This document shows, in pieces, positions 1-64,000 of a stretch of DNA of 64,000 nucleotides. Every line of letters begins with the position of its first letter. Positions within the stretch are counted from its first letter, which is position 1. Source of the stretch: Shimia aestuarii (GTDB taxonomy: Bacteria > Pseudomonadota > Alphaproteobacteria > Rhodobacterales > Rhodobacteraceae); assembly GCF_900114635.1 (NCBI RefSeq), contig NZ_FOTQ01000010.1:7501-71500 (forward strand). The letters run 5' to 3'. The notes under the pieces are model-generated. The model made no database searches. It was given only the letters and a program-made list of their open reading frames with translations, and was not told the origin of the DNA. The translations under genes were made by a program, and so were the position numbers.

Positions 1-1
1 G

Positions 2-250
2 TATATCACCGCATATGGGCTTAACCTGACGTGGCAATGCCGTCGCCTTGAAGGGCTGACCGACATCAAACCGCAGGCAAGCAAACCGGTTCTCGTTATG
101 AGCTTTGAGGATCAGGCACCGCTCTGCATTCCCAAATACCTCGCCCATCGCACCCGCTTTCTTCAGGACATGCAGGAGATTGCGCACGACAATGCCAACA
201 ACGGTGCAATCGTTCCGTGGACGCTTCTTCGCGCACAAAAGAGCATGTGA
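2..250 (+). CDS. C-terminal part of an unrecognised protein (cut by window edge)
   Basis: An open frame enters from the left edge and runs 82 codons to a TGA at 248-250. The visible part reads like a soluble protein tail, with segments such as AYGLNLTWQCRRLEGL and a final GAIVPWTLLRAQKSM. I see no motif I can assign. Third-position GC is somewhat lower than in neighbouring genes, and the opposite strand is also fairly open here, so the strand choice is tentative. Its stop lies 13 bases from the stop of the minus-strand gene at 264-473, giving a convergent arrangement. Confidence 0.4.
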   Translation, partial: YITAYGLNLTWQCRRLEGLTDIKPQASKPVLVMSFEDQAPLCIPKYLAHRTRFLQDMQEIAHDNANNGAIVPWTLLRAQKSM

Positions 251-263
251 CCCGAACGCGCAT

Positions 264-473
264 TCATCCGCAGCACCCCTCGCCTTTTTGAACCGGTGGG
301 CAGGGTTCTGTTCCATAAGAACAGAAGACACAGCAATCCCCGGCCTTGGGTCGCAGGACCACATGACAGGCCGGGCATTCCAGAAACCACTGGCATGCAT
401 CCTCGGGCATCGTGAATCGCTCGACATACCTGCATTCAGGGCATGTCAGTTCGGATGTCAGTGTCGGTGTCAA
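264..473 (-). CDS. Small Cys-rich [10 protein letters not shown]-motif protein
   Basis: This 69-residue protein carries two CPxC-type pairs (CPEC near residue 11 and CPAC near residue 33) and the hallmark block [10 protein letters not shown] followed by CPPVQ. I remember this as a conserved short hypothetical family in proteobacteria; its function is unknown to me. The eight cysteines suggest a zinc ribbon or metal-binding fold, which is inference. The start is TTG at 471-473 and overlaps the TGA of msrP (470-472), so the two genes are probably translationally coupled. Residues just after this start match what I remember of the family N-terminus, so the TTG start is preferred. Confidence 0.75.
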
Positions 474-1372
474 AAATGCACCCTCAGGTCCATGCCCTGG
501 TAAAGTGAAGCGACCTCTTTCTCGTAGCCATTGAACATCAGGGTTGGCTGACGCTTGGCAAACAGGCCGCCGCCGATCGGACGTTCGGTGGCCTGACTCC
601 AGCGCGGGTGATCCACGGTCGGGTTCACATTGCTATAGAACTTGTATTCGTTCGGGATCGCGCGGTTCCAGCTGGTTGGCGGCTCTTTGTCGGTGAGGGT
701 GATGCGCACGATCGACTTGATCGACTTGAATCCATATTTCCACGGCACCACGAGGCGCAGCGGTGCGCCGTTCTGATTGGGCAGAGGTTTGCCATATATC
801 CCGGTCGCCATCAGGGTCAGCGGATGCATCGCCTCGTCAAGTCGCAGCCCTTCGACATAGGGCCATTCGATGAACGGCGTGCGTTGTCCGCGCATTTCCT
901 CGGGACGATAGAGTGTTTCCATCGCCACGTATTTTGCTTCGGGTTTCACACCGGCCAGATCCAGCAGATCCTTAAGCTCGAACCCGTTCCACGGCACCAC
1001 CATCGACCAAGCCTCGACACAGCGGAAGCGATAGATGCGTTCTTCCATGGTCATCTTCGACAGGATTTCGCCCAGCGCATAGTCGCCCGGATTGTGCACC
1101 ATGCCGTCTATCCGGATCGACCAAGGGTCGGTTGTCAGCGCGTGGGCGTATTTCGCCGGGTCGTCCTTGCCCGTGCCGAATTCATAGAAGTTGTTGTACT
1201 GGGTGATCACGTCCCAAGGCGACGGCTCAAGTGCGCCGGCAGCCCGTGCAGGTGCGGCCAGCCCAGCCAGTCCCAGCCCGGCGATCCCCGCCATGATCTG
1301 TCGACGGTTCAGATAATGGGATTCCGGCGTCACATCCCCCGGGGCCAGATCATTTGTCCAACGCTTTGCCAT
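470..1372 (-). CDS. msrP: MsrP, periplasmic methionine-sulfoxide reductase catalytic subunit
   Basis: This is a 300-residue molybdopterin oxidoreductase of the YedY/MsrP family, which repairs oxidised methionines in periplasmic proteins. A twin-arginine type signal ([17 protein letters not shown]) lies near residues 21-37. The Moco-ligating cysteine is in [15 protein letters not shown], and [20 protein letters not shown] is the conserved core. I start at ATG 1372 because AAGAGGACAAG sits just upstream and MAKRWTNDL resembles family starts; an in-frame start 60 bases further out is less likely. The membrane heme partner MsrQ is not in this window. The small Cys-rich gene overlaps its 3' end. 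Confidence 0.93.
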
Positions 1373-1442
1373 CTTGTCCTCTTGGTCTTTGGTCTTGTCT
1401 GGTCCTAGCGCAGTTTGGCGGCGCGGGGCCAAACACGTCGTC

Positions 1443-2948
1443 TCACGATGGCGTGGTCATGTTGTAACTTGGATAGATCTTGTTCATCGGGATCGAGCGG
1501 CCGTTGGGCTGGACCAGACGTACATGCCGGCGACGCAGCAAGCGCGGCTCGGACACACCCACGGAATGCGCGATGGTTTCAACCTCGTGAATGATGCCCT
1601 TGGCATAAAGCGCGACCCGTTTGTATTTGCGTTCGACCACCAGCCCCTTCTGGAAACGGGGATCATGGGTGGTGATCCCGGTCGGGCAGGTATTCTTGTT
1701 GCATTTGAGCGCCTGGATACAGCCCAGCGCGAACATGAAGCCGCGCGCCGAGGTGACAAAATCCGCGCCAGCCGCCAGCGCCCAGGCCACGTCGCCGGGA
1801 TTGACCAGCTTGCCGCTGGCAATCAGGCGAATGCGGTCCTTGAGGTGAAATTCGTCACGCAGGTTGGTGATCAGCGGCAGCGCCTCGCGCACGGGCATGC
1901 CGACAAGGTCGATCAGCGGCATGGGCGCGGCGCCCGTGCCGCCTTCGCCGCCGTCTATGGTGATGAAATCCGGCGCCGCGTCCGACCCGCGTCGGGCGAT
2001 GGTTTCAAACAGCTCGCGGAAAGTGTCTTCGGCCCCGACAACGGTCTTGATGCCCACGGGTTTGCCGGTGACCTCGCGAATGCGGACAATCATGTCGAGC
2101 AGGTGGTCGTAATTGTCGATCTCGCGATGGCGGTTGGGTGAGATACCGTCCTGCCCCACTTCGAGCCCGCGGATCTGAGCGATCTCTTCGTTGACCTTTT
2201 CGCCCGGCAGGATGCCGCCCTTGCCGGGTTTGGCCCCCTGCGCCATCTTGATTTCGAACATGCGGATCGTGTCATGCGCGGCGACGGCGCGCAGCTTTTC
2301 GTCGCTCAGCCCGCCATCCTTGTCACGCACCCCATATTTTGCCGTCCCTATCTGGAACACGAGGTCACAACCGCCTTCGAGGTGAAACGGCGACACGCCA
2401 CCCTCGCCCGTGTTGAGCCAGATCCCAGCCTCCTTGGCGCCCCGGCTGAGCGCCTGTACCGCCGGTTTGGAAATCGCGCCATAGCTCATGCCCGAGATGT
2501 TGAAGATCGAGGGTGCAAGGAACGGCTTGCGCGCGGTTGGGCCGATCAGAAGCGGTTCGGTCTTGGCATATTGATCATCCAACGGCGGAAAGGGTGCGTT
2601 CACGAAGATTGGGGTGCCGGGGACGTCGAGGCTGCGGGTCGACCCGAAAGCAACGGTGTTGCTGGAGCCGCTGCCCGCGCGCGCCACCCATTCGCGCTGC
2701 GCCCGGTTGAAGGGCAGTTCCTCGCGGTCCATGGCAAAGAAATACTGCCGGAAAAACTCGCCCAGTTCCGTGAACAGGTGCCGGAACCGCCCGATAACCG
2801 GGTAGTTACGCCGGATCGCGTCCTCGGTCTGATGACGGTCGATCACGAACATCACCGCCGCAATCACCAGCACAAGGCCAAAAAGCAGAACAAACATGAG
2901 CCCGAGAAACTCGACGATATCAAAGGCGCTTTCCATTGAAACATTCAT
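1443..2948 (-). CDS. Membrane-anchored FMN-binding glutamate synthase family protein
   Basis: This 501-residue protein matches the central FMN domain of glutamate synthase. It has the flavin-binding stretch [13 protein letters not shown], a [18 protein letters not shown] segment, and the cysteine cluster [17 protein letters not shown] that holds a 3Fe-4S centre in GltB-type enzymes. It lacks the N-terminal glutaminase domain and the C-terminal GXGXG domain. Residues 14-36 form a transmembrane helix. Such stand-alone proteins are usually annotated as glutamate-synthase-like, and the true substrate is uncertain. The start is supported by AAGGAATAACAGAT before ATG. An FnrL-like box lies 16 bases upstream. 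The gene ends 70 bases before msrP and could be co-transcribed with it. Confidence 0.85.
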
Positions 2949-2963
2949 ATCTGTTATTCCTTT

Positions 2964-2977
2964 TTGATATGCGTCAA
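2964..2977. promoter_or_regulatory. FnrL/FixK-type box
   Basis: The palindrome TTGATATGCGTCAA matches the alphaproteobacterial Fnr/FixK site TTGAY-N4-RTCAA at all defined positions. It lies between the divergent glutamate-synthase-like gene (ATG at 2948) and the DUF302 gene (ATG at 3062). From the latter start it is 85 bases upstream, a reasonable activating position. From the former it is so close to the ribosome-binding site that it would more likely repress. Oxygen control is inference. Confidence 0.5.
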
Positions 2978-3061
2978 AGTCGATCCGGGACGTGTTGATA
3001 GAGTGTCGTGATGAAGAATTTGTCGCAAGACACGTTCACACAGAAATGGGGAGGAATAACC

Positions 3062-3499
3062 ATGAAATCGTTCTTGTTGGCCGCCGGACTGGCGTTGACC
3101 GCCACGGTTGGCTTGGCTGAAACCGCAGTTACCTACACCGTTGACCAGGATTATGACGACGTCACATTTGGCCTTGAAAGCGCGATCACTGACCGGGGAC
3201 TGGTAATTGATGCAGTGAGCCACGTCGGCGCCATGCTTGAGCGCACCAAGGAAGATGTCGGCTCGGACGTTACCATCTTCACCCGCGCCGAGGTCTATAG
3301 TTTTTGCTCCGCCGCCCTGTCGCGCAAGGTAATGGAAGCGGATCCTATGAACCTCCAGTTCTGCCCCTATGGCATCTTCGTGATGCAGAAACCGGGCGAC
3401 GCGCAGACCACCATCGGCTATCGCGCAATGCCCGATGGGCCGATGAAGGAAGTGCAGATGATGCTGGACGAGATCGTCAAAGAGGCGATTGGGGAGTAG
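3062..3499 (+). CDS. Secreted DUF302 domain protein
   Basis: This 145-residue protein has a cleavable signal peptide (MKSFLLAAGLALTATVGLAE) followed by a DUF302 domain: YDDVTFGLESAITDRGLV, a central IDAVSHVGAMLERT, and YSFCSAALSRKVMEADPMNLQFCPYGIFV. Two cysteines in the second half could form a disulfide in the periplasm. I start at ATG 3062 because GGAGGAATAACC lies just upstream and the signal peptide begins there. DUF302 proteins have no settled biochemical role. The FnrL-like box upstream suggests expression under low oxygen, which is inference. Confidence 0.8.
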   Translation: MKSFLLAAGLALTATVGLAETAVTYTVDQDYDDVTFGLESAITDRGLVIDAVSHVGAMLERTKEDVGSDVTIFTRAEVYSFCSAALSRKVMEADPMNLQFCPYGIFVMQKPGDAQTTIGYRAMPDGPMKEVQMMLDEIVKEAIGE

Positions 3500-3653
3500 G
3501 GTTCTCCGTTCTTGAGACTCCAGACTCTCTTGAACTCGAGTCAGGTTCAGGGTTGGCCTCCTGGGTTCGCGCTGCTCCAAGCGCGCCCTCACCTTGAATG
3601 GCCGCCCTGATCCGACAACTCCTGTTGTCGCGACATGCGTTCACGACACGTCG

Positions 3654-4967
3654 CTAGGATTGATCCGGCGCCAAGTGATGGGGTTTGGCTTGGCTCTCGC
3701 GCATCTCAGGCAGGCCAAACGCCGCCTGAACCTCTTCGACCTGTTCGATGGGTCCGCTTTCAACGGAAATGCGCGCCTGACCGAGCCGCGGATGCAATTT
3801 GCGGGCAAGGACCCAAGTGAGAAGCAGCCCCGCTCCACCTGCGGTGAATACCCCGGCCAAAGGAGAAAAAAGAAGCACGACCCACGCGGCACCGGGGGTT
3901 AGGATGCCTGATACATCGCGAAAACTGGAATAGATGGCAGACATTTCCGTGCGTTCGGATGGCTTGACCGCAAGAAGGAAAGGCAGGCCCGCGGACACAT
4001 CGAGCAGAATTAGGAAGATGGACCCCATCATCAGCAGGATAATCGCTATCTCGGGGACGCCAAATGGCATACCAGCCAGAAAGAACAGCGCCCCCGACAT
4101 CAGAAATCCAATTCTGACTGCGGCGCGCACCGATCTGCGCTGCATGAACCGCAGCATCAGCGGCGTAAAGAACAATGCGGCGTTGGACATCGACAAGGCA
4201 ATGCCCCCAAGTTGACTGCCGAGCCCGTTCTGGACCGCGTAGATCGGCAGATAGACCACATAGACCCACCAGCCGCAGGACCGCACAACAGCAAAAATCC
4301 ACCCGGCGACCAATCGTGGTTGAGCGACGAACCGCCCGAAATAGGCGAAGGGATTGGTGGGAGCACGTCGGCTCTTGGCGATCAACTTGCCGTTTCCGAG
4401 GCGCATCACAAGAAAGATGAGCAACATGGCACCCGATGCAGCAGCCGCGATCAGAAAAGGTGCGGGTCGCCACCAGTCATAGAGAAACGCACCGAGCGCA
4501 GGCCCGACAGTCCAACCAAGCGCACTATAGAAAAGACGTGATGTTTCGAATTTGCTGAGTTCGATCTTGGCGACGTGGTCGAGAACATAGGCATTGAAAC
4601 ACACAAACGTTGTCACAACCGCGAAAGTCGTAAGTGCAAGCCCGGCAATGGCCGTGGCGGGCGTTGCCAAGGTCGCGATCCCGGCACCAGACATGAACAT
4701 CAGCGCCCCCAGCACGTACACCCACCGCCGTGGGATAAAACGGATCAGGTAGGGAATGAGCAGACCGATCAGGAGAGAGATCGCGCCTATGATGAAGTAG
4801 ACTTTTGACACGGTACGCGCATCGCTGAGCGCGCCGTACATGACGAGCGGCATGACCGATACCAGCATCCCTCTGGCGATTGCTTCCGTTCCTGCCAGAA
4901 TGGCAAATCCACGCACACTTGGCGCGGGCGCATGGCGAAGCCATTCGGGTATTCGGCGTTCATGCAT
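3654..4967 (-). CDS. MFS transporter
   Basis: This 437-residue integral membrane protein has about twelve hydrophobic helices, with a central loop near residues 190-210 (MRLGNGKLIAKSRRAP). The architecture is that of a major facilitator permease. Substrate cannot be read from the sequence. It ends in a charged tail of about 30 residues. The ribosome-binding site before ATG 4967 is weak, and I saw no better alternative start. It stands alone: the DUF302 gene is convergent about 150 bases away, and clpB lies upstream on the same strand behind its own terminator. Confidence 0.85.
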   Translation of the reverse strand: MHERRIPEWLRHAPAPSVRGFAILAGTEAIARGMLVSVMPLVMYGALSDARTVSKVYFIIGAISLLIGLLIPYLIRFIPRRWVYVLGALMFMSGAGIATLATPATAIAGLALTTFAVVTTFVCFNAYVLDHVAKIELSKFETSRLFYSALGWTVGPALGAFLYDWWRPAPFLIAAAASGAMLLIFLVMRLGNGKLIAKSRRAPTNPFAYFGRFVAQPRLVAGWIFAVVRSCGWWVYVVYLPIYAVQNGLGSQLGGIALSMSNAALFFTPLMLRFMQRRSVRAAVRIGFLMSGALFFLAGMPFGVPEIAIILLMMGSIFLILLDVSAGLPFLLAVKPSERTEMSAIYSSFRDVSGILTPGAAWVVLLFSPLAGVFTAGGAGLLLTWVLARKLHPRLGQARISVESGPIEQVEEVQAAFGLPEMRESQAKPHHLAPDQS

Positions 4968-5140
4968 CGGGATTGCTCACGTTGTTCACAATCAGCCAGC
5001 ACGGATTTCGAGATGCTTCTTTCCCACACGCGACCCGATGTCGTTTTCATCTTGTCGCTGGGCAAGTTCAAATTGGGAAACAAGACATCCCATTGCTTTT
5101 GCGTTGCGCCGCCTGGTCCCATTGGCGGGTTTTGGCGCGC

Positions 5141-5175
5141 GAAAAAGCCCCGGGCAAAAACCCGGGGCTTATTCA
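5141..5175 (-). terminator. Rho-independent terminator of clpB
   Basis: A 10-bp GC-rich stem (5145-5154 with 5161-5170) encloses a short A-rich loop. Read on the minus strand it is followed by CTTTTTC. It starts 24 bases beyond the clpB stop. Confidence 0.85.
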
Positions 5176-5193
5176 TGTCTTACCTGAGCCAGA

Positions 5194-7809
5194 TCAGTGC
5201 ACCACGGCATCGTCCGGCTTGGGCCGATCTGTTGTGCCAACCCGGTCGCCGATGATCAGCCCTTCTACGCCGGCGCTCACCGGGACGGTGTCGCCATCGC
5301 GAATATCGCCAGCCAGAATCGCCTCGGCCAGAGGGTTTTGCAGGGCACGCTGGATCACGCGCTTCAGAGGACGTGCGCCGAATACAGGGTCATAGCCTTC
5401 GTCCGCCAGCCAGGTCTTGGCCGCCTCATCCAGCACGATTTCGATCTTGCGACCGGCGAGGCGTTTCTTGAGCAGGCCAAGCTGAATGTCGACGATGCCA
5501 TCCATGTCCGCACGGGCCAGACGATCAAAGATGATGGTCTCATCCAGACGGTTGAGGAACTCGGGGCGGAAATGGGCGCGCACGGCATCCATCACGTCCC
5601 GCTTGGCATCCGAGGCATCCGCCCCGTCCGGCAATTGGCTCAGCGCCTGCGCACCAAGATTGGACGTCAGGATGATCAGCGTCTGCTTGAAGTCCACGGT
5701 GCGGCCCTGACCATCGGTCAGAACGCCGTCATCAAGCACCTGCAACAGCACGTTGAACACATCCGGGTGTGCCTTTTCGACCTCGTCAAACAGCACCACC
5801 TGATAGGGGCGCCGCCGCACGGCCTCGGTCAACACACCGCCTTCGTCATAGCCGACATAGCCCGGAGGCGCACCGATCAGGCGGGCAACCGAATGCTTCT
5901 CCATGAACTCGGACATATCGATCCGCACCATGGCGCTGTCATCATCGAACAGGAACTCGGCCACGGCCTTGGTCAGTTCGGTCTTACCCACACCCGTCGG
6001 GCCAAGGAACAGGAACGACCCCAGCGGACGATTTTCGTCGTTCAGGCCCGCGCGCGCGCGGCGCACGGCGTTTGCAACGGCAGTGACCGCGCTGTTCTGA
6101 CCGATGACGCGACGATGCAGATCGTCTTCCATGCGGAGAAGCTTTTCGCGTTCGCCTTCGAGCATTTTCGAGGTGGGAATACCCGTCCAACGCTCGACCA
6201 CCTGCGCGATCTGCTCGGGGCGCACGGCCTCTTCGACCATCATGTCGCCCTCGGCTTCTTCGGCCTCGGAAAGCTGCTTTTCAAGGTTCGGGATCACGCC
6301 ATAAGACAGCTCACCCGCCTTGGCGAGATTGCCTTCGCGCTTGGCGATATCCAGATCGGCCCGCGCCTGGTCGAGCTGCTCCTTGAGGTCTCGCGCCGAC
6401 GCCAGCTTGTCACGGCCCGCCTGCCATTGGGCAGTCATCTCGGCGGATTTGTCCTGAAGATCAGCAAGATCCTTTTGCAGGGTTTCGAGCCGGTCCTTGG
6501 ACGCCGCATCATCCTCAAGCTTGAGCGCCTCTTCCTCGATCTGCAATTGCAGGATCTGGCGGTCGAGCGCGTCGAGTTCTTCGGGTTTGCTGTCCACTTC
6601 CATGCGCAGACGGCTTGCGGCCTCGTCCACGAGGTCGATCGCCTTGTCCGGCAGGAACCGGTCGGTGATGTAGCGGTTGGAGAGGGTCGACGCCGCCACC
6701 AGCGCGCTGTCCGAGATGCGGACACCGTGGTGCAGTTCGTATTTCTCCTTAATACCACGCAGGATCGAGATCGTGTCCTCGACGGTCGGTTCCTCGATCA
6801 TCACCGGCTGGAAACGACGGGCAAGGGCTGCGTCCTTTTCCACGTATTTGCGGTACTCATCCAGCGTGGTCGCACCGATACAATGCAACTCACCCCGCGC
6901 CAGCGCCGGTTTGATGAGGTTGGCCGCATCCATCGCGCCATCGGTTTTGCCCGCGCCCACAAGCGTGTGCATCTCGTCGATAAAGAGGATGATTTCGCCC
7001 GCAGCCTCGGTCACTTCGGTCAGAACCGCCTTGAGGCGTTCTTCGAATTCACCGCGGTATTTCGCACCGGCAATCAGCGCACCCATGTCGAGCGCCAGAA
7101 GCTTCTTGTTGCGCAAGGATTCCGGCACGTCGCCATTGACGATACGCAACGCCATACCCTCGGCAATCGCGGTCTTACCCACGCCGGGTTCCCCGATGAG
7201 AACCGGGTTGTTCTTGGTCCGGCGGCTCAAGACCTGCATCGCGCGGCGAATCTCATCGTCGCGGCCAATGATCGGGTCGATCTTGCCCTCGGCGGCCGCA
7301 TCGGTCAGGTCACGCGCGTATTTCTTGAGCGCGTCATAGCCCTCTTCCGCCGACGCGCTGTCGGCGGTGCGCCCCTTGCGGATATCATTTATCGCGGCAT
7401 TCAGCGCCTGCGCATTGACCGCGCCTGCCTCCAGCGCCTCGCGGGCCTTGGATTTCACCATGACCAGCGCCATCAGAATGCGCTCGACCGGTACAAAGCT
7501 ATCGCCCGCCTTCTTGGCAATCGCTTCCGCTTCGCTCAGCACTTTGGCCGTCGTGTTGTCGAGATAAGGCTGGCCGGTATCGCCGCTCACCTGCGGAATC
7601 TTGGCCATCGCGGCCTCAACCGCTTCGCGTACGCGCTCGGGCGCGCCACCGGCACGTTTAATCAGGTTGGCGGCGAGCCCCTGATCATCATCCATCAATG
7701 CTTTCAAAAGATGTTCGGGCACCAGACGCTGGTGGTTTTCCCGCATGGCGATCGTTTGAGCTGCCTGAATAAAGCCGCGCGACCGCTCCGTGAACTTGCT
7801 CAAGTCCAT
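5194..7809 (-). CDS. clpB: ClpB, ATP-dependent disaggregase
   Basis: This 871-residue Hsp100 protein pulls polypeptides out of aggregates together with DnaK. An N-terminal Clp repeat domain ([18 protein letters not shown]) is followed by AAA domain 1 with Walker [11 protein letters not shown], a long coiled-coil middle domain (roughly residues 400-530, rich in Q, E, K and D), and AAA domain 2 with Walker [11 protein letters not shown]. The length fits the family. I start at ATG 7809 (MDLSKF) behind GAGAAGGAGAAC; an in-frame codon six residues earlier precedes that site and is not used. A heat-shock type promoter lies about 80 bases upstream. Long open frames on the opposite strand are codon-bias shadows. 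Confidence 0.97.
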
Positions 7810-7888
7810 CGTTCTTCTCCTTCTCATAAGCGCCCGGGTCTGTTTGGCGCCCGCTTAGCGGCACGCCCCGTTTCGGGCCTCAGGTTCA

Positions 7889-7919
7889 ATTTGGTGCGCG
7901 ATGGCGTCATGTTCAAGAG
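7889..7919 (-). promoter_or_regulatory. Putative RpoH (sigma-32) promoter of clpB
   Basis: On the minus strand CTCTTGAA is followed after 15 bases by CACCAAAT, resembling the heat-shock consensus CTTGAA-N13-17-CCCCATNT. The -35 part is a full match; the -10 part is partial. It leaves a leader of roughly 70-80 bases before the clpB ATG. Confidence 0.45.
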
Positions 7920-8046
7920 ATCGTGACAGTGTTTTTGCCGCAGGCCGTCGCCCCGGAAAAGCGCCCATATTTCCCCGCTTGCAGACCAATTTCGCCGCAT
8001 TTTCGCGCCACCCTTGCCAAACGAGCAGCAAACAAGTGAGGGCGCC

Positions 8047-8307
8047 ATGTACGTCACCGATATCCAGATTTCCAACCCGACCTATCGCCAGTCCCTGGGA
8101 GAGCTGAGTGCCGTGGTGTCGCTTCACGCAGACGCGCGTGACGTGAACCTGTTGTGCGCGGTTCCCAGCGCGCCGGAGAAGAAAGAAACCGAAGGTCGGT
8201 TGGACCTGATCCGCGAGGCTTTGCGCCAGATCCGCCGCATGCCCGAGATGCGCACCGGGCGCGAAGAGCTGTCCTTTGCCCCCGGCGTCTGCCCGGTAGA
8301 AGTCTGA
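8047..8307 (+). CDS. Conserved hypothetical protein upstream of pyrF
   Basis: This is an 86-residue soluble protein beginning MYVTDIQISNPTYRQSLGEL. A beta-rich first half is followed by an amphipathic helix (GRLDLIREALRQIRRMPEM). GTGAGGGCGCC precedes ATG 8047; an in-frame ATG 33 bases earlier lacks a comparable site. The gene ends 65 bases before pyrF on the same strand, so they may share a transcript. I do not recognise a functional domain. Confidence 0.7.
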   Translation: MYVTDIQISNPTYRQSLGELSAVVSLHADARDVNLLCAVPSAPEKKETEGRLDLIREALRQIRRMPEMRTGREELSFAPGVCPVEV

Positions 8308-8372
8308 GCAGGACTTGACGCCGCGCGCGAGGGCGGCAAAAAGGGCGCGACCCCATATTCAGGAGCGCCCCC

Positions 8373-9068
8373 ATGTCCGACGACCGTTTGATCGTGGCCC
8401 TTGACGTGCCCAACGCACTTCAAGGGCTTGAGCTTGCCCAAACCATCGGCGATGCCGTGTCTTTCTACAAGATCGGCCTTGGCATGCTGACGGGCGGCGG
8501 GCTGGCGCTCGCCAATGAGCTGAAGCAGGATCACGGCAAGCGCATCTTCCTCGACATGAAACTGTTCGATATCGGCGCCACGGTCGAAGCGGCTGTGCGC
8601 GGGTTGGCGCAGTTCGATCTCGATTTCCTGACCGTACATGGCGACCCGCATGTGGTGCGTGCCGCCAAGGAAGGCGCCGCAGGCAAGGATCTCAAGATCC
8701 TTGGCGTGACCATCCTGACCTCTCTGGATCGCAGCGACCTTGACGCCAGCCTGATCAAACCGGGCGACGTGCAGGACCTGGTTCAGGAACGCGCGGCCAA
8801 GGCGTTTGAAGCCGGGGCGGACGGGGTGATTGCCTCGCCCCAGGAAGCGGCGCTGATCCGTGCCCTGCCCGAGGCCGCAGGCCGCCTGATCGTCACCCCC
8901 GGCGTACGCCCCACGGGGGCTGCGCTTGGCGACCAGAAGCGGGTCGCCACGCCGTCCAGCGCCATCGCGGATGGGGCTGATCACATCGTGGTGGGCCGCC
9001 CGGTCTGGCAGGCAGAAGACCCGCGCGCCGCCGCGCAGGCCATCGTCGATGAACTGGCAGCACTCTGA
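8373..9068 (+). CDS. pyrF: PyrF, orotidine-5'-phosphate decarboxylase
   Basis: This 231-residue TIM-barrel enzyme catalyses the last step of UMP synthesis, decarboxylating OMP. The catalytic DxKxxD motif is visible in FLDMKLFDIGATV near residues 64-76. The phosphate-binding VTPGVRPTG and a late DHIVVGRPV segment are in place. Length is normal for the bacterial class I enzyme. The start MSDDRLIVALDV is preceded by AGGAGCGCCCCC. The gene is followed by an intergenic repeat and a convergent Nudix gene. Confidence 0.96.
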   Translation: MSDDRLIVALDVPNALQGLELAQTIGDAVSFYKIGLGMLTGGGLALANELKQDHGKRIFLDMKLFDIGATVEAAVRGLAQFDLDFLTVHGDPHVVRAAKEGAAGKDLKILGVTILTSLDRSDLDASLIKPGDVQDLVQERAAKAFEAGADGVIASPQEAALIRALPEAAGRLIVTPGVRPTGAALGDQKRVATPSSAIADGADHIVVGRPVWQAEDPRAAAQAIVDELAAL

Positions 9069-9077
9069 GCGCGCCCT

Positions 9078-9142
9078 CTTTCTTTTTCCAAAAATACCCC
9101 TGGGGGAGACGCGCCAGGCGCGGCGGGGGGCAGCGCCCCCCT
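9078..9142 (+). repeat. Dispersed intergenic element, copy A
   Basis: CTTTCTTTTTCCAAAAATACCCC, interrupted here only by its two descriptive parts (pyrimidine tract, then AAAATACCCC), is followed by a G-rich run and a hairpin GGGGGGCAGCGCCCCCC. It lies between convergent pyrF and the Nudix gene. Related copies are at 45525-45601, 45751-45812 and 63210-63279. Confidence 0.6.
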
Positions 9143-9575
9143 ACCCCCGTTCGGCCAGGTAATCCGCTAGCCGGGATTGAAACTGCGGGATCGCCAATTC
9201 TCGCGTGAGGTATTCGCGCGGCGAGATCGCCTCCCACCGTTGCCCCTCTGACCCAAAGCGAATCTGGGGCAGTGTTTCTGCGGGCATCTGCGCGGCAAAG
9301 AACCAGAAGGCCCGCCCCTTGCGCCAGTAGAGCCGGCCCCAACTCAGTGCAGCTTCGGGCAGGATCAAACCAAGTTCCTCACGCGTTTCGCGCAGCACGC
9401 ACTGTGCTCCGGTTTCGTCTCCCTCACGCCCGCCACCGGGCAGGTCCCAATGTGCAGGCCAGGGAATATCCGGCTTGTCATCGCGCAGGATCGTGATCAG
9501 GTTGGCGCCGATGAACAGCGCCAGCTTGGCCCCGTGAAAGACCGTGTCCTCGTCCCCGTCAAATGATACACTCAC
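9141..9575 (-). CDS. Nudix hydrolase
   Basis: This 144-residue protein contains the Nudix box GGGREGDETGAQCVLRETRE followed by ELGL, matching Gx5Ex7REUxEExGU, at about residues 41-63. Nudix enzymes cleave nucleoside diphosphates linked to another group; the substrate here is not readable. I choose the GTG at 9575 because AAGGAG lies eight bases upstream, whereas an in-frame ATG 33 bases earlier lacks such a site. The protein then begins VSVSFDGDEDTVFHGAKLALF. It is divergent from dinB, with only about 30 bases between starts, so their promoters must overlap the other gene's leader or 5' end. Confidence 0.88.
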   Translation of the reverse strand: MSVSFDGDEDTVFHGAKLALFIGANLITILRDDKPDIPWPAHWDLPGGGREGDETGAQCVLRETREELGLILPEAALSWGRLYWRKGRAFWFFAAQMPAETLPQIRFGSEGQRWEAISPREYLTRELAIPQFQSRLADYLAERG

Positions 9576-9606
9576 GTCACCCACTCCTTGCCTCGAGACC
9601 CTTGTC

Positions 9607-10860
9607 ATGCCCGCTCTTTGCCGCGATTGCCTGAGCGCCCTACATCAGGAACGGCGCTGCCCGTCCTGTGGCAGCATGCGCATCGTTCGGCATGACGAAC
9701 TGTTCGACCTGACCATCGCCCATATGGATTGTGACGCCTTTTATGCCAGCGTGGAAAAGCGCGACAACCCGGAATTGGCGGACAAGCCGGTGATCATTGG
9801 CGGTGGCCGGCGTGGAGTCGTATCGACCGCCTGTTACGTGGCACGGATTCGCGGGGTTCGGTCGGCGATGCCGATGTTCCAGGCGCTCAGGCTTTGCCCC
9901 GAGGCGGTGGTAATCCGCCCGCGCATGTCGGTTTATGCCGAAGTCAGCCGCGAAATTCGCAAGATGATGGACGAATTGACCCCGGATATTGAACCGCTGT
10001 CTCTGGACGAAGCCTTCATGGACCTTGGCGGGACGGCCAAGCTGCACGGCGCGCCGCCTGCCGTGATGCTGGCGCGATTGACGAAGCGGATGAAGGACGA
10101 ACTGGGCGTGACCGGCTCGATTGGACTCAGTCACAACAAGTTCCTCGCAAAGGTCGCGTCCGATCTCGACAAGCCGCGTGGCTTTTCAGTGATTGGCAAG
10201 GCGGAAACGGATGCCTTCCTGCGTGACAAGCCGGTGCGGTTGATCTGGGGAATCGGACCTGCGGCACAGGACAGCCTGGAACGGGCCGGAATACGGACGT
10301 TCAACGATCTCTTGCGTTGGGAGCAGGAGGACCTGACGGCGCGGTTCGGGTCGATGGGCTATCGCCTGTGGCATCTCGCGCGTGGGCAGGATCGGCGCAA
10401 GGTGTCGGCACATGCGCCGATCAAGAGCATCAGCAACGAAACCACCTTTTTCGAAGACACCGGGGATGCGGAGATTCTGGATGGGCACCTGTGGCGCATG
10501 GCCGAAAAGGTGTCAGACAGGGCCAAGGCCAAGGACAAGGCCGGGCGGGTGGTCACGCTCAAGCTCAAGCGCGCCAATCACAGCCTGATTTCGCGCCGCC
10601 TGAGTCTACGCGACCCGACCCAGATGGCGGACACGCTTTATCGCACGGCGCGCGGGTTGTTCGATCAGGTGGGCGATCAGGGGCCTTATCGCCTTTTGGG
10701 GGTGGGGCTGGCCGATCTTGTGCCAGCAGACCAGGCGGATCTTTCGGGCGACCTTCTGGATCCGCAGGCGGCACAGCGCGCCCGCGCCGAACGCGCCACG
10801 GACGAGATACGCAAACGCTTCGGGTCGGATGCGATCCTGAAAGGGCGCGCGATGCGTTAG
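9607..10860 (+). CDS. dinB: DinB, Y-family DNA polymerase IV with N-terminal zinc ribbon
   Basis: This 417-residue translesion polymerase shows the catalytic motifs HMDCDAFYASVEKRD (first acidic site) and SLDEAFMDLGG (second). The fingers, thumb and little-finger regions follow in the usual order. It has an extra N-terminus of about 37 residues with CRDC and CPSCGS pairs, which looks like a zinc ribbon. E. coli DinB begins directly at the catalytic motif. ATG 9607 (MPALCRDC) is preferred; an in-frame ATG 63 bases earlier would run through the Nudix leader. A LexA box was not identified. Confidence 0.93.
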   Translation: MPALCRDCLSALHQERRCPSCGSMRIVRHDELFDLTIAHMDCDAFYASVEKRDNPELADKPVIIGGGRRGVVSTACYVARIRGVRSAMPMFQALRLCPEAVVIRPRMSVYAEVSREIRKMMDELTPDIEPLSLDEAFMDLGGTAKLHGAPPAVMLARLTKRMKDELGVTGSIGLSHNKFLAKVASDLDKPRGFSVIGKAETDAFLRDKPVRLIWGIGPAAQDSLERAGIRTFNDLLRWEQEDLTARFGSMGYRLWHLARGQDRRKVSAHAPIKSISNETTFFEDTGDAEILDGHLWRMAEKVSDRAKAKDKAGRVVTLKLKRANHSLISRRLSLRDPTQMADTLYRTARGLFDQVGDQGPYRLLGVGLADLVPADQADLSGDLLDPQAAQRARAERATDEIRKRFGSDAILKGRAMR

Positions 10861-10863
10861 GGG

Positions 10864-11727
10864 CTATTCCGCCGCAAGCGGCCGCTCTTCGGGGCGACCG
10901 ATCTCTGCAATCCGGGCGATCACACCGCGCAGCCGGGCGCGGAAGGTCTCGAAATCGGAATGCGGTTCAATCCGCGTTTCATCCATGTAGAGCGACCGGT
11001 CTATTTCCACCTGTATCGCGTGTTGGCGGCGTGACGGACGTCCGTAGTGCTGCGTCACAAAGGCGCCTGCGAAAGGGAGATTGCGCGAGACCGCAAAGCC
11101 CGCCTCCACAAAAGCTGCCTCGATCTCGTCGACGACCTCGGGGTGGGCCGCTGCCCCGAAGCGATCACCAAGCACGATCTCGGGTCGCCGTCCGCTGGTC
11201 CGCGACGCGTTCTCGACGGCTTCGCGCGGCATCGAGTGACAATCAATCAGAATCGCACGGCCAAACATCTCATGCGCGCCGCCCAAAAGCTCTGCTAGGG
11301 CGGCATGATAGGGCCGCCAGTAGGTATCGATTCGCCGGTTCGCCTCGTCCAGCGCCATCTTGCCGTGATAGATCGGACGCCCATTTGCCACCACGCGGGG
11401 AATAACCCCGAGCCCGGACGCGATTCGCGGATTGTGACCCACTTTGCGAACCCCGTGAATCAGCGCCGGATCAAGTTCGTCCGCAGACCGATTCAAATCC
11501 AGCAACGCGCGCGGGGCTCTGGCCACCAGAAAAGGCGCACCCACTTCGGGGGCCGAATCAAATAGCATGTCGACGAAAGCGTCTTCGGAAGACCGGATCG
11601 AATGCGCATTGAGCAAGGAACGCCGTACAAACCACTCCGGATAGTCGCATCCACTGTGCGGAGAGGCAAAAACCACAGCAGAGTTGCGGGTTTCAGGTTC
11701 AAGGATACGATAAGCTTCTTGCGACAT
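10864..11727 (-). CDS. N-formylglutamate amidohydrolase family protein
   Basis: This 287-residue protein matches the N-formylglutamate amidohydrolase family, which releases glutamate and formate in histidine breakdown and also includes related zinc amidases. Recognisable blocks are VVFASPHSGCDYPEW near the N-terminus, an RAPRALLDLNRS segment, and ILIDCHSMPRE around the middle. ATG 11727 follows AGGAG with good spacing. No other hut genes are in the window, so a broader deformylase role is possible. Its stop is four bases from that of the convergent dinB. Confidence 0.85.
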   Translation of the reverse strand: MSQEAYRILEPETRNSAVVFASPHSGCDYPEWFVRRSLLNAHSIRSSEDAFVDMLFDSAPEVGAPFLVARAPRALLDLNRSADELDPALIHGVRKVGHNPRIASGLGVIPRVVANGRPIYHGKMALDEANRRIDTYWRPYHAALAELLGGAHEMFGRAILIDCHSMPREAVENASRTSGRRPEIVLGDRFGAAAHPEVVDEIEAAFVEAGFAVSRNLPFAGAFVTQHYGRPSRRQHAIQVEIDRSLYMDETRIEPHSDFETFRARLRGVIARIAEIGRPEERPLAAE

Positions 11728-11876
11728 TGCGACTCCTGTTCCAATAAAATATTGCCGCAAAAACTAATGTATCAAAAGCCCTTGATCCCCCCGACGACTC
11801 CTTTTATAGAAGCCGCCACCGGCGCGGTTTTCCGCGCCCCCTTTTGTTAGGGGACATGGCAATCAAGCCGGTTCAT

Positions 11877-11951
11877 GGGCGATTAGCTCAGCGGTAGAGC
11901 ACTTCGTTGACATCGAAGGGGTCACTGGTTCGATCCCAGTATCGCCCACCA
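11877..11951 (+). tRNA. tRNA-Val (anticodon GAC)
   Basis: The sequence folds as a cloverleaf: acceptor arms GGGCGAT and ATCGCCC pair perfectly, the D arm is GCTC...GAGC, the anticodon loop reads TTGACAT with GAC at the centre, and the T arm contains GGTTCGATCCC. The CCA end is encoded at 11949-11951. It lies about 80 bases upstream of rpmJ. Confidence 0.95.
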
Positions 11952-12029
11952 TGAATTCACTGCCCCACAACAACGTGGGGTGCCCGCAACCACAGGCGCA
12001 CGCCGCGCCGCGAAATGAGGAGAAGGCCC

Positions 12030-12155
12030 ATGAAGGTCAAGAACTCGCTCCGCTCGCTCAAGAACCGGCACCGCGACTGCCGTGTTGTGCGCCGCAAGGG
12101 CCGCGTTTACGTGATCAACAAGACCCAGCGTCGCTTCAAAGCACGCCAGGGCTAA
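12030..12155 (+). CDS. rpmJ: Ribosomal protein bL36, zinc-free type
   Basis: This 41-codon gene begins [16 protein letters not shown] and ends [11 protein letters not shown], which is the alphaproteobacterial L36 of the 50S subunit. It has a single cysteine, so the four-ligand zinc ribbon of the classical form is absent. AGGAGAAGGCCC precedes the ATG. It is easily missed by length cut-offs. A strong terminator follows 30 bases after the stop. Confidence 0.95.
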
Positions 12156-12185
12156 TTCGCCCGGTCTGACGATCCGACAGAACTG

Positions 12186-12219
12186 AAAAAGCCGCCCTTC
12201 GGGGCGGCTTTCTCTTTTG
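12186..12219 (+). terminator. Rho-independent terminator of rpmJ
   Basis: The hairpin AAAGCCGCCC-TTCG-GGGCGGCTTT has a perfect stem with a stable UUCG-type loop and is followed by CTCTTTT. It is directly downstream of rpmJ. Confidence 0.9.
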
Positions 12220-12239
12220 TAGCAAAGCTCTATCCAAAC

Positions 12240-13856
12240 CTAGCGGTTGTTGATCACCGTCGCGATCACGCTCCAGACATGTTCATCGACATACCCTGTC
12301 GTCGGACGTTTGATTTTCCGCTGCATCCGCCGGATTGCCTCTCGGACCTCCGGTGTGATCGTCGTGGCTTTGCTCTTGAGATAGCCAAGCCGGCGCAACC
12401 CTTCCAAAAGGTTGTACATGTCGCGGTCCGTTTTGATGATGCTGCGCTCAAGCGCCTGAGCGTCGCCGGGGGTAGGTTCTGGTTTTTGTCTTTCTAGCAC
12501 CTTGATGTTTGCCTTTGCTTTCTGGGAAAAGCGACCGTTTGGATACTGACGCAGATAGTTGCGGTATCCGGAGATGGTGTTTTCCTGCTTGGCGGCAAGC
12601 CAAGCGCGGTGCTCGGCCTGCTGCCTGTCTTCGTTGCTCCCACGCAGTTCCGCGATCCGGTTGCGCGCCTCCGGCGCCATGCGACTTTGGGGATAGCGTT
12701 GCAGGAAATCACGATAGGCTTCGATGGTGTCCTGACGGCGCGCGGCGCGCCATCTGGTTTCTTCCTGATCCGAGGTCAACTGCCGAATGCGGGACTTCGC
12801 CTCAGAGGCGTATCGACCTTGGGGGAAACGATCAAGATAAGACCAGTACGCGTTCACCGTGTTCAGGTTTCTTGCCTCGTCCCACGCGGCCTCTTCCCGG
12901 CCAGAGGTCAGCTCTCGGATTCGCGCCCGCGCTTGTGTGGCGTAGCGGCCATTGGGATAGCGGTCGAGATAAGCACGGTAGGCGTGCGGTGTATCCCTAT
13001 TGCTGGCATCGCGCCATGCGGCGGCTTCCTGTCCTACCGTCATTTCCCGAATGCGCATCCGGGCATCCGACGCATAGCGCCCATTCGGAAAGCGATCCAG
13101 ATAGGCGCGATAGGCACTCACCGTGTTCTGACTTCCCGCTTCACGCCACGCGATCTCGTCGCGACCAACCGTCAAATCGCGGATTCGAACGCGCGCCTGA
13201 TCGACGTACCGACCGTCAGGGAACCGTTCGAGATAATCACGGTAGGCGCGCACCGTATTCTGATCGCTGGCCTCGCGCCACGCCGCATCATCGCGCCTGC
13301 GGCCGTCGCGATCACCTTGCCCCAGCTGGTCCCGGGCATAAGACGCATAAACCCCGTTCGGGTATCGCTTGAGATAGGCGCGCATGCCGTCGCGGCTACC
13401 CCATTTTGCCCCCGTGGTTTCCCAATACCGCCGATCCTCGACCTCGCTATAGCGCTGCTCGGGCCGCTTGTCGCGAGCTGCAGCGCGCATCTGACGAACC
13501 TGATCGCGTGTCAGGTAGCCGCTTGGCCAGTGGTCCATGGAAAACTGCCAATCCCAGATGGCGCGACGCGTCAGACGCCCGAAAGATCCGTCAACCGGAC
13601 CCGGGTCATAGCCCAGCACCTTGAGGTCAGATTGTATCTGCCGGCGGTCGGAATAGCTGAGTCCCAGTTCCGCCTCTTCGTCGCGCGCGCGGGCTTCGGG
13701 TGTGCGGTGCTGGGTCGCGCCAACCTGTGCATCCCAATGCAGCGATGCCGCCGGCGCCCCCTGAATGGGCACAGAAGGTGTCAGAACCGAAGCCTGCGCA
13801 CCCATTGAGACACTTAGGGCCAGCCCCGTGATAATCCATGTTGATGTGGTGCGCAT
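12240..13856 (-). CDS. Exported repeat protein with peptidoglycan-binding-like ends
   Basis: This 538-residue protein starts with a signal peptide (MRTTSTWIITGLALSVSMGAQA). Residues about 70-120 resemble a peptidoglycan-binding domain (DLKVLGYDPGPVDGSFGRLT). The middle is seven imperfect repeats of about 37-44 residues with the pattern AWREA-NTV-AYR-YL-RFP-GRY-A-ARIRELT, likely a helical-hairpin (TPR/Sel1-like) array. A second binding-like region lies at the end (LEGLRRLGYLKSKATTITPE). AGGAGG sits six bases before ATG. A periplasmic scaffold or cell-wall role is inference. The gene is single; a terminator of the next gene lies upstream. Confidence 0.8.
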   Translation of the reverse strand: MRTTSTWIITGLALSVSMGAQASVLTPSVPIQGAPAASLHWDAQVGATQHRTPEARARDEEAELGLSYSDRRQIQSDLKVLGYDPGPVDGSFGRLTRRAIWDWQFSMDHWPSGYLTRDQVRQMRAAARDKRPEQRYSEVEDRRYWETTGAKWGSRDGMRAYLKRYPNGVYASYARDQLGQGDRDGRRRDDAAWREASDQNTVRAYRDYLERFPDGRYVDQARVRIRDLTVGRDEIAWREAGSQNTVSAYRAYLDRFPNGRYASDARMRIREMTVGQEAAAWRDASNRDTPHAYRAYLDRYPNGRYATQARARIRELTSGREEAAWDEARNLNTVNAYWSYLDRFPQGRYASEAKSRIRQLTSDQEETRWRAARRQDTIEAYRDFLQRYPQSRMAPEARNRIAELRGSNEDRQQAEHRAWLAAKQENTISGYRNYLRQYPNGRFSQKAKANIKVLERQKPEPTPGDAQALERSIIKTDRDMYNLLEGLRRLGYLKSKATTITPEVREAIRRMQRKIKRPTTGYVDEHVWSVIATVINNR

Positions 13857-13921
13857 GGCGCCCTCCTGCAGTTGCGTGTCTGGCTACAGGATGGAAGTCT
13901 AAGGGTTGATATTCAATAACA

Positions 13922-13950
13922 AAGGGGAGCAATCCGATATCGCTCCCCTT
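13922..13950 (-). terminator. Terminator downstream of the PaaK-like gene
   Basis: A 9-bp perfect stem, AAGGGGAGC with GCTCCCCTT, encloses an 11-base loop. On the minus strand it ends in CTTTGTT, 30 bases after the stop of the gene at 13980-15200. Confidence 0.7.
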
Positions 13951-13979
13951 CGCCAGGTATCCATATAAAGGACTGATAA

Positions 13980-15200
13980 TCAGTCGTATTTACGCTGATC
14001 CTCAATCACGATCCCATCGTTGGGCAGGCTTCCAGGCGCGACGATTTCCACCGCCCCCTTGAGCTTGAGCGTTTCGGCCACCGATTTTCCATAAGCGCCT
14101 GCATCACCGCCTTCGGCCTCGATGCGCACGGTCATGACGTCCATTTCGCCTTCGCGGGTGGCGATGACGCGGGCCTTGGCCACTTCGGCGTGCTTGGCCA
14201 CGAGGGCCGCAACCTGTTCCGGACGGACGAACATGCCCTTGATCTTGGCGGTCTGGTCGGCACGACCCATCCAGCCCTTGATCCGCATGTTGGTCCGCCC
14301 GCAAGGGCTTTGCCCGGGGAGGACGGCGGAGAGGTCGCCGGTGGCAAAGCGAATAAGGGGGTAATCCGGGTTGAGCGACGTCACAACAACTTCGCCCACC
14401 TCGCCCGGTGCGACCGGGTTGCCGGTGCCGGGGGTGACGATTTCGACGATCACGCCTTCGTCGATGATCATGCCTTCCATGGCCTCGGATTCGTAAGCAA
14501 CCGAACCGAGATCGGCGGTGCCATAGCCCTGCAGGCAAGTCACACCGCGATCGGCATATTCCTGGCGCAGCGACGGGAACAGGGCGCCGCCACCGACGGT
14601 GGCCTTGGTGATGCGAAGCTTTTCGCCCATCTCGTCGGCCTTATCGAGGATGATCTTGAGATAGTCCGGCGTCCCGGCATAGGCGGTCGTGCCGATATCG
14701 GCGGCCGCACGCACCTGAAGCTCGGTCTGGCCGATGCCTGCAGGCAGAACCTTGGCGCCGACCGCGTGCGCACCACTTTCAAACATGATCCCAGCCGGGG
14801 TCAGGTGGTAAGAGAAGCAGTTCTGAACGATGTCGTCCGCGCCAATCCCGACCGCGTGCAACACACGGCCAAAGCGGAACCAGTCATTGCCATTGCTGCC
14901 CGGTTCATAGATCGGACCCGGCGATTGGAACACATGGGTGATGCCGGGACGCGACAGGTCCGCATAGCCCCCCAGCGGCGCATGCGCCGCCTGTGCCTTG
15001 CCGATTTCGGATTTGCGCAACACCGGCAGGGTGGCCAGCGCGGCCATGTCGGTGATCGAGGCCGGATCGACATCGGCCAGCGCGCCGCCATAACCCGGCA
15101 ACGCCTTTGCATTCGCGATCTGCTGGGGCAGCGCCGCCGCGAGATCAGCCGCGCGCTGATCCTCGGAGCGGGTTTCCAGGGCATCAAAATACCGGCTCAT
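13980..15200 (-). CDS. PaaK-like phenylacetate-CoA ligase family protein
   Basis: This 406-residue adenylate-forming protein resembles phenylacetate-CoA ligase. Visible family blocks are LQGYGTADLGSVAYE, YPLIRFATGDLSAVLPG, MRIKGWMGRADQTAKIKGMFV and the C-terminal ACT-like end. The usual phosphate-binding loop (SSGTTGKP type) is replaced by HVFQSPGPIYEPGS, so ATP use may differ or be lost. ATG 15200 (MSRYFDALETRSEDQ) resembles family starts; longer in-frame starts look non-coding. It lies past the first Liv cluster on the same strand but separated from it by a plus-strand gene. A role in aromatic acid activation is inference. Confidence 0.82.
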   Translation of the reverse strand: MSRYFDALETRSEDQRAADLAAALPQQIANAKALPGYGGALADVDPASITDMAALATLPVLRKSEIGKAQAAHAPLGGYADLSRPGITHVFQSPGPIYEPGSNGNDWFRFGRVLHAVGIGADDIVQNCFSYHLTPAGIMFESGAHAVGAKVLPAGIGQTELQVRAAADIGTTAYAGTPDYLKIILDKADEMGEKLRITKATVGGGALFPSLRQEYADRGVTCLQGYGTADLGSVAYESEAMEGMIIDEGVIVEIVTPGTGNPVAPGEVGEVVVTSLNPDYPLIRFATGDLSAVLPGQSPCGRTNMRIKGWMGRADQTAKIKGMFVRPEQVAALVAKHAEVAKARVIATREGEMDVMTVRIEAEGGDAGAYGKSVAETLKLKGAVEIVAPGSLPNDGIVIEDQRKYD

Positions 15201-15322
15201 GTGGCCATCCTTTTCCTGTGTTCTTGCCGCGACGTAATGCGGAATTGAAGAGGGCCGGGCACAGCGGCATAGCTGCACGCGGGAGTGAGTGTGTGACCCT
15301 TGGGTAATAGAGGAGTGCCCCT

Positions 15323-16180
15323 ATGGCCGAATCGACCGGCATCCAGACGCAAGAGGCGACCAACGCCTTTGATCCGCGCATCATCTTTCACGAAGCGGAG
15401 CAATGTATGGAGGTCGATTTTTCCGGCTTTCACCTCGACACCAGCGCGACCGTGAACAATGTCTACGACCGGATCGAGGAGAGGATCGCCCAGACCGGCG
15501 AGCCCAAGTGGTTCTTTTTGATCAACTATTCCGGCTGCAAGATCGACCAGCCCGCGTGGCTGGCCCATTCCCGCCGGGGCCGCGCGCTCAACATGGCGCA
15601 CAGCCAGGGCACGGTGCGATTTGAAGCCAGCGAAGCGACGCGCCGCCAGATCGAACGCAGCGCCAATACCGAGAGCTTTGACGCCAACCTGTTCGCCGAC
15701 CGCGCCTCGGCCATGCAGAGAAGCGCCGAACTTCCGAGCCAGCGCCGCACCCGCATCAGCCATGACCCGAACTACACGGAACATGATTTTTCGCGGCGCC
15801 TGCGCTTTGACCATGACACGGTCGTTATGGACGTCGATTTCTCTCACTTCATCTTTCACCACGCCCGAGATGTGGACGATTTCTATGATTTCATCGAGGA
15901 CCGGATCAAAGAAACCGATCGCAAGTGGTTCTTCCTGATCAACTACAACGACTGCCAGATCATGCCTGAGGCGTGGGTACGCTATGCCTATCGCGGCAAG
16001 CGACTGAACGTCGCCGCGTCACTGGGGTCGGTGCGGTATGCCGCAGGATCGGAGACCGAGGCCGATATCCGGCTGCGCGCAGAGTCCCAGGGTTTCCGCC
16101 CTAACATCCGCAACACCCGCGAAGAGGCATTGGAGCGGATCGAGGAGATACGGACGGAACTTCTCGCGCAGCACGGGTGA
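15323..16180 (+). CDS. Unrecognised protein made of two copies of one domain
   Basis: This 285-residue cytosolic-looking protein contains an internal duplication. Residues about 15-105 and 160-260 share the pattern VDFS-F, then V--YD-IE-RI--T, KWFFLINY--C-I, AW----RG+-LN-A-S-GTVRF. Shared blocks include KWFFLINYSGCKI and KWFFLINYNDCQI. There is no signal peptide or membrane segment. The alternating strand/helix look recalls STAS/SpoIIAA-type folds, but I cannot assign it. The gene is inserted between the PaaK-like gene (divergent) and livF (convergent, 6 bases apart), breaking an otherwise minus-strand run. GAGGAGTGCCCCT precedes ATG. Confidence 0.78.
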   Translation: MAESTGIQTQEATNAFDPRIIFHEAEQCMEVDFSGFHLDTSATVNNVYDRIEERIAQTGEPKWFFLINYSGCKIDQPAWLAHSRRGRALNMAHSQGTVRFEASEATRRQIERSANTESFDANLFADRASAMQRSAELPSQRRTRISHDPNYTEHDFSRRLRFDHDTVVMDVDFSHFIFHHARDVDDFYDFIEDRIKETDRKWFFLINYNDCQIMPEAWVRYAYRGKRLNVAASLGSVRYAAGSETEADIRLRAESQGFRPNIRNTREEALERIEEIRTELLAQHG

Positions 16181-16186
16181 TCGCCC

Positions 16187-17008
16187 TCAGCTGAGCCAGC
16201 GCTTGCGCCGGCGATAGGAGCGCACGTCACGGAAGGACTTGCGCCCTTCGTCGGACATGCCGAGATAGAATTCCTTGACGTCCGGGTTCTCGCGCAGTTC
16301 GGCGGCTGGACCGTCCATCACCACACGTCCAGATTCCAGGATGTAGCCGTAATGCGCAAAGCGCAGCGCGACGTTGGTGTTCTGTTCGGCTAGAAGGAAG
16401 GTATATCCCTGCTCTTCGTTCAGCGATTTGACGATGCTGAAGATCTGTTCCACCAGCTGCGGAGCAAGGCCCATGCTGGGTTCGTCCAGAAGGATACATT
16501 CAGGACGGCTCATCAGCGCGCGGCCAATGGCGACCATCTGTTGTTCCCCGCCCGACGTATATCCGGCCTGGCTTCTGCGGCGTTCCTTGAGGCGCGGGAA
16601 ATAGTTGTACACCATCTCCAGATCCTGCGCGGTTTCCGCCGCGCTGTTCCGGGTATAGGCCCCGGTCAGCAGGTTTTCCTCGACGGTCAGGTGCTCAAAG
16701 CAGTGACGCCCTTCCATCACCTGGATCACGCCCTTTTTCACGAGTGCCGCAGGATCGAGATCCTGCACGCGTTCACCGCGATAGTTGATGCTGCCCTTGG
16801 TCACTTCGCCCCGCTCCGAATGCAGCAGGTTGGAAATGGCCTTGAGCGTGGTGGTCTTGCCTGCCCCGTTGCCCCCGAGAAGCGCGGTGATACCGCCCTT
16901 GGGAACACTCAGGCTGACCCCTTTGAGCACGAGGATCACGTGGTTGTAGATCACCTCGATGTTGTTGACCTCCAGAAGGGTCTCTTGGGTGCGACCAGCG
17001 TCAAGCAT
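16187..17008 (-). CDS. livF: Branched-chain-type ABC transporter ATPase (LivF), cluster 1
   Basis: This 273-residue ATPase energises a Liv/HAAT-type importer. It has Walker A GGNGAGKTT, the signature SGGEQQMVAIGRALMSRP, Walker B CILLDEPSMGLAP and the switch His region LLAEQN. It is the last gene of the cluster running from 23613 to 16187 on the minus strand. A stable hairpin separates it from the binding-protein gene. Its C-terminus is longer than typical LivF and ends in a basic tail (KSFRDVRSYRRRKRWLS). Confidence 0.93.
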   Translation of the reverse strand: MLDAGRTQETLLEVNNIEVIYNHVILVLKGVSLSVPKGGITALLGGNGAGKTTTLKAISNLLHSERGEVTKGSINYRGERVQDLDPAALVKKGVIQVMEGRHCFEHLTVEENLLTGAYTRNSAAETAQDLEMVYNYFPRLKERRRSQAGYTSGGEQQMVAIGRALMSRPECILLDEPSMGLAPQLVEQIFSIVKSLNEEQGYTFLLAEQNTNVALRFAHYGYILESGRVVMDGPAAELRENPDVKEFYLGMSDEGRKSFRDVRSYRRRKRWLS

Positions 17009-17039
17009 GTGCGTTGTCTTTCTTGTCGAATGTGGCGGT

Positions 17040-17066
17040 GTTCCGGCCGGTGGACCCGGCCGGAAC
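17040..17066 (-). promoter_or_regulatory. Intra-operon hairpin after the binding-protein gene
   Basis: GTTCCGGCCGG and CCGGCCGGAAC form an 11-bp perfect stem with a 5-base loop, 14 bases after the binding-protein stop and before livF. There is no U run. Such hairpins often protect the abundant binding-protein message from 3' decay while lowering downstream expression. Confidence 0.55.
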
Positions 17067-17079
17067 AGGGTTCAGAGGC

Positions 17080-18360
17080 TTAGTTGCAGCGCTCTTCGAT
17101 GTTGTTTTCGGATGCATAGGAACCCGAATCTTCGGCGATCAGCTTGCCGATCACTTCCATGTCTGTCGGTTTGAAGTCCGAGATCAGCGACCAGGTTTTG
17201 CTCGATGCATCCCACTGGGTCACACCAACCAGACCGGTGCCGCCGTGGTTTTCACAGCTTACCGAGAAGGCCGGACCAAAGTTCGGCATGCCGAGCGCGG
17301 TCATTTTCTCTTCGGTGATTTCCAGAGCTTCCATACCGTCGCGCATCATGGCTGCGGTGATGTCCTTGGTGCCGTGGATTTCCTGAGCAATTTTAGCAGC
17401 TTCAGCGGCGAGCATCGCAGCGTACATACCACGGTTGTAAAGGACGTTACCGATCTGGTCGCCAGCGCCAGCAGCTTTGCCGGTGTCGACAACATATTTC
17501 TGGATGTCGTCAAAGACCGGGAAGTCACGGCCAACGTTGTGGAAGGTCAGCGCCTTATAGCCGTTGGCCTTGTCGCCCGCGGACAGAACGTCATGCTCTG
17601 CGCCCGACCACCAGATACCGATGAAGTTTTCCATCGGGAAGCGGATGTTTGCAGCTTCCTGAACGGCAACCTGGTTCATCACGCCCCAGCCCCACATCAG
17701 AACTGTGTCAGGCTTTTCACGACGGATTTGCAGCCACTGCGACTTCTGCTCCTGACCGGGGTGGTCGACGGGCAGCAGGCTCAGTTCGAAACCGTGCTTC
17801 TTCTGCAGCTCTTCCAGTGTGCGGATCGGTTCTTTGCCGTAGGCCGAGTTGTGGTAGACCAGCGCAATCTTGTGACCCTTCAGGTCGCCGCCGTTTTCTT
17901 CCAGCAGGTAGTTGATCGCACCCGATGCACCGTTCCAGTAGGTGCCCGGATAGTTGAAGGTGTGGCTGAAGACCTTGCCGTTTGCGGCAGAGGTACGGCC
18001 ATAACCCATGGTGTGCATCGGAATGCCATCAGCCGTGGTTTTGGGGATCAGCTGGTAGGTGATGCCGGTCGAGAGCGGCTGATACACCAGAGCGCCTTCG
18101 CCCTTGGTCGATTCGTAGCATTCCACACCTTTTTCGGTATTATAGCCGGTTTCGCATTCCAGCAGTTTGGTCGGAACGCCGCCGATGCCACCGTCACGCT
18201 CGTTGAGCAGGGTGAAATAGTCGGCATAGCCGTCGGCGAAGGGGATGCCACCTGCGGCATACGGGCCGGTGCGATAGCTGAGCGACGGGAACACGAGGTC
18301 TGCCATCGCTGGGGCTGCGGCCATCAGGCCTGCAACTGCGGTTACGAGAACTTTTTTCAT
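17080..18360 (-). CDS. ABC transporter substrate-binding protein, cluster 1
   Basis: This 426-residue periplasmic type-I binding protein has a signal peptide MKKVLVTAVAGLMAAAPAMA. The mature part has the two-lobe pattern of the Leu/Ile/Val-binding family, with CETGYNTEKGVECYES early on and a C-terminal ENNIEERCN. It differs clearly from classic LivJ, and the ligand is unknown. ATG 18360 follows GGGAGGAATTTACC. The neighbouring acyl-CoA ligase suggests the cargo is an organic acid activated to a CoA ester; that is inference. Confidence 0.92.
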   Translation of the reverse strand: MKKVLVTAVAGLMAAAPAMADLVFPSLSYRTGPYAAGGIPFADGYADYFTLLNERDGGIGGVPTKLLECETGYNTEKGVECYESTKGEGALVYQPLSTGITYQLIPKTTADGIPMHTMGYGRTSAANGKVFSHTFNYPGTYWNGASGAINYLLEENGGDLKGHKIALVYHNSAYGKEPIRTLEELQKKHGFELSLLPVDHPGQEQKSQWLQIRREKPDTVLMWGWGVMNQVAVQEAANIRFPMENFIGIWWSGAEHDVLSAGDKANGYKALTFHNVGRDFPVFDDIQKYVVDTGKAAGAGDQIGNVLYNRGMYAAMLAAEAAKIAQEIHGTKDITAAMMRDGMEALEITEEKMTALGMPNFGPAFSVSCENHGGTGLVGVTQWDASSKTWSLISDFKPTDMEVIGKLIAEDSGSYASENNIEERCN

Positions 18361-18444
18361 CGGGTAAATTCCTCCCTTGGTTTTGTCCGATGTTTTGGCC
18401 GGGAGCTCCTCCCGCCCCCGGTATGGTTTGGTCATGGCCCCGCC

Positions 18445-19521
18445 TTAGTGCGGGAAGGGCCACAGCCGGAGTTTTTGCTTGGTCACGCGCCAGAGCTGCG
18501 CGAGCCCATGAGGTTCGAGGATCAGGAAGAGGATGATCAGACCACCCACGATCACGAGCTGCAGGTGCGCAACCATGTCGGTGGGCCAGCCCAGCCAGTC
18601 CACGCCGACGATCTTGAGCACAACCGGCAGCAACACAAGGAAGGCCGCGCCAGCGAAGGAGCCAAAGATCGAACCCAGACCGCCGATGATGATCATGAAG
18701 AGCACAAGGAACGATTTGTTGATGCCGAATGCTTCGCCAACTTCGACTGCGCCGAGGTAAACCGAAAAGAACAGCGCGCCCGAGATGCCGACAAAGAAGC
18801 CAGAAGCCGCAAAAGCCGTCATTTTTGCCTTGAGCGGGTTCACCCCGATGATTTCGGCGGCGATGTCCATGTCACGGATTGCCATCCACTTACGACCGGC
18901 CATGCCACGGGTCAGGTTACGTGCGATCAGGGCGCTGGCCACCAGGAAGACCAGGCAAAACAGGTAGGTTGCCCAGGCTTCGGTGTTGGGCCCGGTGATC
19001 TCGATGCCGAACACGGTACGTTCCGGTGCGTTGATCTGACCCGAAGCGGAGTAGTTGTAGAACCACGGCACCCGGTTGAAGAGCCACACGAGGAAGAACT
19101 GCGCCGCCAGCGTTGCAACTGCCAGGTAGAAGCCCTTGATCCGCAAGGATGGCAGGCCGAACAGTACGCAGACAAAGGCGGTGATCCCCCCGGAAATGAT
19201 GATGTGGAAGAAGATGTTCACTTCCGGCATCGATGTCATCAGCTTGTAGCAGGCATAGGCACCCACGGCCATGAAGCCCCCGGTCCCCAGTGAGACCTGA
19301 CCACAGTATCCGACGAGGATGTTCAGCCCCAGCGCGGCAATTGCGTAGATCAGGAAGGGCAGAAGGATCGCGTTGGCCCAGTAGTCGTTGATCACGAAGG
19401 GGATCACCAGAAAGGCGACGACCAACGCGGTGTAATAACCCATCCGGTCAAACTTGATCGGGAAGGTCTGGTTGTCCTTGGCATAGGTGGTCTTAAAGTC
19501 ACCGGCCTCACGATACAGCAT
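18445..19521 (-). CDS. livM: Branched-chain-type ABC permease (LivM), cluster 1
   Basis: This 358-residue inner-membrane permease has about nine to ten hydrophobic helices. The LivM family blocks LGLNILVGYCGQVSLGTGGF and ARNLTRGMAGRKWMAIRDMDIAAEIIG (the EAA-like coupling loop) are present. Its ATG overlaps the stop of the small membrane gene by one base, so translation is probably coupled. Confidence 0.93.
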   Translation of the reverse strand: MLYREAGDFKTTYAKDNQTFPIKFDRMGYYTALVVAFLVIPFVINDYWANAILLPFLIYAIAALGLNILVGYCGQVSLGTGGFMAVGAYACYKLMTSMPEVNIFFHIIISGGITAFVCVLFGLPSLRIKGFYLAVATLAAQFFLVWLFNRVPWFYNYSASGQINAPERTVFGIEITGPNTEAWATYLFCLVFLVASALIARNLTRGMAGRKWMAIRDMDIAAEIIGVNPLKAKMTAFAASGFFVGISGALFFSVYLGAVEVGEAFGINKSFLVLFMIIIGGLGSIFGSFAGAAFLVLLPVVLKIVGVDWLGWPTDMVAHLQLVIVGGLIILFLILEPHGLAQLWRVTKQKLRLWPFPH

Positions 19522-19775
19522 CAGGCGCTCCCCCCATTGAATTCATGTTCAAGATGTGACCGGTCCGCCCGGTTCGGTTTCTTTGCATAGCCGGTGCGCT
19601 CGGAATGGCGCACAAGCTGGAAGTAGGCCCAGATCCCGATGGCGGCGCCCAGCGCGGCCAGGATCGCGGCGGTGGTCATCTGGCCCGATGACCTCTCCGC
19701 CCCGAGGGCGAGGTAGCCGAAGGCCCAGAAGCCGGACCAGGCCACCACGTTGAGAATGGCGATCAGTTTCGTCAT
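19521..19775 (-). CDS. Small membrane protein between livH and livM
   Basis: This 84-residue protein has two hydrophobic helices (about residues 5-25 and 35-55) and a charged tail (KKPNRADRSHLEHEFNGG). It is tightly packed: it begins six bases after livH and its stop overlaps livM. The position suggests a small accessory subunit of the transporter, which is inference. I do not recognise the family. The second Liv cluster lacks a counterpart. Confidence 0.75.
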   Translation of the reverse strand: MTKLIAILNVVAWSGFWAFGYLALGAERSSGQMTTAAILAALGAAIGIWAYFQLVRHSERTGYAKKPNRADRSHLEHEFNGGSA

Positions 19776-19781
19776 GATCCG

Positions 19782-20786
19782 TTACACCCTCTCGATGATC
19801 TTTTCGCCGAACAGCCCCTGCGGACGGAAGACGAGGAAGACCAGCGCCAGAACATAAGCGAACCAGTTCTCGGTCGCGCCGCCGACAAGCGGGCCAACCC
19901 AGAATTCGAACAGTTTCTCACCCACACCGATGATCAAACCGCCGACGATGGCACCCGGGATCGATGTAAAGCCGCCCAGCATCAGAACCGGCAGAGCCTT
20001 GAGCGCGATCAGCGACAGCGAGAACTGCACACCCGACTTCGCGCCCCACATGATACCCGCGACCAGTGCCACGAAGCCCGCGACCGACCACACTAGTACC
20101 CAGATGAAGTTGAGCGAAATGCCAACCGACAGCGCGGCCTGGTGATCGTCCGCCACGGCGCGCATCGCACGGCCATGCTTGGTATACTGGCTGAAGGCAA
20201 CCAGCGCGATCACGAGCAGGATCGCCACCACGGTTGCGGTGATGTCGAGATTGTCGATGAAGAAACCGTAGCCAAACAGGTTGTAGGTGGCTTCGTCGAT
20301 GGCAACATTGATGCCCTGCGGCAGACAAGCGCTTCCCGCGAGGCAGAAATCAAGCGTCTTGATTTCCGAACCCCACATCAGGTCGGCAAAACCTTCGAGG
20401 AAATAGGCCAGACCGATGGTTGCCATGAACAGGATGATCGGTTCCTGTCCGACCAGATGCCGGAACACGAAACGCTGGATACACCACGCCAGAAGGATCA
20501 TCACACCGACCGTCAGCAACAGCGAGACAACCGAAGGGATATTCCATCCAAAATGCGTGACATGGGCACCGAACATTGCGTTGATCAGGTGTGAAAACGG
20601 CACCTGACCGTTCTGGATGCCCACAAGGGTCATCGCCGCAAACAGCGCCATCACGCCCTGTGCAAAGTTGAAGATCCCGGAGGCCTTGTAGATCAGGACG
20701 AACCCCAGCGCGACGAGCGCATAGAGAACACCCGCCATGAGGCCGTTGAGGAAGACCTCCATCGCGAATACGAGTTGTTCAGGCAT
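19782..20786 (-). CDS. livH: Branched-chain-type ABC permease (LivH), cluster 1
   Basis: This 334-residue permease has the LivH hallmarks GLMAGVLYALVALGFVLIYKASG with NFAQG, and RAVADDHQAALSVGI as the coupling loop that contacts the ATPases. About eight membrane helices are visible. It carries an insertion near residues 125-160 (LDFCLAGSACLPQGINVAID) that shorter LivH proteins such as the one at 41414-42289 lack. Confidence 0.93.
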   Translation of the reverse strand: MPEQLVFAMEVFLNGLMAGVLYALVALGFVLIYKASGIFNFAQGVMALFAAMTLVGIQNGQVPFSHLINAMFGAHVTHFGWNIPSVVSLLLTVGVMILLAWCIQRFVFRHLVGQEPIILFMATIGLAYFLEGFADLMWGSEIKTLDFCLAGSACLPQGINVAIDEATYNLFGYGFFIDNLDITATVVAILLVIALVAFSQYTKHGRAMRAVADDHQAALSVGISLNFIWVLVWSVAGFVALVAGIMWGAKSGVQFSLSLIALKALPVLMLGGFTSIPGAIVGGLIIGVGEKLFEFWVGPLVGGATENWFAYVLALVFLVFRPQGLFGEKIIERV

Positions 20787-20827
20787 CGCTTGCGCCTCCG
20801 GTTTTCAGATTGAAATCAGTATGTTGA

Positions 20828-21646
20828 TTAGTCATGTGCCACCCCCAGATAGGCGTCGATGACGTCCTGGTTGTTGCGCACTTCGTCCGGGGTGCCATCC
20901 CCGATCTTCTTGCCGTAGTCCATCACGACGACACGATCCGAAAGGTCCATCACAACGCCCATGTCGTGTTCGATCAGGGCGATCGTGGTACCGAATTCGT
21001 CGTTCACGTCGAGGATGAAGCGGGACATGTCCTCTTTCTCTTCGACGTTCATCCCGGCCATCGGTTCGTCGAGAAGCAGGATCGACGGCTCCGCGGCCAG
21101 CGCGCGCGCCAGCTCGACCCGCTTTTTCAGACCGTACGGCAGACGCCCCACCGGCGTTTTGCGGATGTGCTGGATTTCGAGGAAGTCGATGATTTTTTCG
21201 ACCTGCTCGCGGTTGGCAACCTCTTCCTTCTCGGCCTTGCCCTTCCAGAGCGCTTGGCTGAACAGCCCCGACTGCATCTGGCGGATCCGGCCCGTCATCA
21301 CGTTGTCGAGCACGGTCATGCCCTCGAAAAGTGCGATGTTCTGGAAGGTGCGGGCAATGCCCTGCTGTGCGACCTGGTACGGTTTCATCGGCGGGCGCTT
21401 CTTGCCCTTGTACCAGACCTCGCCTTCCTGCGGGACGTAGAAGCCCGAGATCACGTTCAGCATCGACGATTTTCCGGCACCGTTGGGGCCGATGATCGCG
21501 CGAATTTCGCCCTCGCGGATGTCGAAGGAGATGTCGGTGATTGCCTTCACGCCACCAAAGCGCAGCGTGATGTTCTTCATTTCCATCACGGTCGGGCCAA
21601 TGGTGCGGCCGTCGTCCGTGACGTAGCTTTCTGCTTGTGCGTTCAT
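20828..21646 (-). CDS. livG: Branched-chain-type ABC transporter ATPase (LivG), cluster 1
   Basis: This 272-residue ATPase has Walker [10 protein letters not shown], an LPYGLKKRVELARALA signature (family form of LSGGQ) and Walker B ILLLDEPMAGM. The C-terminal LivG extension ends DVIDAYLGVAHD. It pairs with LivF to drive the LivHM pore. Its ATG overlaps the TGA of the acyl-CoA ligase gene (ATGA). Confidence 0.94.
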   Translation of the reverse strand: MNAQAESYVTDDGRTIGPTVMEMKNITLRFGGVKAITDISFDIREGEIRAIIGPNGAGKSSMLNVISGFYVPQEGEVWYKGKKRPPMKPYQVAQQGIARTFQNIALFEGMTVLDNVMTGRIRQMQSGLFSQALWKGKAEKEEVANREQVEKIIDFLEIQHIRKTPVGRLPYGLKKRVELARALAAEPSILLLDEPMAGMNVEEKEDMSRFILDVNDEFGTTIALIEHDMGVVMDLSDRVVVMDYGKKIGDGTPDEVRNNQDVIDAYLGVAHD

Positions 21647-23613
21647 TCTGCTGCTACCTTGCTGGCCACGGGAACAACCTTGGCGTCACGGAGCTCAAGG
21701 GTCGCGCTGATGCTGCCCTTGCGACCGTCTTCATAGGTCACTTCGGTTGTGGTCGAGATCGTGGTCGAACCGTCATAAAGCGCATCGATCAGATCCTTGA
21801 ACTTTTCGGCCACGATCACGCGGCGCACCTTGCGGGTCCGGGTCATTTCGCCGTCATCCGCATCCAGTTCCTTGTGCAGGACGAGGAAGCGGTGGATCTG
21901 ACATCCCGCCAGCATGGGGTCTTCGGCCACAGACTTGTTGACCGCTTCGACATGCTCCTGGATCGATTCAAGCACCTTCGGGTGCCCTGCAAGTTCCTGA
22001 TAAGATGCATAGGCGATGTTGTTACGTTCGGCCCAGTTGCCCACCGCCGACAGGTCGATGTTGATGAAGGCCACGCAACGATCCTTGCCGTTGCCGAACA
22101 GTACTGCTTCGAGGATGTCGGGATAGAACTTGAGTTTGTTCTCGACATATTTCGGCGCGAACATGCTGCCATCGGCCATTTTGCCAACGTCCTTGGCGCG
22201 GTCGATGATGCGCAGATGCCCCGATTTCTCTTCGAAGAAGCCTGCATCGCCCGTGGCAACCCAGCCCTCGGCATCTTTGGTCGACGCCGTCGATTCCGGG
22301 TTGTTGTAATATTCGACGAACACACCCGGCGAGCGATAGAAAATCTCGCCATTGTCCGCGATCTTGATTTCCACGTCCGGCGCAGGAACACCAACCGTGT
22401 CGGCCCGCACTTCGCCATCAGGCTGTACGGTGATGAAAACGGTGGCTTCAGTCTGGCCGTAAAGCTGTTTCAGGTTGATTCCCAGCGAACGGTAGAATTC
22501 GAAAATTTCCGGCCCGATCGCCTCACCGGCAGTATAGCCCACACGCACCCGGCCAAAGCCCAGTGTGTCCTTGAGCGGCCCATACACAAGAAAGTCCCCA
22601 ATCTTGTACTTCAGGCGGTCCATGAAACCGACAGGCTTGCCGTCAAGAATGTCGCCGCCCACCTTCTTGGCGTGCGCCATGTAGTGATGGAACATCTTGC
22701 GCTTGAATTTCCCTGCGTCTTCCATGCGGATCATAACGCTGGTCAGCTGGGTTTCAAACACGCGCGGCGGGGCAAAGTAATAGGTCGGCCCGATCTCGCG
22801 CAGGTCGGTCATCATGGTGTCCGCGCTTTCCGGACAGTTCACGCAGAACCCGGTCCAGTACGCCTGACCCACCGAGAAGATGAAATCCCCGACCCAAGCC
22901 ATCGGCAGGTAGGCAAGAATTTCGTCACCCGCGTTCAGGTTGTCGAAATCCGAGCTGTTCTTGGCGCTTTCGATCACGTTGCGGTTCGACAGAACCACGC
23001 CCTTGGGTTTGCCCGTGGTGCCCGAGGTGTAGAGCATCACGCAAGTGCTGTCATAGTTCAGCTTCTCGCGGCGCGCCTTGAGATCGTCGATCCATTCGTA
23101 ATAGGCCGCGCGGCCCTGTTCCTGAATGTCGACAAAACGGTGCAGCGCGTGGTGATCGTATTTCCGCAGACCACGCTGATCGATATAGATCATGTGCTTG
23201 AACTGGTGCAGGTGCTCCTGAATGTCGATGACCTTGTCGACCTGCTCCTGATCTTCGACGATGGCATACTGAGCGCCACAATGGCTCAGGATATACTCCA
23301 TCTCCTCGGCCGCGCTGTCCTGATATACAGGAACTGGCACTGCGCCGACGGATTGGATCGCAACCATCGACCAATAGAAATACGGGCGGTTGCGCCCGAT
23401 GATCGCGACGAAATCGCCTTCGCTCACACCAAGGTTGATCAACCCCAGCGCCAAAGCCTCGATTTCTTTTTCGGTGTCCGCCCAGGTCCAGCGCTGCCAA
23501 ATGCCGAACTCTTTCTCCCGATACGCGTCCTTGTTCGCATAAAGGGTGGCGTTACGCTGCAAAAGCGCCGGAATGGACTCGAGCCCACCGGTCGCCTGTG
23601 ACGACTGTGCCAA
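21643..23613 (-). CDS. Long-chain acyl-CoA synthetase-type AMP-binding protein, cluster 1
   Basis: This 656-residue adenylate-forming ligase has the phosphate loop MLYTSGTTGKPKGVVLSNR, the adenine motif LKQLYGQTEATVF and the hinge WVATGDAGFFEEKSGHLRIIDRAKD. It activates a carboxylic acid to its CoA ester using ATP. I choose the TTG at 23613 (then AQSSQATGGLESIPAL) because GGGAGGAA lies seven bases upstream. An upstream in-frame extension of 38 codons is possible but has no family resemblance. It is the first gene of the first Liv cluster, overlapping livG, so import and activation are probably coupled. Confidence 0.93.
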   Translation of the reverse strand: MAQSSQATGGLESIPALLQRNATLYANKDAYREKEFGIWQRWTWADTEKEIEALALGLINLGVSEGDFVAIIGRNRPYFYWSMVAIQSVGAVPVPVYQDSAAEEMEYILSHCGAQYAIVEDQEQVDKVIDIQEHLHQFKHMIYIDQRGLRKYDHHALHRFVDIQEQGRAAYYEWIDDLKARREKLNYDSTCVMLYTSGTTGKPKGVVLSNRNVIESAKNSSDFDNLNAGDEILAYLPMAWVGDFIFSVGQAYWTGFCVNCPESADTMMTDLREIGPTYYFAPPRVFETQLTSVMIRMEDAGKFKRKMFHHYMAHAKKVGGDILDGKPVGFMDRLKYKIGDFLVYGPLKDTLGFGRVRVGYTAGEAIGPEIFEFYRSLGINLKQLYGQTEATVFITVQPDGEVRADTVGVPAPDVEIKIADNGEIFYRSPGVFVEYYNNPESTASTKDAEGWVATGDAGFFEEKSGHLRIIDRAKDVGKMADGSMFAPKYVENKLKFYPDILEAVLFGNGKDRCVAFINIDLSAVGNWAERNNIAYASYQELAGHPKVLESIQEHVEAVNKSVAEDPMLAGCQIHRFLVLHKELDADDGEMTRTRKVRRVIVAEKFKDLIDALYDGSTTISTTTEVTYEDGRKGSISATLELRDAKVVPVASKVAAE

Positions 23614-23808
23614 TATATCTTCCTCCCTTGGTCCCGCCTCCACGGGTCGGAACCGCCAAAGCGATTCTCCACCTCCTAAGGTGCGGGTTTCAATCTGCGG
23701 GTCAACTTTTTCCTGAACATTTCTCAATCCTTACGAATTGTAACAGCAAACATTTCAGGCTTTGCGCGCCCCATTCCCGGTGCTAGCCCTAGGGAAAGGG
23801 AGACCAGA

Positions 23809-25725
23809 ATGGAGCGGATATCCGGCAGTACCCAGGCGATGACCGTCGCCGGGCTGAACCTGATCAAACAGGCGTTGTCGATCTATGACAGCGATCTGAA
23901 GCTGGTGGTCTCAAACGAGCGGTTTCGCGAGATGTTTTCCATCCCGGATCACCTGACCCAGCCTGGCGCAGATTTCGGCGAAACCATTCGCTTCCTGATC
24001 GACCACGGTGAATACGGACATGTCCCCCCCGACGAGCAGGACGCCTTTGTCGCGGAACGGGTCGAACGGGCGCTTGATTTCGAGCCGCATTATTTCGAAC
24101 GCCAGCGCGCCGATGGGCGCTGGATCAGTGTCGAGGGATCCCCCCTGCCCGAGGGGGGATGGGTGGCGGTTTATACGGACATCACCTCGGCCAAGCGGCA
24201 GGAAGGCCTGTTGCGGGCGCGCTCCGAAGAGCTGTCGGATCAGCTTCTGCAATATGCCGAGGAACTGTCCGCCACCAACCGCGAACTCGAAGCCACGGTG
24301 AGCGCCCTTGAAGAAGTGCGGCGCCAGCTGACCGCATCCGAAGCTCGGATGCGTCTTACGGCCGAAATGATGCCGGCCCACATCGCCCATGTCGGGCCAG
24401 ACAGGCTTTACACCTATTCCAACCGGCGGCTTTCTTCTGTGATCCCCGGACGGCCAAGCAATATCGTGGGCATGCATATCAGCGAGGCCCTCGGAGAGAG
24501 CGCCTTTCGCGCCATTCGCCCGCATCTTGATGCAGCGTTCAAGGGCAAGCCGTCGGTGTTCGAATTCAACGAACACCCGAGCACCCGGCGCATCCGCACG
24601 GCATTTACCCCGGATGGCAACGGGCCGGAAAACCGTGGCGTCTACATCCTGTCGATGGACATCACCGAGGAAACCCAGACCCGCGTCGCCCTGCAACAGA
24701 CCCGCCGCCGCGAGATTGCAGCCCAGATGACCAGCGGGCTGGCACATGATTTCTCCAACTTGCTGACCATCATTCTTGGCACGCAAAGCAAGTTGCAGAA
24801 GATGGACCTTCCCGGTGATGCACAGGCTTTGATCGACGCAACCCTGGGCGCGGCGCGGCGCGGGGGGGCACTGCTCAACCGACTGGCCGACGTGACCGGG
24901 CACCGCGCCCCGAAACTGGCCCCGACCGACATGAGAGCCTTCCTGTCGGATGTCGAAACACTGGCCACGCCCACGGTCGAAGGCAAGGCGCGGCTGACCA
25001 TCGAAAACAGCATTCCCGAGGATCCGCTGATGCTGGACCCGGCGATGCTGCAGGACACGCTGGTCAACCTGCTGCTCAATGCCCGAGATGCCTGTGGCGC
25101 GGGCGGCAGTATCCTGTTGATTGCCGAACTGGTGCAGGAAACCTGGGTTCAGTTCACCGTACGCGACACGGGGCCGGGGTTCTCGGACGAGGCCCTGAAA
25201 CGTGCCCTGGACCCGTTTTTCACCACCAAGGGATCGGAAGGTTCGGGGCTTGGGCTGGCCATGGTCTATGACATGACCAAGCTGGCTGGAGGGGATGTGC
25301 GCATCGCCAACATGGAGGGCGGCGGCGGACAGGTCACGGTGCGTCTTCCCCTGCGCCGGGCCCCCAAGGACGTCAAGCCGGGGCTTGCCCTTTTGGTCGA
25401 AGACAATCCGGACCTGCGGACCATGATCCGCGACATGCTGACCACGATGAAACACACCGTCATCGAGGCCGCCAGCGTCGATGAGGCGCGTACGCTTCTT
25501 ATGGAACTGCCCGAAATCAGGCTGGTTCTGTCCGACATCATGCTCGAAGGCGACCTGACGGGCGTCGACCTGATTCGTGAACTGCCCACAGACAAGGTGC
25601 CGTCGTTCCTGATGACTTCCTTGCCCCAATCCCATCCACTCTATATCGAAGGCGCCGCACGCGCGCCGGTGCTGCCCAAACCGTTTACGACCGAGCAGCT
25701 CGATCAATTCCTGCACCCAAGGTGA
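23809..25725 (+). CDS. Hybrid PAS sensor histidine kinase with receiver domain
   Basis: This 638-residue cytosolic kinase has no membrane segment. It has an N-terminal PAS-type domain (AGLNLIKQALSIYDSDLKLV, residues about 10-130), a coiled coil near 140-180, a second PAS-like domain to about 300, and a phosphoacceptor box with H313 in SGLAHDFSNLLTIIL. An ATPase domain follows (DTLVNLLLNARDAC, then GTGLGLA-type GSGLGLAMVYDMTKL). The C-terminal receiver (from about 525) has VEDNPD and phosphoacceptor D576 in LVLSDIMLEGD. It overlaps the next regulator gene region, so both are one operon. A soluble signal such as redox or flavin is inference. Confidence 0.92.
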   Translation: MERISGSTQAMTVAGLNLIKQALSIYDSDLKLVVSNERFREMFSIPDHLTQPGADFGETIRFLIDHGEYGHVPPDEQDAFVAERVERALDFEPHYFERQRADGRWISVEGSPLPEGGWVAVYTDITSAKRQEGLLRARSEELSDQLLQYAEELSATNRELEATVSALEEVRRQLTASEARMRLTAEMMPAHIAHVGPDRLYTYSNRRLSSVIPGRPSNIVGMHISEALGESAFRAIRPHLDAAFKGKPSVFEFNEHPSTRRIRTAFTPDGNGPENRGVYILSMDITEETQTRVALQQTRRREIAAQMTSGLAHDFSNLLTIILGTQSKLQKMDLPGDAQALIDATLGAARRGGALLNRLADVTGHRAPKLAPTDMRAFLSDVETLATPTVEGKARLTIENSIPEDPLMLDPAMLQDTLVNLLLNARDACGAGGSILLIAELVQETWVQFTVRDTGPGFSDEALKRALDPFFTTKGSEGSGLGLAMVYDMTKLAGGDVRIANMEGGGGQVTVRLPLRRAPKDVKPGLALLVEDNPDLRTMIRDMLTTMKHTVIEAASVDEARTLLMELPEIRLVLSDIMLEGDLTGVDLIRELPTDKVPSFLMTSLPQSHPLYIEGAARAPVLPKPFTTEQLDQFLHPR

Positions 25726-25730
25726 ATGCC

Positions 25731-26435
25731 ATGACTGCCCCGCTTGTCACCATTCTCGACGACGAACCCGAAATCCGCTCGATCCTTGCAGACGCGCTCG
25801 AAGACGCCGGGTTTCGCACCATGGGGTTTTCCCGCGCAACCGAGTTCGAAGCCACGCTCAAATCCACAACGCCTGACGTCTGTCTTGTCGACCTCGGGTT
25901 GCCGGACAAGGACGGGTTAACGCTGGTGCATCGGCTGGCGCTTGAGCTGGGCTCGGCGGTGATCATCATTTCGGGGCGTGCGCAGGTTCAGGATCGGGTT
26001 ACGGGGCTCGAACTGGGCGCTGATGACTATATCATCAAACCCTTTGACCCGGCCGAGGTGGTGGCTCGCGTGCGGGCGCGCCTGCGCAAGGACAGACCCG
26101 CTGCACCCACCTCGAGCAATACAGCGCGGTTCAATGGTTGGACCGCCTATTTCGATCGCTACGTTCTGGAAGATGAAGAGGGCACTGAAACCACCTTCAG
26201 CCATGCCGAGGGCGAGGTGCTGCGCCTTTTTCTTGAAAGTCCCAAACGGCTCATCAGCCGCGCGCACATGCAGGAAACGCTTGGCGGCGCGGCAGGCGAA
26301 AGCTTTGACCGCGCCATGGACGTGCGCATTTCGCGCCTGCGCACCAAGCTTCGGGAAGACCCGAAGAACCCCCGGTTGATCAAGACCATCTATGGCGCCG
26401 GGTATATTTTCCTTGGCGATGTGCGCTGGGGATGA
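25731..26435 (+). CDS. OmpR-family response regulator
   Basis: This 234-residue regulator has an N-terminal receiver (DDEP near residue 10, phosphoacceptor D54 in VCLVDLGLPDKDG, and K in ADDYIIKPFD) and a C-terminal winged helix (RAHMQETLG, DVRISRLRTKLREDP, IKTIYGAGYIF). I use ATG 25731 with AAGGTG six bases upstream. A GTG at 25722 that overlaps the kinase stop would add three residues. It is the likely partner of the hybrid kinase. Repeated palindromes just downstream, before the PepSY gene, are candidate binding sites. Confidence 0.92.
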   Translation: MTAPLVTILDDEPEIRSILADALEDAGFRTMGFSRATEFEATLKSTTPDVCLVDLGLPDKDGLTLVHRLALELGSAVIIISGRAQVQDRVTGLELGADDYIIKPFDPAEVVARVRARLRKDRPAAPTSSNTARFNGWTAYFDRYVLEDEEGTETTFSHAEGEVLRLFLESPKRLISRAHMQETLGGAAGESFDRAMDVRISRLRTKLREDPKNPRLIKTIYGAGYIFLGDVRWG

Positions 26436-26439
26436 CCCC

Positions 26440-26464
26440 CAACCCCGGTTGTAGACGCTTGATC
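26440..26464 (+). repeat. 25-bp direct repeat, copy 1, with CAACCCCGGTTG palindrome
   Basis: CAACCCCGGTTG, then six variable bases, then CTTGATC. An identical arrangement recurs exactly 48 bases downstream. It lies immediately after the response regulator stop and before the PepSY gene. Confidence 0.7.
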
Positions 26465-26487
26465 CACGGGCACAAAACTACCATTTG

Positions 26488-26512
26488 CAACCCCGGTTGA
26501 CTGGTCTTGATC
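26488..26512 (+). repeat. 25-bp direct repeat, copy 2
   Basis: Second copy of CAACCCCGGTTG-N6-CTTGATC. The 12-base palindrome and the CTTGATC block are identical to copy 1 and the six bases between them differ, which suggests selected protein contacts rather than recent duplication. Confidence 0.7.
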
Positions 26513-26530
26513 GCGGATTGCGCCAACTTC

Positions 26531-26570
26531 TCTCCTGTCGCGGCGCTCGTGCCCGACCCAAGACAGGAGA
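26531..26570 (+). promoter_or_regulatory. Hairpin masking the ribosome-binding site of the PepSY gene
   Basis: TCTCCTGTC (26531-26539) and GACAGGAGA (26562-26570) form a perfect 9-bp stem with a 22-base loop. The 3' arm contains the AGGAG that serves ATG 26578. If it folds in RNA, it hides the ribosome-binding site. Function as a thermosensor or a target for a regulator is inference. Confidence 0.5.
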
Positions 26571-26577
26571 CCCCAAA

Positions 26578-26838
26578 ATGACATTCAACACACTGCGCGT
26601 TGCCGCCCTTGTCACCCTGCTGCCCGTCGCCGTCTGGGCATCGGACTATGCCAAGCCCGGTCTGACGCAAGAAACCGAAGCCCAGATCCGGACCACCCTG
26701 AGCGCTCAGGGTTACGACGTGCGCAAGATTGATGACGAGGATGGCCTTTTCGAAGCTTATGCCATGAAAGATGGCAAGCGCCATGAGATCTACCTCGATG
26801 CCGATATGAACATCGTGAAGATCGAGTTGGACGATTGA
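26578..26838 (+). CDS. Exported PepSY domain protein
   Basis: This 86-residue protein has a signal peptide (MTFNTLRVAALVTLLPVAVWA) and one PepSY domain: ETEAQIRTTLSAQGYDVRKI, then DGLFEAYAMKDGKRHEIYLD. It is periplasmic. ATG 26578 is used because the signal peptide starts there and AGGAG precedes it. Together with the cytochrome b561 gene 55 bases downstream it forms a pair often seen behind two-component systems. PepSY domains are thought to bind or inhibit partners; a specific role is not readable. Confidence 0.85.
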   Translation: MTFNTLRVAALVTLLPVAVWASDYAKPGLTQETEAQIRTTLSAQGYDVRKIDDEDGLFEAYAMKDGKRHEIYLDADMNIVKIELDD

Positions 26839-26893
26839 CCCTGCCAAGCGGCGGGGACACCTCTCCGCCGCGCCCTCTTTCAAGGACGACACC

Positions 26894-27418
26894 ATGCAGA
26901 AACTCAAGGTCTGGGATCCGTTCATCCGGATATTTCATTGGGCCGCCGTAGCCCTGTTTACTGCCAACGCCCTGTTCACGGATGACGAAAGCACCACGCA
27001 TGAATGGATAGGTTATGCCCTTGGTGCGCTGGTGATTGCCCGCCTGCTCTGGGGTGTCGTCAGCTCCCAATATGCCCGTTTCACCAGCTTTCCACCCAGC
27101 CTGGCCGCAGCCGCTTCACAGCTGAGCGATATCGCAAGGGGACGGCATCAGCGCCACCTTGGCCATTCGCCGCTCGGGGCGTGGATGATCTACAACCTTC
27201 TGGTGGCGTTGCTGGTCATCGTGGCAAGCGGCCACTTGATGACCACGGACATGTTCTGGGGCACGGAAGGCCCCGAAGAGCTTCATGAATTCGCCGTCAC
27301 GTGGGCGGAAATCTCGATCGTCATCCATGTCGGGGCAGTGCTCTTTGAAAGCCGCAGGACCGGCGTGAACCTTCCCCGCGCCATGATCACGGGCTACAAG
27401 ACGATCAGATCCCGCTAA
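26894..27418 (+). CDS. Cytochrome b561
   Basis: This 174-residue membrane protein matches the bacterial cytochrome b561 / Ni-Fe hydrogenase b-type family. It has VWDPFIRIFHWAAV with the first heme His, HEWIGYALGALVIARLLWG with the second, and later His residues in GHSPLGAWM and ISIVIHVGAVLFESRRTG. Four helices are visible. It would pass electrons between the quinone pool and a periplasmic partner. The PepSY protein upstream is the likely operon mate. Confidence 0.9.
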   Translation: MQKLKVWDPFIRIFHWAAVALFTANALFTDDESTTHEWIGYALGALVIARLLWGVVSSQYARFTSFPPSLAAAASQLSDIARGRHQRHLGHSPLGAWMIYNLLVALLVIVASGHLMTTDMFWGTEGPEELHEFAVTWAEISIVIHVGAVLFESRRTGVNLPRAMITGYKTIRSR

Positions 27419-27436
27419 TACGAGAGTTTCGTTCAA

Positions 27437-27931
27437 ATGCTGTCGCCCAAGCCGAAACCCCCTGTCGGATTGCTGTTGTTGATTGCGGCGCAGATCATCT
27501 GCGCCGTCTTTTTCCTCGCGGACGCGCTTGAGGACCTGCGCGCCTTCGGGCTGGACGCCTTCACCAGTTTCTACCTCCTGGTCGAGATGTCCGCCGCGCT
27601 TCTACTCTGTGCCGCGATTATCTTTGAAATCCGTGTGGTACTGGACCTGTTGCGCCGCAAGGCCGCTCTGGAACACAACCTGTCGGTCGCTCAACAGGCC
27701 ATGCATGACGTTATCGAAGCACATTTCGACGGGTGGAAGTTGACCCCAACGGAACGCGATATTGCGACTTTCCTCGTCAAGGGCATGGCCATCGCGGAAA
27801 TCGCCACCCTGCGCGGCAGCGCCGAAGGCACCGTCAAGTCCCATCTCAACGCCATTTACCGCAAATCGGGCACCGGCAACCGAGGCGAATTGCTGGCCCT
27901 GATCCTCGACAGCGTAATGCAGCCTGATTAG
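27437..27931 (+). CDS. Membrane-anchored LuxR-type transcriptional regulator
   Basis: This 164-residue protein has two hydrophobic helices (about residues 12-30 and 43-65), a short coiled coil (LLRRKAALEHNLSVAQQAMH) and a C-terminal LuxR helix-turn-helix: LTPTERDIATFLVKGMAIAEI and GTVKSHLNAIYRKSGTGNRGE. It lacks a receiver or autoinducer domain. A DNA-binding domain held at the membrane could sense envelope or redox state, which is inference. It begins 18 bases after the cytochrome b561 gene and may belong to that operon. Confidence 0.85.
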   Translation: MLSPKPKPPVGLLLLIAAQIICAVFFLADALEDLRAFGLDAFTSFYLLVEMSAALLLCAAIIFEIRVVLDLLRRKAALEHNLSVAQQAMHDVIEAHFDGWKLTPTERDIATFLVKGMAIAEIATLRGSAEGTVKSHLNAIYRKSGTGNRGELLALILDSVMQPD

Positions 27932-27984
27932 CTCTATATAGCAAGAATCTGCCGACTCCTTCCCATATATAGATTTCTACCACA

Positions 27985-28137
27985 AAATGAGGTAGAGTGT
28001 CCGACATGCACTACTACCACTCCTGCAGGCAATTGCCTTTTCGAGCAGCTGGGGAGTCCGCAGGACAAGAACAAGCGACACACACGGAACACTCCCGACT
28101 CCCCGCAGACCTGATCATCGGCTGCGGGGAATTTTTG
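27985..28137 (+). ncRNA. Candidate structured RNA or 3' UTR with competing hairpins
   Basis: The region holds a 6-bp inverted repeat TCTACC/GGTAGA just upstream (27976-27996), overlapping palindromes CCTGCAGG and GGCAATTGCC (28022-28037), and GGGGAGTC (28051-28058), which can pair with GACTCCCC (28097-28104). The last pairing excludes the terminal terminator because both use bases 28101-28104. No convincing ORF is present. TATATA-like stretches near 27935 and 27965 could be promoters. It could be a small RNA or the luxR 3' UTR. Confidence 0.3.
28101..28136 (+). terminator. Rho-independent terminator downstream of the luxR-type gene
   Basis: CCCCGCAG (28101-28108) pairs with CTGCGGGG (28122-28129) across a 13-base loop, followed by AATTTTT. 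It separates the plus-strand operon from the convergent LysR gene. Confidence 0.75.
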
Positions 28138-28144
28138 TGCGCCC

Positions 28145-29017
28145 TCAGGCGACAAAATCTGCGCGATGCGCCCGAAAATGCGGGACCAGCATGTCGCGAA
28201 ACGCGGCGACCCGCGCCGACGGCCAGACATCGCGATGCCCTACCACCCAGATATCCGCGTAAGGCGCCGGATCCAGCGCGGGCACCTGCACCAGCCCCGG
28301 CGTGACCCTCCCCAAAAACATCGGCATTCGCACCAGCCCCAGCCCGGCCACCGCCGCCCCGACCATGGCGGCCATGTCGTCACAGGTCATTACGACACGG
28401 GATTTCGGAAACCGCGCAAGCGCGGCCTTTGGGACATCCTGGAACCGTTCGTAAACGATCCAGTCGACAACCGTCTCCGCCCCTCCGGCCAACCGCGTGG
28501 CCCAGGCGGGGGCGGCAAAACTCGCGGTCTGCTGCTCTGAAACCCGCACGCCCATGAGCGCATCCCCCGGATCGCGCGAAATACGCACGGCCAGATCGGC
28601 TTCGCGCCGCGTCAGGTCCACCAGTTCATTGGATGCCTTGATGTGAAGATTCACCTCGGGATGCGTCGCGTTGAACCGCGCCATAACTGGCGCTACGTAA
28701 GGCCCGATCAAGAGCTGCGGCGCCGTTACCACCAATGCCCCGGACAATCGTTTATCCCCGCCCTGAAGGACGCGCATCAACGACAGCTCCCGTGCCTCCA
28801 TCTCGGCGGCATACTCCGCCACACGCCGTCCGGCCTCGGTCGCGCGATACCCGTCAGCGAGCCGCTCGAACAGGATCGTATCAAGCGCTTGTTCCGCACG
28901 CGCTACACGCCGCGCCACCGTGGTATAATTTATCCCCAACGCCGTTCCGGCCCCGGCAAGTGACGCCTCGCGTACCAGGTAAAGCACCGTTTTGAGATCG
29001 TCCCAGTCTGCATTCAT
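28145..29017 (-). CDS. LysR-family transcriptional regulator
   Basis: This 290-residue regulator has an N-terminal winged helix (LKTVLYLVREASLAGAGTAL, then INYTTVARRVARAEQALDT) and a C-terminal inducer-binding half. I use ATG 29017 (MNADWDDLKT); an in-frame ATG nine bases earlier is equally possible. It is divergent from the DUF1330 gene, with about 100 bases between starts, the usual layout for a LysR regulator and its target. The effector is unknown. Confidence 0.9.
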   Translation of the reverse strand: MNADWDDLKTVLYLVREASLAGAGTALGINYTTVARRVARAEQALDTILFERLADGYRATEAGRRVAEYAAEMEARELSLMRVLQGGDKRLSGALVVTAPQLLIGPYVAPVMARFNATHPEVNLHIKASNELVDLTRREADLAVRISRDPGDALMGVRVSEQQTASFAAPAWATRLAGGAETVVDWIVYERFQDVPKAALARFPKSRVVMTCDDMAAMVGAAVAGLGLVRMPMFLGRVTPGLVQVPALDPAPYADIWVVGHRDVWPSARVAAFRDMLVPHFRAHRADFVA

Positions 29018-29116
29018 GACAAGCATTTTTGCACAAGCAGAATGCAAACTCACGCGTTTTCGCACCCTCCTCCGCCACATAAACTGACGCCACAACCACG
29101 CAACTGGAGATGTGAA

Positions 29117-29398
29117 ATGATTTATGCCTATGCCAAACTGACCGTCACCAACCCCGAGGCGCTGGCCGCGTATCGTGAACAGGCCGGTCCGGCTCTGGCC
29201 CGCCACGGCGGCAAGGTCGAACAGGGCAGCGCCGAGGCGCTGGTTCTGGATGGCGCACCGGATCTGCCCGACGTCGCCGCCATCCTGTCCTTTCCCGATC
29301 GCGCCAGCGCCGAAGGCTGGATCAACGATCCCGACCTTGCGGATGTACACGCCCTGCGCCGCAGCGCGGGTGCATCCGATATCGTGCTTTTGGGCTGA
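29117..29398 (+). CDS. DUF1330-type ferredoxin-like small protein
   Basis: This 93-residue protein begins MIYAYAKLTVTNPEALAAYR and contains ARHGGKVEQGSAEALVLDG and FPDRASAEGWINDPD, the pattern of the DUF1330 dimeric alpha-beta barrel family. No enzymatic function is established for most members. CTGGAGATGTGAA precedes ATG 29117. Transcription is divergent from the LysR gene, which probably controls it. Confidence 0.82.
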   Translation: MIYAYAKLTVTNPEALAAYREQAGPALARHGGKVEQGSAEALVLDGAPDLPDVAAILSFPDRASAEGWINDPDLADVHALRRSAGASDIVLLG

Positions 29399-29426
29399 AA
29401 TAGTCTCGAATTCAGTGCTGAGTCAA

Positions 29427-29463
29427 AAGCCTATTGCGCGCCGATTCGGGGTGCAATAGGCTT
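29427..29463 (+). promoter_or_regulatory. Hairpin abutting the WGR gene start
   Basis: AAGCCTATTGC (29427-29437) pairs perfectly with GCAATAGGCTT (29453-29463) around a 15-base loop. The stem ends five bases before ATG 29469 and covers the only AGG-like site available. There is no U run, so it is a weak candidate for a terminator and a better one for translational control. Confidence 0.45.
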
Positions 29464-29468
29464 GGATC

Positions 29469-29696
29469 ATGGCCATCTGCATTCTTTACAAGCCATCACT
29501 TAAAACCCGGCCGCGTTTCTACCGGGTCGAGATCGCGATGAACCTTTTCGAAGAGGTTTCGGTGATGCGCGAATGGGGCGTTTCGGGCGGCAAAGGGCGC
29601 ATGATGGTCAACATCTTCGGCAACCTGCGCGAGGCATCGAACGCCGCCGACAGCTTTCGCAACCGCGCCCTGAAACGTGGCTACGAGCGCACCTAG
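29469..29696 (+). CDS. WGR domain protein
   Basis: This 75-residue protein is essentially one WGR domain: [22 protein letters not shown], then [20 protein letters not shown] and a basic end ([12 protein letters not shown]). WGR domains bind nucleic acid in PARPs and MolR-type proteins; free-standing bacterial copies are uncharacterised. The usual WG-R-G spacing is altered to [10 protein letters not shown]. Its stop overlaps the stop region of the convergent amidohydrolase gene by four bases. Confidence 0.85.
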
Positions 29697-30889
29697 TTCG
29701 TCAACCGCGCCACCGCCCCAGCCAGCACGTCCAGCCCCTTGACCAGATCGGCCTCATTCGTGTCTTCGTCGAAGGCGTGACTGATCCCGCCAATCGACGG
29801 CACGAACAGCATCGCCACCGGCATGTATTTGGACACGTTCGTGGCATCATGAAGCGCCCCCGAAGGCATCTCCCGCCACGCGCCGGGTGCCTGCGCCTCA
29901 GCACTCTCGGCCAGCGCCCCGCGCAGACGCGCATCCATCCTGACCGGTTCCAACCCCAGAAGATCGCCATAGGCCAGCTCAAGACCCCGCGTATCCGCCA
30001 CGGTCGCAACCGTCTCGCGGATGATCGCCTCCATTTCGGCCAAGCGCGTTGTTGAACTGTCGCGCCACTGCATTGAGAAAGTGACCTGCCCCGGCACGAT
30101 CGAGCTGGCATTGGGGTGCAGGTTCACATGTCCAATCGTCCAGACCGTGGACGGTGTCACCACCTCCTCGAACGCTGCATTCAGCCGTGTGTTGAACTCG
30201 GACAGCGCCTGAAAGGCATCCTTGCGAAGGTGCATCGGCGTGGTTCCGGCGTGGTTCTGTTCTCCGGTCAGGGTGATCCGCATGTCGCGAATGCCGACAA
30301 TATCGGTCACGACCCCCACCGACTCGCCCGCCTGATCAAGCCACGGTCCCTGCTCGATATGCATCTCGATAAAGCCGGTGAACTGGGCAGGGTCCACCCA
30401 TGTTCCCGCCAGATGCGCCATCTTCGCCCGCGCCTCGGCAAAGGTGACGCCATCCCGGTCGGTGAACCCCTCCGCCACCTCGAGCGACACCGCCCCCGAC
30501 CAGACCGTGCTGCCCGTGGTCACGCCAAAACGCCCCTCTTCATCCTGAAAGGACACAACCGAAACGGCAGGGCCACCCGCCTCCTGCGCCGCGCGCGCAA
30601 TTTCGAGCGCCGCAATCACGCCCAGCGCGCCATCCAGCCAGCCCCCCTCGGGCTGGCTGTCAGAATGCGACCCCAACAACAGTGACGGCCCCTCGGCCAA
30701 ACCCCAGACCGACCCCACCGGATCAACGTGAACCTTCAACCCGGCATCAGCCATCTGCGCCATCAGCCATTCGCGCGCCGCGATATCGGCCTCTGAATAC
30801 GCCGGGCGCACCACGCCCTTGCCCACGCCCGAGGCACCAAAGCTGCGCAACTTGTGCAAATCTGCAAGGAATCGATCCGGGTTGATCAT
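29693..30889 (-). CDS. Zn-dependent amidohydrolase (hydantoinase/carbamoylase family)
   Basis: This 398-residue M20-type enzyme resembles N-carbamoyl-amino-acid hydrolase and allantoate amidohydrolase. Metal-site segments are visible: [29 protein letters not shown] and the dimer-domain [12 protein letters not shown]. It cleaves C-N bonds of carbamoylated compounds; the substrate cannot be fixed here because no purine or pyrimidine degradation genes are nearby. ATG 30889 ([12 protein letters not shown]) has GGAG eight bases upstream, and that site lies inside a dispersed intergenic element. Confidence 0.88.
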
Positions 30890-30895
30890 GTGAAA

Positions 30896-30931
30896 CGCTC
30901 CATCTTCATCTTGCCAAAAATACTCAAACCC
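30896..30931 (-). repeat. Dispersed intergenic element, copy F
   Basis: On the minus strand the element reads TTGAGTATTTTTGGCAAGA followed by TGAAGATGGAGC. It closely matches 52706-52740 and shares GTATTTTTGG with the other copies. Here it forms the leader of the amidohydrolase gene and supplies its ribosome-binding site. Confidence 0.55.
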
Positions 30932-31014
30932 GCGCCCACGGCAATCGTCCCGTTTCCCCTCTTTTCCCCGACGGGCTCCTGTCTTACACACAAGGCTTAC
31001 CAGCGAGGTTCCCA

Positions 31015-31674
31015 ATGCCCCACATCACGCTCGTCCGCCACGGTCAGGCCAACACAGACGCCCGCGACGAAGAAAGCTATGACAAGCTCTCTCCACTGGG
31101 CCATCAACAGGCACGCTGGCTTGGGGGCTACATGCAGGACACAGGCGACCGGTTTCAGCGCGTGTATTCCGGCACCATGCGCCGCCACGTGGAAACCGCG
31201 ACCAGCATGGGCGCCCCCGAACATGCCGCGCTTGTGCAGGACCCGCGCCTCAACGAATTTGCATATTTCACCCTGTCGCAGCTGATGGAAGAGCAGCACG
31301 GCCTGACCATCCCAACGGAACGCGAGGGCTTTGTCAGCCACCTGCCGACGGTGCTTGGCGCATGGGAGCGGGGCGAAATCGAAGGCGCCCCGGAAAGCTA
31401 TGCGGATTTCGCGCAGCGCATTCGTGAGGTCATGGAAGAAATTGCCGCAGGTCAGGGCCGCGCCTTGGTGGTCACGTCTGGCGGATTGATCGGCACCGTT
31501 CTGCGGCAGACTCTGGCGCTGGACGTCTCTGGCTGGGCGCAAATGTGCCTTGCGATCATGAACACGTCCGTCCACCGCTGGCAGATGGTGCTAGGCCGAC
31601 CGCTGCTCACGCAATTCAACAGCGTCGCGCATCTTGAGGACCCCGCACGCCACCACGCACAGACCCATCTTTGA
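31015..31674 (+). CDS. Histidine phosphatase family protein
   Basis: This 219-residue member of the phosphoglycerate-mutase-like superfamily has the catalytic RHG motif in [15 protein letters not shown] at the N-terminus and the second catalytic His region [16 protein letters not shown], in which the usual H is replaced by S/G. That change could lower activity. The substrate is unknown. It is divergent from the amidohydrolase gene. Its TGA lies inside a long GC palindrome. Confidence 0.85.
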
Positions 31675-31695
31675 AAGGGCGCGCGCGCCCTTTCA
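31672..31695. terminator. Palindromic hairpin at the phosphatase stop
   Basis: A perfect 24-base palindrome with half-site TGAAAGGGCGCG begins at the stop codon. It lies between convergent genes (the other stop is at 31726) and could act as a factor-assisted terminator in both directions, though neither side has a clear U run. Confidence 0.4.
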
Positions 31696-31725
31696 GTGTT
31701 TCAAACAAACAATGATGGCAGGAGA

Positions 31726-31908
31726 TCAGGCCGCCTTGTCGGCGTGATCCTTGTGCACGTATTTGCAATCGCAATAGGGGCATTCGACCCAGCCGTGCTC
31801 GTTCGGGATCTGCAACCAGACACGCGGATGCCCAAGCGCACCTTCGCCGCCGTCACAGGCCACGCGATAGCTGTCTACAATCTTGGTTTCAGGCGGTTGG
31901 ATGGTCAT
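31726..31908 (-). CDS. Small zinc-finger protein (zf-CHCC type)
   Basis: This 60-residue protein has ligands [13 protein letters not shown] and the pair [13 protein letters not shown], matching the CHCC zinc-finger family related to the mitochondrial complex I subunit NDUFS6. In alphaproteobacteria it is an accessory protein of respiratory complex I, though other roles are possible. ATG 31908 has GAGGA ten bases upstream; an in-frame ATG 33 bases earlier is an alternative. Confidence 0.82.
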
Positions 31909-32015
31909 TTCTGGCAAGTCCTCTGATTGAATCGCCGACATACCCGGTTGTTGTTCCGGTCCGGTTTCTTTAGGCCCGAATATGATTGAATGCGCAGCCG
32001 GGAGCAAGTGCAGCC

Positions 32016-32948
32016 ATGACGCAGAACGCCATCGAGATCCGCGACCTGAAAAAGACCTATCGCGGCAGCAAGGGCGAGCCGGAAAAACACGCGCTCAAGG
32101 GGATCAATCTCGACATCCCCGCCGGGTCGATCTTTGGTCTGCTCGGCCCCAACGGCGCGGGTAAATCCACGATGATCAACATCATGGCCGGTCTTGTCAC
32201 CAAAACCTCGGGCACGGTACGTATCTGGGGTTTTGATCAGGACGAAAACCCGCGCCAGTCCCGCGCCGCGATCGGGGTCATGCCCCAGGAGCTGAACCTT
32301 GACCCGTTCTTCTCGCCTCACGGCGCGCTCGAAGTGCAGGCCGGGCTTTATGGCGTCCCCAAATCCCAGCGGCGCAGCGATGAAATCCTCGCCATGGTGG
32401 GCCTGAGCGACAAGGCCAACGCCTATGCCCGCACCCTTTCGGGCGGCATGCGCCGTCGCCTGCTTCTGGGCAAGGCGCTGGTGCACAGCCCGCGTGTTCT
32501 GGTCCTCGACGAACCGACCGCCGGCGTGGACATCGAACTTCGCCAGATGCTCTGGACCAATATCCGCAAGCTCAACAAGGAACAGGGGATGACCATCATC
32601 CTCACCACGCATTACCTCGAAGAAGCCGAGGAAATGTGCGACGAGATCGCCATCATCAACCATGGTGAATTGGTTGCACGGGACAGCACGGCCAACCTCC
32701 TGGGCAAGATGGATGCCAAATGCATGGTGATTGATCCGGTCACCCCCCCCGCGCAACTGCCCGCTGCGGACGGGGTCGAGGTCACGCAACGCCCGGATGG
32801 CACGCTCGCGCTGGCTTATCACGCCAGCCAGACCACCGCCGAAGACGTGCTGCGCGCCGTGCGCGATGCAGGCATCGCCATTCGCGACGTGAAAACCGAA
32901 CAGGCCGATCTCGAGGATGTCTTCCTGACCCTGACAAGGGGCCACTGA
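32016..32948 (+). CDS. ABC-2-type transporter ATPase without adjacent permease
   Basis: This 310-residue ATPase has Walker [11 protein letters not shown], signature [19 protein letters not shown], Walker [13 protein letters not shown] and H-switch [11 protein letters not shown], with the CcmA/NodI-like C-terminal domain of ABC-2 exporters. ATG 32016 follows GGGAG. The expected ABC-2 permease is absent on both sides: the next gene is on the opposite strand, so the partner must be elsewhere. Polysaccharide export is possible because a glycosyltransferase and a sulfotransferase follow, but this is inference. Confidence 0.9.
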
Positions 32949-32959
32949 CCCTGCGTCTG

Positions 32960-32986
32960 TCGAGGCTCAGCTCCGCTGAGCCTCGA
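32960..32986. terminator. Hairpin after the ABC ATPase gene
   Basis: TCGAGGCTCAG and CTGAGCCTCGA form an 11-bp perfect stem with a 5-base loop, 12 bases after the stop and before a convergent gene. There is no U run, so termination would need help from other factors. Confidence 0.4.
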
Positions 32987-33037
32987 CCAACAACTGCCAG
33001 CCGCCGAACGGCGGCGAAGATGGCGGGAGCCGCTGCC

Positions 33038-34615
33038 TCAATCCGCAAACAGGTGGTCGGTTTTGGCGATCCGTGTCGCGACATCCTCGGAGACAGACAG
33101 GAACGCCATCAGCGCGCTTACCTGATCGGCGGTGTCTTCGCTTTCACGCATCCACCGCACATTCTCGAAACCCGCATCACGAATCCGGTCACTTTCATTC
33201 AGAATGTCGCGCCGGATAGTGGGCAACAAGCGCTCAAGCGTTTCACGCGGCGTCTGATCGCCAGCCAATCCGATACGGGTCGCGTGGCCAGTCAGGTAAT
33301 CGTCGGTGAACTCGCACTGCACCTCGAGCATCCGCGTGACCGAACGGTCATCAAAGAAATCCTGCATCAGGTCCATGTTGGATGGATCGAGACAGATCAC
33401 CAGCCGGTTCGTATCGTAATAGTCGAACAACATCCGCATCAGCGCGCGTCGATGCCGCGTCCGTTTTTCCAAAGTCGCCTGAATCCCACCAAGATCAGGC
33501 AGCGGCGTGCTTTCCTCATTGAAGAGATAGGCAATGGCCGGAATACCGGTTTCCTGCTGAATGCTGGTCAGCATCCGCTTGGCGACGTGCCATTTCTTGC
33601 AGACAAGAATCATCAGTTCCCGATCCCTGCCCAGCGTGGATTCCGTTTCCCAGAAGCGACTGGCAAAACGTTTGCCGACGCGCCCGCGGCTGGTCAGGAA
33701 CTTGAACAGGCTCGGCCCCTCGGCGGAAATCTGGAACTGCGCCCCTTCCTCGGCATATAGCCGCCCCAACCGTTCTTTCAACTCCAGCGCCTCAGGGCTG
33801 ATCTTGCGGGCAAACAGGTAATCCTGGCTCAGAAGCAGGTCGTAATGGTCGTTGTAAAACGTGAGCGGCATCCCGTAGTCGGTGAACATCAGGAATGTGA
33901 GCGTCCGGGTCCGGATGTCCTTGGCTGGCACGAGATGGCGCACGATGGTCTGAAAAAAAGTCTCGTCGGGAATCCATGTAGATCGGAAGAACCGCATGAC
34001 GTCGCGCCGCTGCTGCGTGAAATGCAACACCGCCTCGATTGTCTGGCGCCGCAAGCACCACCACTGGCTGCCGATCATGACCTGTATGTCCGACGGAATC
34101 TCACGCGTCAGACCAAACCGGCGCTGCAGGTTGAACGAGGTATAGAACCGCCATTTCTGCGTTCGCTCGTTGAACCAGTGGCGATAGATCAGCCGCTCGC
34201 CCTTCATCCCGGTCTTGATCCAGTCGCTTTCAAAGAAATCGAAGCTTTCGATGAAGTCCACATCATTGTCGTCGAGGAAATCATGGATGTACTCGGACGA
34301 CTTGATCACCATGCAATCGCCCGACACCATGTAGAAATGCGTGGCGCGGGGAAAGCTGGAGACGGCGGTTTCTACCGCGTAAAGCGTTGCCTGCACCAAT
34401 GACCATTCGCCCCATCCGCATTTGATCCGCTTGTGGGCAAAGGCCACGTTCGGATTGCTGGCCAGCGCGCTCTGGATCATCTGGAAATGCTCGGCCTTGG
34501 CGCTGGCGTCGAAATGGATCGAGATGTAATCGCCCGTCGCTGTCAGGCGTTCGGCCTGTTTGATAATGGCCTCGGGGTCCTTGTGGCACAGCAAGATATA
34601 CGCAATTTGTGCCAT
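33038..34615 (-). CDS. Beta-1,6-N-acetylglucosaminyltransferase-like protein with C-terminal extension
   Basis: This 525-residue protein has an N-terminal Branch/core-2-like glycosyltransferase domain, residues 1-280: IAYILLCHKDPEAI, YISIHFDASAKAEHF, THFYMVSGDCMVIKS and GSQWWCLRRQTIEAVLHF. The C-terminal 240 residues resemble the roseobacter DUF5928-type region, with ELMILVCKKWHVAKRMLT. No signal or membrane segment is seen, so it acts in the cytosol or on the membrane face. It is divergent from a sulfotransferase gene, suggesting joint modification of a surface glycan, which is inference. Confidence 0.82.
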   Translation of the reverse strand: MAQIAYILLCHKDPEAIIKQAERLTATGDYISIHFDASAKAEHFQMIQSALASNPNVAFAHKRIKCGWGEWSLVQATLYAVETAVSSFPRATHFYMVSGDCMVIKSSEYIHDFLDDNDVDFIESFDFFESDWIKTGMKGERLIYRHWFNERTQKWRFYTSFNLQRRFGLTREIPSDIQVMIGSQWWCLRRQTIEAVLHFTQQRRDVMRFFRSTWIPDETFFQTIVRHLVPAKDIRTRTLTFLMFTDYGMPLTFYNDHYDLLLSQDYLFARKISPEALELKERLGRLYAEEGAQFQISAEGPSLFKFLTSRGRVGKRFASRFWETESTLGRDRELMILVCKKWHVAKRMLTSIQQETGIPAIAYLFNEESTPLPDLGGIQATLEKRTRHRRALMRMLFDYYDTNRLVICLDPSNMDLMQDFFDDRSVTRMLEVQCEFTDDYLTGHATRIGLAGDQTPRETLERLLPTIRRDILNESDRIRDAGFENVRWMRESEDTADQVSALMAFLSVSEDVATRIAKTDHLFAD

Positions 34616-34758
34616 TCCCGAAACCGTAACCCTGCTTGCCCGTTGATTGTTTACCCATTTAATGATGAAGACACGTTGAATAAACAGACTTTATTTGGTT
34701 TTTTCGTGGAATTGAGGCACCTGACCTGCAAGTCGGGGCATTTGACGGAGGCAAACAC

Positions 34759-35577
34759 ATGGGCTTTCCCGGCACCTGGATGACCGAAAGCGAAAGCGTC
34801 GTCTATCGGGTGGTCCCGAAATGTGCCTGTTCGACCATCGGGCAGATCATGTATTTTTCGGACCACGGCGAATTCTTTGACGGTGATATCCACGACGCCA
34901 CAAGCGGTATGCACAAATGGGCGATCGAAGAAAGCCATCAGCCGATCATGAACAATGTGCGCGAGCACACGTCCTACGCCTTTACCTGTGTGCGCAATCC
35001 TTACACGCGTATCCTGTCGTCGTTCTTCGACAAGATCTGCGGCATTCAGCGCAACGGCAAGCGGTATCGCGGAAACCTCGTGCCGATGCTGATCCAGAAA
35101 TACGGGATCGAGGTCGGCGGCGAAGACGGCAAGGAAGAGTTCGACCAGATCAAGAGCTTCCGCCGCTTTCTTCTGTTTGCCCGTGACACGATCCGCTGGC
35201 GGCGCCCGATGGACCCCGACATTCACTGGTCCGCCATGTCAGGACATATCTCGACATTCATCGTGAATGGTGGCCAATACGACAATATTTTCTGGACCGA
35301 AGCTTTCAACGACGGCATGCAACAGGTGCTCGACGCGATCGAAACGCCACATGCGGTCGACCTTGCCGCGATCCCGCGTTTCAACGAATCCGAAGGCCAC
35401 GGCCCCAAACGCGCGCATCCGGTCGAAGACTATTTCGACGACCTGTCCATGCATCTGGTCTATGAAATCTACAAAAAGGATTTCCAGCTCTTCAAATACG
35501 ATTTCGAAAACCCGGGCAACAAGATGCCCATCGGGGAAATCGACCTTGATGAGGTGCACGCCAAGCTGGGTGACTGA
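34759..35577 (+). CDS. Sulfotransferase family 2 protein
   Basis: This 272-residue protein has the PAPS-binding signatures of carbohydrate sulfotransferases: the 5'-phosphosulfate loop VVPKCACSTIGQIMYF near residue 20 and the 3'-phosphate site CVRNPYTRILSSFFDKICG near residue 80. It would transfer sulfate from PAPS to a sugar hydroxyl. GGAGGCAAACAC precedes ATG. The divergent neighbour is a glycosyltransferase, so a sulfated surface glycan is a reasonable but unproven product. Confidence 0.87.
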   Translation: MGFPGTWMTESESVVYRVVPKCACSTIGQIMYFSDHGEFFDGDIHDATSGMHKWAIEESHQPIMNNVREHTSYAFTCVRNPYTRILSSFFDKICGIQRNGKRYRGNLVPMLIQKYGIEVGGEDGKEEFDQIKSFRRFLLFARDTIRWRRPMDPDIHWSAMSGHISTFIVNGGQYDNIFWTEAFNDGMQQVLDAIETPHAVDLAAIPRFNESEGHGPKRAHPVEDYFDDLSMHLVYEIYKKDFQLFKYDFENPGNKMPIGEIDLDEVHAKLGD

Positions 35578-35641
35578 GCGACCAAGGCTCTTGGAAGAGC
35601 CTTACCCAAGCGGTTTCAAAACCACTTTGCACCGACAATAA

Positions 35642-35671
35642 GAAAGGGCGGGGATATCCCCGCCCTTTCGT
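35642..35671. terminator. Bidirectional terminator
   Basis: AAAGGGCGGGGA and TCCCCGCCCTTT form a near-uninterrupted palindrome with flanking A and T runs, between the convergent sulfotransferase and second binding-protein genes. Confidence 0.85.
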
Positions 35672-35687
35672 GCTTCTCCGGCCTGCT

Positions 35688-36842
35688 TTACTGGCGCGAT
35701 ACCAGCTTCCAGCCGCCACCTTCGACAACCGAGATGGTCACTTCGTCCGCACCGCGGTGGTCGCCCGGGCCATAAGTAATCTGCGCATCGGTCAGTTCGT
35801 CAAAGTAATCGAGCGATTCCATGCCTTTGATAAAGGCTTCATGGGTCAGGTCGGGACCAGCCGCCTCAAGCGCGCGTACCAGCGTCTCGGCTGCGGAATA
35901 CCCCAGCATGGCAAAGCCGCTGGCGGGCTGGTCATACTTGGCCTTGTAATCCGCGATGAACTTGCCAGGCACCGCATCTGCAGCACGCGAGTAAAGGTCC
36001 ACCCAACCGGCAGCCGCATAAAGGCCATCGGTCACACCGCCCGGCACCATGGCAACCGGCTCAAGGAAGCCTGCCGAGGTGTTCATGAACTTCACGTCGG
36101 TCCAGCCCAGCTTCTTGGCCGTCCCCACGACGGTGATGCCCTGACGGACACCCAGCGCCATGGTGACAACGTCACAACCTGCCGATTTCAGCTTGGTCAG
36201 CGAGCCGACAAAGTCGAGCTCGTCCGGCTTGTGCGTGGTTTCGCCTGCCATTGTCAGACCAAGCGCGGCGGTCACATCCTTGGTCGAATCGGCGATCTCC
36301 TTGCCGAAATCCGACGGGATATACATGGTGCAGACTTCCTGTGCGCCAAACTCACCTGCAAGGTATTTCACACCGACCTGCACCTGGTCCCAATAGCTCG
36401 AGAACCCGGTGAACTTGTTGTCCATCGGCTCTGCCAGCATCTCACGTGCCGCCGAAAGCGGGCCGACATTCGGAATACCCTTGGGATCCATCAGCTTGAA
36501 GCCCGCAATGTTCATCGGCGTGCCCAGCGACAGGAGCATGGCAAACGCCTTGTCCTTGTTCAGAAGCTTGTTGTAGCCCTGCATCGCGCGCGGGATCTGG
36601 TAGCCGTTATCCTCGACAACGAAGCGAATCTTGCGGCCATGCACACCGCCCGCCGCGTTCACTTCGTCGAATTTCATGTTAGCGCCGTTCACAGCCGGAA
36701 CACCCACCGCGGCAAAGACGCCGCTGAGGTCGTTGACCGAGCCGATCACCACCTCGTCATCGCTCACGCCCTGGGTTTCGGCCAGGCCCTGCGATGCCAG
36801 CGCCACCGCGCCCGCCGCAAATGCGGTCATCAGTTTTTTCAT
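35688..36842 (-). CDS. ABC transporter substrate-binding protein, cluster 2
   Basis: This 384-residue type-I periplasmic binding protein has a signal peptide MKKLMTAFAAGAVALASQGLA and the Liv family core: GVSDDEVVIGSVNDLSGVFA, GRKIRFVVEDNGYQIPRAM, and YSAAETLVRALEAAG near the end. It is the last gene of the minus-strand run starting at 42289 and ends at a bidirectional terminator. The ligand is unknown. An adjacent acyl-CoA synthetase and two acyl-CoA dehydrogenases point to an organic acid rather than an amino acid. Confidence 0.93.
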   Translation of the reverse strand: MKKLMTAFAAGAVALASQGLAETQGVSDDEVVIGSVNDLSGVFAAVGVPAVNGANMKFDEVNAAGGVHGRKIRFVVEDNGYQIPRAMQGYNKLLNKDKAFAMLLSLGTPMNIAGFKLMDPKGIPNVGPLSAAREMLAEPMDNKFTGFSSYWDQVQVGVKYLAGEFGAQEVCTMYIPSDFGKEIADSTKDVTAALGLTMAGETTHKPDELDFVGSLTKLKSAGCDVVTMALGVRQGITVVGTAKKLGWTDVKFMNTSAGFLEPVAMVPGGVTDGLYAAAGWVDLYSRAADAVPGKFIADYKAKYDQPASGFAMLGYSAAETLVRALEAAGPDLTHEAFIKGMESLDYFDELTDAQITYGPGDHRGADEVTISVVEGGGWKLVSRQ

Positions 36843-36889
36843 GTTTTCCTCCCGTTGGTTACGTGGTCTCCAGCCACATGATTTCTAGT

Positions 36890-38770
36890 CTAGTACATTT
36901 CCTCGATCAGTGCGGAATGTTTCTTTTCAACAAAGCCGCGCTTGAGCTTCATGGTCGCGGTAAGCTCCTCATCTTCCGCGGTCAGAAGCACGTTGATCAG
37001 GCGGAAATCCTTGATCTGTTCGACCCGTGCAAAGTCCTTGTTGACCTCCTCCACTTCCTTGCGGATCAGGTCGACAACCTCCTGCGCGGCACAGAGCGAG
37101 GCAAAGTCCGAGAACGGCACCTTGCGGTCCTGCGCGAATTTCTCGACGTTTTCCTGATCGATCATGATCAGACAGGTCAGGTATTTGCGCGCATCGCCGA
37201 TCACCACCGCATCCGAGATATAGTGGCTGAACTTCAACCGGCTCTCGATTTCGGCAGGCGTGATATTCTTGCCCCCAGCCGTGATGATGATGTCTTTCAG
37301 GCGCCCGGTGATCGTCAGGAATCCGTCATCGTCCACCTTGCCCACATCCCCGGTGCGCAGCCAGCCATCGTCGGTAAAAGTTTCGGCCGTCTTTTCATTG
37401 TTGCGCCAATAGCCCTGGAAATTGTTGAGGCCATAGGTCTGAATCTCGCCATCCTCGGCAATCCGCACCTGAAAACCGGGAACCGCCTTGCCCACCGTGC
37501 CAGGCTTGTTGTCATCCGGCAGGTTGATTGTGGCGAGCCCGGTGTTCTCGGTCATGCCATAACCTTCCAGAAGCTGCACGCCAATTGCCCAGTACCACTT
37601 GATCAACTCGGGTGAGATCGGCGCCGCCCCGGTGCCGCCGCGCCGCATCCGGTCCATGCCCAGCATTCGCCGCAAGTTTCGCAGCACGAGGAAGTCCCAG
37701 ATCAGGAAGTTGAGCGCCACCATCGCTGGCACGGGCTTGCGCGCCAGAAGGTAATCGGCCCGTTTCAACCCTGCCTTGACCGCAAGCTTGAAGGCCAGCC
37801 GGCCAATGGGCGTGGCTTCCTGCGCCAACACCAGAACCCGCGAATAGACCTTTTCCCAAACCCGCGGCACCGCCGTGAAGTGGCTGGGCGAGACTTCCTG
37901 CAGGTTGTCGAACACCGTCTCGGGGCTTTCCGCGAAATTCACGATCGCCTTGCCCGCCAGCGGGAAATACACCGACACGTCCCGTTCAAGGATGTGACAG
38001 AGCGGCAGGAAACAAAGCTGTTCATCCCCCGGCATCGTCGGCAGCGCATGTGCGCCCGACACCATCGCGCCAATCACGTTCTCCTGGCTGAGCATCGCGC
38101 CCTTGGGCATACCGGTGGTGCCCGAGGTATAGATCAGAAGCCCGGTGTCGCCCGGTTGCGACTTTTCGATCTCCGCCTCGAAATACCCGTGGTTTTCCGC
38201 GTCAAACGCACGGCCCGTGTCATAGAGATCGTCGATGAACACGCATTTCTCGTGACGCAGATCGTGCAGGCCCTCTTTTTCAAAGATGATAACCTTGACG
38301 ACCTGCGGGGCCTGATCCTCGATCTCCAGAAACTTGTCGAGCTGCTCGTCGTTTTCCACGAACAGGAACCGGCTGTCGCTGTCGCGCAAAAGGTATTCCA
38401 GCTGGCTGGCCGAGTCGGTGGTATAGACCCCCGACGCGATCCCGCCGACCGCCTGAATACCCATGTCGGCGTAAAGCCATTCCTTGCGGTCCTCGGACAG
38501 GATCGACACCACCTCGCCGCGTTCAAGCCCGAGGGCGCGCAGGCCAAGGCCGATCCACTTGGCGTGGTTCCAGTAATCTTTCCACGAATAGGCGCGCCAG
38601 ATGCCAAGGTCTTTCTCGCGGTGCGCGGTCTTGTCCCCCAATTGTTCACACCGCTTGGCAAACAGCTTGGGCACCGTATCGCAACTGTCCACAAGCGCCG
38701 GGCGCTGGCCCGGATTGGCGGTCACGATCACGCCGTTGATCTCGATCTGGTCGGTCGTTTGAATGTTCAT
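36890..38770 (-). CDS. Long-chain acyl-CoA synthetase-type AMP-binding protein, cluster 2
   Basis: This 626-residue ligase has the phosphate loop LLIYTSGTTGMPKGAMLSQ, adenine motif LLEGYGMTENTGLATI and hinge WLRTGDVGKVDDDGFLTITG, with the catalytic Lys region LKRGFVEKKH at the end. It forms an acyl-CoA through an acyl-AMP. I use ATG 38770 (MNIQTTDQIEING) behind GGAGGGGTTGGC. It sits between livF and the binding-protein gene, so activation is coupled to uptake. Confidence 0.94.
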   Translation of the reverse strand: MNIQTTDQIEINGVIVTANPGQRPALVDSCDTVPKLFAKRCEQLGDKTAHREKDLGIWRAYSWKDYWNHAKWIGLGLRALGLERGEVVSILSEDRKEWLYADMGIQAVGGIASGVYTTDSASQLEYLLRDSDSRFLFVENDEQLDKFLEIEDQAPQVVKVIIFEKEGLHDLRHEKCVFIDDLYDTGRAFDAENHGYFEAEIEKSQPGDTGLLIYTSGTTGMPKGAMLSQENVIGAMVSGAHALPTMPGDEQLCFLPLCHILERDVSVYFPLAGKAIVNFAESPETVFDNLQEVSPSHFTAVPRVWEKVYSRVLVLAQEATPIGRLAFKLAVKAGLKRADYLLARKPVPAMVALNFLIWDFLVLRNLRRMLGMDRMRRGGTGAAPISPELIKWYWAIGVQLLEGYGMTENTGLATINLPDDNKPGTVGKAVPGFQVRIAEDGEIQTYGLNNFQGYWRNNEKTAETFTDDGWLRTGDVGKVDDDGFLTITGRLKDIIITAGGKNITPAEIESRLKFSHYISDAVVIGDARKYLTCLIMIDQENVEKFAQDRKVPFSDFASLCAAQEVVDLIRKEVEEVNKDFARVEQIKDFRLINVLLTAEDEELTATMKLKRGFVEKKHSALIEEMY

Positions 38771-38783
38771 GCCAACCCCTCCC

Positions 38784-39557
38784 TCAGCGCCACGTCTTCT
38801 TGCGTTTCCAGCGCCGCTCGCCGCGCGCACCTTCTTCCTGGTGACCCAGGTAGAACGCCTTGATGTCTTCGCTCTCCATCAGCCGATCGGCGCTGCCATC
38901 CATCACGATGCGCCCGATCTCCATCACATAGCCCATATCGGCCAGTTCCAGAGCGACCTTGGCGTTCTGTTCCACCAGCATCATGGTCACGCCTTCATCT
39001 TCGTTAAGACGCTTCAGGATCGCGAAAATCTCCTGCACCAGCAGCGGCGACAGGCCGAGGGACGGCTCGTCCAACAGCATGATCTTGGGCCGCAGCATCA
39101 AACCCCGGCCAATCGCCAGCATCTGCTGTTGCCCCCCAGAAAGCGTACCCGCCTCCTGACCGCGCCGCTCTTTCAGAATGGGAAAATAGTCGAAGACCAT
39201 TTCCCGGTCCTTCTCGATCTCGGCTTTGTCATTGCGGGTATAGGCCCCCAGCGACAGGTTCTCGTCCACGGTCAAAAGCGGAAACACCTCGCGCCCTTCG
39301 GGCACATGCACAATGCCCCGGCGCACGATGGAATGCGGTTCCTTTCCCTGGATTTCCTCTCCCTCGAAAATCACCTGCCCTTTTTCCGGGTCCATGATCC
39401 CCGAGATGGTCTTCAAAAGGGTTGACTTGCCCGCGCCATTGGCACCTAGCACGGTCACGACCTGCCCTTTTTCCACCTTCAGGCTTGCGCCCCGGATCGC
39501 CATGATCGGGCCGTAAAAGCTTTCAAGGTTCTTCACTTCAAGCACGGTTTCACTCAT
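38784..39557 (-). CDS. livF: Branched-chain-type ABC transporter ATPase (LivF), cluster 2
   Basis: This 257-residue ATPase has Walker A GANGAGKST, signature LSGGQQQMLAIGRGLMLRP and Walker B IMLLDEPSLGLSP. The ATG at 39557 shares one base with the livG stop (TGATG). It ends in a basic tail (RGERRWKRKKTWR) like that of LivF in cluster 1, which supports common ancestry of the clusters. Confidence 0.94.
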   Translation of the reverse strand: MSETVLEVKNLESFYGPIMAIRGASLKVEKGQVVTVLGANGAGKSTLLKTISGIMDPEKGQVIFEGEEIQGKEPHSIVRRGIVHVPEGREVFPLLTVDENLSLGAYTRNDKAEIEKDREMVFDYFPILKERRGQEAGTLSGGQQQMLAIGRGLMLRPKIMLLDEPSLGLSPLLVQEIFAILKRLNEDEGVTMMLVEQNAKVALELADMGYVMEIGRIVMDGSADRLMESEDIKAFYLGHQEEGARGERRWKRKKTWR

Positions 39558-40327
39558 CACGCGGCCCCCGCACCAAGATAGGCTTCAATCACGGCCGGAT
39601 CGCTCTGCACCTCTGCAGGCGTTCCCTCGGCCAGCTTCGCGCCATCGGCCAGCGCCAGAACCCTATCGGACACGCCGGACACAAGCCCCATGTCATGTTC
39701 CACCATCAGAACGGTGATCCCCATCTGTTTGCGGATATCGTCGATCCACCAACGCATGTCCTGCGTTTCCTCGACCGACAGACCCGAGGCCGGTTCATCG
39801 AGCAGCAACAGACGCGGCCCGGTGGCCAGCGCCCGGCCCACCTCGACCACCTTGCGCACACCGTAAGGCAGCCCGGCGATCATCTTGTTGCGATAAGGTT
39901 GCAGATCAAGGAAGTCGATGACCTCTTCCACCGCCTCGCGATGGCGCTTTTCCTCGCGCCGCACACGCGGCGTGAACAGCATTTCCTCAAGCATGGTCGT
40001 GCGCCGATGCCGATGCCGTCCAACCAGCAGGTTCTGCAGAACAGTCGCGTGATCGAACAGCTCGATGTTCTGAAAAGTCCGCGCGATGCCCAGATCGGCA
40101 ACCTGATCGGCGTTACGATCCAACAGGTTCTTGCCGTCAAAGGTGATCGACCCGGAATAGGGATCGTAAAACCGCGAGATCAGGTTGAACACGGTGGATT
40201 TCCCCGCCCCGTTCGGCCCGACGATGGCATAGACCTCGCCCTCTTCCACGGTAAAGCTCAGATCGTTGACAGCCACCACGCCCCCGAACTTGAGCGTCGC
40301 ATTCTTGATTTCCAGCAAACTGCTCAT
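39557..40327 (-). CDS. livG: Branched-chain-type ABC transporter ATPase (LivG), cluster 2
   Basis: This 256-residue ATPase has Walker [10 protein letters not shown], family signature LPYGVRKVVEVGRALATGP and Walker B LLLLDEPASGLS, with the LivG C-terminal end (DPAVIEAYLGAGAA). ATG 40327 (MSSLLEIKNATLKF) overlaps the livM stop by four bases (ATGA); longer starts would run far into livM. Confidence 0.94.
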   Translation of the reverse strand: MSSLLEIKNATLKFGGVVAVNDLSFTVEEGEVYAIVGPNGAGKSTVFNLISRFYDPYSGSITFDGKNLLDRNADQVADLGIARTFQNIELFDHATVLQNLLVGRHRHRRTTMLEEMLFTPRVRREEKRHREAVEEVIDFLDLQPYRNKMIAGLPYGVRKVVEVGRALATGPRLLLLDEPASGLSVEETQDMRWWIDDIRKQMGITVLMVEHDMGLVSGVSDRVLALADGAKLAEGTPAEVQSDPAVIEAYLGAGAA

Positions 40328-41409
40328 CTCAGGCGCTCCGTCTTGAGGTAGGATTTCTGGCGCTTGAACATGTCCTTGCGCGCAAACGGGAACAGCTCGA
40401 ACCAAATGCGTATCTTCATCCACCGTCCGTAGATGCCCATCGGCTCGAACAGGATAAACAGGATCAGGATCGCCCCGAACACGCCCGTCTCCAGCCCCGG
40501 AATGGCCACGCCCCCCCCACCAATGGCGTCCTTCGCGATGGACAGGAATTGCGGCAGGTAGGCAACGACCACAGCGCCGAAGAACGCACCGTGGATCGAC
40601 CCAAGACCGCCGATGACGATCATCATCAGCAGGGTGATCGAGATTACGATGGAGAAGGTCTCGTTGTTGAACGCCCCTGCGTAGAACCCCATCAGCGCAC
40701 CCGCAAGCCCGGTGATCCCGCAGGAAATCCCGAACGACGCCGCCTTGGTCCGCGCGATATGCACGCCCATGGCCGTGGCGGATACTTCGCTATCGCGCAC
40801 GGCGGCAAAGGCCCGCCCCAGCGGCGAGCGCAGCAGATTGCGATAGATCAGCGTGCAGATAATCGTGATTGCCAGCACCAGCCAATAAAACCGATCCGGT
40901 GTCGTCCAGCGTTCGATCTCGATGCCGAAGATGGTGATCATCGGGGCAAACTTGCCCGAAACGCCGTCGGTGATCGGCTCCATCAGAACGATCAGGTCAT
41001 CGGTCAGGATCGACAGGGCAATCGTTGCAATCGCAAGGTAGATCCCGTGCAGGCGCACTGCCGGGATGGCAATAATCGTGCCCACGATCCCGGTCAGGAT
41101 ACCCGCCGCCGGAAACGCGATGAGAAACGGCAACCCCTGCTCCATGAAGATCACGCAGGAATAACAGCCCACCGCCAAAAACGCAGCATGACCGAGGCTT
41201 GCCTGCCCGGTCTGCCCGGTCAAAAGCATCAGCCCCAGCCCGGCAATCGCCCAGATCAGAACGTTGGTCACTTCACCCAGATAAAAATCGTCCATGATCC
41301 ACGGCAGCAACACCGCCACCACGATCAGCGTGGCATAGACAAAGAACGTCCACCAATCGGGAAACAGGCGAATGTCGTGTTCGTAAGAGGTCTTGAAATG
41401 TATGCGCAT
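40324..41409 (-). CDS. livM: Branched-chain-type ABC permease (LivM), cluster 2
   Basis: This 361-residue permease has about ten hydrophobic helices, LAGLGLMLLTGQTGQASLGHA-type core (seen as GLMLLTGQTGQASLGHAAFL) and the coupling loop SPLGRAFAAVRDSEVSATAMG. I use ATG 41409 (MRIHFKTSYEHDIRLF), four bases after the livH stop; upstream in-frame codons belong to livH sequence. Confidence 0.93.
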   Translation of the reverse strand: MRIHFKTSYEHDIRLFPDWWTFFVYATLIVVAVLLPWIMDDFYLGEVTNVLIWAIAGLGLMLLTGQTGQASLGHAAFLAVGCYSCVIFMEQGLPFLIAFPAAGILTGIVGTIIAIPAVRLHGIYLAIATIALSILTDDLIVLMEPITDGVSGKFAPMITIFGIEIERWTTPDRFYWLVLAITIICTLIYRNLLRSPLGRAFAAVRDSEVSATAMGVHIARTKAASFGISCGITGLAGALMGFYAGAFNNETFSIVISITLLMMIVIGGLGSIHGAFFGAVVVAYLPQFLSIAKDAIGGGGVAIPGLETGVFGAILILFILFEPMGIYGRWMKIRIWFELFPFARKDMFKRQKSYLKTERLR

Positions 41410-41413
41410 GGGA

Positions 41414-42289
41414 TCAGACCTTCTTCGTGCGGACCTGGCTGAACAGGCCGTGAGGACGGAACACCAAGACAAACAGCAAGAGCGCATAAGGAGCGATCTG
41501 ACTGTAGCCAGCAGCAAGGTAGCGCGATGCAAAGGGTTCGATCACACCCACGATGAGACCACCTGCCAAGGCACCGGGCAACGAGCCAAACCCGCCGATC
41601 ACCGCCGCCGCAAACGCCTTGATCCCGAGAAGGCCTGCGTTTGGATCAATCGCGCCTTTCGAGGCAAAAAGAATGCCGGCCACGGCGGCCACGGCCCCCG
41701 AGAGGCCCCAGATCATGCCCTGCACCCGCTTGACCGGAACCCCCATGAAATACGCCGCCATCTGGTTCTGAGACGCCGCCTGCATGGCAAGGCCGAGCTT
41801 GGTGCGCTGGAAGAACTGGTAGAGGAAGATGGTGAGCAGAACCGTGACGACAATGACCGCCACATCAGCCATACCTAGTACCACACCTCCCAGCCTTATG
41901 TCCCCAAGCGCGAGCGGGCTTTCAAGCGTTTGCGGCTCGTGCCCCCAGATCGCCCCGGCAATAAACCGGATCACAAAACCCAGTGCGATGGTCAGGATCA
42001 CAACCGCCGTCTGGCTCTGTCCAAAAAGATGCCGCAGCACGAAGAAGTCGAGCAGATAACCGAGTACTGCCATGATCGCGATGGCCATTGGTGCCGCCAC
42101 CCAGAAGGGCAGCCCCATGTAATGCGCATTGGTCAGGCCCAACGTGACAAAGGCCCCCAGCATCATGAAATCGCCCTGGGCGAAGTTCACAGCTTCGGTG
42201 GCCTTGTAGATCAGAACGAACCCAAGTGCGATAAGGCCGTAAACACAGCCATTCGCAAGCCCGCTGACGAGCAGTTGCAAAACTTCCAT
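41414..42289 (-). CDS. livH: Branched-chain-type ABC permease (LivH), cluster 2
   Basis: This 291-residue permease begins MEVLQLLVSGLANGCVYGLI and has GFVLIYKATEAVNFAQGDF, the LivH hallmark, plus the coupling loop KLGLAMQAASQNQMAAYFMG. GGAGGATAAA precedes the ATG. It is the first gene of the cluster 2 transporter unit. A CATAC-N6-GTATG palindrome lies 73-88 bases upstream. Confidence 0.94.
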   Translation of the reverse strand: MEVLQLLVSGLANGCVYGLIALGFVLIYKATEAVNFAQGDFMMLGAFVTLGLTNAHYMGLPFWVAAPMAIAIMAVLGYLLDFFVLRHLFGQSQTAVVILTIALGFVIRFIAGAIWGHEPQTLESPLALGDIRLGGVVLGMADVAVIVVTVLLTIFLYQFFQRTKLGLAMQAASQNQMAAYFMGVPVKRVQGMIWGLSGAVAAVAGILFASKGAIDPNAGLLGIKAFAAAVIGGFGSLPGALAGGLIVGVIEPFASRYLAAGYSQIAPYALLLFVLVFRPHGLFSQVRTKKV

Positions 42290-42361
42290 TTATCCTCCCC
42301 GTGCCGGTTGTTCCGGCTTTCCTTGGATTCAGTCTCGTCGCTGGCCCCGCGCCCCGTCAAG

Positions 42362-42377
42362 CATACAGACGGGTATG
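42362..42377. promoter_or_regulatory. Putative TetR operator upstream of livH, cluster 2
   Basis: CATAC-AGACGG-GTATG is an inverted repeat with 5-bp arms and a 6-base centre. It has the same arms and spacing as the palindrome next to the tetR gene at 44785-44802. A TTGACG that could be a -35 box follows it directly on the minus strand (42360-42355). Confidence 0.5.
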
Positions 42378-42412
42378 GTGCCGATCCGCCGTAACGTCAC
42401 ACGTCGCGTTCC

Positions 42413-43528
42413 TTACAGCCCGCGCTGCCGCAAAAGCCAGTTGGTATGGTGCCCCGCATCCCCGAGAAACTCGGTCAGCGCGCGGTCCCGTTTCATGAAA
42501 AGCCCAAGGTCCAACTCGTCGGTCATGCCGATACCGCCATGCATCTGCACACCTTCTTCCGTGGCCTGCCGTCCGGTCGTGGCCGTCTTGGCTTTGGCTG
42601 CACGGCTGAGCGCTTCGGCATTTTCCGCGCCAGCGTCCAAAGCGTTCAGAGCAGCGGAAACCAACGACGCGGTCTGCTCGATCTCGCAATAAAGATCAGC
42701 CGCGCGATGTTGCAAAGCCTGAAACCGCCCGATCAACGTACCGAACTGTTTGCGCGTGCGCAGGTACTCATTGGTTGTCTCTGCCGCAACACGCGCCACG
42801 CCAAGCTGTTCTGCCGCCGTCACCGCACGCCCCGCTGCCAAGGCAGAAGAGAGCGCATTCGCGGCCGCCTCTCCCTCTGCCAAAAGCGCAGAGGCATCCA
42901 GCTGCACATCCTCAAGCATCACACTTGCCGCATTGCGATGGTCCAGCAAGATCTGCGCTGCGACTGTCACGCCATCCTGTGTCGGATCCACCCAGAACAG
43001 GGCGGGCGCCCCATCCAAAAGCGCAACAACGATCAGCCGATCCGCCCCGAACCCATCCACGACAAAGCTCTTGCGACCACCAAGAACAAATCCGTCGCCT
43101 GTCCGGGTCGCGCCTGTCGCAATTCGCTCGGGGCGATGTTTCGCGCCTTCCTCCAAGGCCAGCGCAATCACGGCCTCACCCGCCGCAATCTTTGGCCCCC
43201 ACTGCGCCGCCACAGGTCCGCCGACCTGCCGCAGGATCGTGGCCGACAGGATCGCGGTCGACAGGAACGGCGCCGCGGTCAGGTTGCGCCCCATCGACTC
43301 GGCAATCAGCCCCGCCGCGCGGAAACCAAAATCCGCGCCGCCCATCTCTTCGGGCAAGACGATTCCCATCCAGCCAAGCTCGGCCATGTCCGACAGGATC
43401 GCCGGGTCATAGCCCAGCGGCGCACCGGAATCGCGCAACGCACGAAAGGCGCTGATGGAGTGCGACTGCGCCAGAAACCCGTCTGCCGCTTCGGCCACCA
43501 TCCTGTGATCTTCGCTCAGAATTTCCAT
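42413..43528 (-). CDS. Acyl-CoA dehydrogenase, subunit without visible catalytic-Glu motif
   Basis: This 371-residue flavoprotein has the acyl-CoA dehydrogenase fold order: an N-terminal helical part, a middle beta domain (GVTVAAQILLDHRNA region), and a C-terminal helical part with YLRTRKQFGTLIGRFQALQHR and EEGVQMHGGIGMTDELDLGL. At the end, where family members usually carry a Y-E-G-T-type segment with the catalytic Glu, it reads LTEFLGDAGHHTNWLLRQRG. It starts nine bases after the partner gene. I infer that it is the non-catalytic half of a heteromeric enzyme, as in steroid side-chain dehydrogenases. Confidence 0.88.
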   Translation of the reverse strand: MEILSEDHRMVAEAADGFLAQSHSISAFRALRDSGAPLGYDPAILSDMAELGWMGIVLPEEMGGADFGFRAAGLIAESMGRNLTAAPFLSTAILSATILRQVGGPVAAQWGPKIAAGEAVIALALEEGAKHRPERIATGATRTGDGFVLGGRKSFVVDGFGADRLIVVALLDGAPALFWVDPTQDGVTVAAQILLDHRNAASVMLEDVQLDASALLAEGEAAANALSSALAAGRAVTAAEQLGVARVAAETTNEYLRTRKQFGTLIGRFQALQHRAADLYCEIEQTASLVSAALNALDAGAENAEALSRAAKAKTATTGRQATEEGVQMHGGIGMTDELDLGLFMKRDRALTEFLGDAGHHTNWLLRQRGL

Positions 43529-43537
43529 CTCTTCCCC

Positions 43538-44719
43538 TCAGCCCGGCAGTTTCAGAACAGCCTTGGCCAGAATGCCAAGCATGACTTCCGAGGTGCCACC
43601 CTCGATGCTGTTGGCCTTGGAGCGCAACCAATCGCGCGCCGCCTGCCCGGCATCGTTGGACGTCCCTTCCCAGACAAGGTCATCCGACCCGCCCGCAGCC
43701 ACCCGAAGACTCTGGCGCCGCTTGTTCAACTCTGTGCCAAGATATTTGAGCTCGGCCGAGCGCGCGCCAAGCTCCTCGCCCTTGCGCATCATGTCCCGCG
43801 CCATGCCCATATGCGCATCAAACGCCATCTCATCGACAAGGAACCGACCCAGATCGGCGCGCAGCATCGGATCGTCCAGCCGACCGCTCTCGTCCAAGCC
43901 AATACAGGTAACCGCATCGCTCAGCAGATCCGACTTGGCAAAAAGCGCCACGTCCGATCCGCCAATCATCTCGCGCTCGTGGGTCAGGAGGTATTTGGCA
44001 ATGGTCCAGCCCTGCCCGCGCTCTCCGACGATCTGATCCTTTGGCACTTTCACAGCATCAAAGAAGGTCTCGCAAAATGGCGATGCTCCGGAGATCAGCT
44101 TGATGGGCTTTGTGCTGACTCCTTCGCTTTCCATGTCGAATAGAAGGAAGGAAATACCGGTGTGCTTGCTTTCGTCCGGCTCTGTCCGCACAAGACAGAA
44201 TATCCAGTCCGCCTTGTCCGCATAGGACGTCCAGATCTTCTGACCTGTCACCTCAAAATAGTCGCCCTTGTCCACGCCCTTGGTCTGCAATGAAGCAAGG
44301 TCCGACCCAGCCCCCGGCTCTGAATAGCCCTGGCACCAGCGGATTTCACCACGCGCAATCTGCGGCAGGTAATGGCGTTTCTGGTCCTCGCTGCCAAAGG
44401 CCAAAAGCGCCGGCCCCAGCATCCAGATGCCAAAGCTCTGAAGCGGGGGGCGTGCATTGATGCGGCGCATTTCCTCGGCCAGCACCTTTTGCTCCGGCCC
44501 TGAAAGTCCGCCGCCACCATATGCCTTCGGCCATGCCGGCACGGTCCATCCGCGCTCTGCCATAACCTGCATCCATTGTTTTTGCGCCGGTGAGCGGTAC
44601 GTGAAGTTGCGCCCTCCCCAGCAAATGTCGTCTTCGCCCATTGGCTGACGCATCTCGACCGGGCAGTTCGCCTCCAGCCAGTCCCGCGTCTCTTCCCGGA
44701 ACGCTTCCAGGTTCGACAT
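43538..44719 (-). CDS. Acyl-CoA dehydrogenase, subunit with catalytic-Glu motif
   Basis: This 393-residue acyl-CoA dehydrogenase has RWCQGYSEPGAGSDLASLQT (flavin/substrate contact), KIWTSYADKADWIFCLVRT and the C-terminal NSIEGGTSEVMLGILAKAV, where E in EGGTSE corresponds to the usual catalytic base region. ATG 44719 (MSNLEAFREETRDWLE) follows GGGAGGATCAG. The next gene is a second, shorter dehydrogenase nine bases away. The unit is transcribed from the promoter carrying the TetR-type palindrome at 44785-44802. Confidence 0.92.
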   Translation of the reverse strand: MSNLEAFREETRDWLEANCPVEMRQPMGEDDICWGGRNFTYRSPAQKQWMQVMAERGWTVPAWPKAYGGGGLSGPEQKVLAEEMRRINARPPLQSFGIWMLGPALLAFGSEDQKRHYLPQIARGEIRWCQGYSEPGAGSDLASLQTKGVDKGDYFEVTGQKIWTSYADKADWIFCLVRTEPDESKHTGISFLLFDMESEGVSTKPIKLISGASPFCETFFDAVKVPKDQIVGERGQGWTIAKYLLTHEREMIGGSDVALFAKSDLLSDAVTCIGLDESGRLDDPMLRADLGRFLVDEMAFDAHMGMARDMMRKGEELGARSAELKYLGTELNKRRQSLRVAAGGSDDLVWEGTSNDAGQAARDWLRSKANSIEGGTSEVMLGILAKAVLKLPG

Positions 44720-44784
44720 GATCTGATCCTCCCTGCACCCCGGCTTTCTCTTCCGGAAAACGAGGCATTGCAGGATCAAGCAAG

Positions 44785-44802
44785 ACATACTACTCAGTAT
44801 GT
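44785..44802. promoter_or_regulatory. Putative TetR operator between tetR and dehydrogenase genes
   Basis: ACATAC-TACTCA-GTATGT is a perfect palindrome with 6-bp arms. On the minus strand TTGACA (44808-44803) lies immediately upstream, so the palindrome fills the -35/-10 spacer of the dehydrogenase promoter, a classic repressor position. It is also about 75 bases upstream of the tetR ATG. Confidence 0.65.
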
Positions 44803-44877
44803 TGTCAATTGAACGCTCCGCGATTGACGCGGCGTCAGAACCTGCTATCTCCGCGCGCGGTGACGACTGGAGCAGAC

Positions 44878-45498
44878 ATGAAAGACCAGATGGCCCCTGT
44901 AATGAGCGCTTCGAAGTCCGAAATTCTGGACGCGGCGGCGGTTGTTTTCATGGATCTGGGCGTGGATGTCGCGTCGATCGACGACATCGCACGCCACCTC
45001 GGGTCGACCAAGGGCCGGATCTATCACCACTTCGCATCCAAGGGCGTTCTGCTGTCCGAAGTCTGCCTGCGCGCCGCCGATTTCACCTATCGGAAAGTCG
45101 CCCTGGTGATCGACCCGGACGCCGCCCCCGACAAAAACCTGCGCAACATGATCCTGGCGCATGTGCCCGAAGTGTTGCGCACCCTGCCCTATCACAAGGT
45201 CATTCGACAGACCTACCCGGGCATCAATCAGAAATCGACCACGCAGGTCGAACGCGACCTGCACCAGCGCATCCACGCCGAACGTGATCGTTATGAAGGC
45301 CTGTTCCGCGCAGAACTGCGCCGCGGCATGACCGATGGCATTTTCCGTCAGCAAAACGAAACCATCGCCCTTCACGGCATGCTGCTTTTGGTGAACGCGC
45401 CCGTGATCTGGTACACGCCCCGCGCTGACGAGCCCGAAGGCTTTGCGCTGGAAATCGCCCGTCAGACCGCCGACATGGCGGTGCGCGCCCTTTCCTGA
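44878..45498 (+). CDS. TetR-family transcriptional regulator
   Basis: This 206-residue repressor has an N-terminal helix-turn-helix: KSEILDAAAVVFMDLGVDVA, SIDDIARHLGSTKGRIYHHF and ASKGVLLSEVC. The C-terminal ligand domain includes HKVIRQTYPGINQKSTTQVE. ATG 44878 follows GGAGCAGAC; an in-frame ATG 69 bases upstream would run into the operator region. It is divergent from the acyl-CoA dehydrogenase genes. An acyl-CoA made by the pathway is a plausible inducer, by analogy with FadR/PaaR/KstR-type TetR proteins. Confidence 0.92.
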   Translation: MKDQMAPVMSASKSEILDAAAVVFMDLGVDVASIDDIARHLGSTKGRIYHHFASKGVLLSEVCLRAADFTYRKVALVIDPDAAPDKNLRNMILAHVPEVLRTLPYHKVIRQTYPGINQKSTTQVERDLHQRIHAERDRYEGLFRAELRRGMTDGIFRQQNETIALHGMLLLVNAPVIWYTPRADEPEGFALEIARQTADMAVRALS

Positions 45499-45524
45499 AG
45501 CCCCGGCGCCTGCGGCGGGCAGGC

Positions 45525-45601
45525 AAGGGGGCCAGCCCCCTCGCAGGAAAATGCGGGCATTTTCCAGCTTCACCCCCGGGGTACTTCTGGAAAAAGAAAG
45601 T
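45525..45601 (-). repeat. Dispersed intergenic element, copy B
   Basis: On the minus strand it reads CTTTCTTTTTCCAGAAG then TACCCCGGGGGTG, followed by GGAAAATGCCCGCATTTTCC, an inverted repeat. It lies just after the tetR stop. Confidence 0.55.
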
Positions 45602-45750
45602 CCATTAGGACGAGATTAACCAGAATCGCGCTTTCCTTAAGTCGCGGTACAGGCTGGGGAGCCGATGACCGCGAAATGGAAAGTCGCCCTGTTCAAGGCG
45701 TAAGCATCGCGCAAAGTCGACCGGCGTGGCGAACAGGGCGCACCCATTCA

Positions 45751-45812
45751 CACTTTCTTTTTCCCAAAATACCCCCGCCGGAGGCTCCCGAAATTTCCTC
45801 CAGCGCTGCGGC
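45751..45812 (+). repeat. Dispersed intergenic element, copy C
   Basis: It reads ACTTTCTTTTTCCCAAAATA then CCCCCGCCGGAGG. It lies downstream of the adenosine kinase stop, in opposite orientation to copy B. Confidence 0.55.
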
Positions 45813-45821
45813 TTTGTTGGT

Positions 45822-46811
45822 TCAGCCGATGAGGCCTTCTTTCTGGAAAAGCGCCTTCACATCCGCCTCGGGGCGGGCGCCGTAGTGGCTGATGACCTCG
45901 GCGGCAGCGATACAGCCCATACGGCCCGAAACCTCAAGGCTCTGGCCGGTCGCGACACCATAAAGGAACCCGGCGGCGAACTGGTCACCCGCGCCCGTGG
46001 CATCCACGGGGACGATTTCGTTCACGGGCACCACGGCCTCTTCATCGCCCTGCACCAGAACCACATCATGTCCCGAACGCGTGCAAACAATCAGACCGCT
46101 TTCCGCCGCCGCCTGCTCGAGCGCCGACGAAAGGTCGGTCTGATAAAGCGATTCCCATTCGTGCTGGTTGCCGATCACGAAATCCAGATCGCGCACGAGG
46201 CGGCGGAAGTCGTCACGGTGGCGATCGACACAGAACGGATCGCTGAGCGCGATACCGGCCTTGCCGCCGCCGTCACGGCACAGCTTGGCGGCGCGCTCGA
46301 AGGCCTCCTTGCCCTTGTCCTTGTCGTAGAGATACCCTTCGAGGAACAAGAGCTGCGCCTGCCCCGCGACATCGTCTGACACATCTTCCGGCCCCAGCTC
46401 CGAGGAAATCCCCAAATAGGTGTTCATCGACCGCTCGCCGTCAGGCGATACGAAGATCATCGAGCGCGACGTGGGCAGCTCGCCGCCCGCAACCGGCGCA
46501 TTCACGAAATTCGTGCCTTCGGCCTGCATCGAAGAGGCATAAAACCGGCCCAGCGCATCATCGTGCACGCGCCCGATAAAACCAGTCGAGAGACCCAACG
46601 ACCCCAAGCCAGCGACCGTATTCGCCACCGACCCGCCCGGCGCCTGCGTGCGGTTGGTCATGGCGGCATAGAGCATCTCGCCGCGCTCGCGTTCGACCAG
46701 CTGCATGATGCCCTTCTCGATCCCCATCAGGTCAAGAAAGCTGTCATCGGATTGCGAAATCACGTCCACGATGGCGTTGCCGATGCCGACAACCTGGTAT
46801 TTCTGGCTCAC
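45822..46811 (-). CDS. Adenosine kinase (PfkB family)
   Basis: This 329-residue ribokinase-type sugar/nucleoside kinase has the N-terminal VVGIGNAIVDVISQ with APGGSVANTVAGLGSLG and the PfkB signature DATGAGDQFAAGFLYG near residue 290, whose GAGD holds the catalytic Asp. It is closest to alphaproteobacterial adenosine kinase, making AMP from adenosine. The start is GTG 46811, with GAGGAA eight bases upstream; it overlaps the nth stop (GTGA), so translation is coupled. Confidence 0.9.
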   Translation of the reverse strand: MSQKYQVVGIGNAIVDVISQSDDSFLDLMGIEKGIMQLVERERGEMLYAAMTNRTQAPGGSVANTVAGLGSLGLSTGFIGRVHDDALGRFYASSMQAEGTNFVNAPVAGGELPTSRSMIFVSPDGERSMNTYLGISSELGPEDVSDDVAGQAQLLFLEGYLYDKDKGKEAFERAAKLCRDGGGKAGIALSDPFCVDRHRDDFRRLVRDLDFVIGNQHEWESLYQTDLSSALEQAAAESGLIVCTRSGHDVVLVQGDEEAVVPVNEIVPVDATGAGDQFAAGFLYGVATGQSLEVSGRMGCIAAAEVISHYGARPEADVKALFQKEGLIG

Positions 46812-47452
46812 AGTTGTTTTTCCTCGAACATGCAGAGATCCCGGATCAGGCAATTGCCGCACATCGGCTTGCGCGCCTTGCAGACATAACGTCCGTGCAG
46901 GATCATCCAGTGATGAGCGTGGAGTTGGAAATCCACGGGTATATTGTCTTCGATGGCGCGTTCAACCGCGACCACGTCCTTGCCCGGGCACACGCCCGAT
47001 CGGTTGCCGAAGCGAAAGATATGCGTATCCACCGCCTGCGCCGGATAACGCCACCACATGTTCAGCACAACGTTGGCGGTCTTGCGCCCCACCCCCGGCA
47101 GGCTTTCCAGGGCGGCACGAGAATTGGGCACCTCGCCGCCGTAGTCGTCGACCAGAATGCGCGACAGCTTCATGACGTTCTTGGCCTTGTTGCGATAAAG
47201 CCCGATCGTCTTGATGTGCTCGATCAGCGCTTCTTCTCCGAGATCCAGCATTTTCTGCGGCGTATCCGCGATCTTGAACAGTTCAGCGGTGGCGCGATTT
47301 ACACCGACATCCGTCGCCTGCGCCGACAGGGCCACGGCCACCACCAGCGTATAGGCGTTGACGTGATCCAGCTCGCCCTTGGGCGCCGCGTCCGCCTCAT
47401 GAAAGCGGGAAAAGATCTCTCGGATCGTGTGATAATCGAGTTGCTTGGCCAT
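46808..47452 (-). CDS. nth: Endonuclease III
   Basis: This 214-residue DNA glycosylase/AP lyase removes oxidised pyrimidines. The helix-hairpin-helix with the catalytic Lys is LPGVGRKTANVVLNM, the catalytic Asp is in AQAVDTHIFRFGNR, and the 4Fe-4S loop C-x6-C-x2-C-x5-C is visible in CKARKPMCGNCLIRDLCMF. ATG 47452 (MAKQLDYHTIREIF) is the family-like start; a much longer in-frame N-terminus encodes no recognisable sequence. Confidence 0.96.
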   Translation of the reverse strand: MAKQLDYHTIREIFSRFHEADAAPKGELDHVNAYTLVVAVALSAQATDVGVNRATAELFKIADTPQKMLDLGEEALIEHIKTIGLYRNKAKNVMKLSRILVDDYGGEVPNSRAALESLPGVGRKTANVVLNMWWRYPAQAVDTHIFRFGNRSGVCPGKDVVAVERAIEDNIPVDFQLHAHHWMILHGRYVCKARKPMCGNCLIRDLCMFEEKQL

Positions 47453-47532
47453 GGGCGGCGGTATGCACGGGAACACCCATACTGGCAACCCTTGGCCGGA
47501 CCAGAGCGGGCCGTGTTCGGGGGGTAGGATAT

Positions 47533-47581
47533 AAAAAGAAGGCCGGAACAATTGTCCGGCCCGGAAATCCTGCATGAATTG
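47533..47581 (-). terminator. Terminator of the small exported protein gene, with conserved upstream tail
   Basis: On the minus strand CAATTCATGCAGGATTTC is followed by the stem GGCCGGA/TCCGGCC and TTCTTTTTA. The same arrangement recurs at 48042-48090. Confidence 0.75.
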
Positions 47582-47598
47582 GGTGCAAGGCGCGGTGC

Positions 47599-47886
47599 TC
47601 AGCCGTTCAGATTGCGCTGTTGGCGTTCATCCTGTTTCCAGTCACGCTTGTCAGCACCGACAAGTCCTTCGCTCGCGCGGCAGTCCTGACGATCACCGCG
47701 GCGATCCTGACGGTCGTCCATCCGGTCTGAACGACGATCCTGACGGCGCTGCATGCCGGCGGTCTGGGCCACTTCGAAGGGTACAAAGCTTGCTTCCGAC
47801 GCCGAAACGCTGGGGGCGGTGAAGGAAACCACGGCGAGCGAAACTGCGGCGGCGGCGGTGACGGTTATTGCGACTTGTGCGAACAT
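47599..47886 (-). CDS. Small exported Asp/Arg-rich protein
   Basis: This 95-residue protein has a signal peptide (VAITVTAAAAVSLAVVSFTA) and a mature part of low complexity: QRRQDRRSDRMDDRQDRRGD then RQDCRASEGLVGADKRDWKQ. The single Cys and the DRR/DRQ periodicity resemble small envelope-stress proteins I have seen in roseobacters, but I cannot name it. GAGAGGTCTCACC precedes the ATG. It has its own terminator. Confidence 0.7.
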   Translation of the reverse strand: MFAQVAITVTAAAAVSLAVVSFTAPSVSASEASFVPFEVAQTAGMQRRQDRRSDRMDDRQDRRGDRQDCRASEGLVGADKRDWKQDERQQRNLNG

Positions 47887-48241
47887 GGTGAGACCTCTCT
47901 TCTCTGGAGTGTGATCTTGTTGGCTATGTTGCCTTACACATCAAAAGTTGAGGGCATGTGCGGATATTGCGTTGGTTTTTGAGACGTTTTGATTGGAATA
48001 CGGGAAATATTCTTAGACTTTCCACTATCTGGGCTCCGCACAAAAAAGAAGGCCGGGCTTTTGTCCCGGCCTGAAGTCTTGCATGAATTGAAAACCCGAG
48101 GCCCTGGCTGGATCAGCCGCGTGCCCCATCGTCTTCATAGCAGATATAGCCAGCCTGCCCTTGAAACGGATGTTATTTCAGGCCGGAATTTTTGGATTTC
48201 AGGACCGCAGAAAATTGCTTCGGAACGCACCGAAACAGGTC
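47887..48241. other. 355-base gap upstream of the small exported protein gene
   Basis: The right part is the 3' flank of the sodium channel gene and holds its terminator at 48042-48090. The left 150 bases, AT-richer than the surroundings, should hold the promoter of the small exported protein gene. I see no ORF that I would support in either strand. Confidence 0.5.
48042..48090 (-). terminator. Terminator downstream of the sodium channel gene
   Basis: On the minus strand CAATTCATGCAAGACTTC is followed by the stem GGCCGGG/CCCGGCC and TTCTTTTTTG. It is a near copy of 47533-47581 about 510 bases away, including 18 bases before the stem. Confidence 0.75.
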
Positions 48242-49030
48242 TCAGCCGGATTTGCCGCGCGGGGTATCCTTGAGGAGCTTCTCGATGTCGTTGAGACGCG
48301 CCAGAACCTCATCCCGGTAGTCATCCGTGCGCTGGTCGGCCTCGACATGATGCGCATCCTGCATCGAGTTCACCACCAGACCCACAACAAGGTTCAGCAC
48401 GATAAAGGTCGTCAGCAGGATGAAGGGCACAAAGAACAGCCACGCATAGGTATAGGTTGCCATCACAGGACGCACGATCCCCATCGACCAACTCTCCAGC
48501 GTCATGATCTGGAACAGGGAATAGGCCGACCGCCCCAGCGTTCCGAACCAATCAGGAAAGGCCGCCCCAAACAGTTTCGTCGCCATGACCGCGCCGATGT
48601 AAAAGATGAGCGTCATCAAGAGAAAGACCGACCCCATCCCCGGCAACGCATTGATTAGCCCCTCGATCACACGGCGCAGCGACGGTGCCACTGACACCAC
48701 CCGCAAAAGCCGCAGGATGCGCAGCGCCCGCAAAACCGCAAGACCCTGCGCCGCCGGAACAAGCGCGATGCCGACAATCACGAAATCAAACAGGTTCCAC
48801 CCGTTTCGGAAAAACTGTGCCCGCTGCACGAATAGCTTGGCCAATATCTCGACCACAAAAATCGCAAGACACACACCATCCAGCGTCACCAGCAACGGTC
48901 CGGCCACCTCTATCGCCGTCTGCGAGGTCTCCAGCCCGAGAATGATCGCATTGAACAGGATCACACCCAGAATGGTATTGCGAAACGCCTGCGTGTCGAT
49001 GAATGCGCCAATACGGTCTCGGAGCGTCAT
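48242..49030 (-). CDS. Bacterial voltage-gated sodium channel (NaChBac/NavSp type)
   Basis: This 262-residue six-helix channel subunit forms a homotetramer. The S4 voltage sensor carries R101, R104, R107 and R110 (LRALRILRLLRVVSVAPSLR), and the pore filter TLESWSM at residues 177-183 matches the Na+-selective TLESW signature of BacNav channels. S6 (FVPFILLTTFIVLNLVVGLV) leads to a charged C-terminal coiled coil (YRDEVLARLNDIEKLL) that assembles the tetramer. NavSp and NavRosD from roseobacters are the closest family. It lies alone, with its own terminator 150 bases downstream. Confidence 0.93.
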   Translation of the reverse strand: MTLRDRIGAFIDTQAFRNTILGVILFNAIILGLETSQTAIEVAGPLLVTLDGVCLAIFVVEILAKLFVQRAQFFRNGWNLFDFVIVGIALVPAAQGLAVLRALRILRLLRVVSVAPSLRRVIEGLINALPGMGSVFLLMTLIFYIGAVMATKLFGAAFPDWFGTLGRSAYSLFQIMTLESWSMGIVRPVMATYTYAWLFFVPFILLTTFIVLNLVVGLVVNSMQDAHHVEADQRTDDYRDEVLARLNDIEKLLKDTPRGKSG

Positions 49031-49236
49031 GAAAGGGATCCAGTTGTCAGCAAATTGTATCTCTGTGCGGTTTCATATGGGCCATCCGCCCACGGTGACA
49101 ACCCGGACATGCGGGTTTGTCGACAACAGTTTCCCTTTCTGTACTCAAGCCATCTTGGTCGAGCGCCTCTTTGGTGGCAATCTGGTTGCGACGCACCACC
49201 GCAACGCGAGCCGAAAACATATCGCAGGAGACGACC

Positions 49237-50295
49237 ATGCAGCATCGACAGAAACTTCTTGGAACTACCCTTGCGCTCGCCACGGCATTTTGCACGCAGG
49301 CCGCCCATGCAGAGGACAACAACCCGCTGAGTTTTGACTTGGGCGCCGGGAACAACCTGACATTTTACGGCTACATCAAAGGCACCTATATCAAGGACTA
49401 TGATTTCGATCTGGGCGACACCACCAAGGGCTTGGCGACGATCGGGCTGCCCGGTGGATCGCCTGCCGGAGAACATGAACGCACGCATCTCAAGGAAACC
49501 CGGATTGGCCTGACCTACACGGCGCCGGATCTGCTGATCAAACTGGAAGGCGACTTTTTTGGAGCGGATGGCCTGCGCACACGACTGGCCTATGTCGATT
49601 TCTTCGGGGTCCGCGTCGGTCAGGACTGGTCCAACTTCATGTCACTGGAAAACCTTGGCCCCACTGTCGACTTCCAGGGACCGGCCGGTGTTCCCTTTGC
49701 CCGCTTACTGCAGGCCCGCTACACTTATGCGCCCACCCCCGATTGGACCTTCTCGGCCTCTGTCGAGGAAGATGTGGGCAACAATGACGATCCCCATTTC
49801 ACCCTTGCAGCTCGGCGCGGTTTTGACGGCGGCATGGTACGCCTTGCCGGACTGTATCGCGACACCACGATTGGCGGCACGCCCGTGGAAGGCTGGGGTC
49901 TGAGCCTCGGGGCAACCTATGATGTCTGGCAGGGGGGCACCCTGGCGGGGATTTACACCACCGGCGAAGGCATTTCGGACATTCTCGCCTTCGGTCTGTC
50001 AGGCAACGCGCTGGTATCTGGCGGCAAGACAGTGGGGGTCAACGCGGTTTCAGTCAGCCTGAAACAACAGATTTCCGAAAAACTCACCGTCGCCGCCACG
50101 CTGGGCATGACAGATCTGGACACCGCCGCCGGGACCGACACCAAGAAACTGACGACCGTGCACCTGTCGGCCTATTACAATGCCACCAAGAACCTGCAAC
50201 TGGGCTTGGAATATTTCACCGGCACGCGCAAACAGGGCAACGGCACATCCTTCGATGCCGACCGTGTGACGGCAGCGGTGAAATACACGTTCTGA
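49237..50295 (+). CDS. Outer membrane porin
   Basis: This 352-residue protein has a signal peptide (MQHRQKLLGTTLALATAFCT, then QAAHA) and a beta-barrel pattern of alternating residues ending in an aromatic terminal residue (RVTAAVKYTF), the BAM recognition signal. Segments such as TFYGYIKGTYIKDYDFDLGD and RLAYVDFFGVRVGQDWSNFM resemble DcaP/trimeric porins. ATG 49237 has CAGGAG seven bases upstream; longer in-frame starts would break the signal peptide. The transported solute is unknown. Confidence 0.85.
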   Translation: MQHRQKLLGTTLALATAFCTQAAHAEDNNPLSFDLGAGNNLTFYGYIKGTYIKDYDFDLGDTTKGLATIGLPGGSPAGEHERTHLKETRIGLTYTAPDLLIKLEGDFFGADGLRTRLAYVDFFGVRVGQDWSNFMSLENLGPTVDFQGPAGVPFARLLQARYTYAPTPDWTFSASVEEDVGNNDDPHFTLAARRGFDGGMVRLAGLYRDTTIGGTPVEGWGLSLGATYDVWQGGTLAGIYTTGEGISDILAFGLSGNALVSGGKTVGVNAVSVSLKQQISEKLTVAATLGMTDLDTAAGTDTKKLTTVHLSAYYNATKNLQLGLEYFTGTRKQGNGTSFDADRVTAAVKYTF

Positions 50296-50381
50296 ACCTC
50301 TGAGCTTTGCTCAAGAAACGGGTCGCCTGTTGCGGGCGGCCTCCCTATTCTGTTGTCTCGTGACAGAGCAGGAGACATGCC

Positions 50382-51227
50382 ATGAGCGACATGGAACAAG
50401 GCTATCACTTCAACGTCATGCGCCGCGCCATCGAGCTGATCGACGCGGGCGGCGAGTCCATGACGCTTGAAGAACTGGCGCAGGCCATGGACATGAGCCC
50501 GGCGCATTTCCAGCGCCTGTTTACCAAATGGGCGGGCGTATCGCCGAAACGGTTTCAGCAATACCTGACCCTCGGCCACGCCAAGGCTTTGCTGCACGAT
50601 CACTTCACAACCCTGGAAACCTCAAATGCCGTGGGCCTATCCGGTTCGGGACGGCTGCACGACCTGTTCCTGCGCTGGGAGGCGATGAGCCCCGGCGAGT
50701 TCGCCAAGCGCGGCGACGGGCTGACGATCTATTGGGGTTGGTTTGACAGCCCGTTCGGCCTGTCGTTGGTGATGGGTACCGAAAAAGGCATCTGCGGCAT
50801 CGGCTTTGCCGCCGAAACCGGCGAAGAGTCGACCATGCAGGACCTGCTGTCGCGCTGGCCCAAGGCCCGTTTTGTCGAAGACCCGATGTTTCTGCGCCCT
50901 TGGGTTCTTGCAGCCTATAACGCCCAGAGCGGGGACCTCGACAAGGTGCCGGTCTACATGATCGGGTCGGCCTTGCAGATCAAGGTCTGGGAAGCGCTGA
51001 TGCGTATCCCCTCGGGGCAGGTCTCGACCTATTCCGAGATCGCGCGCGTGATCGGCAACCCGCAGGCGGTGCGCGCCGTGGGAACAGCCGTGGGCCGCAA
51101 CCCGGTCAGCTGGCTGATCCCCTGCCATCGCGCGATGCGCAAATCCGGCGGGCTTGGGGGGTATCACTGGGGCCTGCCGGTCAAACGCGCCCTGCTCGCC
51201 TATGAATCGGCCCGCGCCGAGGCCTGA
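50382..51227 (+). CDS. Ada-like O6-methylguanine-DNA methyltransferase with AraC-type helix-turn-helix
   Basis: This 281-residue fusion has an N-terminal AraC helix-turn-helix (MTLEELAQAMDMSPAHFQRL) and a C-terminal methyltransferase. The suicide cysteine is in SWLIPCHRAMRKSGGLGGY, and the arginine finger/helix QVSTYSEIARVIGNPQAVRA is present. It lacks the N-terminal Cys-rich methylphosphotriester domain of E. coli Ada, so its activation route must differ. CAGGAGACATGCC precedes ATG. Confidence 0.93.
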   Translation: MSDMEQGYHFNVMRRAIELIDAGGESMTLEELAQAMDMSPAHFQRLFTKWAGVSPKRFQQYLTLGHAKALLHDHFTTLETSNAVGLSGSGRLHDLFLRWEAMSPGEFAKRGDGLTIYWGWFDSPFGLSLVMGTEKGICGIGFAAETGEESTMQDLLSRWPKARFVEDPMFLRPWVLAAYNAQSGDLDKVPVYMIGSALQIKVWEALMRIPSGQVSTYSEIARVIGNPQAVRAVGTAVGRNPVSWLIPCHRAMRKSGGLGGYHWGLPVKRALLAYESARAEA

Positions 51228-51351
51228 TTTCGGGGCTGATATCGGCACCGAACCGCCGACATTTGATCAAGCAGGCTTGGGATGTGGCAAGTGATCGGCT
51301 ATATTGCGCCGAAAGCCGCGCCAAAAGCGGCGCAAGATCTGAGGCAACGAG

Positions 51352-52005
51352 ATGACAAGACTTCCCCTGACCCTGTGCGCTGTGTCCGTATTGGCCGTAT
51401 CGGCCTGTACCGATCCCGGCTATGTGACCGGCAGCTACGAAGAGCGCAGCGAGAAACGCAACACCCAGACGGGGGCCATACTTGGCGGCATCCTTGGGGC
51501 GGGGGCCGCCGTGGCGGTTGATGGAAACCCGGTCGTGGGGGCCGCGATTGGTGCCGGGGTCGGAGCGCTCATCGGGGCCGACCTCGATCGCCAGGAAAAG
51601 GAATTACGCGCCTCTCTGGACGACGATGTGCGCATCGAAAACACGGGCGACCGCCTGATCCTGACCATGCCGCAGGACATTCTGTTCAATATCGACAGCG
51701 ACGTGGTCAGCGCGAGTCTGCGTGACGACCTTCTGAAGGTTGCCAACAGCCTCAACAAGTATCCCGGCACCACCGTGCAGGTTCTGGGCCACACCGACAA
51801 CACCGGGTCGGCCACCCACAACCAGGCGCTTTCGGAACGCCGCGCCAATGCGGTTGCAGATGTGCTGATGGAGGGCGGCGTGCCCTTTGGCCGGATCCAG
51901 GCGATTGGGCGCGGCGAGGATCAACCCCTTGCCTCGAACCTGAACGAGGAAGGCCGCCGCCAGAACCGCCGGGTGGAAATCGTGATCCTGCCCAACGCGA
52001 CCTGA
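51352..52005 (+). CDS. OmpA-family outer membrane lipoprotein
   Basis: This 217-residue protein has a lipoprotein signal with lipobox VSAC at residues 17-20, a glycine-zipper segment (GGILGAGAAVAVDG, GAAIGAGVGALIGADLDRQ) and a C-terminal OmpA domain (ILFNIDSDVV, VLGHTDNTGSATHNQALSER, RRQNRRVEIVI) that binds peptidoglycan. It is of the YiaD type. It would be anchored in the outer membrane by lipid and tie it to the wall. Confidence 0.92.
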   Translation: MTRLPLTLCAVSVLAVSACTDPGYVTGSYEERSEKRNTQTGAILGGILGAGAAVAVDGNPVVGAAIGAGVGALIGADLDRQEKELRASLDDDVRIENTGDRLILTMPQDILFNIDSDVVSASLRDDLLKVANSLNKYPGTTVQVLGHTDNTGSATHNQALSERRANAVADVLMEGGVPFGRIQAIGRGEDQPLASNLNEEGRRQNRRVEIVILPNAT

Positions 52006-52091
52006 TCTGACGGTCAATTGCTTGGCCACCGGTTGCAGCGGTGGCCACGCGCCTTACATAAAGCGGACCGTTTTCAAAAACAGGTGCGCAC

Positions 52092-52631
52092 ATGCCCCAT
52101 ACCCTCCTCGGCCTTTCCGGCGCCTTGCGCACCGGCTCGACCAACCGCAAACTGCTGCGCGAAGCAGCCCGGCTTTATGGGGCGGACAGCTATATCGAGG
52201 CCGATCTCGACCTGCCGCTCTATGATGGGGATGACGAAGACCGGGACGGTATTCCCGAGGCTGTGAACCTCTTGATCCGCCAATTGTCCGAGGCCGACGC
52301 GGTTCTGATCGCGACGCCCGAATATAATGGCGGCATCACTGGCGTTCTGAAAAACGCGCTCGACTGGATCAGCCGCCATTCCGAAAAACCGCTGGTCGGC
52401 AAACCCGTCGCCGTGATGAGCGCTGCCGCGGGCCGCGCCGGCGGCGTGCGCGGACAAACCATGCTGCGCACCTGTCTCGTCCCGTTCCGCCCCCGCATCG
52501 CGCTGGCGTCCGAAGTTGGCATCGCCGACAGCGGCAACGCCTTTGATGCGGACGGCAAGCTGATCAGCGATCGTTACGCGGCCAGTGTACAAACCCTCAT
52601 GGACACGCTGCGCGCCGAGGTCGACGGCTAG
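52092..52631 (+). CDS. NADPH-dependent FMN reductase family protein
   Basis: This 179-residue flavodoxin-like protein has the phosphate loop LSGALRTGSTNRKLLREA and the family motif ATPEYNGGITGVLKNALDW. It would reduce FMN, quinones or azo/chromate compounds using NAD(P)H. CAGGTGCGCAC precedes ATG. A terminator follows 55 bases downstream. Confidence 0.92.
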   Translation: MPHTLLGLSGALRTGSTNRKLLREAARLYGADSYIEADLDLPLYDGDDEDRDGIPEAVNLLIRQLSEADAVLIATPEYNGGITGVLKNALDWISRHSEKPLVGKPVAVMSAAAGRAGGVRGQTMLRTCLVPFRPRIALASEVGIADSGNAFDADGKLISDRYAASVQTLMDTLRAEVDG

Positions 52632-52686
52632 GCGCGGCGCGCCCGCCCTCTTCGTGGTTTAGCGGCCCCTGCCAGAGGTTGGGCGT

Positions 52687-52713
52687 GGCTCAGCAAAGCT
52701 GAGCCTGTTTTTT
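52687..52713 (+). terminator. Terminator of the FMN reductase gene
   Basis: GGCTCAGC and GCTGAGCC pair across AAA and are followed by TGTTTTTTT. The T run merges with dispersed element copy E. Confidence 0.8.
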
Positions 52714-52740
52714 GAGTATTTTTGCCAAGATGAAGGAGCG
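52706..52740 (+). repeat. Dispersed intergenic element, copy E
   Basis: TTTTGAGTATTTTTGCCAAG followed by ATGAAGGAGCG. It matches 30896-30931 at nearly all positions and lies between convergent genes. Confidence 0.55.
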
Positions 52741-52745
52741 GCGGT

Positions 52746-53150
52746 TTACGCCTGATCACGCGCCGTGCTGACCTCGAGAAGGTTATTATCCGGGTCGCGA
52801 ATATAGAGCGACAGGATTGGCCCCGTTGCCCCGGTGCGCGCAATCGGGCCTTCCTCGACCGTGATGCCCAATCGCTCGAAATGGGCCTGCCAGACGTCCA
52901 GCGCGGTGTCGCTCAGAAAACAGAGATCAGCAGACCCCGGTGTCGGGTGCGCCGCTTTGGGGTCAAACTCCTGACCGGCGAGATGCAGGTTGATCTTTTG
53001 CTGCCCAAATTTGAGTGCCCAGCGCGTGCTCCCGTCTGCGGGCGTGAAGCGGCCCGCCTCCATACCCAGTACCTCGCGATAAAAGGTGACGGTGCGGTCC
53101 ATATCGGCCACCGTGAGAACGAGGTGATCCAGTGATGTCAGTGTGGGCAT
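52746..53150 (-). CDS. VOC (glyoxalase-fold) family protein
   Basis: This 134-residue protein has two beta-alpha-beta-beta-beta halves typical of vicinal oxygen chelate proteins. It begins SLDHLVLTVADMDRTVTFYR with the first metal His, and IRDPDNNLLEVSTARD near the end carries the Glu ligand. HLAGQEFDPKAAHPTPGSAD supplies a middle His. Members include glyoxalases, fosfomycin resistance enzymes and dioxygenases; the substrate is not readable. Confidence 0.88.
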   Translation of the reverse strand: MPTLTSLDHLVLTVADMDRTVTFYREVLGMEAGRFTPADGSTRWALKFGQQKINLHLAGQEFDPKAAHPTPGSADLCFLSDTALDVWQAHFERLGITVEEGPIARTGATGPILSLYIRDPDNNLLEVSTARDQA

Positions 53151-53193
53151 GGCACCCCTTGTCCTTGTGTATGCACGGGCCTAGCGTGGCCCC

Positions 53194-54000
53194 ATGCAGA
53201 ATGACCTTTCCACAACCCATCGTCAAAGCGATCCCATCGACCCGGCCCGCGCCTCGGCCTGCCTGATCGCTCTTGATCACCCCTCCGAAATCGATGTTGG
53301 CACTCCCCTGCCACCGTTTTTCCATCACCTTTATTTCTGGCAGGCGATGCCACCGGGCGCATTGGGCCGGGATGGTCATCCCAAGGTGGGCGGGATCATT
53401 CCCGACATGGGCCTGCCCCGGCGCATGTGGGCCGGTGGGCGGCTGGAATTCCTCACACCCTTGCGTGCAGGCATTGCCGCGTCCAAGACAACCACTGTCG
53501 CCAAGGCCGAACACAAAGAGGGGCGCTCGGGGCCTTTGGGCTTTGTCACGCTCTGTCACGAGATCGAACAGGACGGCGCGATGGTACTGCGCGAGTATCA
53601 GGACCTTGTTTATCGTGAGGATCCCGCGCCTGACGTTGCCAAGCCTACGCCTCCACAGGCCCGGACCGACGAGGATTTCGCCTATACGCGCGGCTTCGAC
53701 AGCACCTTGTTGTTCCGTTACTCGGCGCTGACCTTCAACGGGCACCGCATCCATTACGATCTCGACTATGCCCGTGAAGTCGAAGGTTATGACGGGCTTG
53801 TGGTGCATGGGCCTCTGCTGGCCCAACTGCTCATGTTGATGGCCGAGGAAAAGCTCGGGCAATTGCGCAGGTTTTCCTTCCGCGCCACCGCGCCCCTGAT
53901 GCATTTCGAAGAAGCGGCCTTCTGTTGGGGCGGCGACGGCACCTGTTGGGTGCGGGGACCGGACGGGCGGCAATGCATGATTGCCGAGGCTGGCGCCTGA
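53194..54000 (+). CDS. MaoC/hot-dog fold acyl-CoA hydratase-like protein
   Basis: This 268-residue protein is close to mesaconyl-C4-CoA hydratase and HTD2-like dehydratases. The N-terminal half contains MWAGGRLEFLTPLRAGIAAS and the C-terminal hot-dog half has RYSALTFNGHRIHYDLDYAR, with the catalytic Asp/His region, then GLVVHGPLLAQLLMLMA. It would add or remove water on an enoyl-CoA. No ethylmalonyl-CoA or hydroxypropionate pathway genes are nearby. It is divergent from the VOC gene with 43 bases between starts. Confidence 0.85.
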   Translation: MQNDLSTTHRQSDPIDPARASACLIALDHPSEIDVGTPLPPFFHHLYFWQAMPPGALGRDGHPKVGGIIPDMGLPRRMWAGGRLEFLTPLRAGIAASKTTTVAKAEHKEGRSGPLGFVTLCHEIEQDGAMVLREYQDLVYREDPAPDVAKPTPPQARTDEDFAYTRGFDSTLLFRYSALTFNGHRIHYDLDYAREVEGYDGLVVHGPLLAQLLMLMAEEKLGQLRRFSFRATAPLMHFEEAAFCWGGDGTCWVRGPDGRQCMIAEAGA

Positions 54001-54004
54001 AGCC

Positions 54005-55045
54005 TTAGAGAGAGGCTTCTGCGCGGAATCCTTCCGGTATCTGGTCCTTTCCCTCCAACACGAGGTCGGCCATCACCTCGCTCACGCCCGGTGCCATGCC
54101 AAAGCCGATCTTGAACCCGCCATTGGCAATGAATTCCCCATCTCGTAACGGGTGATTGCCCAACATCGGCGCGCGGCTCTTGGCGCGCGGGCGCACCCCG
54201 GCCCAGCGCTCGATCACAGGCGCGCCCGCCAAGAGCGGGAACACATCACATGCCTGCGCGATCAGCTCTTCCAGCAACCCATCCGTGGCATCGGGAGACG
54301 CATACTCCCGCTCACTGGTCGAACCCACGGCCAGTGTGCCATCCGCATGTGGCACCACCAGCACCCCATCCGCCGACGAAAGCGGCGCGCCGCGCGCATC
54401 CAGCCCGAACAGCGCGGCCTGCCCCTTGACCCCGTTGCCCACCTGCCGTCCCAGCGCGTCGTTCAACCCCTGCAACCCGGCGACCCCGGTGGCCCAGACC
54501 ACCTTGCCAACGAGATTCTCCGCCTCGCCGGTTTCCACCACGCCACCCCGTGCGCGGATCGCCCCGGCAAGCGCATGGCAGGCGCGGCGCGGATGCACCC
54601 GCGCGCTCAGGGTTTCGCGGATCACCTTGCCCGAGGTGCTTGCCGGGCACCAATCCCCCGCATCGGCGGCGTCGATCACCTCCCACACCGCCTTACCCTG
54701 CCAGAATGTGGCGGCGTTGACCGACCGCTCTTCGGCCAAGATCAATGCACGCTCGGTGTTGATCGGCTGCAACCGCCCAACCCGGCCAAAACCGGTGGGC
54801 AGGCCCGAGATCACTTCGACTTCGCGCCAGAAAGCTTCTGCCCCGATCAGACTCTGGAACTGGAACTCCTTGATGGCATTCCATCGTTCGGGCGCGTGGG
54901 GCGACAGCATACCAACGATCCCGCCGGAACAACCGGCGGCAATCCCGGTCCGGTCAATCACCCGCACCCGTGCCCCGCGCCGTGCACAGGCCCATCCGGT
55001 GGCAAGCCCGTAAATCCCGGCTCCAACAACCGTGACATCCACCAT
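54005..55045 (-). CDS. FAD-dependent oxidoreductase, DadA/glycine-oxidase type
   Basis: This 346-residue flavoenzyme begins with a dinucleotide fold (VTVVGAGIYGLATGWACARR) and ends with the C-terminal FAD segment RAPMLGNHPLRDGEFIANGG followed by FKIGFGMAPG. The group includes glycine oxidase ThiO, D-amino acid dehydrogenase and the oxidase half of MnmC. Because the divergent neighbour is mnmD, the methyltransferase half of MnmC, this could be the matching oxidase (MnmC1) as a separate protein; that is inference. ATG 55045 is the family-like start, lying 60 bases from the mnmD ATG. Confidence 0.87.
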   Translation of the reverse strand: MVDVTVVGAGIYGLATGWACARRGARVRVIDRTGIAAGCSGGIVGMLSPHAPERWNAIKEFQFQSLIGAEAFWREVEVISGLPTGFGRVGRLQPINTERALILAEERSVNAATFWQGKAVWEVIDAADAGDWCPASTSGKVIRETLSARVHPRRACHALAGAIRARGGVVETGEAENLVGKVVWATGVAGLQGLNDALGRQVGNGVKGQAALFGLDARGAPLSSADGVLVVPHADGTLAVGSTSEREYASPDATDGLLEELIAQACDVFPLLAGAPVIERWAGVRPRAKSRAPMLGNHPLRDGEFIANGGFKIGFGMAPGVSEVMADLVLEGKDQIPEGFRAEASL

Positions 55046-55105
55046 TGCCAAATCACCCCCGCTGGTCCAATCCTGCTGTTCTGACCTTCCATAAGGTATC
55101 CACGC

Positions 55106-55783
55106 ATGAGCGACCAGCACGCAGATCTGGACTGGCGCGATGGGGCCATTCCTGTCTCAACCCGGTTCGACGACCCCTATTTCAGCCTCGACAACGGGCT
55201 GGCAGAAACCCGTCACGTGTTTCTGGACGGCAATGACCTGCCCAATCGCTTTGCGCCCGGCTTTCACATCGCAGAGCTTGGGTTTGGCACCGGGCTCAAC
55301 CTGCTGACCGCGTGGATGGCATGGGACGCCTCGGGTCAGGAAGCCCCTCTGCGGTTCACCAGTTTTGAGGCTTTCCCGATGTCGGCGGATGAAATGGCCC
55401 GCGCGCTTGCCGCCTTTCCCGAGCAGGGAGAGTACCGCGACCGTCTGGTCACGGCCTGGCGCGAGGATCAAACCCTGCGCAGCCTCGACAACATCGACGC
55501 GCAGGTGATCATCGGCGACGCACGCGACACACTCGCCCAGCAGGATTTCCAAGCCGATGCTTGGTTCCTCGACGGGTTTTCCCCGGCCAAGAACCCTGAA
55601 CTCTGGGACGCCAACCTGATGACACAGGTCGCCCATCACACAAAACCCGGCGGCACGGCGGCCACCTATACGGCGGCCGGTTTCGTGCGCCGCAACCTCA
55701 CAGATGCCGGCTTTGACGTGACCCGCATCCCCGGCTTTGGCCGCAAACGCCACATGACCATCGCCCGAAAGCCCGCGCCATGA
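55106..55783 (+). CDS. mnmD: MnmD, tRNA mnm5(s2)U34 methyltransferase
   Basis: This 225-residue SAM-dependent methyltransferase has the SAM loop IAELGFGTGLNLLTAWMA and the family motif AWFLDGFSPAKNPELWDANL. It performs the last methylation of the wobble-uridine modification in tRNAs. In E. coli this domain is fused to an oxidase as MnmC; here it stands alone. The stop overlaps the start of the next gene (ATGA). Confidence 0.92.
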   Translation: MSDQHADLDWRDGAIPVSTRFDDPYFSLDNGLAETRHVFLDGNDLPNRFAPGFHIAELGFGTGLNLLTAWMAWDASGQEAPLRFTSFEAFPMSADEMARALAAFPEQGEYRDRLVTAWREDQTLRSLDNIDAQVIIGDARDTLAQQDFQADAWFLDGFSPAKNPELWDANLMTQVAHHTKPGGTAATYTAAGFVRRNLTDAGFDVTRIPGFGRKRHMTIARKPAP

Positions 55784-56655
55784 CCGTTATCCGTCAGGAC
55801 AACAATCGACTTGGCATCCTCCTGATGTGCCTGACGACCTTTGTCTTTGCCATGCAGGACGGCATTTCCCGTCTCCTTGCGGCAGAGTACAACACCTATC
55901 TCGTGGTGATGATCCGCTACTGGTTCTTTGCCCTTTTCGTGATCGCAATCTCCGCGCGGCGCAGTGGCGGGTTAAAGCGCGCCATCGCCACACAACACCC
56001 GTGGCTACAGGTCTTTCGCGGCGCGCTTCTGGCGTTGGAAATCTGTGTGACCGTGATCGCCTTTACTTTGCTGGGCCTGACAGAAACCCACGCCATATTC
56101 ATCTGCTACCCCTTGATGATCGCTGCACTTTCCGGCCCGGTGCTTGGTGAGAAGGTCGGCTGGCGCCGCTGGGCCGCCATCGGCACCGGAACGCTCGGGG
56201 TTATGATCATCCTGCAACCGGGAACCGGCGTGTTTTCGCCCGTGGCCGCCATCCCGCTGCTGGGGGCGGTAATGTTCGCCGTTTACGGGCTGGTCACGCG
56301 CTATGTCTCTCGTCGTGACAGCTCGCAGGTCAGCTTCTTTTACACCGGCACCGTAGGCTGCGTGGTGATGACCGGGATCGGCCTTTTCTACTGGGAGCCG
56401 ATCGCCGCCAAGGATTGGGCATGGATGGGAACGCTCTGCTGCACCGGCGCCCTTGGCCATTGGCTTTTGATCAAGACCTACGAGGCGGCTGAAGCCAGCG
56501 CGGTTCAGCCCTTTGCCTACCTGCAACTGCCCTTTGCCGCGGCGCTTGGCATGATCGCCTTTGGCGAAACCCTGAGGGTCAACGTGGCCGTCGGCGCGGT
56601 GATCGTGGTGGCCGCAGGTCTGTTCACCCTCTGGCGAGAGCGCCAGGCGGCATAG
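55780..56655 (+). CDS. EamA-type DMT family transporter
   Basis: This 291-residue membrane protein has ten hydrophobic helices in two EamA repeats: LLMCLTTFVFAMQDGISRLL begins the first and LGAVMFAVYGLVTRYVSRRD the second. Such proteins export amino acids or metabolites, and the substrate cannot be told. Its ATG overlaps the mnmD stop, suggesting co-translation without implying a shared function. Confidence 0.9.
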   Translation: MTVIRQDNNRLGILLMCLTTFVFAMQDGISRLLAAEYNTYLVVMIRYWFFALFVIAISARRSGGLKRAIATQHPWLQVFRGALLALEICVTVIAFTLLGLTETHAIFICYPLMIAALSGPVLGEKVGWRRWAAIGTGTLGVMIILQPGTGVFSPVAAIPLLGAVMFAVYGLVTRYVSRRDSSQVSFFYTGTVGCVVMTGIGLFYWEPIAAKDWAWMGTLCCTGALGHWLLIKTYEAAEASAVQPFAYLQLPFAAALGMIAFGETLRVNVAVGAVIVVAAGLFTLWRERQAA

Positions 56656-56681
56656 GCGCAGGACAACGTCCGAAACGCGGT

Positions 56682-56975
56682 CTACCCCTCGACCAGTTCA
56701 TAGTGATGGATCATCCGGGACTCGACCAGTTCCTCTTCGATCGGGTCGATATGCGGCGTGCGGTAATCGTCGCCGACAAAGTCCTGCAGCGCCGCCAGAT
56801 CGCGCCAGATCATGACAAAGCTGAACATGCGCGGATCGTCATGCGGCGCACCCGGCAGCACCTGAACAATACCTTCTGTCCCATGCATCAGGGGAATGGC
56901 GGTTTCGTGAAAGAACCGGGCAAAAGCCTCTTCTTGATGAGGACGGGTGCGAACCTGGAAAATGCGCATGATCAT
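56682..56975 (-). CDS. Antibiotic-biosynthesis-monooxygenase-like (ABM) small protein
   Basis: This 97-residue ferredoxin-like protein begins MIMRIFQVRTRPHQEEAFAR and has FSFVMIWRDLAALQDFVGDD, the ABM/dimeric alpha-beta barrel pattern. Members range from heme-degrading to quinol monooxygenases, and many are uncharacterised. AGGGAGG lies before ATG 56975; the third codon is an alternative start. Confidence 0.75.
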   Translation of the reverse strand: MIMRIFQVRTRPHQEEAFARFFHETAIPLMHGTEGIVQVLPGAPHDDPRMFSFVMIWRDLAALQDFVGDDYRTPHIDPIEEELVESRMIHHYELVEG

Positions 56976-57059
56976 GGGAGCCTCCCTTTTGGAGCGCCCG
57001 CATCGACCTGCTCAATGCTCACATCCTATCAGAAGTTGGCTCTGATCACTACCGAATGC

Positions 57060-59012
57060 TCACCTTGTCGGCTTCACTGTCCCGCCCGCGATCTCCTGTC
57101 CAAACGGCACCGGGTGCGGGTCTTTGCCAAGCCGGGCGCGGTACACCGGCAGGCTCTCGGACACGCGCATCACGTAATTGCGGGTTTCGTTGAACGGGAT
57201 CATCTCGATCCAGTCGACCATCTCTTCGGCGCTCTTGCCGCGCGGATCGCCGTTGCGCTCCATCCACTGCACGGGCCGCCCCGGTCCCGCGTTATACCCG
57301 GCGGACACCATGATGATGTTGCCGTCAAACTGATCCCCAAGCCCGGCAAGGTAGGCACTTCCAAGCCGCGCATTGTAATCCGGATCGGCGGTCAGCCACG
57401 CGTGGGAATAGACCTCGCCCGTCGCCGCCGCCACCTGACGCGCGGTGTTTGGCATCAACTGCATCAGCCCGCGCGCGCCGGCATGGCTCACCACCACCGG
57501 GTCAAACTCGCTCTCACGCCGGGCAATCGCCAGCGACAACTCTGTCGGCACGGGCAAATCCATGTTCTTGAGCGAATGCAGCGCATAATACGGCCCCGGC
57601 AGGGTGATCCCGCGCCGCACCATATTCTTGCCCAGCATAACTGCCACATGCGGCGCCCCGAGTTCCTGCGCCATTGTCCCCATCTGGCCCAGCCCGACAC
57701 GGTCCTGACTCTCGCTCAGATGCACCCAGAACCTTTCGGCAAGGCTCAACTCCCCCGCATCGAGAAACAGGCGCGCGGCCTCGTGCACACTGGATGTTGT
57801 CCACGCGGCCTGCCGCCAGTCCGGGAACACCTCGTCCCCCCGCAGCGACTCGTCCCAGCCCATCCCGGCCTTTTCCGCCGCCAGCAACCCGTAAAAACTT
57901 GTTTGATGGGCACCACCAGCGGCATAGGCCTTCTGTGCGGTTTCCGCATCGCCCATCGCCTCATAGGCCCTGCCCATCCAATACCCCGCACGCCCAAGCG
58001 ATATTGGCGTTTCCACCGATTGCGCAAAGCGCACGAAATGCGCCGCCGCCAGCTCTGGCTGGTTAAGGAACCGCAGCGCGATATAGCCGGCCAGCCACTC
58101 GCAATCGGAAAACCCATAGCCGATGTCCGGGGCCATCCCGTGCACTGCAGCGATGTCATAAGCCGTCTGATAGTTCCCGGCGCGCATCTCGCTGCGCACG
58201 AGGGAGCGGCGGCGCGGCGCCCATTCCGCAGGTTCACCCAGAGTCTTGGCCCGGCTCCGCTCCAGCAGGATTTCAATCGCCGCCTCGTCACGCCCCTTGC
58301 GATGCCGCCAGACAAAACGCTCATAGGCCAACCCCGGATCGTCCTGCAACGCCTGCGGAACCGCGGCAATCAGCGTATCCACCCCCTTGACCTGATCGCG
58401 TAGACCCAGCCGCGCCTTGGCCAGCAGAACCCAGCCCTCGGGCACCAATGGATACATGCGTTCCGCGTTGGTTTCCCAGCCCTTCCACAGCATCGCGTCA
58501 AGCCGCGCCGTGTGATGCGGTGCAAGCAGTTTGCCATAGCGTTCGACGAATTGCGCCTGCGTGCCCGCGTCCATCGCCATCGTGCGCCAGGCAACCACGA
58601 TCCCGGCTTCCGCCGCACCCTGTTCGCCCTCTGCCCGCAACACGTCCGCATGACTCAGCGCACCAATTGCCGTCTGGGCGGGGCCATGCACATAGAATGA
58701 CAATCTTTGCCGGGTCGAAGCGTCTTCGAAGGCCTCTTCCGACTGCTTGCGCAAATAATCCAGCCCCGGCCAGTCGCCCCGCCGTTCGAGAAACGCCAGA
58801 ACCTCGTCGGGAGAACCTTCACCCGCACGCAGCCTGTGCCACTCCACGATATCGCGGGCCACCGGGCCAATCGGACGCACCGCTTCTGTGGCCTCTGCCC
58901 AGTCCTTGGCACGCACGGCCTGCAAAGCCGCCTTGAGCTGCGCATTGTCCTGCGCCGAAACCGGGATAACCAAGGAAACCAACACAAACAGTGCCAGGAG
59001 GAGACGCAACAT
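57060..59012 (-). CDS. Soluble lytic murein transglycosylase (Slt type)
   Basis: This 650-residue periplasmic enzyme has a signal peptide (MLRLLLALFVLVSLVIPVSA), a long alpha-superhelical region (residues about 25-470) and a C-terminal transglycosylase domain. The catalytic Glu is in SLAIARRESEFDPVVVSHAG, followed by ARGLMQLMPNTARQVA and VSAGYNAGPGRPVQWM. It cleaves peptidoglycan to 1,6-anhydro-muropeptides. ATG 59012 has AGGAGGAGACGC before it. It is divergent from dapA. Confidence 0.94.
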   Translation of the reverse strand: MLRLLLALFVLVSLVIPVSAQDNAQLKAALQAVRAKDWAEATEAVRPIGPVARDIVEWHRLRAGEGSPDEVLAFLERRGDWPGLDYLRKQSEEAFEDASTRQRLSFYVHGPAQTAIGALSHADVLRAEGEQGAAEAGIVVAWRTMAMDAGTQAQFVERYGKLLAPHHTARLDAMLWKGWETNAERMYPLVPEGWVLLAKARLGLRDQVKGVDTLIAAVPQALQDDPGLAYERFVWRHRKGRDEAAIEILLERSRAKTLGEPAEWAPRRRSLVRSEMRAGNYQTAYDIAAVHGMAPDIGYGFSDCEWLAGYIALRFLNQPELAAAHFVRFAQSVETPISLGRAGYWMGRAYEAMGDAETAQKAYAAGGAHQTSFYGLLAAEKAGMGWDESLRGDEVFPDWRQAAWTTSSVHEAARLFLDAGELSLAERFWVHLSESQDRVGLGQMGTMAQELGAPHVAVMLGKNMVRRGITLPGPYYALHSLKNMDLPVPTELSLAIARRESEFDPVVVSHAGARGLMQLMPNTARQVAAATGEVYSHAWLTADPDYNARLGSAYLAGLGDQFDGNIIMVSAGYNAGPGRPVQWMERNGDPRGKSAEEMVDWIEMIPFNETRNYVMRVSESLPVYRARLGKDPHPVPFGQEIAGGTVKPTR

Positions 59013-59175
59013 GGCTTGCAATTTCCAATGCAAAAACGGATAGAGCCTGAACAATAAATCGCGGTCCAGCCTGCCTTCAACTCACAATCTTGGCAAGGCG
59101 GCGACTTATCGCTAGTGTCCGCGCGATTTCAATCCGGGCGATTTCCGCCCAGCTGCGCAAAAAAAGGAGCGTGCC

Positions 59176-60048
59176 ATGTTCAAAGGGTCCTTCCCCGCAC
59201 TCGTCACGCCGTTCACGAACGGCGAGCTGGATCTGGAAACGCTCAAGAAGCTGGTCGAATGGCATATCGGTGAAGGCACAAACGGCTTTGTTCCCGTCGG
59301 CACCACCGGCGAAAGCCCGACCCTGACCCATGCCGAACACGAATCCGTGGTCGAAGAGGTCGTGCGCGCCACCGCAGGCCGCGTGCCCGTCATCGCCGGT
59401 GCCGGGTCCAACAACACGCTCGAAGCGATCCGCCTTGCCCAGCATGCCGAAAAGGTCGGGGCCGACGCGATCCTCGTCGTCACGCCCTACTACAACAAGC
59501 CGACCCAGCGCGGCCTGATCGCGCATTTCACCGCCGTGCATGATTGCTGTGAACTGCCGATCATCATCTACAACATCCCCGGCCGCTCGGTTGTCGACAT
59601 GACCCCGGAGACCATGGGCGAACTGGCCAAACTGCCCCGCATCGCGGGCGTCAAGGATGCGACCGGCGACCTGGCGCGCGTCAGCCAGCAGCGCGGCGCC
59701 TGTGGGCCCGATTTCATCCAGCTCTCGGGCGAGGACGCCACCGCCTTGGGGTTCAATGCTCACGGCGGCGTCGGTTGCATCTCGGTCACGGCCAACGTCG
59801 CGCCCAAGCTCTGCGCCGAGTTCCAGGCTGCGACGCTGGCGGGCGATTATGCCAAGGCGCTGGAATACCAGGACAGGCTGATGCCCCTGCACGAGGCCAT
59901 CTTTGTCGAACCGGGCCTCGTGGGCGCAAAATATGCCATGTCCCGCCTTGGTCTGTGCAGCGACGAAGTGCGCCTGCCCCTGACCGGCCTGACCGATGAA
60001 ACCAAGGCCCAGATCGACGCCGCGATGCGGCACGCCGGCCTGCTCTGA
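59176..60048 (+). CDS. dapA: DapA, 4-hydroxy-tetrahydrodipicolinate synthase
   Basis: This 290-residue TIM-barrel enzyme condenses pyruvate and aspartate semialdehyde, the first committed step to lysine and meso-DAP. Visible are GTTGESPTL (the Thr pair), [18 protein letters not shown] with the Tyr, and [10 protein letters not shown] with the Schiff-base Lys. AAGGAGCGTGCC precedes ATG. Its product feeds peptidoglycan, which fits the divergent lytic transglycosylase. A strong terminator follows. Confidence 0.96.
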
Positions 60049-60067
60049 GCGCAAGGTATCCCCGAAA

Positions 60068-60103
60068 ACAAAAGCCCCGGTCGCGTGACCGGGGCTTTTT
60101 TTG
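60068..60103. terminator. Bidirectional terminator after dapA
   Basis: AAAAGCCCCGGTC and GACCGGGGCTTTTTTT form a 9-11 bp stem with a short loop and T runs on both sides, between convergent dapA and the DUF3604 gene. Confidence 0.9.
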
Positions 60104-60114
60104 TCGCCGTAACC

Positions 60115-62049
60115 CTATCCTTGGGGCGTGTACCAGATCGGCGTTGTATAGGCGCGTTCCTGTTGTTCCGTCGGCGCCCCTTCCGGCATCTCCGCCCCAA
60201 GCCGCACCACGTCGTAGACGTACCAGGGCGGGGTTGGGATCTCGAGCACCCGCACGTAGTAGAACGCCCGCTGGCCAGCATCGAAATCCGGGTCTTCCCA
60301 GACCGCCACCAGCTCGGGCGCCCCGATCGAGTTGCTCCATGTGGCGGTGGCGACATCCACCGTGCTCCCCACCGCGGGCACCTTGCCGTTCTCTCCCGGC
60401 ACGCGATCACCCGACCAGGCCACGTCATAGACCTTCTCTCCGGTCGTGCCATCTGCATTCACCCAGCCTTTGACAATCTGGATGCGATCCAGATTGGCCC
60501 CGATCGGATCACGCAACGCCGCCACAAGGAACGTGGGCGCCTTGCCCTCGGGCGCGGCAACCAGATCGCCACCCATGGGAACACCCTTGAGATACCCCAC
60601 GGCAGACACCTCGCGGGTTTGCAGATCGGATTGGGCAAAGTCATACCCGCCAAAGAACCGCACGCTCATACGCGGCCCCGTGGTGCCATAAACCTCTTTG
60701 CGATCCATCGCGTCAAACAGCGACTCCCGCGTGTTTTCATGTGCCCAAACCGCCGTCAGCCCAGACGACAGCATCTGCCACGCAAACAGTTCGCCATTTT
60801 CGGTTTTCATGAACGGGTGGGTCATGCGTTCCGCCGACGGCTCGTACCCCGCATGCTTGCCCCAGAAGTTCTCTTCTTCGGCCGTGGCCAGCGATGTATG
60901 GGAATCGGTCGCCGCGATCATCCCGAACTTATACGGGTTGGTGCCAAGCTTCTCTTCCAGAACCAGACCGTTCTTGAGCGCTTCGCGGGCATACTCGTAT
61001 TGCAGCATGTCTTCCGTCTTGGCTTCACTCAGATCAAGGTTGCCCACATCCCAGTTGTAATAATCCGCAAACTCATCATCCGGCGACAGGAACGGATGTG
61101 CCTCGCCATCGCCCTTGATTTGCGTGACCTCGTACATGCGCTCCCACTTGGCGCGCTGCCGGACATAGGTCTCGTCAATCGCACGCCCACTATACTGGGC
61201 ATCCACCGGGAACATGATGCCGTTGGACAGGTTGCCGTTATGGGCAAACGCCATTGCCGCGCCGTTTGTTTTTTCCTCGTAGACCTCAAGGTACTTGTAG
61301 AGGTCCAGCGGGTCGGTGCTGCCAATCGGGGCCTGCGTGGTATATGGCACCACCAGCCCTGCCCGCTCTCTGCCATCGCGGAAGATCACGTTGCGGTGCA
61401 TGTTGCCGCCATTGACCAGCGAGGTCCATTCAAAGCCGATGAAGGCAGTGAACTCGCCCGGTTCGTTATAGCGCTCTGCCGCGTCAATCACCTGTCCCCA
61501 GATGTTGGCATAGACCCGCGCGCCCGGCGAGTATTGCGCAAACATCTCGGGGTCTACTTTACCCTGCGAGAAGGTGGTAATCAGGTCCAGCGCCGTGTTC
61601 ACGGCTTCCTGGCCGCCCGCTCGGAACCCTTTGGACCATCGCGCACCCTGCTCGTATCTTGTCACGTTGGGCGAGGCAGACAGTGCATCTATGATCATGC
61701 CCATGCCATCGGAATGGTCGGTCACCGCCAACCAGTCCAGCGGCCGCGACAGGCGCACGGGCAACCCGGTCGACGACATCACCTGTTCGCCGCGCGCAAA
61801 CCGGTACGCTTCATCAAGACCCAGCCGGTTACCGAATCCCCCCGCGTCCATGCTCAATGCGGTATGAAGGTGATTGTCTCCCCAAAGCGGACGCTCCGGG
61901 AACTTTCGCTCGGCATATGGAGAGTAGGGTTTGCCCGCCGGGAAGACGCCCTCCAATTGTTCTGCACTTCCTTGATATTCTTGTGCCATTGCGGGCACCG
62001 CGCCCACTGTCAGCACGGACAAAGCCGTCGCCAAAACTGCATTTTTCAT
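60115..62049 (-). CDS. Exported DUF3604 (PHP-like metallohydrolase) protein
   Basis: This 644-residue protein has a signal peptide ([20 protein letters not shown]) and a DUF3604 domain across nearly its whole length. Metal-type motifs include [20 protein letters not shown] and [13 protein letters not shown], with [18 protein letters not shown] and [11 protein letters not shown] further on; these resemble the His/Asp ligands of PHP phosphoesterases. The substrate is unknown and no neighbour gives a clue. ATG 62049 follows AAGGGGGTGTGC. Confidence 0.85.
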
Positions 62050-62155
62050 GATGCACACCCCCTTGAAAGAAAACTGAAATAATGATCTTCGCGCTCCGGT
62101 AGACTCAGCTTAGCGCAAAACACTCGACAAAATCACAAATTTTGCAATCAAAGGC

Positions 62156-63142
62156 TCATCCCGCATCAGTTGGCTTGCGCGCCGCGCGCCGCGCCAGTTT
62201 GGCCGCGAGGCTGGGTCCAACTCCCGGACGCGACCACGGACAGACCGAAATACAGATCGCACATCCATGGGTCTGGTTGAAGAACGGCAGGCATTTGTCA
62301 AAGTCGACATACCACTTGGACTCACCGCGTACGGTCTGCTTTTCCGCAAAAATCGCCTCGGGTGGACAGGCATCCTCGCAGATCCGACAATTGGCGCAAA
62401 AACCATCTATTCCGGTCTCAACTGCAGGCGTCGGCGCAAAAGGCGCATCGGTGAGCACCGCCGAGAGGCGAAAGGATGATCCCACCTCGGGGTTGATGAT
62501 CGAACCGTGTTTGCCCAGCTCTCCGAATCCACAGGCCAGCGCGGGCGGGATCATCAGCAACGCCCCGGTCATCGGCCCCGTGACCGGTTCGGCCTCCCAG
62601 CCCTGCTCCCGCAACCAGCCCGCAACCATCTTGGCGACCGCAGCGGCCCGCCCGTATTGCGCCATCACTTCAAGCCCTGCGGCCAGGTCCGGGGATTGCG
62701 AAATCTCGGAGTAATCGTGTTGAACCCCCAACATGATCACACGTGACCGCGTGATCTGATGGCCTTGCATCACCCATTCCGGGCGCATCTCGGCCACGCC
62801 GGTCAATTCACACTCCCCTGCTGTCACAAACGCCGCAAGCGCCTCGGTCCAGTCATCCCGCTCAACCCTCTGTTCGGCCAATGCTGGCAGGGGCGCGTCC
62901 AGCACCACCTGCCGCGCGGCCCGCGCGTCTGCAAAAGCAGGCTCCTTGGCCGACTGACGATAGAAATACGCCTGAAGATCGCCATGGGGGATTTCGCTCG
63001 GATCCGGTGCCCAATACACCATGCGCGCCGCGCGCGGCTCTGTCTCGCCCAACCCGTTGATCACATTGCCCGACACATCCGGCACAAGCTTCACTTGCTC
63101 GGGATCAGGCGCAAAAGGTCGAAGATCAGAAACACGCGGCAT
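62156..63142 (-). CDS. Double-4Fe-4S protein of the reductive dehalogenase/QueG type
   Basis: This 328-residue protein ends with two ferredoxin-type sets: FCANCRICEDACPPEAIF (C-x2-C-x2-C-x3-C) and DKCLPFFNQTHGCAICISVCPW (C-x9-C-x2-C-x3-C), the layout of reductive dehalogenases and epoxyqueuosine reductase. Upstream there is a nitroreductase-like cobalamin-binding part (MTGALLMIPPALACGFGELG, then GKHGSIINPEVGSSFRLSAV). It has no Tat signal, so it is cytosolic. It differs from QueG in the second cluster and resembles the RdhA-type YDFDKC...GCGIC pattern. Dehalogenation is possible but unproven. Confidence 0.82.
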   Translation of the reverse strand: MPRVSDLRPFAPDPEQVKLVPDVSGNVINGLGETEPRAARMVYWAPDPSEIPHGDLQAYFYRQSAKEPAFADARAARQVVLDAPLPALAEQRVERDDWTEALAAFVTAGECELTGVAEMRPEWVMQGHQITRSRVIMLGVQHDYSEISQSPDLAAGLEVMAQYGRAAAVAKMVAGWLREQGWEAEPVTGPMTGALLMIPPALACGFGELGKHGSIINPEVGSSFRLSAVLTDAPFAPTPAVETGIDGFCANCRICEDACPPEAIFAEKQTVRGESKWYVDFDKCLPFFNQTHGCAICISVCPWSRPGVGPSLAAKLARRAARKPTDAG

Positions 63143-63209
63143 AGCTCCAGCCTAACGACCCCGCCCTGTCTGACAAGAGTCATGATCCAGCCGGATCACA
63201 CCGACGCCG

Positions 63210-63279
63210 ACACTTTCTTTTTCCGAAAATACCCTGGGGGAGTCACAGCCGCGCTGTGACGGGGGCAACGCCCCCTAAA
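63210..63279 (+). repeat. Dispersed intergenic element, copy D
   Basis: It reads CACTTTCTTTTTCCGAAAAT then ACCCTGGGGGAG, followed by TCACAGCCGCGCTGTGA, a hairpin, and GGGGGCAACGCCCCC. It lies upstream of the iron-sulfur protein gene and ends at the stop of the UbiB-type gene. Confidence 0.55.
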
Positions 63280-64000
63280 CCACCGCCATCACCAGCGCCA
63301 GCACCCCGGCGCCGAAGACTGCTCCGCCGACCCCACCCATCAGGGCCACGGGCCACAAGCGCGGCTTGACCTGCTCCACCGGTGTCGCCTGCCGGATCAG
63401 CGCTTCTTCCACCAGCCCCGGCAACCGCGGCCCGAACCGCGCCAGCACGCGCGCAGTCTTGAGTAAATCCCGCCCAAAGGCGCGCGGCCCGATGCTGTCC
63501 TTGATATAACCAGCCACCACCGGCTTGGCGACGTCCCAGATGTTCACCCCCGGATCAAGCGAGCGCGCCACACCTTCGACCACGACCATCGTGCGCTGCA
63601 ACAGGATCAGCTCGGTCCGGGTTTCCATCCCGAACCGCTCGGTCACCTCAAAGAGATAGTTCAGCAACCGCCCCATCGAGATCCGCGTCGCGTCCATGCC
63701 AAAGATCGGCTCACCCACGGCCCGCAGCGCCCGCGCAAACTCATCCACATCCCGGTCCGCCGGCACGTATCCGGCCTCGAAATGCACTTCGGCCACCCGC
63801 ATGTAATCGCGCTGGATAAAGCCATAGAGGATCTCTGCATAAACCCGCCGCGTATATTCATCGATATGGCCCATGATGCCGAAATCGTAGGCGATGATGT
63901 CCCCGTTCGCGGCCACCTTCAGGTTGCCCTGATGCATGTCCGCGTGAAAATACCCATCCCTGAGCGCATGGCTCAGGAACAGCTCCAGCACCCGGCTGCC
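63275..64000 (-). CDS. UbiB/ABC1-family atypical kinase, C-terminal part (cut by window edge)
   Basis: The visible 241 residues are the C-terminal part of an ABC1/AarF/UbiB protein. They contain the catalytic-loop variant RDGYFHADMHQGNLKVAANG and the metal-binding DFG in IIAYDFGIMGHIDEYTRR, followed by the helical C-lobe and a terminal hydrophobic helix (ALMGGVGGAVFGAGVLALVM). Such proteins support ubiquinone biosynthesis. The N-terminal half with the KxGQ motif lies beyond the right edge; the frame is open to base 64000. Confidence 0.9.
   Translation of the reverse strand, partial: GSRVLELFLSHALRDGYFHADMHQGNLKVAANGDIIAYDFGIMGHIDEYTRRVYAEILYGFIQRDYMRVAEVHFEAGYVPADRDVDEFARALRAVGEPIFGMDATRISMGRLLNYLFEVTERFGMETRTELILLQRTMVVVEGVARSLDPGVNIWDVAKPVVAGYIKDSIGPRAFGRDLLKTARVLARFGPRLPGLVEEALIRQATPVEQVKPRLWPVALMGGVGGAVFGAGVLALVMAVV

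Follow-up and report, generated by a model that had tools for sequence, protein, structure and literature searches.

In R. palustris, binding proteins of COG0683, a branched-chain amino acid class, were reported to have aromatic, fatty or dicarboxylic acids as ligands in place of such amino acids (PMC3223731, as excerpted). Among TetR proteins, FadP and PsrA control fatty acid degradation, and in the available part of that account FadP is listed as unique to beta-proteobacteria among the taxa covered (PMC5343134). In alpha2beta2 acyl-CoA dehydrogenases, the catalytic glutamate is held by the alpha subunit (PMC11153573, as excerpted). In the window (the whole 64,000-nucleotide stretch of Shimia aestuarii DNA analysed here), uptake, CoA-activation and dehydrogenation genes stand beside a divergent tetR, and we consider it fairly probable that a local TetR repressor controls this small catabolic module.

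The genes and the two palindromes were found at the positions given in an earlier note on this DNA (Table 1); its interval of 44785-44802 is the site 1 palindrome plus a matching A/T flank. All cluster genes lie on the minus strand and tetR alone on the plus strand. Among the matches listed, none of the cluster proteins reached a curated NCBIfam cut-off, which counts against the local-repressor model.

Table 1. Features of the cluster in window coordinates.
Feature	Position	Strand	Basis or remark
Substrate-binding protein, Liv/HAAT-type ABC transporter	35688..36842	-	Nearest solved relative 4n03
AMP-forming acyl-CoA synthetase, FadD11-like	36890..38830	-	AMP-binding domain; best NCBIfam FadD11, 390 bits vs cut-off 950
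LivF-type ATPase	38784..39560	-	NCBIfam and domain matches
LivG-type ATPase	39557..40423, start probably 40327	-	NCBIfam and domain matches
LivM-type permease	40324..41532, start probably 41409	-	NCBIfam and domain matches
LivH-type permease	41414..42289	-	NCBIfam and domain matches
Site 2, CATACAGACGGGTATG, exact palindrome, candidate operator	42362..42377	.	Just upstream of presumed livH -35 box
PimD-like acyl-CoA dehydrogenase, beta-type subunit	42413..43528	-	Aligned catalytic position without Glu
PimC-like acyl-CoA dehydrogenase, alpha-type subunit	43538..44719	-	Glu248 present
Site 1, CATACTACTCAGTATG, presumed TetR operator	44786..44801	.	Directly behind TTGACA, presumed pimC -35 box
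TetR-family regulator, 206 aa	44878..45498 (likely start ATG 44878; longest ORF 44809-45498)	+	TetR_N and TetR_C_24

Two permeases, two ATPases and one binding protein constitute a full Liv/HAAT-type ABC transporter. That all five parts fall in Liv families would suit an ordinary branched-chain amino acid importer merely lying beside two dehydrogenases and a TetR gene, as would the binding protein's next fold match, a valine-bound protein tied with 4n03, which also speaks against the local-repressor model. However, the cut-offs of the E. coli-type LivHMGF and binding protein models were reached by none of the five, LivG (268 of 362 bits), LivF (244 of 441) and LivM (117 of 366) falling short and LivH (104 of 379) and the binding protein (57 of 477) lying far under them. 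Moreover, the best sequence match of the binding protein, 4n03, carries a title that names it as the binding protein of a fatty acid ABC transporter, and tetR, livHMGF, fadD and the binding protein gene occur together in 60 of 71 related TetR loci, the ligase gene thus accompanying the transporter. We regard an ordinary amino acid importer as very unlikely; the substrate is probably fatty-acid-like.

PimC matched best to Tcur3483 (177 bits) and PimD to Tcur3481 (100 bits, with the next other acyl-CoA dehydrogenase at 97), so that adjacent genes match, narrowly in the case of PimD, the two chains of one complex (6wy8), as expected of the ChsE4-ChsE5 type of alpha2beta2 enzyme. In the alignment with 4x28_A, Glu248 of PimC falls on the HER motif, whose glutamate we take to be the catalytic one, and PimD has AAGR there, a distribution that again agrees with the ChsE4-ChsE5 type, in which the alpha subunit alone carries this residue. 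By sequence, the pair is probably an alpha2beta2 dehydrogenase. An enzyme of this type, with the steroid side-chain-type proteins Tcur3483 and 4x28_A as nearest solved relatives of PimC, would be in keeping with import of an acid that is bulky or branched, for example a steroid side chain or an isoprenoid acid. Yet no ring-degradation gene was seen among the genes identified in the cluster (the flanks in relatives being probed with a fixed set only), and similar pairs serve straight diacids too (PMC12543098, as excerpted), which leaves a bulky substrate highly improbable. The resemblance to PimC/PimD points in another direction, to uptake and oxidation of medium-chain dicarboxylic acids as for R. 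palustris pim, where the ABC cluster adjoining pimFABCDE has fatty or dicarboxylic acid binding proteins (PMC3223731, as excerpted); furthermore, in one beta-proteobacterium PimCD homologues matter for C8, C9, C10 and C12 diacids, and a beta-oxidation operon of that bacterium is repressed by a TetR protein (PMC12543098, as excerpted). Against this, scores were far under the cut-offs of the pimeloyl-CoA dehydrogenase equivalogs TIGR03204 and TIGR03203 (253 of 624 and 175 of 653 bits, respectively), so that the model cut-offs do not support this identity by name. In addition, the cluster has neither a hydratase nor a thiolase gene, its ligase is FadD11-like, and many relatives harbour ACAD11 and a kinase instead of PimCD. 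A diacid substrate is therefore considered unlikely.

The regulator belongs to the TetR family by its TetR_N helix-turn-helix domain (45.6 bits against a cut-off of 24), and among its nearest solved chains are DarR, KstR2 and an entry named as a fatty acid metabolism regulator protein; TKGR(I/V)YH was present in the recognition region of 10 of 10 aligned TetRs. The NCBIfam FadR (Bacillus) equivalog cut-off was not reached (30.9 of 200 bits), and an identity with FadP by name finds support neither in model cut-offs nor in FadP's stated taxonomic range. The 71 related loci were chosen by six short peptide patterns, and distant TetRs were thereby missed; genes were mapped with a fixed probe set and scored as present at 50% identity (40% for kinase, MaoC and SDR1). 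One locus (L107) gave no full TetR hit, entered the matrix scan with an assumed start and was dropped from the tree as short. Fisher tests were applied after a search, uncorrected and among related genomes. Loci joining TetR and transporter span Rhodobacterales and Hyphomicrobiales, and the enzyme partner varies, being the PimC/PimD pair here and an ACAD11-like dehydrogenase plus LvaA-like kinase elsewhere. The gene set for uptake, CoA-activation and dehydrogenation put forward in the earlier note is supported, together with the divergent tetR and an operator of high conservation, well beyond this one genome. Co-occurrence, which that note had offered as a check, gave a divided outcome. TetR, transporter and operator were strongly together, and within the genus every one of the 23 genomes with PimC has it adjoining the transporter; outside the genus, however, the 6 genomes with both PimC and transporter had them on different contigs (at the E-value limits used), and this lack of linkage counts against the local-repressor model.

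An operator-like site was present in all 71 related loci; within 700 bp upstream of tetR and at no more than one mismatch it was found in 63 of 71, versus 62 of 1,420 random stretches from the same loci. Among 25 congeneric genomes examined, all 22 that have TetR1 or TetR2 carry CATACYN4RGTATG next to tetR, and the motif occurred in 0 of the 3 without a TetR relative of at least 70 bits. In one relative (G012), where pimCD-liv-fadD-binding protein genes are present, tetR and operator are both missing and TTGACA is kept; in 14 of 14 loci the operator comes immediately after TTGACA, presumably the pimC -35 box. A matrix derived from sites near the relatives' tetR genes scored 25.3 bits at site 1 and 14.8 at site 2, with the window's next best at 8.8. 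Match counts alone were set aside as uninformative, the observed number being close to that expected by chance: CATACN6GTATG with up to two mismatches occurred 11 times in the window (11.75 expected), and exact palindromes 6 times in the whole 4.23-Mb genome. Other exact sites of this genome (in a PaaX/carboxylase cluster on contig C7, and on C18) were rejected as TetR operators, being off the operator core at 7.1 to 15.1 bits, with no TetR link seen. Comparison across relatives lifts site 1 well clear of a chance match and leaves site 2 as a candidate. Judged by conservation, site 1 is a palindromic operator upstream of the regulator's own gene, as is expected of TetR proteins, and very probably the TetR operator.

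Site 2 had been proposed in the earlier note as a shared operator of the transporter unit. As a conserved livH operator it was rejected, since not one of the 13 same-gap relatives carries the palindrome there, the closest scoring -7.5 bits. In 7 of the 13, a palindrome that is exact or off by a single position lies elsewhere in the gap (two exact; -4.3 to 11.6 bits), and site 2 and all these palindromes depart from the Y...R core. Because the TetR-less G012, its site 1 gone, retains a gap palindrome identical letter for letter to that of L049, the TACGN4CGTA-type palindrome of other Shimia gaps is a weak candidate TetR site. That the pimD-livH gap nevertheless holds a real second operator (site 2 here, the TACGN4CGTA type in other Shimia), by which TetR would directly control both units, is possible but doubtful. 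Apart from the gap palindromes in relatives, this is favoured by site 2 being exact, directly before the presumed livH -35 box and second-best in 64 kb, 6 bits above the third; moreover, when the counted tetR-upstream sites are set aside, the 1.41 Mb of loci from relatives contain just 11 places that score at least as high, 10 of them in loci whose tetR is without an adjacent site. Besides the missing conservation, the departure from the core and the persistence in G012, it is weakened by another site of the same genome that reaches 15.1 bits with no known link to the window TetR. The livH gaps carry a TGACGTWACGG element in 16 of 16 cases (one variant), two from genomes without TetR; control of the transporter may thus lie elsewhere, a further point against the local-repressor model. 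With site 2 unconserved and livH having its own element, TetR control of the transporter here hinges on pimCD read-through or on the candidate site 2.

Of the 71 related TetR loci, 36 contain an LvaA-like kinase gene as well as an ACAD11-like gene. In TetR2 species, an operator-like site preceded the unlinked kinase operon in 6 of 7, ACAD11 in 3 of 6 and the SDR gene in 4 of 7; before the kinase operon the site had one imperfect half in G006 and G021 and was absent from G023. For G020, the DNA upstream of APH was too short for the site count; neither G020 nor G021 yielded an ACAD11, and that of G001 is a distant homologue (about 50%). The substrate is perhaps 4-hydroxylated, as a lead only. 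It is conceivable, if improbable, that in a roseobacter and Hyphomicrobiales TetR regulon the module serves fatty acids of the 4-hydroxy (or 4-oxo, gamma-lactone derived) kind, which a dedicated Liv-type ABC transporter would import and the clustered ligase activate, an LvaA-like kinase and ACAD11-like dehydrogenase following and PimCD serving other rounds, and that a single local operator is what is left of the regulon in the lineage of the window. If true, this would provide a bacterial uptake route for acids handled by ACAD10/11 in mammals. The window cluster, however, contains neither kinase nor ACAD11-like gene, and those elsewhere in its genome have no operator-like site.

Sequence comparison establishes the gene content, the conservation of the operator and the joint absence of tetR and operator; in the local-repressor model, repression, promoters, ligand and substrate class are what we infer. 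With no inducer, a TetR dimer would occupy site 1, within the pimC promoter and near its own, blocking pimCD and tetR; the CoA ester of the substrate would probably free TetR from the site. The binding protein and LivHMGF would bring in a fatty-acid-like acid, the FadD-type ligase would convert it to the CoA thioester, PimC/PimD, probably as alpha2beta2, would form the first 2-enoyl-CoA, and general beta-oxidation would complete the breakdown. The transporter genes would use their own conserved promoter element, with TetR reaching them via pimCD read-through or via site 2 if functional. A guess from one window thus becomes a predicted operator and regulon open to test, and a family of ABC importers that annotation mostly assigns to branched-chain amino acid transport is linked, by prediction, to fatty-acid-like substrates in marine bacteria.

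Among the literature matches listed, which covered few subscription papers, there was no published account of the window TetR, operator or cluster. The likeness to FadP and PsrA (PMC5343134, as excerpted) is in TetR control of fatty acid degradation genes, whereas the window-type TetR has one operator per genome, linked to an ABC importer. As to the lva operon and the ACAD10/ACAD11 route for 4-hydroxy acids (PMC12440821, as excerpted), the window's relatives place ACAD11-like and LvaA-like kinase genes under or beside the same operator, but the window cluster has neither. To call the module unreported, as the earlier note did, was an overstatement because of the R. palustris ABC cluster RPA3723-RPA3725 beside pimFABCDE, which likewise sets fatty or dicarboxylic acid binding proteins next to a CoA ligase and PimC/PimD. 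The R. palustris pim operon, however, is complete for beta-oxidation (PMC3223731, as excerpted), whereas the window cluster has the ligase and first dehydrogenase only, and differs further in that its ligase is FadD11-like and encoded beside livF and that its tetR, which is divergent, has a defined, sequence-predicted operator.

The gene cluster in the window (see table) appears to be a sound module, in which one operator is well supported by conservation. Both CATAC-N6-GTATG palindromes claimed in the earlier note are exact in the window sequence. The count of this simple motif comes near what chance would give: the window has 11 matches with two mismatches or fewer versus 11.75 expected, and the 4.23-Mb genome holds 6 exact matches and, when one mismatch is allowed, 40 versus 25 for the reversed control. 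The operator case therefore depends on comparison with relatives. Two exact CATACN6GTATG sites are also carried by a cluster on another contig of the same genome (L005 9346-15558, contig C7; PaaX-type regulator, carboxyl transferase, biotin carboxylase and BKACE). Elsewhere, the window encodes one protein that joins a Core-2/I-branching glycosyltransferase domain to DUF5928 (33038-34615) and a 262-aa channel protein of the Ion_trans family (48242-49030).

Features of the gene cluster (window coordinates)
Feature	Position	Strand or orientation	Remark
livH, M, G, F (Liv-type ABC transporter), acyl-CoA synthetase (fadD), binding protein	35688-42289	minus	
Two acyl-CoA dehydrogenases (pimC, pimD)	42413-44719	minus	
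tetR	beyond 44719	divergent from dehydrogenase genes	
Site 1	44786-44801		exact CATAC-N6-GTATG
Site 2	42362-42377		exact CATAC-N6-GTATG
TGACGTWACGG element	within 42289-42412, and in relatives		ahead of livH, with CTTGACG ~38 bp downstream

Conservation makes it very probable that site 1 is the operator of TetR. The TetR protein query, scanned against a collection of one genome per species (84,980 species), yielded 71 loci. In 63 of them the 700 bp upstream of tetR contain a site with no more than one mismatch (49 exact, 14 with one change); such a site is present in 62 of 1,420 random 731-bp stretches from the same loci, true operators counted in. The remaining eight have exact sites at greater distance from tetR: between a divergent ACAD11-like gene and a gene run ending with tetR (L057, L062, L069, L071, L072 and L073), or in other parts of the locus (L104 and L105). 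The conserved core across the 63 sites is CAKACY-N4-RGTATG, with CATACY in 49. At window-type loci the operator directly follows TTGACA on the pimC side (14 of 14), so that a TetR dimer bound at site 1 would sit over the presumed pimC promoter. A TGACGC-type inverted repeat lies between operator and tetR (44824-44838), with a similar stretch in the tetR-less congeneric genome G012; locus L070 has another strong operator-like site (10658-10673; 21.7 bits by a matrix built from sites near relatives' tetR genes) downstream of tetR, ahead of the next gene.

Two types of TetR occur in congeneric genomes, the window type (TetR1; 15 genomes, 61-72% identity to the window protein) and a second one (TetR2; 7 genomes, 31-36%), never both in one of those compared. 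The two fall in separate well-supported clades of a tree whose long branches leave the deep joins unsure, and a TKGR(I/V)YH region is common to 10 of 10 aligned TetRs from different clades. CATACY-N4-RGTATG adjoins tetR in 22 of 22 such genomes, with exactly one copy in each TetR1 genome, and occurs in none of the three (G012, G014, G016) without a TetR relative of at least 70 bits; within the genus, the presence and absence of tetR and operator match completely. G012 offers a natural experiment: pimCD, livHMGF, fadD and the binding gene are present (PimD 68%, others 82-94% identical) with neither tetR nor operator, yet the TTGACA box is kept. G016 lacks PimCD, tetR and operator, with liv, fadD and the binding gene present. 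Beyond the genus, the motif occurs in seven of eight genomes with a TetR relative of at least 70 bits versus 18 of 114 others; it lies within 7 kb of that tetR in six of the eight, G062 has the two on separate contigs, and G121 has such a relative and no motif copy. In G090, a genome of another family, there are 40 copies, most listed places being CATACCGCCAGGTATG and many lying no more than 100 bases from the start of a contig; these are perhaps part of a mobile element.

Site 2, read in the earlier note as a second operator, is not established as one. It lies just upstream of the presumed livH -35 box and has the second-best score in the window (14.8 bits versus 25.3 for site 1). It is missing from this position in all 13 relatives, and the stretch aligned to it in the closest (L038) scores -7.5. 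In seven of the 13 the pimD-livH gap does contain, at another place, a palindrome with no more than one mismatch (two exact, L046 at 11.6 and L048 at 10.9 bits), so something may bind there; but the gap palindrome of L049 is also present in G012, which has no TetR. The TGACGTWACGG element is found in 16 of 16 gaps (as a TGATGT variant in L049), a count that takes in the TetR-less G012 and G016; thus the transporter genes may be under control of something other than TetR.

Across the 71 TetR loci, liv, fadD and the binding protein occur together in 60, of which 28 have an ACAD11-like dehydrogenase plus an APH-type kinase, 13 have PimC and 19 have none of the three; so the transporter and the ligase go steadily with TetR, and the enzyme varies. 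In four further loci PimC, ACAD11 and kinase occur with no liv, another four have ACAD11 and kinase only, one contig stops after ACAD11 and LivH, and two loci have no probed partner (liv, fadD, binding protein, PimC, ACAD11, kinase), one of them (L104) with a different Liv-type ABC operon, 31-38% identical, beside its tetR. The seven TetR2 loci run tetR, ADH, liv, fadD, binding protein, pimC, pimD (pimD past the fetched end in L183). Within the genus, PimC adjoins the binding-gene cluster in 23 of 23 genomes with PimC; beyond it, in all six genomes that have relatives of both proteins (at the E-value limits used), these lie on different contigs, which speaks against a general PimC-transporter link. 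Likewise, of the nine genomes there with the binding protein, five have a TetR relative scoring at least 70 bits, and in three of these the two share a contig.

Six of seven TetR2 genomes have operator-like sites (12.2-18.6 bits) upstream of a kinase operon, at a distance of 1.7-1.8 kb from the start of the unlinked kinase gene itself; among 17 testable other genomes none reaches 12 bits (best 9.9; Fisher 5e-5, uncorrected). Such sites also occur 52-55 bp upstream of an ACAD11 gene (three of six; others 0 of 17) and at an SDR gene (four of seven; others 0 of 18); the window's genome has none at its kinase, ACAD11 or SDR genes. Against solved structures, the ACAD11-like protein matches ACAD11 at E 4e-118, second to the acyl-CoA dehydrogenase 4hr3 (3e-121), and has an ADGPD stretch in common with solved ACAD11. 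Because of the TetR2 sites near kinase and ACAD11 genes, and because ACAD10/11 and LvaA/LvaC are described in excerpts of PMC12440821 as acting on 4-hydroxyacyl-CoAs, a 4-hydroxy substrate is a lead, for the window itself an indirect one.

The label 'unreported' is not borne out, as a system of this kind is already known: precedents are found in R. palustris (PMC3223731, in excerpt) and in beta-proteobacteria, where excerpts of PMC12543098 assign to predicted ABC transporters, to homologues of PimCD and to a TetR repressor a role with fatty or dicarboxylic acids.
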